A stretch of 23,841 nucleotides of DNA from a virus, in the IMG/VR virus record IMGVR_UViG_3300042922_000446, positions 1-23,841 of that record; one strand, 5' to 3'. The position numbers and the translations under genes were made by a program. Below are positions 1 to 23,841 of the stretch, piece by piece. How positions within the stretch are numbered: position 1 is the first letter of the stretch; each line of letters opens with the position of its first letter. The notes beneath the pieces were generated by a model. It did no database searches. It was not told where the DNA came from and worked only from the letters and a program-made list of their open reading frames with translations.

Positions 1-922
1 TAAATTCAGGGTTTTTACCAGTCAATATGTTTGATACATCTATAAGTTGGGGATATATTCCGTCTGAAACAATAAAAGAAGCCTTATCCGGCGTGACCGA
101 ACCGCTCCCAAGATTTATATTGCCTATGTTAGTTACCCATGTGTTCCCATTATAGGCTGCATAACGATTATTTGTTGTATCATACCAACAGTCATTTGCA
201 ACCATACCTGTTTTAGCTGATATATTAGTCCATGTATCAGAGCCTTTAAAAGTAAACATTCCAGCAATGCTGCCAAACTTGGCATTGAATTCGGCTTGTG
301 TCACTTTTTGTGCCAATGACGACGTATGCTGTGCCACAATTGGAGCCAAAGCAGAGGTATCATAATTATTGACAATGTCCTCATGCAATGCCTTCACTAC
401 ATCCTCTGATGCCTTAGCGCTTAACTTGGCAGCTTCCGCATCAATTCTGCTATTTTCCGCAGAAGCTTTAGACAACTCAGCAGCTGAAGCACTGGCAGCA
501 GCTTCATCAGCCTTGTCAGTTGCGGTCTGTGCATCCACTCCCTGCTGCACCATAATATTGACGATTTGCAGATAAACATCCTCGGTCGGAGGGGCAGTGT
601 TTTCCGAATGAGCCCCCTCGGTAATCTGATGCTCCACATAATTGGTTGGTATCAACATGTCCGCCTTGACGCCAAACAAACCGATCTGCAGCGTGCCAGT
701 AGTCAGCAAAGCATCCCATGGAATCGGGCAGGTATTAGAGGTAAGTACAATATATTTCTTATGGATTGGATCCGAGTAGAATACTACCGTCTTAGTACAT
801 CCATCCCAATCGGAATCGAAGGTGAATACGCAATTGGTAGCATTTACTTCACCGGCAATAATGTCGGTTGAATTGGTTAGCTCCAAGTGCTTTCCTGTTA
901 CCGTTAATAGTAAATCAGACAT
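1..922 (-). CDS. Tail or head fibre-like structural protein (3' part off window)
   Basis: An open frame of about 307 codons starts at ATG 922 and runs without a stop off the left edge. Residues 1 to about 105 form a beta-rich domain of a type common at the N-terminus of Firmicutes phage fibre or baseplate proteins (DSDWDG near residue 36, IPWDALLTTGTLQIGLFG around residues 63-80). Next comes an Ala/Ser/Glu-rich helical stretch (about 125-170, likely coiled-coil trimer). A segment with a WYDTTNNRYAAYNGNTW motif, typical of fibre repeats, follows. The start overlaps the portal stop codon by one base (TAATG), so the two are translationally coupled. Receptor binding or virion decoration is inferred. 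Finding a fibre gene directly after the portal, before any head gene, is unusual. The unseen C-terminus would hold the receptor-binding or hydrolase part. Confidence 0.75.
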   Translation of the reverse strand, partial: MSDLLLTVTGKHLELTNSTDIIAGEVNATNCVFTFDSDWDGCTKTVVFYSDPIHKKYIVLTSNTCPIPWDALLTTGTLQIGLFGVKADMLIPTNYVEHQITEGAHSENTAPPTEDVYLQIVNIMVQQGVDAQTATDKADEAAASASAAELSKASAENSRIDAEAAKLSAKASEDVVKALHEDIVNNYDTSALAPIVAQHTSSLAQKVTQAEFNAKFGSIAGMFTFKGSDTWTNISAKTGMVANDCWYDTTNNRYAAYNGNTWVTNIGNINLGSGSVTPDKASFIVSDGIYPQLIDVSNILTGKNPEF

Positions 923-2361
923 TACTTATTCGCCTCCAAATCCTTTTTATTTTGGTTAAGCATATCATCTTCCGGCAGCTCTCCTTCACTCTCGATCTGC
1001 TTTAATTCTTCCTCGAGATTTTCAACCCATGGATGATTTTTAACAATAGTACGATTAGATATAATCATCTTACTGTTTTTACAGTTCGTGATAACCTCGG
1101 TTTCATTAACTGCCTGATCTCTGTTAAATACGATGCCTATCTCTACATCGGACGGCTTGACTGCATCCTTGGTCACTTCGAGATATTTATTAATAAAATA
1201 TAGCTGCTGTTCAAATGACCACTTGAAGCTGTCTTCAATAGCATTACACTTCAGATCCAGTCCGGAATAAAGGAATTCAAGTGCTTTACCCGAAGGAGCT
1301 GTACCAAGCTTATCTTGCTCTTTGTTAACCGCCTGACCGAATCGATAGATATCTTTAAGCAGCTGCTGGTAATGCTTATCGGCTGCATCAATATTGACGG
1401 TATGTTCCAACTTATCAACACCGGAATTATCATCTGCATCAACTTGGATACCGTGATAATAAGCTAAGTCTCTAACGAAGTCAGACAGGCTCTCACCGCC
1501 ATATCCACGGAGGACATAGATAATTTGCTTTATCTCCTCGAGGAGGTTACCTACATCCGATCGGGATATATCATATTCATCTATTAGCGTCTTAACAAAT
1601 TGCAGATCTGGCAGCTCTAAGTCATTATTCTTCCATGGAATGAAAGGAACACGATCCCAGGATCCTGACTCTGTTTCAATTAAAAAATGCGGCAGGCGTA
1701 TGCTACTATCATCTGAAGAGCTGAGATACTTTTCTGCATCCAGGATGATTTCCCCTTCACTGGTCTTTTCGTAGTACTCAACCCCATCCGGATAATGCAT
1801 CTCAATTTTGGTAATGTATTTCTTTTCTTTACCTTCATAATTTTCAATCTGATAATATCGGATCATAGCCTGCAGCTCTTCATGATCATTATCAGTCCAC
1901 CAAGGGATGCATTGTTCTGCTGGAACCTTCATAGTCCTCTTATTGCCCTTGGAATCGATATATTCATATGTCCATGCAATACCCTTGTTAGAAGTCTCAG
2001 TTCCCAGCTGTGCAAGTCTGTGTTGATACCGCTTCCCCAGTATCTCCTGCACCTTTTTCAGATAAGTCTCATCCTTGCACGCCATTGTGTAAGGCTTAAC
2101 CAGGAGATAGTTGACTTTATCGTCAACAAATTCATGCATGAAACCATGAGCCAGCTTATGATTGGCTTTGGTCTCATCCTTTACCTTCTTCTCATTCTCA
2201 TAGCGGTACATCTCCCGGGAGAGGATCTCCTCATTCTCAACTATGTAATATTTTTCGCCTGAGATCATAAGCCTACGCTCTTTGGATGCTTCCCATTCAT
2301 CTATGTAGATCTTGATTAGCTCCTCGGTAGTAAGCTCATTGATGTTATTTATAAAATCCAC
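922..2361 (-). CDS. Phage portal protein, SPP1 Gp6-like family
   Basis: 479 residues, the usual length for SPP1 Gp6-type portals, which form the dodecameric ring at the capsid vertex through which DNA is packaged. Family-like features include the N-terminal helical region (NINELTTEELIKIYIDEWEAS), the central 'RVPFIPWKNNDLELPDLQFVK' type stretch that introduces the wing/stem region (about residues 247-267), and an acidic C-terminus (EGELPEDD). Start is GTG at 2361, with GGGGTGG a few bases upstream. The gene lies 128 bp downstream of the large terminase gene, the expected packaging order. The 128-bp gap carries only short hairpins and no convincing gene. Family assignment is by pattern recognition, not by a search. 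Confidence 0.9.
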   Translation of the reverse strand: MDFINNINELTTEELIKIYIDEWEASKERRLMISGEKYYIVENEEILSREMYRYENEKKVKDETKANHKLAHGFMHEFVDDKVNYLLVKPYTMACKDETYLKKVQEILGKRYQHRLAQLGTETSNKGIAWTYEYIDSKGNKRTMKVPAEQCIPWWTDNDHEELQAMIRYYQIENYEGKEKKYITKIEMHYPDGVEYYEKTSEGEIILDAEKYLSSSDDSSIRLPHFLIETESGSWDRVPFIPWKNNDLELPDLQFVKTLIDEYDISRSDVGNLLEEIKQIIYVLRGYGGESLSDFVRDLAYYHGIQVDADDNSGVDKLEHTVNIDAADKHYQQLLKDIYRFGQAVNKEQDKLGTAPSGKALEFLYSGLDLKCNAIEDSFKWSFEQQLYFINKYLEVTKDAVKPSDVEIGIVFNRDQAVNETEVITNCKNSKMIISNRTIVKNHPWVENLEEELKQIESEGELPEDDMLNQNKKDLEANK

Positions 2362-2489
2362 TCATCCACCCCTTTTCTATGAATTATTCGCAAAATTGTA
2401 GTTTCGTGCAATAGTTAAAACCCGCAAAGCCTTTATTTTACGGCATTCGTGATTTTCGTCTATGAAAATGTTTAGTATTAGTGTGATTT

Positions 2490-3767
2490 TTACTTCAGAA
2501 TCGTAATACCATTACCCTTAAAGATTATCGTATAGCAGAAATATCTAACTGCATCCATGGCATGATCATGCTGTTTTAATGGCTTATCTTCACCCCGTTC
2601 GCACGCCTTGATATCCCATATATAACTATTGAATTCCAGGATGGTATTCTTGCACTCTTCAGAGAATGCAATTAGCTCTTTGTTCAAGAGAGTGCCTACA
2701 AAACGGATACCGTCAAGAACATCGTTCTTAGCCTTCCTGATCGTGTATCCCTTTTTTCTTAGTTCAGCAATAAATGATGCTGCACTAGGATCTACAATAA
2801 CTGCTTTGGGCTTAATTCCTCCGAGAAACTTGGCCAGATCATCAGCATATTCAGTGTCTGTTTTCTGCTCTGATTCATCCCGGCCGGAATAGTAATATTC
2901 TTTAATGCAGATCCACTTACCACCGCGATTTCTACACCATAAAAGGAATACGGTAGCGTTCTGAGTACCATAGTCAATGCTCACATAATAAGTATCTGTA
3001 ATTAGGTCGATAAGCTCCTTGACTGTATGTTTTGCCCGATCGAACATATCATAGATGACGCCCTCAGCAACTACCCATAATCCTAATATGTATCGCTGAT
3101 AGAACACTCCGTAATACATCGATCGGTATCTCGCCTTAATCTTCTCCGAAAGACTCAGGTTGTCATCCATTGTGAAATGCAGATAAAGCAAATTCTTTTC
3201 GAATATCTTATCTATCCAGTTAAGCTTAAACCAGTGATATGGTCCGTCCGGATTGCAGTTAAACCAGAATTTCGAACCGTCAACAGAACAACGACCGGTC
3301 GCTTGATTAACAAAGGATTCCGGCATCAGTGCAACTTCATCAAAAAAGCAGCCTGCCAGGGTGATACCTTGTATCAGATCCTGTGACCGCTCGTCTTTAC
3401 CACCAAATACGTAAAAGTAATTTGTTTTTTCTCCCCTGGTTACCACTAGGAGGTTATCAGCCCTATGATCAACAACTCCATATCCCCGAGACCGGAGCAT
3501 AAGCTTCAGCCAGAATAATACGTTTCTCCGGAAGGAACCGATTGTTTTACCACACATACCGAAGTTCTGATTAGTGAATGCTGTCATAGCCCAAATAACG
3601 AATGACAGTGACATAGACAACGTCTTACCGGATCGGATAGCTCCATCGGCAATAATACCGTCTTTATCATGCATCGGTGAATTCGGTAGCCACCAGGTTA
3701 ACACTTTGAGCTGCTTAATTGAAAATGGTTTAAATTTAAATATAGCCTGTTTTATTCTTCCGACCAT
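2490..3767 (-). CDS. Terminase large subunit (PBSX-type ATPase/nuclease)
   Basis: 425 residues. This is the motor that pumps phage DNA through the portal and cuts the concatemer. The ATPase domain shows a Walker A variant GAIRSGKT (residues 42-49) and a Walker B strand ending in Asp143-Glu144 (GCFFDE). The RNase H-like nuclease domain shows the expected acidic residues: Asp265 in SIDYGTQN, Asp326 in VIVDPSA, and Asp401/Asp405 in HDHAMDAVRY. No catalytic residue seems lost and the length is normal, so it should be functional. The start ATG lies 16 nt inside the end of the small-subunit gene, indicating translational coupling. Confidence 0.95.
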   Translation of the reverse strand: MVGRIKQAIFKFKPFSIKQLKVLTWWLPNSPMHDKDGIIADGAIRSGKTLSMSLSFVIWAMTAFTNQNFGMCGKTIGSFRRNVLFWLKLMLRSRGYGVVDHRADNLLVVTRGEKTNYFYVFGGKDERSQDLIQGITLAGCFFDEVALMPESFVNQATGRCSVDGSKFWFNCNPDGPYHWFKLNWIDKIFEKNLLYLHFTMDDNLSLSEKIKARYRSMYYGVFYQRYILGLWVVAEGVIYDMFDRAKHTVKELIDLITDTYYVSIDYGTQNATVFLLWCRNRGGKWICIKEYYYSGRDESEQKTDTEYADDLAKFLGGIKPKAVIVDPSAASFIAELRKKGYTIRKAKNDVLDGIRFVGTLLNKELIAFSEECKNTILEFNSYIWDIKACERGEDKPLKQHDHAMDAVRYFCYTIIFKGNGITILK

Positions 3768-4561
3768 ATCTCATCAACCTTTCCAGAAAGAGCATCTAGG
3801 AATCCATCATCTTCAACGATATCGTTGTTATCGTTAAGCTGTGCCTTTGCCTTTGCGAGCTCTAGTTTCTTATTGTCCATATCGATTGTATGTTCTTGCA
3901 TTTTGGCAGTGTTTGTAATTGCATAGAGATCCTTAATGTTTTTAAGAGAAGAGGTAACAAAAAGAAGGCCCTGTCTATCTATAGGACCGGTAGTTGTTTC
4001 TATTCTCTCTTCTTCATCAACGACCTCTTTTGTGGGTTTTCCCGGTGCAGATGCATCCTTGTATTCAATTATTTTGGTCTTTTTCTTATTTGTAACCAGA
4101 TAAGTCTCGAGCTCATTAAGTGATTGCTCAGCCTTGGAAGCAGCTGTGTCAGCGATGGCTAACAATCTCAATATCCGATCGGCATCTTTGTCGGCGGATC
4201 TCTCAACCGCTTTTTGTGATACCTTTGTGATATATTTCAATCGCTTGTCCTTCCAATCATTAGAAGCTGCATACTGCCTTAAGTAATCATAATCCAAATT
4301 ATATTTTTTACTTAAATCTTTTAATGTGAATGGGCTCTTTCGAATATCAGTTACATATTCCTTCTCAATCTCAATCCACGATACACCATCCGAACGTTCG
4401 CTTTTTTTATCCGAGCGTTCGTCTTCCCAATTATGAGTACTTTTCCATCTTCGGACCGTACCTTCTGGAAGATTTAATTGATTAGCTATTTCAATTAATT
4501 TCTTTCCAGATCGGAAAAGATTATATGCTTCACTATATCTTTCATCCGGTGCCCTTGCCAT
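3752..4561 (-). CDS. Terminase small subunit (YqaS-like)
   Basis: 269 residues. The N-terminus (MARAPDERYSEAYNLFRSGK) followed by a helix-turn-helix (IANQLNLPEGTVRRWK, about residues 24-39) is characteristic of Firmicutes small terminases related to B. subtilis YqaS. The family recognises the packaging site and regulates the large subunit. A second tryptophan-containing HTH-like segment (about 75-100) and an oligomerisation helix region follow. An upstream in-frame GTG at 4570 would add three residues, but ATG 4561 is preferred because GAGGTGGG sits just before it. The gene lies directly after an intrinsic terminator (hairpin 4603-4620), leaving about 30 bp. Its transcription therefore probably depends on read-through or antitermination. 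Confidence 0.88.
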   Translation of the reverse strand: MARAPDERYSEAYNLFRSGKKLIEIANQLNLPEGTVRRWKSTHNWEDERSDKKSERSDGVSWIEIEKEYVTDIRKSPFTLKDLSKKYNLDYDYLRQYAASNDWKDKRLKYITKVSQKAVERSADKDADRILRLLAIADTAASKAEQSLNELETYLVTNKKKTKIIEYKDASAPGKPTKEVVDEEERIETTTGPIDRQGLLFVTSSLKNIKDLYAITNTAKMQEHTIDMDNKKLELAKAKAQLNDNNDIVEDDGFLDALSGKVDEIWSEE

Positions 4562-4592
4562 GCATCCCACCTCTCAATCGTGTTTATTTTGG

Positions 4593-4620
4593 GTATAAGA
4601 AAAGCACCCCGAAGGATGCT
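4593..4620 (-). terminator. Intrinsic terminator before terS
   Basis: On the minus strand the stem AGCATCC / GGGTGCT with loop TTCG (forward 4603-4620) is followed by TTTTCTTAT. The seven pairs include one G-U. It closes the small peptide transcription unit 4694-4817 and stands between any upstream promoter and the terminase small subunit gene. Confidence 0.82.
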
Positions 4621-4693
4621 TATATTTTGGTATAGTTTTATACTTCCGTTAATACTTGCAACCAACATCATAATGACTGTTGGCGCACCGCAA

Positions 4694-4753
4694 TTACTCT
4701 TTAATAGCAACCACGATGAATAAAACCATTGCAAGTACTAATACCGCAAACAT
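4694..4753 (-). CDS. 19-residue hydrophobic membrane peptide (possible type I toxin-like)
   Basis: ATG 4753 to TAA 4694 encodes MFAVLVLAMVLFIVVAIKE, a single predicted membrane span with a charged C-terminal tip (Lys-Glu). A ribosome binding site GGGGTGAG sits about four bases before the ATG. A sigma-A-type promoter (ATGACT, 17 bp, TAAAAT; 4789-4817) lies just upstream, and a Rho-independent terminator (4593-4620) lies downstream. This makes a complete monocistronic unit. In the mRNA, codons 5-9 (forward 4729-4741) can pair with the 3' untranslated region (forward 4649-4661) over 13 bp with one G-U, a long-range fold like those in type I toxin mRNAs. Size and composition resemble Ibs/TisB-class peptides, but no antisense RNA is identified. 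A phage membrane peptide of other function is equally possible. Confidence 0.6.
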   Translation of the reverse strand: MFAVLVLAMVLFIVVAIKE

Positions 4754-4788
4754 AAAACTCACCCCATATTCAGTTTTGACGTACTTGT

Positions 4789-4817
4789 ATTTTATCAATC
4801 TTAACTGAATAAGTCAT
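4789..4817 (-). promoter_or_regulatory. Sigma-A-type promoter for the 19-aa peptide
   Basis: Minus strand: -35 ATGACT (forward 4812-4817), 17-bp spacer, -10 TAAAAT (forward 4789-4794). The predicted start is about 7 bp downstream, giving a short leader with GGGGTGAG before the ATG. A 9-bp inverted repeat (TATTCAGTT ... AACTGAATA) flanks the -10 region and leader and could be an operator or leader hairpin. Confidence 0.55.
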
Positions 4818-4830
4818 TATGTAATTACTG

Positions 4831-4868
4831 TAAAAAGGCACCGTTACGAGATCTAAGTCTCCGGTGCC
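4831..4868 (-). terminator. Intrinsic terminator ending the early transcript / structured RNA
   Basis: Minus-strand hairpin with outer stem GGCACCG / CGGTGCC (7 bp) and inner stem GAGA / TCTC, followed by TTTTTA (forward 4831-4836). It is the first strong terminator after the late regulator gene. It probably ends the long minus-strand early transcript and the folded RNA at 4831-5180. Confidence 0.82.
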
Positions 4869-5180
4869 TACCTGCACTCTCGCAGGCTTTGAATTATCTT
4901 ATGGCCATTTCGGCTCTGATATTTGTCGTGGAAGGCACTCAGAATTCGGTCATGCCGGACAACTCTGAATGCCTTTCTTATGAGGGGGTATTGGGATAGG
5001 TTTCTTCTCCGCCCAGGTAAAAGCGATTTTATTGAGCGGATAATCAGCTGCCGAGCTATGACACCCGGCAACCATATCATGAAAGGAGTAATGAACGATT
5101 CCTCTGTGTCGGTCCAGAGGTGAAGCAGCTGCCGACTTATTCAGCCAAGCAGCCACCGGAGGTTTCTGTCAACCTTCTAC
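4831..5180 (-). ncRNA. Candidate structured RNA between late regulator and terminase
   Basis: About 350 nt without a plausible gene, holding successive hairpins on the minus strand: 5127-5154 (GGCTGC/GCAGCT plus inner GGCT/AGTC), 5101-5120 (CCTCTG/CAGAGG), 5050-5071 (TGCCG/CGGCA), 5009-5039 (CCGCTC/GGGCGG plus inner TAAAA/TTTTA), 4932-4975 (15 bp plus 3 bp cap), 4871-4886 (CCTGC/GCAGG) and the terminator 4837-4868. Several stems contain G-U pairs on the minus strand that would be A-C mismatches on the plus strand (two in 4932-4975, one in 5009-5039), so the minus strand is the RNA strand. A 10-mer cagctgccga occurs twice, 81 bp apart, at hairpin arms. Large phage RNAs such as GOLLD and ROOL are known in Firmicutes phages, but I cannot assign this one. 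An antitermination leader or a packaging site are alternatives. Confidence 0.55.
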
Positions 5181-5190
5181 GCTACTATGT

Positions 5191-5248
5191 TATCACATGA
5201 TAAATAACATGAAAATATCATCTTTTTATCATGTTTCTATCACATGAT
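5191..5248. promoter_or_regulatory. Cluster of CATG-centred repeats before the structured RNA
   Basis: The 11-mer tatcacatgat occurs exactly at 5191-5201 and 5238-5248. Two further CATG cores lie at 5208-5211 and 5230-5233, giving four CATG cores within about 50 bp. A 7-bp inverted repeat (ATGTTAT/ATAACAT, 5188-5211) overlaps. The cluster covers the stop of the late-regulator gene and the region just upstream of the RNA candidate, where a late promoter or regulator binding site would be expected. The 10-mer tatcacatga also occurs at the Cro promoter (21639-21648). No -35/-10 pair is convincing here. Confidence 0.35.
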
Positions 5249-5734
5249 TTCTACGCCGTCACAACCAAAAATCCTTATACTGAGATCTTTTGTAACATCA
5301 GTAATCCATCTTCTTACTGATATAGTACTTGTATTTAGTTTTTCAGCTTCAGCCTCATAGCTCACTCCACTAATTAGGCAATCATACAGGGCGTCGTATT
5401 TATACAGCATATCTTTTTGCTTATATTCAATTCTTGCAAGTTCCAATGCCCTGTCAATGTGAGAGATTACTATAAGACTCTTCAGTTTGCTTCTTCGGAT
5501 ACTATTGATGTACACCTCTTCATCATCATTGTAAGATATAGTATCCTGATCTAATTGATTTGCTTCGGATATTGCTTCCTCAATGCTGTTCTTAATCTTG
5601 TCATAATTCTTAAGCAGCATCTTAGTATTGTGAAGGGCTTTCCTCTTCTTCTCTGCCTTCTGTTCCTTGTTGTATTCCTTGATAGCTGTTTTAACTGCCT
5701 TGCTTATTAACTCATCAGCGGTTGCTTGATTCAT
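5240..5734 (-). CDS. ArpU/RinA-like phage late transcription regulator
   Basis: 164 residues. The N-terminal half is highly charged and helical (KEYNKEQKAEKKRK). The C-terminal part (about 115-160: KYDALYDCLISGVSYEAEAEK then TSTISVRRWITDVTKDL) looks like a sigma-70 region 4 type helix-turn-helix. That is the layout of ArpU/RinA-like regulators, which sit as the last early gene just upstream of the terminases and switch on late genes. The position here fits exactly: last protein gene before the non-coding block and terS. A strong GGTGATC ribosome binding sequence lies just before ATG 5734. Family assignment rests on fold pattern and position. Confidence 0.72.
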   Translation of the reverse strand: MNQATADELISKAVKTAIKEYNKEQKAEKKRKALHNTKMLLKNYDKIKNSIEEAISEANQLDQDTISYNDDEEVYINSIRRSKLKSLIVISHIDRALELARIEYKQKDMLYKYDALYDCLISGVSYEAEAEKLNTSTISVRRWITDVTKDLSIRIFGCDGVEIM

Positions 5735-5749
5735 TTGATCACCGTCCCT

Positions 5750-5929
5750 CTATGCATCCTTAGCTTTACCAGCTAAGAAATGTTCCCGGTTGCAACAATA
5801 TACTGTCTCGGTCTTGCCCTTACGCCTGCGCTTATATTGATATGGCCACATATTTCTGGTTACATTCTTACTGAAGTCAATTTCCCTACTGCAGATCCGG
5901 CAGTGTTCAGAATCGCTCTGAATTCTCAG
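5750..5929 (-). CDS. Small putative zinc-binding phage protein
   Basis: The core (about 55-59 residues) has Cys-x2-Cys (CRIC) near the start and Cys-Cys-x3-His (CCNREH) near the end, separated by a very basic stretch (YQYKRRRKGK). This suggests a treble-clef or similar zinc-binding nucleic-acid protein. The start is uncertain. No ATG or GTG follows the stop of the upstream gene (5934) before the conserved part. A CTG at 5929, about 13 nt after AAGGAG, is a guess; the only ATG in frame (6052) would overlap the upstream gene by about 120 bp. Function unknown. Confidence 0.55.
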   Translation of the reverse strand: MRIQSDSEHCRICSREIDFSKNVTRNMWPYQYKRRRKGKTETVYCCNREHFLAGKAKDA

Positions 5930-5933
5930 TACT

Positions 5934-6575
5934 TCAGGGACGCTCCTTATCGTCGGGTTGTTTCTGCAGCTTTTCCTGCGTAGGCTGTTCCTGTCTTGAT
6001 CTTGTAAGTTTATGACTTGAGATAAAGCCGCTTGCCTTGGCATATGTAACACCGAAATGATTAGCGATTTCCGTTATCTTCATTCCCTTATCAATATACA
6101 GCTCTTTAACCGACTCATAAGTCATATCTGCAGGATAAGTGTCTGGTCTACTCTTGCGTGCCGGATATTTATCCAAGGATTTATCTTCAGGAAGAGTTTC
6201 AATCAAGTCGGCTTCTGTCTTAAGGATCTCGGTCAGCTTTTCAGTTACCTGATCAACGGATACAGACGATGTATCAATTGCTATGGATATCGGCTTCTGA
6301 ATTCCGAGAAGCTGTTCCAGCTTCGTGATTCGCTTTTGCATGCACTCATTCAAATTGCTTTCGACTACGCCTTTAAGCTCTCTATATTCGTCTCCTTCTA
6401 GCCAGGTATCCAACCTCTCCTCCATTCCCCCTTGCCGTAAAATGATTAAAGTAATCGCATTGTTAAGCATGTCATTTAGCAAGCCTAAATCTTCTATGCT
6501 TTTTCGGATTCCCTTAATATCCTCTATCTCGGCAATTCTTCGATCTGCCTGCTCTAACAACTCTCTATTATTCAT
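5934..6575 (-). CDS. Phage protein with C-terminal helix-turn-helix, function unknown
   Basis: 213 residues from ATG 6575, preceded by GGGAGG at good spacing; an upstream ATG at 6605 lacks a site and would overlap more. The N-terminal 90 residues are helical and likely coiled coil (ELLEQADRRIAEIEDIK, CMQKRITKLEQLL). Residues 153-190 read as a helix-turn-helix (YESVKELYIDKGMKITEIAN, then FGVTYAKASGFISSH), and the tail is rich in Gln/Lys. It lies two genes from the late regulator. A DNA-binding role is likely but the target is unknown. Confidence 0.68.
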   Translation of the reverse strand: MNNRELLEQADRRIAEIEDIKGIRKSIEDLGLLNDMLNNAITLIILRQGGMEERLDTWLEGDEYRELKGVVESNLNECMQKRITKLEQLLGIQKPISIAIDTSSVSVDQVTEKLTEILKTEADLIETLPEDKSLDKYPARKSRPDTYPADMTYESVKELYIDKGMKITEIANHFGVTYAKASGFISSHKLTRSRQEQPTQEKLQKQPDDKERP

Positions 6576-6747
6576 CCTCATTGTCCTCCCATTCTCCGTT
6601 TTCACAAATTTCAGCTGACGATTCTATCCGGCTTCGAATAACACCGCAATCTGTAGACTCTTGTATAGTTGCATCTAAAGCATCAAGAAGCCCCTCAAGT
6701 TCATATACTTCCTCGTCAATATCAACCATGTATATCAATCTCTGCAT
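6568..6747 (-). CDS. Small acidic phage protein
   Basis: 59 residues, very acidic (ends ENGEWEDNEDE), not recognised. ATG 6747 is chosen because AAGGAGG lies eight bases before it; the ATG at 6765 would put that site inside the gene. It overlaps the next gene's start by 8 nt and begins 26 nt inside the upstream gene, indicating tight coupling. Acidic small phage proteins sometimes mimic DNA or inhibit host enzymes, but nothing specific supports that here. Confidence 0.62.
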   Translation of the reverse strand: MQRLIYMVDIDEEVYELEGLLDALDATIQESTDCGVIRSRIESSAEICENGEWEDNEDE

Positions 6748-7003
6748 TCCCTGTTCCTCCTTCATCCATTAGTTCTGTCAGCTGTTTACAGTTTTCAGAT
6801 AATCTTTTTGCTGCCTCTTTTACCTGTGCATCAGAATGGATCCCGAAATATCTCCTTCTTACAGCTGCACGAAGTTCCAGAAATTTTTCTCCGATATCAT
6901 ACATCAAATCATCTAGATCATTATGTGCCTCTTCATTTGGATTACAGGTTTCGCATCTCTCCGTATGTTCATGAGGGCACTTTTCACATCGCTCAGATCT
7001 CAT
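6722..7003 (-). CDS. Small phage protein with N-terminal Cys/His cluster
   Basis: 93 residues. The first 20 carry CEKCPHEHTERCETC, a probable zinc-binding knuckle. The rest is helical (LMYDIGEKFLELRAAVRRRY). A GAAGGAA site lies eight bases before ATG 7003. The start overlaps the stop of the 30-residue membrane peptide upstream (ATGA). Function unknown. Confidence 0.65.
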   Translation of the reverse strand: MRSERCEKCPHEHTERCETCNPNEEAHNDLDDLMYDIGEKFLELRAAVRRRYFGIHSDAQVKEAAKRLSENCKQLTELMDEGGTGNAEIDIHG

Positions 7004-7092
7004 TTATCAGATTCCTTCTTTCCGTACTTCTTATCATTGGTATCCATCACGGTAAGACATATCATCAATACAATAGCTGCTACCCAAATCAT
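7000..7092 (-). CDS. 30-residue single-span membrane peptide
   Basis: ATG 7092 to TGA 7000 encodes MIWVAAIVLMICLTVMDTND followed by a Lys-rich tail. This is one membrane helix (about residues 2-16) plus a charged C-terminus. AAAGGAG lies about eight bases before the start, and the stop overlaps the next start codon (ATGA), so it is a genuine operon member. Function unknown; holin-like or host-membrane acting roles are possible but not supported. Confidence 0.6.
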   Translation of the reverse strand: MIWVAAIVLMICLTVMDTNDKKYGKKESDK

Positions 7093-7124
7093 AATAATGC
7101 TCCTTTCGATTGTTAAATCATGGT

Positions 7125-7367
7125 TTAATTATTTAATTCCGACATGTACCCTACCAGGATGACTTCTCTCCTTTGGTGATCTTCCGTTATCGGAATACCA
7201 AACAGATCAAGCGGTATATCTCTTCCACGCGCCACAACCGAGGTACCATATTTGACTGTATTGTAAATAGTTTCGCCTAGGACAATACAGTTTGGCTTCT
7301 TCCCGAATTTATGCTCATAGTAAAATATTTCTGACTGCACCTTCCTGCAGATATCTTCATAGCTCAT
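7125..7367 (-). CDS. Phage protein, function unknown (80 aa)
   Basis: 80 residues with a mixed alpha/beta look (YEDICRKVQSEIFYYEHKFG; CIVLGETIYNTVKYG; GIPITEDHQRREVILVGYM), like small conserved phage proteins. AAGGAAG precedes ATG 7367, and its ATGA overlaps the stop of the upstream 48-residue gene. No recognised domain. Confidence 0.65.
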   Translation of the reverse strand: MSYEDICRKVQSEIFYYEHKFGKKPNCIVLGETIYNTVKYGTSVVARGRDIPLDLFGIPITEDHQRREVILVGYMSELNN

Positions 7368-7510
7368 TCTGCTGCGCTTCCTTTCCGTCTTGTGAACAAC
7401 CTGTTAAACAACTTCCTCCGTTTCGCTTTCCTTTCCTCTTTTCGTTTAAACCATTCATCTATGTATTTCATCTGTGCAATATCTTCTTCGTAACGTCTTT
7501 GCTGAGTCAT
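7364..7510 (-). CDS. Small very basic phage protein (48 aa)
   Basis: ATG 7510 to TGA 7364; begins MTQQRRYEEDIAQMKYIDEW and continues with a dense Lys/Arg tail (FKRKEERKAKRRK). GGGAGA lies seven bases before the start, and the stop shares bases with the next start (ATGA). The charge suggests nucleic-acid contact. Not recognised. Confidence 0.6.
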   Translation of the reverse strand: MTQQRRYEEDIAQMKYIDEWFKRKEERKAKRRKLFNRLFTRRKGSAAE

Positions 7511-7550
7511 GATGGTTTCTCCCTTCTGAATAAGTCAGATAAATTACAGT

Positions 7551-7763
7551 TTAGTCAGTTAACTCATTGTATTTAATGATTGCTACTTCAAGATAATTCG
7601 TTTGAAGAACTTCTTCTTGGTTTGAAATAATTCTGTATCTAACCCCACCTGTCTGTGGGTAGTATATACAGTGTAGTGAAACAGAACCCCAGTAACAGAC
7701 ACATGATGATATTGGGAGTAATTCAGATTTCACAACTTTTCTTTTGCATGAACCATTTATCAT
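7551..7763 (-). CDS. Small phage protein, function unknown (70 aa)
   Basis: 70 residues from ATG 7763, with AAGGAGG five bases upstream; an earlier ATG (7793) is rejected because the site would fall inside it. It has several cysteines (SSCVCYWGSVSLHC) and a C-terminal half of alternating hydrophobics (YRIISNQEEVLQTNYLEVAI). Its ribosome binding region lies within one copy of a 22-bp direct repeat (7769-7790). Confidence 0.58.
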   Translation of the reverse strand: MINGSCKRKVVKSELLPISSCVCYWGSVSLHCIYYPQTGGVRYRIISNQEEVLQTNYLEVAIIKYNELTD

Positions 7764-7768
7764 ATTTT

Positions 7769-7790
7769 CCTCCTTATCATCTATACCGGA
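7769..7790. repeat. Direct repeat copy A at a gene junction
   Basis: 22 bp matching 7998-8019 with one mismatch. It contains the AAGGAGG site of the gene at 7551-7763 and the end of the gene at 7777-7992. The pair bounds gene 7777-7992. Confidence 0.85.
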
Positions 7791-7992
7791 CATTCTTAAA
7801 TTCTCTTTTCATATCACTTCTTTCAGCATCCACAAACTGTCTTAATTCATCATCTTTGTATTCCAGTGAGTTAGCAGGGTTGATGCCATAATCGGCTTTA
7901 TTCTTGCGGTTCATCATACATAGTTCAATATCGTTTCCGCAAACTGCCTGAGAAAAATCACAACTTTCACATGGTTCTGTGTCAATTATCAT
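7777..7992 (-). CDS. Small Cys-rich phage protein bounded by direct repeats
   Basis: 71 residues. The N-terminus has CESCDFSQAVCGNDIELCM, four cysteines that could hold a metal or an Fe-S centre, followed by a polar helical tail. A perfect AAGGAGG lies five bases before ATG 7992. Both ends lie in near-identical 22-bp repeats (7769-7790 and 7998-8019), so recombination between them would remove exactly this gene and leave one working ribosome binding site. Not recognised. Confidence 0.66.
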   Translation of the reverse strand: MIIDTEPCESCDFSQAVCGNDIELCMMNRKNKADYGINPANSLEYKDDELRQFVDAERSDMKREFKNVRYR

Positions 7993-7997
7993 ATAAG

Positions 7998-8019
7998 CCT
8001 CCTTATCAGCTATACCGGA
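7998..8019. repeat. Direct repeat copy B at a gene junction
   Basis: Second copy of the 22-bp repeat, 229 bp from copy A with one mismatch. It carries the AAGGAGG site for the gene at 7777-7992. Confidence 0.85.
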
Positions 8020-8073
8020 CTTACCGGATGGATTGGTAAATCTAAATTTTGTTCTATATGTTCTAAATCATAT

Positions 8074-8391
8074 CTAGCAACGTGATCTTCTTCCGATCGC
8101 TATCACATGTACATCATCTTCATCCGGATCAGGAATACCAAGAAACTTCTCCAATTCTCCAATTGCTTTATCTCTAATATTTTTCTGAATACGTGCTTCG
8201 GAAATGTCCTGATTGTGCATTGACTCGCTGGCAAACTTAAGATGATCTATCGTAGCTTTTAATCTAGGAGTACATACCCCATTGGCTCCGTCCAGTGCCT
8301 GATATAATGCTTGTCTTGAATATCCTGTAAATTTCACAAAATCTGTTACTGACATTCCGAATGCTCCAGCAATAGCTTTAATTTTTGACAC
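8074..8391 (-). CDS. Phage HTH regulator (possible 3' frameshift)
   Basis: 105 residues from GTG 8391, with AAAGGAG seven bases upstream. The N-terminus (IKAIAGAFGMSVTDFVKFTG then YSRQALYQALDG) is a helix-turn-helix, and the rest is helical. A promoter overlapped by an 8-bp inverted repeat lies just upstream (8412-8447), so autoregulation is likely. The protein stops abruptly after GRRSRC. In the +1 frame an open stretch of about 25 codons follows directly and ends with a TAG inside repeat copy B, so a one-base insertion in the GGAAGAAGA run may have shortened it. That last point is inference. Confidence 0.68.
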   Translation of the reverse strand: MSKIKAIAGAFGMSVTDFVKFTGYSRQALYQALDGANGVCTPRLKATIDHLKFASESMHNQDISEARIQKNIRDKAIGELEKFLGIPDPDEDDVHVIAIGRRSRC

Positions 8392-8411
8392 TTTATCAAC
8401 TCCTTTACATT

Positions 8412-8447
8412 TTTATATGATTTAGTCAATTCTTGGTGAACTAAATC
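8412..8447 (-). promoter_or_regulatory. Promoter with overlapping inverted-repeat operator for HTH gene
   Basis: Minus strand: -35 TTCACC (forward 8435-8440), 17-bp spacer, -10 TATAAA (forward 8412-8417). The inverted repeat GATTTAGT (8419-8426) / ACTAAATC (8440-8447), 13 bp apart, covers the spacer and abuts the -35 element, a classic operator position. It probably controls the HTH gene at 8074-8391. Confidence 0.5.
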
Positions 8448-8467
8448 TTAATTTACTCTACTTCCCA

Positions 8468-8496
8468 TTGCAAAATACAAACATTTGTTCTATAAT
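8468..8496 (+). promoter_or_regulatory. Plus-strand sigma-A promoter for moron-like gene
   Basis: -35 TTGCAA (8468-8473), spacer of exactly 17 bp, -10 TATAAT (8491-8496). It is divergent from the HTH gene promoter about 30 bp away and is followed by GAGGTGAT and the ATG of the gene at 8526. One of the best promoter matches in the window. Confidence 0.75.
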
Positions 8497-8525
8497 TATA
8501 TTACAAATTTCTATGAGGTGATACT

Positions 8526-8807
8526 ATGCCATTCCTTCAACCCGACCATCGGCCATCCATTAAGCATCCCACCGGACACCCAGTGGAAGTGATTGCTACC
8601 GTAAACACTGAAGGCAAGATGAGAGTCGATTTCTTTCGCATCGAAGACGACCGCTGTGAAAAATTCACGTTCAAGGTGCGTTCATCGTATATGCGGAAAG
8701 AATTTAACTTTATCATGACATTTGAATGTACTTATGATGCTTATGGGTTGAGGAACAGCATAGTGTTAATTTTTGATGTCACTCGGAAGATTTGGACGGT
8801 TGGTTAA
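8526..8807 (+). CDS. Moron-like plus-strand gene, function unknown
   Basis: 93 residues, one of only three plus-strand genes in the window. It has its own promoter (8468-8496) and a GAGGTGAT ribosome site. The opening stretch is Pro/His-rich (MPFLQPDHRPSIKHPTGHPV), then beta-rich (EVIATVNTEGKMRVDFFRIE). The base composition of its 5' part is visibly richer in G+C than its neighbours. It converges on and overlaps the minus-strand gene 8779-8970 by 29 bp. An independent promoter and opposite orientation are typical of genes expressed from the dormant prophage. I recall similar small beta-rich proteins in Clostridia genomes but know no function. Confidence 0.7.
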   Translation: MPFLQPDHRPSIKHPTGHPVEVIATVNTEGKMRVDFFRIEDDRCEKFTFKVRSSYMRKEFNFIMTFECTYDAYGLRNSIVLIFDVTRKIWTVG

Positions 8808-8970
8808 TTTGGTAATCCATTACCTTGCGTACAAGGTCGGCTTCATCAACTGCTGTTAGTGCGTCCGCACAGAGACTAATTACAGGACAGTAAAAACATT
8901 TTCCATCTATGCTATCTCTGCTTTTACATATTGCCTTTGCCTTCCGTAAAAACTCAATTGCTCCTACCAT
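8779..8970 (-). CDS. Small zinc-knuckle phage protein (63 aa)
   Basis: 63 residues from ATG 8970, with AAGGAGG six bases upstream. The longer in-frame ATG at 9072 overlaps the upstream gene and lacks a site. A four-cysteine pattern (CKSRDSIDGKCFYCPVISLC) suggests a small zinc or Fe-S fold. Its 3' end overlaps the plus-strand gene tail to tail. Function unknown. Confidence 0.68.
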   Translation of the reverse strand: MVGAIEFLRKAKAICKSRDSIDGKCFYCPVISLCADALTAVDEADLVRKVMDYQINQPSKSSE

Positions 8971-8971
8971 C

Positions 8972-9358
8972 TTATACCTCCTTGTATGCCTCTGGAGATC
9001 GTTCAGGCATCCATGCGATAATTTTATATTTCTCTGATATCTCTTTGCCGTTTGCCCATTGAAATTTCCCAAGCCACCAAATCATTTTTGCAGTAAATTC
9101 ATGTTGTCCTTCGACATGCTTAAGAGTGACATACACATGAACTCTCTCATATCTTCCCGGTAGATTACCGCTTGATACTGGTATCCATCCATTATTTAAT
9201 TGCAGACGAAGCGCGGATATTGCTAATTTCAAGCAATCTATTTGATGTTCTATCGGTCCTCTCATCGGATGGTCTGATTGATTTTGAAGTAAATTTTCAA
9301 AACCTTCAACATTTCCGTCCAGTACATTGATTGCGCTTTCGATTTCTTGATTATTCAT
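8972..9358 (-). CDS. DUF551 domain protein
   Basis: 128 residues. The C-terminal half matches the DUF551 pattern common in phages: GWIPVSSGNLPGRYERVHVY (about residues 57-76) with a closing IIAWMPERSPEAY. The N-terminal half is helical. DUF551 has no established function. The start codon sits in one copy of a 25-bp repeat (9351-9375) that also holds the upstream gene's stop, and its own stop is next to the ribosome site of the next gene. Confidence 0.75.
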   Translation of the reverse strand: MNNQEIESAINVLDGNVEGFENLLQNQSDHPMRGPIEHQIDCLKLAISALRLQLNNGWIPVSSGNLPGRYERVHVYVTLKHVEGQHEFTAKMIWWLGKFQWANGKEISEKYKIIAWMPERSPEAYKEV

Positions 9359-9375
9359 CCTTGACAGCTCCTTCC
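9351..9375. repeat. Direct repeat copy at stop/start junction (left)
   Basis: 25 bp matching 9568-9592 with two mismatches. On the minus strand it contains the ribosome site, the last codons (Lys-Asp-Glu-stop) of one gene and the ATG-Asn start of the next. The pair bounds gene 9351-9575. Confidence 0.82.
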
Positions 9376-9575
9376 TCGTGTTTATTCATATCATCCTGTG
9401 CATAAATCACATTATTTTTGCAATTTCTACATGCTTCTATGTAATATTCCGTTCTCTTATCCATATATCCGTAACAATAGTATTGCGGTTTTCCGTCTTT
9501 GTACCATTCGATACTAGCCTTGCCTCGTTCTGTGACTATACCTGCTTTCTTGGCTATGCAGATTGGCTTATTCAT
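9351..9575 (-). CDS. Small Cys-containing phage protein bounded by direct repeats
   Basis: 74 residues. Contains YCYGYMDKRTEYYIEACRNC, with a CxxC and further aromatics, and ends AVKDE. The start ATG 9575 lies in the right repeat copy (9568-9592) and the stop in the left copy (9351-9375). Loss by recombination between repeats would join the neighbouring genes precisely. An AAGGAG site lies about 10 bases upstream. Function unknown; probably a small zinc-binding protein. Confidence 0.65.
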   Translation of the reverse strand: MNKPICIAKKAGIVTERGKASIEWYKDGKPQYYCYGYMDKRTEYYIEACRNCKNNVIYAQDDMNKHEEGAVKDE

Positions 9576-9592
9576 CCTTGAAAGCTCCTTTC
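9568..9592. repeat. Direct repeat copy at stop/start junction (right)
   Basis: Second copy, 217 bp from 9351-9375 with two mismatches. It holds the Lys-Asp-Glu-stop end of gene 9568-9849 and the start of gene 9351-9575. Confidence 0.82.
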
Positions 9593-9849
9593 ACCGGCAA
9601 ACTACACCTATCTCTCAGTACTGCATATAGAAAATAGTTTTGACAGTAACCTTTCTCGCCTACACAATCACAGCTCCAACATGGTCTAACGCGGATACCT
9701 TCCGGAAGTTCTCGTGATACAGGAGTGATTATCGATATCGGGGATGATGACTCTGCTTTTGATTCCTTGATAATTCTATCGTAACTAACCTGAGTGAACT
9801 GTTTTGCTTCCTGAGGACTGCATAGGCTGCTTCGACTTCGTTTTCCCAT
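9568..9849 (-). CDS. Small Cys-rich phage protein (93 aa)
   Basis: 93 residues from ATG 9849 (GAGGAA upstream). C-terminal half: CWSCDCVGEKGYCQNYFLY followed by a later Cys, giving a CxxCxC-x6-C pattern that suggests metal binding. It ends GAFKDE, like the next gene's GAVKDE, because both ends lie in the 25-bp repeat. The first 65 nt overlap the end of the HNH gene in another frame, so either a true overlap exists or the start is further in. Function unknown. Confidence 0.58.
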   Translation of the reverse strand: MGKRSRSSLCSPQEAKQFTQVSYDRIIKESKAESSSPISIITPVSRELPEGIRVRPCWSCDCVGEKGYCQNYFLYAVLRDRCSLPVKGAFKDE

Positions 9850-10618
9850 TATTCCTCTTCCTCTCATTGATTTTTGTTTTAATATTTGCTATAGCAATTC
9901 CTGTTCGGGTCAAATTTGCATCTCTCTGAATCAGATTAAAATGATTTAACACAGCCATTTGACTATTGGTTACCAGTATAATATTATCGATGCTCACATT
10001 ATTTTTATCTCCGTCACCAAATATAAGCTTATGTCCTTTGGGTACCGGACCGTTATGTTCTTCCCATAGCAGAACGTGCTTTGCTCTCCATTTATTTGGA
10101 TCGGCAATCTTTACATCATGGTACCCATCTGTATTAACCCTCTCAGATCCGACCGGCATGTAATTGTGAGGCTTTTGACCTTTCTTAAATTGCGTTTCCT
10201 CGCCACCAACCCAAAACTTCGGTTTCCCTTTATTTTCTGGTATGTGACCCTTTTGGTAATGTCCTGTCAATCCGCTATTTATTTTATGATTTGCATAATA
10301 TCCCTTGATCTGCTTTGTTGTATAGTTGGTATCAAATGTCTGATTGAGTAAAGCGGCCATCTCACCTGGTCCAATTCCTACATGTTTCTCCTCGATATAT
10401 CTTCGAATGTTTTCCGGGTATCGCTCCGTTGGTCTGCCGGCAGGTAATCCGCATTGGGTACCGCTTTTCAGATCGTGATTGGATTTATATGATTTCATGC
10501 TACTCTCTGTGAAAGACGTACCATATGCAGCATTCGTGAGTTCTGCCAATTCCCTTGCTGTTCTACCGGATACATTATCGGCTATAAATTGCACTACTTC
10601 ATCCGGATACTTCCACAT
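9785..10618 (-). CDS. HNH homing-type endonuclease
   Basis: 277 residues from ATG 10618, with GGAGGGTTGAT just upstream. Two N-terminal HTH-like repeats (about 18-48 and 80-112, each ending in a Tyr/Asn-His turn: YKSNHDLKSG, YYANHKINSG) suggest specific DNA binding. An HNH_3-type nuclease core follows at about 178-218: KHVLLWEEHNGPVPKGHKLI with H181 and H196, then DKNNVSIDNIILV with N207 and D211-N212. Phage HNH proteins of this type act as homing or packaging-related nicking enzymes. The start is adjacent to the stop of the broken gene upstream (TGATATG). It appears intact. Confidence 0.85.
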   Translation of the reverse strand: MWKYPDEVVQFIADNVSGRTARELAELTNAAYGTSFTESSMKSYKSNHDLKSGTQCGLPAGRPTERYPENIRRYIEEKHVGIGPGEMAALLNQTFDTNYTTKQIKGYYANHKINSGLTGHYQKGHIPENKGKPKFWVGGEETQFKKGQKPHNYMPVGSERVNTDGYHDVKIADPNKWRAKHVLLWEEHNGPVPKGHKLIFGDGDKNNVSIDNIILVTNSQMAVLNHFNLIQRDANLTRTGIAIANIKTKINERKRNNGKTKSKQPMQSSGSKTVHSG

Positions 10619-10619
10619 A

Positions 10620-10850
10620 TCAACCCTCCAGCATCTTAGGCATCTTAACATCCGCATTCATATGATCATCCTGCAATTTCTTAGCCTGCAGCACCACAGA
10701 AGCATTTGATATAATCCGGGATGCAACATCGTTGATTGCCTTGGCCCTGCCGATTTCCTCTTGAAGTTCCTCGCCTTTTAAACCTTCGTCATTCAATCGC
10801 TCCAGCTGAGCGAATCAGTGGTTGTTCAAATCTCCTAATGTGTTCTGCAT
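10620..10850 (-). pseudogene. Small conserved phage gene broken by in-frame TGA
   Basis: ATG 10850 follows a perfect AAGGAGG by eight bases and opens a 76-codon frame (MQNTLGDLNNH, then stop, then FAQLERLNDEGLKGEELQEE and on to PKMLEG). It is interrupted at codon 12 by TGA (10815-10817). Downstream codons read as a well-behaved amphipathic helical protein. As I recall, related phage proteins have Leu at this position, so TTA to TGA would be a single change. TGA is a normal stop elsewhere here (ATGA overlaps, recombinase stop), so recoding is unlikely. No ribosome site for an in-frame restart is convincing. A nonsense mutation or an assembly error are the two readings. Confidence 0.7.
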
Positions 10851-11031
10851 CTATCTGACCTCCTTATACTCCTTTTTTAAACACCGGGTATGTACAAAGC
10901 AGTACCCCCCCCCGGCTAGTTTTGGTTGCCTGAAATTCCATATTGTCCGCCTCGGGTTCCGTGATATGCTCAAAGCAGATCTTACAGTTGGAAGCCTTGG
11001 CCTTTTCAATTAACTTCTTGTCGTAGTCCAT
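10851..11031 (-). pseudogene. C2HC zinc-finger gene frameshifted in a G9 tract (possibly phase variable)
   Basis: ATG 11031 (AAGGGAGCC upstream) opens a frame with Cys16-x2-Cys19 (SNCKICFEHITEP). It reaches a run of nine G (forward C tract 10905-10913) and then reads VLLCTYPVFKKGV before TAA at 10864-10866, 55 residues in all. With eight G the frame reads YCFVHTRCLKKEYKEVR and stops at TAG 10851-10853, directly against the next ATG. That gives a 59-residue protein with the expected His-x2-Cys partner (H47, C50). The eight-G form is clearly the functional design. Slipped-strand variation, a fixed mutation or a homopolymer sequencing error could explain the present state. Confidence 0.75.
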
Positions 11032-11032
11032 A

Positions 11033-12646
11033 TCAGGCTCCCTTCTTCTGTAGGTCTTTCAGATAATCGACAATCTCTGTCATGCTAGCGGTTTGATGCA
11101 CGTATTTCTGTTCAAAAATCTTGTTTCTCTCATAAGCCGGCTTATGCATTTGCAGCAGATGATAATGCTTTTCGTCTTTCTTGCTAGCTGACCAGTAATA
11201 TTCTCTGTCCCGATATTCTTCAACTACTAATCGGTCCCCGTTCGGGAAATCGAATTTGTAATAGTGACAATCGATATGCTCATCATAGTACCATTCGCCC
11301 CAGGCCCTGTAATTTTCCGCCCATTCCTTACGCTGATCATTATTCTTCAGAACTGGCAGCTCCGGTTGTACCGGTTTCGGTAAGTCCTCTGGTACCGTCT
11401 GAATAATATCAGCTTCGACAGTTTCAACCAGATCAGATTCAAGCCAATTTACCTCATCAGAAATATTATTTAACTTCTCAATCATAGGCATCCAGTGATT
11501 AAGCTTGCTATCGCAGTTATCGCAAGGAAACTCTGTAGTTTCAGGATGTTCGGAAAAGTATTCTTCTCGGCTCATGATGTTGTAATTGCAATTACTGCAT
11601 TCCATTTCCTCGGCCGGATATACATCCACATCGTTCACGATTTCCGGCTCATTATCCACAATCTCTGACTGATCGTTCACAATATTGGTTTTTGAGGACT
11701 CATGCTGTTTAAACCTCCAAGTGTTCCCGTTGTAATTCCATATCTGCTGATCTATTTCGCCGGCTTCAAAAGTCCATTTACCGTTTCCGTCAAATTCCTT
11801 TACACGGTACTGATTGGTTTTTGCTCTATATTCAGCATCGTACTTGCTATGTCCAGTACCATCATCCCCGAAGCAGAAGGAGAAGTCTGCATCTCCACTT
11901 GATACATTCTTAATTGCTTCCATGCTATAATTACTTTTTTCAAGGGAATATGATCTCATTTTACAAAGAGTGTTACACATTTCTTTAAGGACTTCATAGC
12001 GTATCTTCTGTTCATCATTGCGTTTAATTTCTGCAAAATAATCCGTTCGGTCATAAGGACAATTATTCTCCGCCTTATCATAAAAGCATCCAGTACAACC
12101 TTTTCCGAATTTATTAAAATCATAGGCTGCGCACTTAAGGTAAGATGGCTTTCGAGAATCTGGTTCCGTTTTCGGTACCGAAAATGTATCAACCTGCTTT
12201 ACTGGATTTTTAATCTCTCGGATCTCAACATTAGTAGTTGCCACTGTTACCTGCTCCAACTGATCATCAGTAAGATAAAGCATTTCGGATAATTTACTAC
12301 TTGAGAAATCTTTATATTGATCCATCAAGACCGGGGAATTACCATCCTTTGAGAACCTGTCATTAATACTCATGAACTTACTGGCTTGAGCTGCGCTGAT
12401 ACCGAATTCGGCTTTTGCAAATTCAGATACTCCGGAATAACCTTCCTCCTTGTACAGCTGCTTATCTCTGACATATTTGAGATAGTACCCGATCGCTACA
12501 AAACTCCTGCTTGCACTGTTTATATTCGCCCGGATGAATTCTTTAATCTCCGGAAGCTTTATCGTATCCTGGTACCAATCAAGATTAACCGCTACCGGTT
12601 GTTGTTCTTTGACTGATTCAATAGCTTGCTTTAACTCTTCATCCAA
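11033..12646 (-). CDS. Large uncharacterised phage protein with two Cys clusters
   Basis: 537 residues from TTG 12646, chosen because AGGAGG lies seven bases before it. The N-terminal 140 residues are helical and look DNA-associated (YYLKYVRDKQLYKEEGYSGV, then SEFAKAEFGISAAQASKFM, a HTH-like segment). A cysteine cluster follows (CAAYDFNKFGKGCTGCFYD, then CPY), then a zinc-ribbon-like CSNCNYN ... CDNCDSK around residues 345-380. A C-terminal domain rich in Tyr and Trp (WGEWYYDEHIDCHYYKFDF) closes the protein. It lies just downstream of the replication genes. I do not recognise the family; ParB-like or replication-accessory roles are guesses. Confidence 0.72.
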   Translation of the reverse strand: MDEELKQAIESVKEQQPVAVNLDWYQDTIKLPEIKEFIRANINSASRSFVAIGYYLKYVRDKQLYKEEGYSGVSEFAKAEFGISAAQASKFMSINDRFSKDGNSPVLMDQYKDFSSSKLSEMLYLTDDQLEQVTVATTNVEIREIKNPVKQVDTFSVPKTEPDSRKPSYLKCAAYDFNKFGKGCTGCFYDKAENNCPYDRTDYFAEIKRNDEQKIRYEVLKEMCNTLCKMRSYSLEKSNYSMEAIKNVSSGDADFSFCFGDDGTGHSKYDAEYRAKTNQYRVKEFDGNGKWTFEAGEIDQQIWNYNGNTWRFKQHESSKTNIVNDQSEIVDNEPEIVNDVDVYPAEEMECSNCNYNIMSREEYFSEHPETTEFPCDNCDSKLNHWMPMIEKLNNISDEVNWLESDLVETVEADIIQTVPEDLPKPVQPELPVLKNNDQRKEWAENYRAWGEWYYDEHIDCHYYKFDFPNGDRLVVEEYRDREYYWSASKKDEKHYHLLQMHKPAYERNKIFEQKYVHQTASMTEIVDYLKDLQKKGA

Positions 12647-12647
12647 A

Positions 12648-12875
12648 TTACTCCCTCCTAACTCTTTCTTCCTCAATACAGATGATCAGCTCCGCTATAC
12701 TGACAATGCTCTGATGATTATACTTCCGATCAAGTTCCCTCGCTTCCTGCATCATCACGTCCGGATCATATACAGTATCAGGATTAGTCCATTTTCTATA
12801 AAACACATTGTAAGTATCATTCATTATCTGCCTAACTTCCGGTGGCGAAGGTATCTTTTTGTTATTATCTTCCAT
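12648..12875 (-). CDS. Small phage protein, function unknown (75 aa)
   Basis: 75 residues from ATG 12875, with GAGGTG six bases upstream; an ATG at 12932 lies in the GTTAC repeats and has no site. Mostly helical (SPPEVRQIMNDTYNVFYRKW; AELIICIEEERVRRE). The stop overlaps the ribosome site of the next gene. No recognised domain. Confidence 0.68.
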   Translation of the reverse strand: MEDNNKKIPSPPEVRQIMNDTYNVFYRKWTNPDTVYDPDVMMQEARELDRKYNHQSIVSIAELIICIEEERVRRE

Positions 12876-13114
12876 TATCAACACCTCATTTACTGTCTGG
12901 TTACGCTTTTTTACCCATTGGTTACACTTCAAACCATATTAGTTACATTCGTTTGTAACCAAAGAATGCTGTATTTTTAAGGCTTTGCGGTCACGGTTAC
13001 AAAGTTACGCTATTTTTAGTACCTCTATACACGCGAGGAGAATCAGGATTTTCGGAATCAAGTTTAAAAATATAAGGGCGTCTATTTTTTCGTGTAACTC
13101 TGTAACTTTGTAAC
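12876..13114. repeat. 239-bp intergenic region with nine GTTAC/GTAAC repeats
   Basis: No gene fits here. The pentamer GTTAC or its complement occurs at 12900, 12921, 12942, 12955, 12996, 13004, 13094, 13102 and 13110 (forward starts, either orientation). The right cluster has three copies at exact 8-bp spacing, and a pair at 12996 and 13004 is also 8 bp apart. Some copies face each other. The region lies directly downstream of the primase-helicase gene. Such iteron-like clusters next to replication genes suggest a replication origin, a binding site for a replication protein, or a regulatory site. A short AT-rich stretch (about 13064-13090) lies between clusters. Confidence 0.5.
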
Positions 13115-15043
13115 CTAATCAAATGGCAACTCCTCTTGATGTGATACTTTATAGAACCCGTTCTCATCCATTTGTGGCTTTGATTCGGTTTTCTCTGGCT
13201 CTTGATCATCAAGTTTCAAGAAAATACATCTGGTAGGCTTGCCGGCAAGCTTCTTAACCTTAGTCTCGATACCGTATTTTAGTAATCCCTGTTTATCAGC
13301 CCAACTGAGAAATGCTTTACCCGAGAAGTTGCCACGGTCGCACATTCCCTTGAAAATATTGTTATGAATAACGGCATATCCATCATCGAGAGCGCCCCAT
13401 ATTTCACCTTTGTAACACCCATAAGAGTCAGGAACAAAGTTGTTTTTATGTATGGATATATCAGACAAGATAAAATCGTAAGCTCGTTCATTCTCTGATA
13501 CCTCTCCTTTATCCTTCAACATGTCAACACAGGCATTAAAATCCAGGTATGCTCCATCCTCAAAGATATGGTCCGTAGCGATTTTGTCAGCTGTTAATAA
13601 GATACTCATAGGTAACACTTGCTTTTCTTCTTTCTCTGCACCAATCTCTTTCGCTCTCGCCAGAATCCTATTGAGAAATCTTTGTTGTATTTTACGAATT
13701 TCATCCAATCCAATTTGTTCAATTAGATCAATAAAATTTCTACCGGCATATCCATAATTATTTTTAATAATCTCAGCTATCTCACCGCCTTCGCTCGAAG
13801 TAAATAGATATCCATCTTCCATCTCAACTTCAATAATTCGGTTTATTGCGCCGCCTTGCATGGTCTCGTTTATCAGTGATCGCTCACTATTGGTCACAAT
13901 AACATTCTTCCAGTAACGCTGCCTTTGTAGCCCTAGATTGACCGTAGCGCGATCCTTTCCGCCGCCATTACATAAGTTATACACATACTCGGAGAAATCA
14001 TCCTTAAGCCTTTTTTGCAGCTGAGAAAGATCATCTATCATTAGGGGTAAGTTATTCAAAAAGTCCAATCGTATCTCAACCGATGCCGGACTTCCATTCG
14101 CCTTAACCCAATACTTACCTTCTTCCGGATTCGCCCATACCGATGTTGCTATCATGAGTGCCACAGTTTTACCCTTTCCTGTTTCTCCAAAAAGATTGAT
14201 GATGAATGGAAGGGCATTTAATTTATAGAGTAACGGACTAGCAAAGGATCCGGCCAAATACAATCTAGGCTCGATGCGATCCTTTTTTCTAATCTTCTTA
14301 GTAACTTCAAGCCATTTTTGATAACTTCCGTATTCAGTGATATTGCTGAAGGTATTTTTGAAATTCTCGTCACCATCAAAAATAACACCCATATCATATG
14401 GCATGAATATGTTCCTGATCCAGCCAAGCTTTGAAGTTGAAATCTGTTCAGTTATCAGATACTCGTTATAACTTTTCATATCCGCCAAGTATTGAACCAG
14501 TGCTTTTGCGGTTTCGCTCGTAACATCAATACCGAATTTCGAAAGAGAAGTGATTCTATTAGCTATCGATATCACCTCATTGTCTACGATGATTTCCTTC
14601 CATTTACCGCGAAACTTAAATGCAAGTTTAATTTTTACAAGATCAGTCTCTGCATTTATCAATATCTGAATTGGCATTATGGGATGAGTACAAGCTACTC
14701 TTTCACCCATGTAGGTAAACGCGCTTACTCCATTCTCATTAGCAACCCACATACCGCAGTTCATCTGAGGATAATCACCTTCGAAATGAGTCATAGCATC
14801 ATGCTCGACTTGGTTGAGGCTTTTGTTATTCTGTCCCTTATCGTATTTAGCTTTTTCTTTTTTATACGCTGCTACTAATTTCTCGAATTTAGTTTTGACT
14901 CCGAGATCTTTTGCTTTATCAATTAATGTTAAGAGCAACTTAGCCTTAAACACTTCATCTTGCTCTTCGAGGACCTCGCAAATTACTTCTTCAGATAAAA
15001 TCGACTCACTAGTCAAGCTATTGATTTCCTGCAGGGTTATCAC
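13115..15043 (-). CDS. DUF927-type phage primase-helicase
   Basis: 642 residues. The central domain has Walker A GETGKGKT (residues 286-293) and Walker B LPLMIDD (Asp337-Asp338), with the flanking LYLAGSFASPLLYKLNALPF stretch typical of DUF927 helicases. The family unwinds DNA in phage and mobile-element replication, usually paired with a separate or fused primase or CHC2 module. The partner here is the CHC2 zinc-finger protein just upstream. Start is GTG 15043, sharing GTGA with the stop of that gene. The extreme C-terminus is EELPFD, nearly the same as the SSB tip (EELPFN), suggesting a shared protein partner. Expected to be the main replication enzyme of the phage. Confidence 0.86.
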   Translation of the reverse strand: MITLQEINSLTSESILSEEVICEVLEEQDEVFKAKLLLTLIDKAKDLGVKTKFEKLVAAYKKEKAKYDKGQNNKSLNQVEHDAMTHFEGDYPQMNCGMWVANENGVSAFTYMGERVACTHPIMPIQILINAETDLVKIKLAFKFRGKWKEIIVDNEVISIANRITSLSKFGIDVTSETAKALVQYLADMKSYNEYLITEQISTSKLGWIRNIFMPYDMGVIFDGDENFKNTFSNITEYGSYQKWLEVTKKIRKKDRIEPRLYLAGSFASPLLYKLNALPFIINLFGETGKGKTVALMIATSVWANPEEGKYWVKANGSPASVEIRLDFLNNLPLMIDDLSQLQKRLKDDFSEYVYNLCNGGGKDRATVNLGLQRQRYWKNVIVTNSERSLINETMQGGAINRIIEVEMEDGYLFTSSEGGEIAEIIKNNYGYAGRNFIDLIEQIGLDEIRKIQQRFLNRILARAKEIGAEKEEKQVLPMSILLTADKIATDHIFEDGAYLDFNACVDMLKDKGEVSENERAYDFILSDISIHKNNFVPDSYGCYKGEIWGALDDGYAVIHNNIFKGMCDRGNFSGKAFLSWADKQGLLKYGIETKVKKLAGKPTRCIFLKLDDQEPEKTESKPQMDENGFYKVSHQEELPFD

Positions 15044-15540
15044 CTCTTTTCCTCATCCGTCATGCACTCAAGATGGTATAATTCAAGTTGTAATTGGTTA
15101 TGAGCTTCGCACCATATATCAGAAAACGGATCCGATATATATATGAGTTCTCGATAGGCAGAAATATAAGCATGTATTCGCTTTAATTCAGCCTTTTCTC
15201 TACGTTCTTTGATAATTCTCTCTTTACGTTCTTTCATTGCTGTTTTAGCCTTGCGCTGAGCCGTAAATGATGGTTTCTCGGTGCCTCCCAGCAGTTCGAA
15301 TGCAGTCCAAAAATCGCAGTTGTTAAAGTGCATGGTAATATCGAATATATCAAAACTTTGACCACATACGAAACAGTGGCAACCATCCCTGAATACTTTC
15401 ATATTCAAATCCTTACCACCATGGCACCATCCTCGGCAGCGCTTCCACTTGACAGGAATCCCATATCTTGACAGCACATCTTGAACGGTAACCGTTGCAA
15501 TTAAATATTCCTTACGTTCTTCTATTTCATCCTTGTTCAC
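15040..15540 (-). CDS. CHC2 zinc-finger (DnaG-type) primase-associated protein
   Basis: 166 residues. Residues 17-80 match the DnaG N-terminal zinc-binding fold: VQDVLSRYGIPVKW, then Cys35, Cys39/His40, then GCHCFVCG (C54, C56, C59) and FDIFDITMHF. The C-terminal half is a long charged helix. No TOPRIM catalytic domain is present, so it supplies template recognition to the adjacent DUF927 helicase rather than being a complete primase. It overlaps the helicase start and the upstream nuclease stop by four bases each. Confidence 0.84.
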   Translation of the reverse strand: MNKDEIEERKEYLIATVTVQDVLSRYGIPVKWKRCRGWCHGGKDLNMKVFRDGCHCFVCGQSFDIFDITMHFNNCDFWTAFELLGGTEKPSFTAQRKAKTAMKERKERIIKERREKAELKRIHAYISAYRELIYISDPFSDIWCEAHNQLQLELYHLECMTDEEKR

Positions 15541-16097
15541 TGTCGATCACCGCCTAGCAACTCTATGATTTTCTTACCGGTATGAAGTTTATCGCAAAAA
15601 TGAAATTCACAGCCATATTTCCGTTCCTGGGTTCGCATCACTTGAGCCAGTGTCTTACCGGTCATTGCTTTGGTTTCTTCAATCCACTCTTTCCAATACC
15701 CGAGTTCCCAATATTCCTCTCCAGATCCATCTGACAATAACTCATCTTCAACCCATAGCTTTCTTTTTACATACCTTCTAGGGTTTTCCCATGTCTCAAC
15801 ATCATTAATTGACTTTATCCGGTTGCTATGCTCTATTAGGATGATCAGCTTAATACCATTTTCCTGAGCTCGAATAAGCTCACTCCGAAAACGGTCATGA
15901 TTTTGACATGTATTCGCGCAATACTCAGAAAGATTTTGTTTCCGATCAATGATTAGCCTAGGGTTATCCAGGGACATATAGTCCCCGGTCCACAGCTTAC
16001 TTACATAGTGTTTAACCCCTTGCTTATCGAACTCGGATACAATTTTGGTGATTGCCCTCGCTTTTTCTCGACTATCGATTTGTATCGTAAGGCTCAT
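15537..16097 (-). CDS. ERCC4 (XPF)-type nuclease domain protein
   Basis: 186 residues from ATG 16097, with GGAGA upstream; an ATG at 16109 would overlap SSB. Nuclease signature: IQIDSREK (Asp8, Arg10, Glu11, Lys12), TGDYMS (Asp39), and LIIDRKQ (Asp51-Arg52-Lys53, in place of the usual GluArgLys). ERCC4 nucleases cut branched DNA. In phages this one probably processes recombination or replication intermediates with SSB and the ERF annealase encoded next to it. All core residues are present apart from the conservative Glu-to-Asp. Confidence 0.85.
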   Translation of the reverse strand: MSLTIQIDSREKARAITKIVSEFDKQGVKHYVSKLWTGDYMSLDNPRLIIDRKQNLSEYCANTCQNHDRFRSELIRAQENGIKLIILIEHSNRIKSINDVETWENPRRYVKRKLWVEDELLSDGSGEEYWELGYWKEWIEETKAMTGKTLAQVMRTQERKYGCEFHFCDKLHTGKKIIELLGGDRQ

Positions 16098-16108
16098 AAG
16101 CGTCTCCA

Positions 16109-16531
16109 TTAGTTGAAGGGCAATTCTTCGTCAATGCCGTCCGGAATATTCATAAAACCGTCGCCAATCGAAGAAGGCGTATATTGTGAATTATAATCGG
16201 AGTATCCACCGCCGTCGGCTTTCTTCTCAACAAATTCCACATTTTCCGCAACTACATCTGTTGTATAAATCTTGACACCGTCCTTATTTGTATAAGACCC
16301 CGTTTGGATCCTACCATCAAGTCCGATCTTCATTCCTTGGTGAAAATATTTCTCAAGAAACTCGGCTGTCTTACCGAATGAAATACAACCAATGAAATCA
16401 GCTGTCTGACCTCCATCTTGTTTAAATCTGCGATCAACTGCCACTGTAAATCTTGCAATCGATTTTCCTCCATCTGTATATCTGACCTCGGGATCCCTGG
16501 TAAGTCTTCCGACTAAATGTACACTATTCAT
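16109..16531 (-). CDS. ssb: Single-stranded DNA-binding protein
   Basis: 140 residues, with an OB fold of bacterial SSB type from the first residue (MNSVHLVGRLTRDPEVRYTD; FIGCISFGKTAEFLEKYFHQG; IGLDGRIQTGSYTNKDG). A Gly/Ser/Tyr-rich linker follows, then the acidic tip DEELPFN, which recruits partners. Shorter than most chromosomal SSBs (about 165-175) because the linker is short, as in many phage SSBs. It binds ssDNA for the ERF/helicase system. The start lies 8 nt inside the upstream gene. Confidence 0.95.
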   Translation of the reverse strand: MNSVHLVGRLTRDPEVRYTDGGKSIARFTVAVDRRFKQDGGQTADFIGCISFGKTAEFLEKYFHQGMKIGLDGRIQTGSYTNKDGVKIYTTDVVAENVEFVEKKADGGGYSDYNSQYTPSSIGDGFMNIPDGIDEELPFN

Positions 16532-16781
16532 TAGTAATAACCTCCTTTAGCTCCACCTTACCGATTATGGTTTTTACCTTATCCCTAAACGCCTCAATCT
16601 CAACTTCAGGAACGTTGATCTGAGTGACTATACCCCGAGAATACGGAAGGTCTAGTATCGTGGGTTTTGCATGAGGAAGTTCTACCGTATCCCCGACACT
16701 AACCGGTATCTCCGTGCGATATGTGTAATCTCTTCCGAATGGCTCACCCATTTTTAAAAATTTAACCTTGATTAAGTTCAT
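16524..16781 (-). CDS. Phage protein, function unknown (85 aa)
   Basis: 85 residues with a beta-rich look (LIKVKFLKMGEPFGRDYTYR; GIVTQINVPEVEIEAF). Lies between the ERF annealase and SSB, a slot often filled by small conserved phage proteins. It overlaps SSB by 8 nt. Possibly a small accessory of the recombination module; not recognised. Confidence 0.68.
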   Translation of the reverse strand: MNLIKVKFLKMGEPFGRDYTYRTEIPVSVGDTVELPHAKPTILDLPYSRGIVTQINVPEVEIEAFRDKVKTIIGKVELKEVITNE

Positions 16782-16783
16782 GC

Positions 16784-17539
16784 CTATGCCTCCTTACTTT
16801 TAGTTTTCTTTAGTGCATTCATAACTTTGATAAATAATTCCTCGGTACAGTCTGCTAATGTAGAGAAACCATATCGCTTACATATTGCAGATTCTTGAAC
16901 TCCGGTTCTCTGAAGTTCACCACGGATTGTGTTGATTTTTGCTTCATTTATCTTTTGCTGAGCGACAGCAGCCATCTGATCGGCCGTAGGAGCTTGCTGA
17001 GATGTACTTGGTTGCTGCTTCTCTGCCTTGGCTTGATTTTGTGGCTTGGGCTTCTCATCCTGTTTGGTATCCTTTGCATTCTTTGGAGTAGGCTCATGAA
17101 TTTCCGCATCCGGATCAATCATTTCTTCGGTCGGGATACAAAACACCTGGAAGCAAGCATATTTATAAGCGATTGACATTGCCTTGTTTGTTGCTTTATC
17201 TCCACTGTCCATTGCTTCACCGATAACCTTAGCTTCAATAAAACTCCCATCCTCGGCAAAGAACTTATATGTAATCCCTAGCCTAGTATAAAGAAGAACA
17301 CTTTCCTTTTTCTGTCCCTGGAATTCCTTGATTGATGATCGCTCGCTTCTCTCCTCGCTTGTAACCTCAGGAACAATAAAAACCTTATGTTTAACAAGTG
17401 CCGGCTGCAGCGCATTCATAACATCATCGATACCGCGATACATAAATTTCTGTTGTTCGTTCTGCTTGTTTTTACCAATAGCTCCGATCTCAGCCATGAC
17501 ATTGCTGATTGCTTCATAAATCTTTCCGTTTTCGGCCAT
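16784..17539 (-). CDS. ERF-family single-strand annealing recombinase
   Basis: 251 residues. Residues 1-145 match the ERF superfamily: EAISNVMAEIGAIGKNKQN, KFMYRGIDDVMNALQPALVK, and the GEAMDSGDKATNKAMSIAYK stretch that is the family hallmark. A Gln/Lys/Pro-rich linker (about 150-195) follows, then a C-terminal helical segment. The family anneals complementary ssDNA coated by SSB, for recombination-dependent replication and genome circularisation. The start shares a base with the stop of the DUF1351 gene (TGATG). Looks complete. Confidence 0.92.
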   Translation of the reverse strand: MAENGKIYEAISNVMAEIGAIGKNKQNEQQKFMYRGIDDVMNALQPALVKHKVFIVPEVTSEERSERSSIKEFQGQKKESVLLYTRLGITYKFFAEDGSFIEAKVIGEAMDSGDKATNKAMSIAYKYACFQVFCIPTEEMIDPDAEIHEPTPKNAKDTKQDEKPKPQNQAKAEKQQPSTSQQAPTADQMAAVAQQKINEAKINTIRGELQRTGVQESAICKRYGFSTLADCTEELFIKVMNALKKTKSKEA

Positions 17540-18597
17540 CAGAAATCCTTCCTTTCATAAACTAGCCCAATACTATTAAGATACATTTCTACCTGATGGA
17601 GCTCCTCATTAGTACCAGAAACTGTGAAATTAGCCGTTATCGCATCGGCATCAAAAGGAGCTTCCAAATCATCAATCGGCTCAGGTTCCTTAACACTCAT
17701 AAGCCGCTTCTCTGTAGCAAGCCTTTCCTCTTCGCGAATACGCTCTTCCTCTGCAGCTGCTTTTAAGCGTTCTTCCTCTCGGATCTTCTCCTCTACTTCA
17801 GCAGCTTTACGGCGTTCTTCCTCTTTGATCTGCTCTTCTTTCCGGATCCGCTCCAATTCTTCCTCACGAACTCTTTGCCTCTCGCGTTCCAGCTCACATT
17901 CTCTGACCTGTCTCTGACGCTCTTCCTCGGCTTCTCTATCTTTACGTTGCTGTTCTTCCATACGAGCTTGTATCTCGCGTTTCTGAGCTTCATAACGATT
18001 AATCATCTGCATAGCCTTGGCAACGTCTAAATCACCCCAGAACAGCCTCAGAGCCTCTTCTGTCTTATCTGATACCATAGAACTAATTAGAGCGACATTG
18101 TCACGGATTGTGTTAAGCTTAGCGGTCATTTCATCCCTTACAGACTTCATCGAGGCCGTTGCGTTTTCCCAACGGTTGTCGTATATAACCACGAGACCAA
18201 TTTCGTCGATGAGAGACGGATATCCAGTGATGATGGTAGTGAATGTCGCTTTGATGTCCTCCTGCTTCTGTAGGCGCTGTCTCTCTTCAAACTCTTTAAC
18301 CTGGTTGTCAATGATCCCAATCGGTTCATTAATTATCTCGATTAGTTCCTTAACATTCTGTTCGAAATCGGTGTAAGGCTTCAGGAACTCGTTCTTAACC
18401 TCAACCTTTTTGTCATTGACTGCTTTAGCTATCTTCCGGAGCGTAGCAACATCTTTCTTACGCTCAACCTTGTTATCCTCAGTGACTTCCAGCTCCTTGT
18501 AAACCTGCATCTGCTCTGACAGAGTAGATTTTATATCTTCAAAATTTGTTGATATCAGACTTGGCTTAATATCAACTACAATTTGTAATTCATTCAT
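17539..18597 (-). CDS. DUF1351 family phage protein with long coiled coil
   Basis: 352 residues. The N-terminal 130 (DIKPSLISTNFEDIKSTLSE; KKDVATLRKIAKAVNDKKVE) are typical of DUF1351 proteins, which almost always precede ERF/RecT-type annealases in Firmicutes phages. Residues about 195-300 are an uninterrupted Glu/Arg/Lys coiled coil with near-repeats (EEERQRQVRE, IREEERLKAAAEEERIREEE). A short C-terminal globular part (FTVSGTNEELHQVEMYLNSI) follows. It probably assists the recombinase or holds it in a complex; the biochemical role is not established. Confidence 0.85.
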   Translation of the reverse strand: MNELQIVVDIKPSLISTNFEDIKSTLSEQMQVYKELEVTEDNKVERKKDVATLRKIAKAVNDKKVEVKNEFLKPYTDFEQNVKELIEIINEPIGIIDNQVKEFEERQRLQKQEDIKATFTTIITGYPSLIDEIGLVVIYDNRWENATASMKSVRDEMTAKLNTIRDNVALISSMVSDKTEEALRLFWGDLDVAKAMQMINRYEAQKREIQARMEEQQRKDREAEEERQRQVRECELERERQRVREEELERIRKEEQIKEEERRKAAEVEEKIREEERLKAAAEEERIREEERLATEKRLMSVKEPEPIDDLEAPFDADAITANFTVSGTNEELHQVEMYLNSIGLVYERKDF

Positions 18598-18608
18598 TGA
18601 GAATCCTC

Positions 18609-18767
18609 CTATTCCTCACATTCAATACAGAGCTCACATCCGTATTGATTTAATTTGATCTTGTCAGCTCTTATGTCTTCATGGGAACCCTTGGCGGTAA
18701 AATCAATATTCACCTTAAGATCCGGAGAGAATTGAGCTAATTCCTGTATCCACTCATATACTGTCAT
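18609..18767 (-). CDS. Small phage protein with C-terminal CxxCxxC (52 aa)
   Basis: ATG 18767 to TAG 18609. Begins MTVYEWIQELAQFSPDLKVN and ends GCELCIECEE, three cysteines spaced by two residues. GAGGAGGA lies just upstream. It sits between the DUF1351 gene and another tiny gene (18770-18949), with gaps of a few bases. Metal binding is likely; function unknown. Confidence 0.66.
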   Translation of the reverse strand: MTVYEWIQELAQFSPDLKVNIDFTAKGSHEDIRADKIKLNQYGCELCIECEE

Positions 18768-18769
18768 TC

Positions 18770-18949
18770 CTATTCCTCCTCAAAATACAAACTTCTTCCG
18801 CGCCTGCCATAATCGTCCGGAACAGTTACCCATGGAAGCTCATTATCAGCTCTTGCTTCATCCGCAGATACTCCCTCGTACTGACGAAGGATCCGATCGG
18901 CTTCGCGCTCATTGGCGGAATAAACATCGTTGTTATCAGGGATGTACAT
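18770..18949 (-). CDS. Small phage protein (59 aa) overlapping the upstream zinc-ribbon frame
   Basis: ATG 18949 to TAG 18770, 59 residues, beginning MYIPDNNDVYSANEREADRI and ending RRGRSLYFEEE. AAGGAGG lies ten bases before the start. The upstream frame (18826-19035) runs over its first 124 nt in another frame. Codon content and its own ribosome site favour this frame as the real gene in the overlap. Function unknown. Confidence 0.6.
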   Translation of the reverse strand: MYIPDNNDVYSANEREADRILRQYEGVSADEARADNELPWVTVPDDYGRRGRSLYFEEE

Positions 18950-19035
18950 TCGGTATCAGCCTCCTTATCACATGAACACTCTTCCCCTGGATCTAAATTA
19001 GCGCCACACTCAGGGCATGGATGATAGTAGCACAT
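18826..19035 (-). CDS. Zinc-ribbon phage protein, probably with out-of-frame extension
   Basis: 69 residues from ATG 19035, with GGAGG eight bases upstream. The first 26 residues (MCYYHPCPECGANLDPGEEC then SCDKEAD) form a compact zinc ribbon of the kind that is a complete protein in related phages, as I recall. The rest overlaps gene 18770-18949 and has no obvious fold, so a lost stop codon may have lengthened it. The ribosome site for the overlapped gene lies inside it. Confidence 0.55.
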   Translation of the reverse strand: MCYYHPCPECGANLDPGEECSCDKEADTECTSLITTMFIPPMSAKPIGSFVSTREYLRMKQELIMSFHG

Positions 19036-19038
19036 ACG

Positions 19039-19302
19039 CTAATCCTCCATTACTAAAGCAAACGCATCAGCAGCGCATTTCTTGCAGATGTACTTCTTTC
19101 CAAGCTTCTTCAGATCTTTGGTTTCATCACAGTGAGCACATCTATGCACCTCTCCTTGGTATTTTTTCAGAACGATCGTATCCTCATCCGTGTAGATCTC
19201 CAGTGGATCTCTCTCGGTTACATCAAGCGTTCTTCTAAGTTCAATGGGAAGAGTGATTCTTCCCAGTTCATCTAGCTTCCGTACAATACCGGTATTCTTC
19301 AT
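19039..19302 (-). CDS. AbrB/SpoVT-like regulator fused to a zinc ribbon
   Basis: 87 residues. Residues 1-47 are an AbrB/MazE-type swapped-hairpin DNA-binding domain (GIVRKLDELGRITLPIELRR; VTERDPLEIYTDEDTIVLKK). Residues 53-80 are a zinc ribbon (Cys55-x2-Cys58, Cys73-x2-Cys76). This fusion is common in Clostridia phages and plasmids and presumably represses or tunes transcription as a dimer. ATGA overlap with the upstream membrane-protein gene. It has a diverged relative in this window at 20688-20957. Confidence 0.85.
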   Translation of the reverse strand: MKNTGIVRKLDELGRITLPIELRRTLDVTERDPLEIYTDEDTIVLKKYQGEVHRCAHCDETKDLKKLGKKYICKKCAADAFALVMED

Positions 19303-19541
19303 GACAACTCCTCCTGTCCCGCAGCTGGTTCATTAACGGTTTTCTGCATCAAATCACTTAATTCTTTTACGATTTTCGTTGTCATTTGTAAGTCATCAAA
19401 CAGTATGCTATTCTGTTTTTCGATGAGTTCGCAGCGCGCCTCTATAACTTTGGTGTGTTTGTTCTTGGTAAAGGTATAAACGATGTCTCCGACTAAGTTC
19501 AATGCCAAGACAATAATTAATATAATTGTTATAACCAACAT
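19299..19541 (-). CDS. Small membrane protein with coiled-coil tail (80 aa)
   Basis: 80 residues from ATG 19541 (AGGAGGATACCC upstream; an ATG at 19598 overlaps the upstream gene). One N-terminal membrane helix (MLVITIILIIVLALNLVGDI), then a charged helical cytoplasmic part. Resembles small phage membrane proteins of unknown role; a superinfection or spanin-like function cannot be shown. Confidence 0.66.
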   Translation of the reverse strand: MLVITIILIIVLALNLVGDIVYTFTKNKHTKVIEARCELIEKQNSILFDDLQMTTKIVKELSDLMQKTVNEPAAGQEELS

Positions 19542-19551
19542 GGGTATCCTC

Positions 19552-19722
19552 CTACTTATCCTGGTGTCTGTGGAGTAAAGCCTTAAGACTATCCACAAAT
19601 GATTTGCGCTGTGCCTTCTGATCTTTGGTATGTATCGCCTTCATTGTAAAACGGCGAAATGATTTATCCTTGTGCGCATTGCTTCTATGGCTGCGCTCCA
19701 TGTGCTTTCTTGCTCCTGCCAT
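19552..19722 (-). CDS. Small basic phage protein (56 aa)
   Basis: ATG 19722 to TAG 19552, beginning MAGARKHMERSHRSNAHKDK and ending LKALLHRHQDK, rich in Lys, Arg and His. GGGGAGG lies nine bases upstream. I recall the MAGARKHMERS opening from several Firmicutes phages, where it is a hypothetical protein. Nucleic-acid binding is likely from the charge. Confidence 0.68.
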   Translation of the reverse strand: MAGARKHMERSHRSNAHKDKSFRRFTMKAIHTKDQKAQRKSFVDSLKALLHRHQDK

Positions 19723-19723
19723 A

Positions 19724-20005
19724 CTATTCAACCTCCCCTACAGCAATTTCATCATTCTGGACCTTAATGCACCCATGCATCAACTCATCGTAATCGGTCC
19801 AGTTGTCATCTGCGAAATCGCACCCCAATACACTGGCTTCGTCTCCAAAAATCTTCTTTTCGAATGGAGCAGCATGTTTATATACGATGTGTGAATCCGT
19901 AGCGTTAAGGATGAGTATTGGTGTATTGGTATAACTTCTATCACCAATGGCTTTAGTAGGTGCTGTTCTGATTGCATTTCTGCCTATTAATTCTGTTGCT
20001 TTCAT
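19724..20005 (-). CDS. Conserved phage protein, function unknown (93 aa)
   Basis: 93 residues from ATG 20005, with AAAGGAGG upstream; an ATG at 20044 falls before that site. MKATELIGRNAIRTAPTKAI then GDRSYTNTPILILNATDSHI is a beta-barrel-like pattern found in small Firmicutes phage proteins. An acidic C-terminus follows. No known role. Confidence 0.7.
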   Translation of the reverse strand: MKATELIGRNAIRTAPTKAIGDRSYTNTPILILNATDSHIVYKHAAPFEKKIFGDEASVLGCDFADDNWTDYDELMHGCIKVQNDEIAVGEVE

Positions 20006-20058
20006 AAAACATTGACCTCCTTTGATTTTGCGCGTATAATACACATTAGATATATTTG

Positions 20059-20202
20059 TTATGCGCTCACTTTGGTCCTGCCAGACCGGGTGAGCCTTTT
20101 TCTTTCACAATCAGGACATTCATAGCCGGTAGGCGGTATCTTTTGTAGAACACTAATCTGCCATGAACGCTTGCATGTTCTGCATTTCTTATACCGTGCC
20201 AT
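20059..20202 (-). CDS. Small zinc-ribbon phage protein (47 aa)
   Basis: ATG 20202 to TAA 20059. Contains CRTC (7-10) and CPDC (29-32), a classical zinc ribbon, with a basic C-terminus (ERKRLTRSGRTK). CGGAGG lies seven bases upstream and overlaps the stop of the previous gene. Probably nucleic-acid binding. A small inverted repeat with GCGC ends lies just downstream. Confidence 0.7.
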   Translation of the reverse strand: MARYKKCRTCKRSWQISVLQKIPPTGYECPDCERKRLTRSGRTKVSA

Positions 20203-20204
20203 GC

Positions 20205-20504
20205 TTATACCTCCGATCGCCATCGAGGAAGATGCTTGCTTCTCTTCTCCTCGTAGATGTTTTCAATCTTGGATTCAATTCTGGATATGTCATCCTTGAC
20301 GATGTTCTCTGCCTCGATAAGCCCGAGACCGTTTAGGGCTTCAAACATACCTCTGCAGATGTTTAACGCTCGAGTTGCTTCGTGTAACGCCTTAAAAGAA
20401 TTGTAAGCATCCACCCGATTAGCTTCGTCAAGATATACATGCATTCTTCTGTTCTGGATGTCTGCCGCATCTTTATCTACCAGTAGAACATTCTGAGTTG
20501 CCAT
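20205..20504 (-). CDS. Phage protein, function unknown (99 aa)
   Basis: 99 residues from ATG 20504 (GAGGAG upstream). Opening MATQNVLLVDKDAADIQNRR, then helical (FKALHEATRALNICRGMFEA), ending basic. Overlaps the small membrane protein gene upstream in its start region. Not recognised; a small four-helix protein is plausible. Confidence 0.66.
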   Translation of the reverse strand: MATQNVLLVDKDAADIQNRRMHVYLDEANRVDAYNSFKALHEATRALNICRGMFEALNGLGLIEAENIVKDDISRIESKIENIYEEKRSKHLPRWRSEV

Positions 20505-20509
20505 AACTA

Positions 20510-20704
20510 TTACTCCTCTCTGCACTGCCTAATAGTTGCAATGATTATTCCGATAATCAGTCCTGCACCGATGGCGCCAGCTTGAATAAGAGCTTGCTTA
20601 AATGAGATTTCCAAACACTGAAGGGATCCCATTGTGCCAAAAAGCTTCAAGATAGCGAAAAATCCTAACACGAACTTAAGCAGTTCTTTAATCTTTTCTT
20701 TCAA
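20510..20704 (-). CDS. Small two-helix membrane protein (64 aa)
   Basis: 64 residues from TTG 20704, with AAGGAGG nine bases upstream, inside the end of the AbrB-like gene (17-nt overlap). Two hydrophobic segments (LLKFVLGFFAILKLFG; ALIQAGAIGAGLIIGIIIAT) flank a polar loop, and the C-terminus is charged. Holin-like in shape, but its place in the early operon, far from lysis genes, argues against a lysis role. Confidence 0.6.
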   Translation of the reverse strand: MKEKIKELLKFVLGFFAILKLFGTMGSLQCLEISFKQALIQAGAIGAGLIIGIIIATIRQCREE

Positions 20705-20957
20705 TTAAAAAATCCTCCTTCCTGATACTGACCGTGTCTTTTTCTATACAGCTCTCACATAGTAGAATTCCTCCGGTATGCAGCTTCAACTTCTTCTCAT
20801 CAGTGCATCCGCAGGCCACGCATCTCAGCTTGAATGGTTTCAAAATAACAAATCCATCTGTATAAGTAGCCTCCAAAAATTCATCTGTAATTCCTGCCTC
20901 ATGGAGTATCTTTTGCAATGAGATTCTGCTATTTCTCTCGATAATTCTAGTTGTCAT
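20688..20957 (-). CDS. AbrB-like protein with zinc ribbon (second copy)
   Basis: 89 residues. The N-terminal part (RIIERNSRISLQKILHEAGI; FVILKPF) keeps the AbrB-like hairpin pattern in diverged form. A zinc ribbon follows (Cys46-x2-Cys49 and Cys67-x2-Cys70). GGAGGG precedes ATG 20957. Same architecture as 19039-19302 but weakly similar, suggesting an old duplication or separate acquisition. A transcription regulator acting early in induction is the likely role. Confidence 0.72.
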   Translation of the reverse strand: MTTRIIERNSRISLQKILHEAGITDEFLEATYTDGFVILKPFKLRCVACGCTDEKKLKLHTGGILLCESCIEKDTVSIRKEDFLIERKD

Positions 20958-20962
20958 AATTC

Positions 20963-21214
20963 TTACCCTCCGACTTTTTCAAACATTAACGGGTTCCAGT
21001 ATGCAAGCCAGGGATCGCTGATTTTCTTACCGCTCGTGAAAGGATGAAGTCGGTAAAATCTCAATGCATATTGACCTGATTCATCTTCATGTACTTTGCG
21101 GATCTTGAATACTGTGTTCCGATGTTTTTTGAGAACACTCGGAGAAATTCCATAGGTATCTATACCTTTTAAATTGCGCTTCATATGTACTCGATCAGTC
21201 ACTTGAAAATCCAT
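20963..21214 (-). CDS. Phage early protein, function unknown (83 aa)
   Basis: 83 residues, beta-rich and basic (MDFQVTDRVHMKRNLKGIDT; VFKIRKVHEDESGQYALRFY). AGGTGGA lies before ATG 21214. The start is 20 nt inside the upstream gene. SH3-like small barrel is a possible fold. Not recognised. Confidence 0.65.
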   Translation of the reverse strand: MDFQVTDRVHMKRNLKGIDTYGISPSVLKKHRNTVFKIRKVHEDESGQYALRFYRLHPFTSGKKISDPWLAYWNPLMFEKVGG

Positions 21215-21359
21215 TTGCTTCCACCTGCTTTATGTCTGATTTAGTTGTATCGTTCGCTCTGCTTTCCTCCATATGTTCAGTAATCAATTTCTTAGTAAAA
21301 TCATCTAAACTCATGCCTGTTATAACTCTCAGGTAAATGTCCGCCTGCTGGGTAGTCAT
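21195..21359 (-). CDS. Small phage early protein (54 aa)
   Basis: 54 residues from ATG 21359, with AAGGAGAGG upstream. MTTQQADIYLRVITGMSLDD is helical; the tail is polar. It is the second gene of the early operon, after the Cro-like gene, with an extra operator (21376-21390) just before it. Excisionase or anti-repressor genes are often here, but no family match is seen. Confidence 0.62.
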   Translation of the reverse strand: MTTQQADIYLRVITGMSLDDFTKKLITEHMEESRANDTTKSDIKQVEANGFSSD

Positions 21360-21375
21360 AAAACCTCTCCTTTCA

Positions 21376-21390
21376 GACACGTTTAGTGTC
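21376..21390. promoter_or_regulatory. CI/Cro operator O4 (GACAC-GTTTA-GTGTC)
   Basis: Perfect 5-bp half-sites of the same palindrome found between cro and cI. It overlaps the last codons of the Cro-like gene and the leader of the next gene, so it may block elongation or a second promoter. Confidence 0.75.
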
Positions 21391-21592
21391 ATTGCAGATC
21401 AAAAAAAAGAGACTGCACGGATACCTTATAGTAATTTGCAATCCTTATCTTTATCTCATCCCTCGGGATTCGTACTCCATTTTCATACATGGTTAATGCA
21501 GAATAACTAATCTTTAGATCGTTTGCCACCTCTTCTCTTTGTTTTTTTCCTCGTAATTCAATGAGTCTTTTGCCAATGTCTCTTCTGTCCAA
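21389..21592 (-). CDS. Cro-like HTH regulator
   Basis: 67 residues from TTG 21592 (AAGAAGG about eight bases upstream); a GTG at 21601 would add three residues but is too close to the site. XRE-family helix-turn-helix: IGKRLIELRGKKQREEVAND then LKISYSALTMYENGVRIP, ending SVQSLFF. First gene of the long minus-strand early operon, divergent from the repressor, with operators in the shared promoter region. It acts as Cro: repressing the repressor promoter on induction. Confidence 0.85.
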   Translation of the reverse strand: MDRRDIGKRLIELRGKKQREEVANDLKISYSALTMYENGVRIPRDEIKIRIANYYKVSVQSLFFDLQ

Positions 21593-21610
21593 TGAATACA
21601 CCTTCTTTCC

Positions 21611-21625
21611 GACACGTTCTGTGTC
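21611..21625. promoter_or_regulatory. CI/Cro operator O1 (GACAC-GTTCT-GTGTC)
   Basis: Perfect half-sites, between the early promoter and the Cro-like gene, near the transcription start of the minus-strand operon. Confidence 0.82.
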
Positions 21626-21634
21626 TATGAATAT

Positions 21635-21663
21635 ATACTATCACATGACACATATAGTGTCAA
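21635..21663 (-). promoter_or_regulatory. Early (cro-side) promoter with operator O2
   Basis: Minus strand: -35 TTGACA (forward 21658-21663), 17-bp spacer, -10 TAGTAT (forward 21635-21640). The palindrome GACAC-ATATA-GTGTC (21647-21661) covers the spacer and part of the -35, so bound repressor blocks it. Confidence 0.7.
21647..21661. promoter_or_regulatory. CI/Cro operator O2 (GACAC-ATATA-GTGTC)
   Basis: Perfect half-sites with a different 5-bp centre, overlapping the early promoter -35 element. Confidence 0.82.
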
Positions 21664-21685
21664 TAGTATATTTGAAAAAATTTAC

Positions 21686-21715
21686 TGTACAAAATGACAC
21701 GTTCTGTGTTATAAT
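21686..21715 (+). promoter_or_regulatory. Repressor/recombinase promoter with operator O3
   Basis: -35 TGTACA (21686-21691), 18-bp spacer, -10 TATAAT (21710-21715). Operator GACAC-GTTCT-GTGTT (21696-21710, one mismatch) lies between the two elements, so the repressor controls its own synthesis; the imperfect half-site suggests weaker binding. The same transcript probably includes the recombinase gene 22 bp after the repressor. Confidence 0.68.
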
Positions 21716-21742
21716 GATAAAAAATTTGTAAGGGAGAAAGCA

Positions 21743-22096
21743 ATGAGTAAGTTTCAACACATATTTAAGTCATTAAGAGTGAGAGATAACCTAACACAGG
21801 ATGAAATATCTGATAGGTTAGGAGTAACAAGAAGCGCAGTAGGGAACTGGGAGCAAGGCAGCAGGGAACCAGACTTTGAAACAGCTGAGCTGATTGCCGA
21901 TTTTTTTAATGTTGATCTTGACTATTTACTAGGAAGGCAAGAAAACGATTCTTCGAAAAAATTATACATTAGACAGATGGCTCAATCTATTTATGATAAT
22001 GAACTGTTAAAAAAAATATTTGAAGACATTGTTGATATGTCAGAAGATAGTTTGATTAATATTTCCAATTATATTAAAGATCTCAAAATGAATTAA
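21743..22096 (+). CDS. CI-like phage repressor (XRE HTH)
   Basis: 117 residues. XRE helix-turn-helix at about 17-50 (NLTQDEISDRLGVTRSAVGN, WEQGSREPDFETAELIADFF), then DLDYLLGRQEN and a helical oligomerisation tail. No LexA/CI-type S24 peptidase domain, so induction is not by simple RecA-stimulated self-cleavage. An antirepressor or protease route is more likely. TAAGGGAGAAAG precedes ATG 21743. Binding sites are the GACAC/GTGTC operators. It maintains lysogeny. Confidence 0.85.
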   Translation: MSKFQHIFKSLRVRDNLTQDEISDRLGVTRSAVGNWEQGSREPDFETAELIADFFNVDLDYLLGRQENDSSKKLYIRQMAQSIYDNELLKKIFEDIVDMSEDSLINISNYIKDLKMN

Positions 22097-22118
22097 AACT
22101 TTATAGACGGAGGTTACA

Positions 22119-23627
22119 ATGATTAAAGCTGCGGAGTATGCTCGATATAGTTCCGATAATCAACGTGAAGAAAGCATTGAGGCTCAGATCAGAGCAATAA
22201 GGGAATATGCAGGAAAAAACGGTTATGAAATAACCCGGTCGTATGTAGACGAAGCTGTATCAGCAAAAACCGATAATCGACCTCAGTTTATCCAAATGAT
22301 ATCAGATGCTAAGAACGGGCTTTTCGATGTTGTCATCTGCCATAAGCTAGATAGATTTGCTCGTAATAGATATGACAGTGCTATCTATAAAAAAAGCTTA
22401 CGCGACAATGGCGTAAGACTCGTTTCTGTTTTAGAAAACTTCGATAATAGTCCAGAAAGTATTATTCTTGAATCTGTCTTAGAGGGTATGGCAGAATATT
22501 ATTCTGCTAACTTAGCAAGGGAGGTTATGAAGGGATTGAAAGAGAATGCTATGCAATGCAAGCATACTGGGGGTAAACCGCCATTTGGTTACAATGTTGT
22601 GAATAAGACATATGTCATAAATGAGCAAGAAGCAATTGCAGTAAAACAAATATTTCAGATGACTTTAGCAGGCCAAAGCTATCTTGATGTTAGAAAATGG
22701 CTTAAAATGAATGGATATAAGACAAAATATAATTCAGACTTTTCATCAAGGTCCATTAATGAAATATTGAAAAACGAGAAATACATTGGCACGTATATCT
22801 ATAATAAAAAGAAGCGTGTTTTAGTTGGTGGAAAAAAACAAGATATTCAGCATGACGAAGAAGAAATTATCAGAATTGAAGATGGCGTACCGGCCATTAT
22901 TGACAAGGAAGTTTTTTATCAGATTGAACAAATATTAAAAAGCCGGCTTCAGCGTGGGGCAGGATCATCTAGGGCAAAAGAATTGTATATGCTAAGCGGT
23001 AAATTGTTTTGTGGCGAGTGCGGAGGATATATGAATGGTGCCAGATTTCATGGTGGATCAAATAAACATCTGTATATCGTCTATGAATGCTCTAATCGTA
23101 GACAAAAGAAAAATGAATGTGTTAAAACAATTATAAACCGAGATAAGATTGAGGCCCATGTTATTAATGAATTAGATGAGAAGCTGTTTTCTGATGTGGT
23201 CAGTTCAAGTATTATCGACAAGATAATCGAAAATGCAAAATCTATGAGTTCTCAAATTCCTGACGATATTAAGAAATATGAATCAGAGCTTACAGGCATC
23301 AATAAGCAAATAGACAATATTGTCGATGCAATCGCGCAAGGAATGTTTCAATCGTCCATGAAAACGAAATTGGATGATCTGGAAATAAGGAAAGAAAATC
23401 TAAAATCAAGAATAGATGAAGCCAAGAGACAATTGAGAGCAATATCCTTGCCAGATAGAGACGAGATCGCTTTAAAAATGCAGCCATATAAAAATCTGCA
23501 TGAAAAAAGCCCTGATCAGAAGCGAGCTGCGATCGAGGCTTATGTTAAAAAAGCTACCGTTTATAATGACGGTCGTATCGATATAAAAATCGACTTGAGT
23601 AAAATACATGGAGCTGAGGGGAGTTGA
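22119..23627 (+). CDS. Large serine recombinase (phage integrase) ending inside host ssrA
   Basis: 502 residues. The N-terminal resolvase domain carries the catalytic serine Ser11 (YARYSSDNQRE) and the active-site patch HKLDRFARNR (Asp78, Arg79, Arg82). The recombinase DNA-binding domain covers about 150-275 (GGKPPFGYNV; YIGTYIYNKKKR). The zinc ribbon is Cys298-x2-Cys301 with Cys324 and Cys334. A coiled coil at about 385-440 and a C-terminal segment follow. CGGAGG precedes ATG 22119. The last six codons (GAEGS and stop TGA) lie within the ssrA 3' end, so the host gene supplies the end of this reading frame after integration. Without a directionality factor such enzymes only integrate; none is recognised here. 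Confidence 0.95.
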   Translation: MIKAAEYARYSSDNQREESIEAQIRAIREYAGKNGYEITRSYVDEAVSAKTDNRPQFIQMISDAKNGLFDVVICHKLDRFARNRYDSAIYKKSLRDNGVRLVSVLENFDNSPESIILESVLEGMAEYYSANLAREVMKGLKENAMQCKHTGGKPPFGYNVVNKTYVINEQEAIAVKQIFQMTLAGQSYLDVRKWLKMNGYKTKYNSDFSSRSINEILKNEKYIGTYIYNKKKRVLVGGKKQDIQHDEEEIIRIEDGVPAIIDKEVFYQIEQILKSRLQRGAGSSRAKELYMLSGKLFCGECGGYMNGARFHGGSNKHLYIVYECSNRRQKKNECVKTIINRDKIEAHVINELDEKLFSDVVSSSIIDKIIENAKSMSSQIPDDIKKYESELTGINKQIDNIVDAIAQGMFQSSMKTKLDDLEIRKENLKSRIDEAKRQLRAISLPDRDEIALKMQPYKNLHEKSPDQKRAAIEAYVKKATVYNDGRIDIKIDLSKIHGAEGS

Positions 23628-23645
23628 ACCCCTGTCCGAAAGCCC
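23601..23645. other. Attachment site region (prophage/host junction at ssrA 3' end)
   Basis: The recombinase C-terminus overlaps the acceptor-stem and T-arm sequence of tmRNA (tggagctgagggg then gttgaacccc). The crossover must lie at or near here because the recombinase is phage and tmRNA is host. The exact 2-bp crossover cannot be fixed without the partner site at the left end of the prophage, outside the window. Confidence 0.6.
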
Positions 23646-23841
23646 ATTCATTGCAGTTTCTCCCATTACAGTCTATCTTTTATGCGAACCCGAAGTTCGC
23701 TGTTCCCTCCGCCAAGCGCCGACAAACAGGCTCTTGGTTTCGGTAGCTTCATAGATCTTCTATCACCTCAAAGCTTTGGAGATAGAGGGCCCCGCTAATT
23801 TGATGCCGAGGTCCTAAGCCGCGAGTTGCCTAGGGTCGACA
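23609..23841 (-). ncRNA. ssrA: tmRNA, 3' part (5' part off window)
   Basis: The minus strand ends CCCCTCAGCTCCA at 23609 with an encoded CCA, and the T-arm GGGGTTCAACTCCCC precedes it. Pseudoknot-like stems follow upstream (for example GCGAACTTCGGGTTCGC). tmRNA rescues stalled ribosomes by tagging nascent chains. The tag-peptide frame is not visible, so the tag and 5' half lie beyond 23841. The mature 3' end is intact, as expected when the integrating phage restores the gene. Confidence 0.93.

Follow-up and report, generated by a model that had tools for sequence, protein, structure and literature searches.

In the window, the 23,841-nucleotide stretch of phage DNA analysed here, a strongly folded RNA is predicted on the minus strand between a late regulator gene and terS, and one of its hairpins, P2b, belongs to a class whose base pairing is conserved in many other phages. 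We propose that this region forms the 5′ leader of the late operon and that its P2 hairpins make RNA polymerase resistant to terminators in cis. From sequence comparison, we give this reading a probability of about 0.5. Regulator gene, predicted promoter and terS follow each other on one strand, as expected of a late-operon leader, and the complete succession of activator, promoter, folded leader, terminators and terS corresponds to an antitermination operon. The features of the region are collected in Table 1.

Table 1. Features of the late regulator–terS region, in the order in which they would be transcribed (positions of the window).
Feature	Position	Strand	Remarks
Late regulator gene	5240..5734	-	phrog_1558, sigma-like HTH
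Conserved box	5201..5242	-	probable activator-binding site / upstream part of late promoter; directly behind regulator stop codon
Extended -10	5187..5195	-	TGATAACAT
P1 hairpin	5160..5178	-	GAAGGTT...AACCTCC
P2a hairpin	5124..5157	-	P2 variant with short GAAUA-type loop, 29 nt past the -10
Hairpin	5101..5120	-	CCTCTG...CAGAGG
P2b hairpin	5042..5073	-	GGTTGCCGGGTGTCATAGCTCGGCAGCTGATT; widely conserved element
CCGC...GGGCGG module	5008..5040	-	inner TAAAA/TTTTA stem, GAAACC after; common to L004, L036, L081, L084
Stem of exactly 15 consecutive bp	4932..4975	-	cognate of the first terminator of relatives
Small hairpin	4870..4887	-	ahead of T2; present in L013 and L034 too
Intrinsic terminator T2	4831..4869	-	expected RNA 3′ end; hairpin 4869-4836, U tract to 4831
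Hydrophobic peptide ORF	4694..4753	-	19 residues, MFAVLVLAMVLFIVVAIKE; promoter-like sequence 4817-4789; between T2 and T3
Intrinsic terminator T3	4594..4621	-	scanner: 4621-4602; 34 nt ahead of terS start codon
terS	3752..4561	-	ATG at 4561; first late-operon gene; PF10668, phrog_1889
terL	2490..3767	-	phrog_10250, phrog_2

The minus strand from 4825 to 5200 folds at -130 kcal/mol (z -4.25, equalled by 0 of 100 shuffles), whereas the plus strand reaches a z of only -1.77. The 365-nt minus-strand stretch 5190-4826 has a z of -4.8 and a folding energy of -128 kcal/mol; the median energy of equal windows of the phage is -76 kcal/mol, and a few of them reach a similar z (12 shuffles each only). 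A structured minus-strand RNA adjoining terS had been proposed in an earlier note made from the letters alone, and the description given there holds: the strand forms seven or more hairpins and ends with one that resembles an intrinsic terminator, and the 15 continuous pairs reported for one stem were counted again exactly. Unlike the first terminator of relatives, this 15-bp stem has no U tract. The second terminator, T2, is of a type also found in L013 and L034, and was missed by a simple terminator scanner because its stem is branched. P2a occupies in the window the position that P2b has in other leaders, and the loop of P2b is 8 nt long (UGUNANAG). A conserved coding frame, which according to the earlier note would have spoken against an RNA, was not seen: tblastn searches with three overlapping ORFs of the region gave only matches of 13-25 residues, whereas the neighbouring regulator was found throughout.

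The conserved box behind the regulator gene is 90% identical over 42 nt to the corresponding sequence of the Clostridioides difficile phage phiCDKH02, and the regulators of the two phages are just 35% identical. Nothing beyond this promoter box was found when annotated phages were searched for DNA similarity to the window; for one relative, Blautia phage Montmirail was a DNA-similarity match. Scanning a 19-nt core of the box through all IMG/VR returned 20 stretches, all but three located directly 3′ of a regulator homologue; an extended -10 stands downstream of these matches, and after it, in nearly all of them, a terminator. Judging from this conservation, the box is in all likelihood a late promoter element. 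With box and extended -10 placed after the regulator stop codon, transcription should begin near 5180, which is the end of the interval delimited in the earlier note. The same box stands behind the regulator in C. difficile phages (L005 4460-4600, L011-L026), with a leader of only ~75 nt that is ended by a terminator. Regulators of the phrog_36 family hold in other phages the position taken here by phrog_1558.

Regulator homologues were drawn from viral contigs and from Herbinix, Lachnoclostridium and Anaerocolumna genomes. Most of these relatives share one leader plan, composed of GGAAGGTTG...AACCTCC, one or two 10-bp P2 hairpins and a body that varies, closed by a terminator (AAAAGGCATTC...GAGTGCCTTTTTT); L084 carries the same full RNA as the window, but behind a phrog_36 regulator. 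Under a strict rule, a terminator was detected in 19 of 29 leaders behind regulators, as compared with 1 of 29 on the antisense strand and 1.6% of shuffles, seven genome loci in the wrong orientation being left out of this count. P2b is separated from the terminator by a body of ~30 to ~500 nt, and minimal members such as L098 keep just these two elements. Among close relatives, a pseudoknot-like module is nearly invariant. The leader of a Lachnoclostridium prophage (L031 5550-5967) contains tRNA-like, pseudoknot-like, TACGA-loop and P2b-like modules in changed order, and another relative carries GP20-b RNA (RF03003), a known phage cis-regulatory motif (L087 3080-3143, minus strand). With terS as search query we recovered one fragment, and the region is absent from that fragment.

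P2b is conserved by its shape. We searched with a pattern in which only the stem base and the loop (GGYTGNNNNNTGTNANAGNNNNNNRGCTGATT) are fixed and the inner stem is left free; it matched 39 IMG/VR contigs, and all ten pairs form in 38 of the 39; the reversed pattern, used as a control in IMG/VR, gave 0 matches. In 26 distinct sequences, 99.6% of the cells are paired (86.6% after shuffling), 30 double changes are seen (6 after shuffling) and the covariation score is 0.524 against 0.251 +/- 0.020, counts that treat related phages as independent; slid structures, which keep the relatedness, score 0.19 at most. In a partly independent set of 12 leaders, 97.5% of the cells are paired, 19 are changed on both sides and the score is 0.658 against 0.335 +/- 0.038. 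G-U pairs account for 81 of 260 P2b pair cells (~31%) and become A-C on the other strand, so that the conserved entity is the RNA of the late-gene strand and not the DNA. Both the asymmetry between G-U and A-C noticed earlier in the window and the covariation among homologues proposed then as a check are thus found in this hairpin class.

When 397 Lachnospiraceae-family genomes were searched with model R1, one P2b was found, behind a phage tail-like gene. Several other candidates were set aside. A leader pattern based on P1 gave two chance matches in coding sequence (L079, L080), and L083, matched by a second pattern, is also due to chance. A CTTGCTT/AAGCAAG pseudoknot is unproven, being misplaced by the alignment in 2 of 6 rows, and was not counted, and a pairing of P1 with downstream sequence predicted by RNAalifold involves columns that hardly vary.

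P2b is found in two genomic contexts. At promoter-type sites it begins 45-166 nt after the regulator gene, with a -10 located mostly 29-50 nt before it, a spacing that in the window holds for P2a; the -10 candidates are less clear in L095, L099 and L114. Ten promoter-type regulators outside the close family had their best match with phrog_36 in nine cases and with phrog_1558 in one. In the second group, P2b lies 5-54 nt after tail-fibre-like or similar genes and not directly behind a promoter. Sites of this type were seen in L088, L089, L090, L093, L096, L101, L103, L105, L106, L111, L112 and L122; behind tail-fibre-like genes, P2b is followed by terminators and then by genes resembling cargo or defence genes before terS. 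These sites are possibly an insertion hot spot. In both groups, the same strand usually carries terS or a related packaging gene 0.1 to 2 kb further on, and L097, L108 and L116 have P2b matches without such a context. A terminator was detected within 700 nt downstream of P2b in 33 of 37 cases, as compared with 10 of 37 on the antisense strand and 20% of random windows, and within 300 nt upstream in only 1 of 37.

Terminators are also found at the other end of the leader region. In 8 of 10 phages checked by script, one lies directly before terS, against 13 of 99 control ORFs. The distance from its end to the terS start codon is 23-34 nt in seven of the ten (the window included) and 89 nt in an eighth. 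An interval of 23-34 nt that already contains a ribosome-binding site can hardly accommodate a promoter, and those terS genes would therefore have to be reached by readthrough. Between P2b and the last terminator before terS there are often small genes that have their own promoter-like sequences. The hydrophobic peptide ORF of the window is possibly such a cargo gene, encoding a small membrane protein; a hydrophobic peptide of 25 residues (MYASGNETIIIVLVLILLIIIALKK) stands after the leader of L039. Elsewhere in the window (22119-23841), a serine recombinase gene runs at its end into the 3′ portion of a tmRNA (RF00023, 23606-23841, minus strand), and the phage appears from this arrangement to be a prophage integrated at ssrA.

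An antitermination leader, a second thought in the earlier note, is the best-supported function for the region. The regulator would activate the promoter directly behind its own gene, and polymerase starting there would produce the folded RNA. The P2-type hairpins, first to emerge, would then render the elongation complex resistant to termination in cis, either directly or through a recruited host or phage factor, perhaps the activator itself. Unmodified complexes would halt at T2 and release an RNA of ~350 nt, whereas modified complexes would pass T2, the small cargo gene and T3 and reach terS-terL and the other late genes. The terminators would also insulate the late operon from transcription of the cargo gene and from stray transcription in the lysogen. 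Operon-internal terminators are considered indicative of processive antitermination (PMC8955417). Conservation of P2b and terminator around a variable body favours a cis signal carried by P2b over one fixed trans-acting RNA. Against this reading, the terminators may simply be leaky, and it leaves the tRNA-like domain of relatives unaccounted for.

This domain was recognized by the Rfam tRNA model inside the leaders of L013, L032, L036, L037, L038, L040, L100, L109, L114, L115 and L117, with 33-50 bits in several relatives. Our own tRNA-like descriptor matched 14 of 39 stretches in the sense orientation, two of the 14 being doubtful, and 0 of 39 in antisense. The anticodon loop is often exchanged for a longer one (GCGCGCGCAUAACA); an oversized, conserved loop in the anticodon arm (GGCGCGCGCAUAACA or close) with no usable anticodon was observed in L013 (1666-1745), L036, L081, L091, L114, L115 and L117. 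ARAGORN rejects the domains of L003 and L013, and phage Montmirail is an exception, with a tRNA-Asn annotated at the corresponding position. The window contains neither a tRNA with a usable anticodon loop nor the tRNA-like domain, which it has either lost or never had.

The main rival explanation is a discrete noncoding RNA of the phage, broadly of the GOLLD/ROOL kind, that would be made late, be ended by T1/T2 and act in trans on ribosomes, on tRNA enzymes or as an RNA particle. GOLLD and ROOL are large, folded RNAs known from phages and prophages; they are located close to tRNA islands, and tRNAs are present in the linker of some GOLLD RNAs (PMC12286853). The tRNA-like domain of many leaders resembles these linker tRNAs and by analogy may leave room for a role in trans, as would the very stable fold and the near invariance of the pseudoknot-like module. 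We nevertheless consider such an RNA doubtful here, given the missing domain in the window, the wide variation in length and content, the changed module order in L031 and the reduction of L098 to P2b and terminator. The RNA of the window is also shorter than GOLLD and ROOL and sits between a late activator and terS. The likeness to large phage RNAs suggested in the earlier note thus survives as a parallel, through the tRNA-like domain, and fails as family membership: at gathering score, the Rfam models of GOLLD and ROOL matched neither the window nor ~30 relatives, and at relaxed score neither the window leader nor L013. No Rfam family was recognized in the region; relaxed thresholds yielded only chance matches well below gathering scores.

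It is rather improbable that the regulator alone, in the manner of lambda Q, joins polymerase at the promoter and takes it past the terminators, with the leader as a by-product like lambda 6S RNA. This explanation would suit the C. difficile phages, whose short leaders end in a terminator, and L062, which has the order regulator, promoter, terminator and terS with the terminator 28 nt before terS; no P2b is present in either, though the leader has a terminator. In these phages the activator or another agent would act, and P2b could have another role. However, the conservation of P2b shape across different regulator families would be left unexplained, and these families are annotated as transcriptional regulators or activators, not as known antiterminators. 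The element usually lies upstream of terS, where a DNA packaging signal (cos/pac) or a phi29-like packaging RNA might be sought, as the earlier note had also considered. Either is very improbable: a G-U-paired RNA of one strand is conserved, the distance to terS is variable, phi29 pRNA has no Rfam match in the region, and terS and terL are both present, in contrast to the phi29 motor, which has no terS. Single-sequence z-scores alone are weak evidence, but chance folding of an intergenic spacer is hardly credible, being contradicted by covariation, controls and the spread over many phages.

If the antitermination reading is right, control in this phage would work most like that by lambda Q, put or conAn, as an analogy that implies neither membership nor sequence relation. 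In lambda, the late regulator gene Q is followed by the promoter pR′, the 6S leader, the terminator tR′ and the late genes. The window has the same succession of late regulator gene, promoter, terminated leader RNA and late genes, but its regulator is an unrelated sigma-like HTH protein and its leader contains a conserved covarying hairpin. The put RNA of phage HK022 acts in cis with no dedicated protein (PMC9378689). Like P2, it consists of promoter-proximal hairpins in a leader upstream of terminators; it differs in serving early genes of a coliphage and in being ~70 nt long with two defined stems, and no sequence likeness is claimed. In conjugation operons of Gram-positive bacteria, conAn is an RNA located close to the beginning of a long, terminator-containing operon and allows differential expression of the genes in it (PMC8955417). 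The window leader has a similar placement and similar terminators, whereas conAn has a partner protein, ConAn1, and serves conjugation. LoaP is associated in Bacillota with the dfn hairpin, located in the leader ahead of a terminator (PMC12691694); dfn is of the UNCG type, unlike the 8-nt loop of P2b. No Rfam match to EAR was found in the region.

For phages of Gram-positive bacteria, the main mechanism known to switch on late genes is the activation of a promoter ahead of terS, and to our knowledge LoaP, EAR and conAn do not serve phage late genes. No description of such leaders was found in the open-access literature, which is not proof that none exists, and the P2 class has a realistic chance of being new in its own right. 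More tentatively, P2 could be a new class of RNA acting as a cis processive antitermination signal in late operons of clostridial phages, associated with sigma-like activators and insulating cargo located before terS, with the tRNA-like domain providing a second function (e.g. RNase P processing or tRNA mimicry). If so, a covarying hairpin that dozens of phages carry between late activator and terS would represent a directly testable new system, and would explain how cargo genes can sit before terS. In viral metagenomes, the P2 hairpin would also be useful as an RNA marker of late operons.
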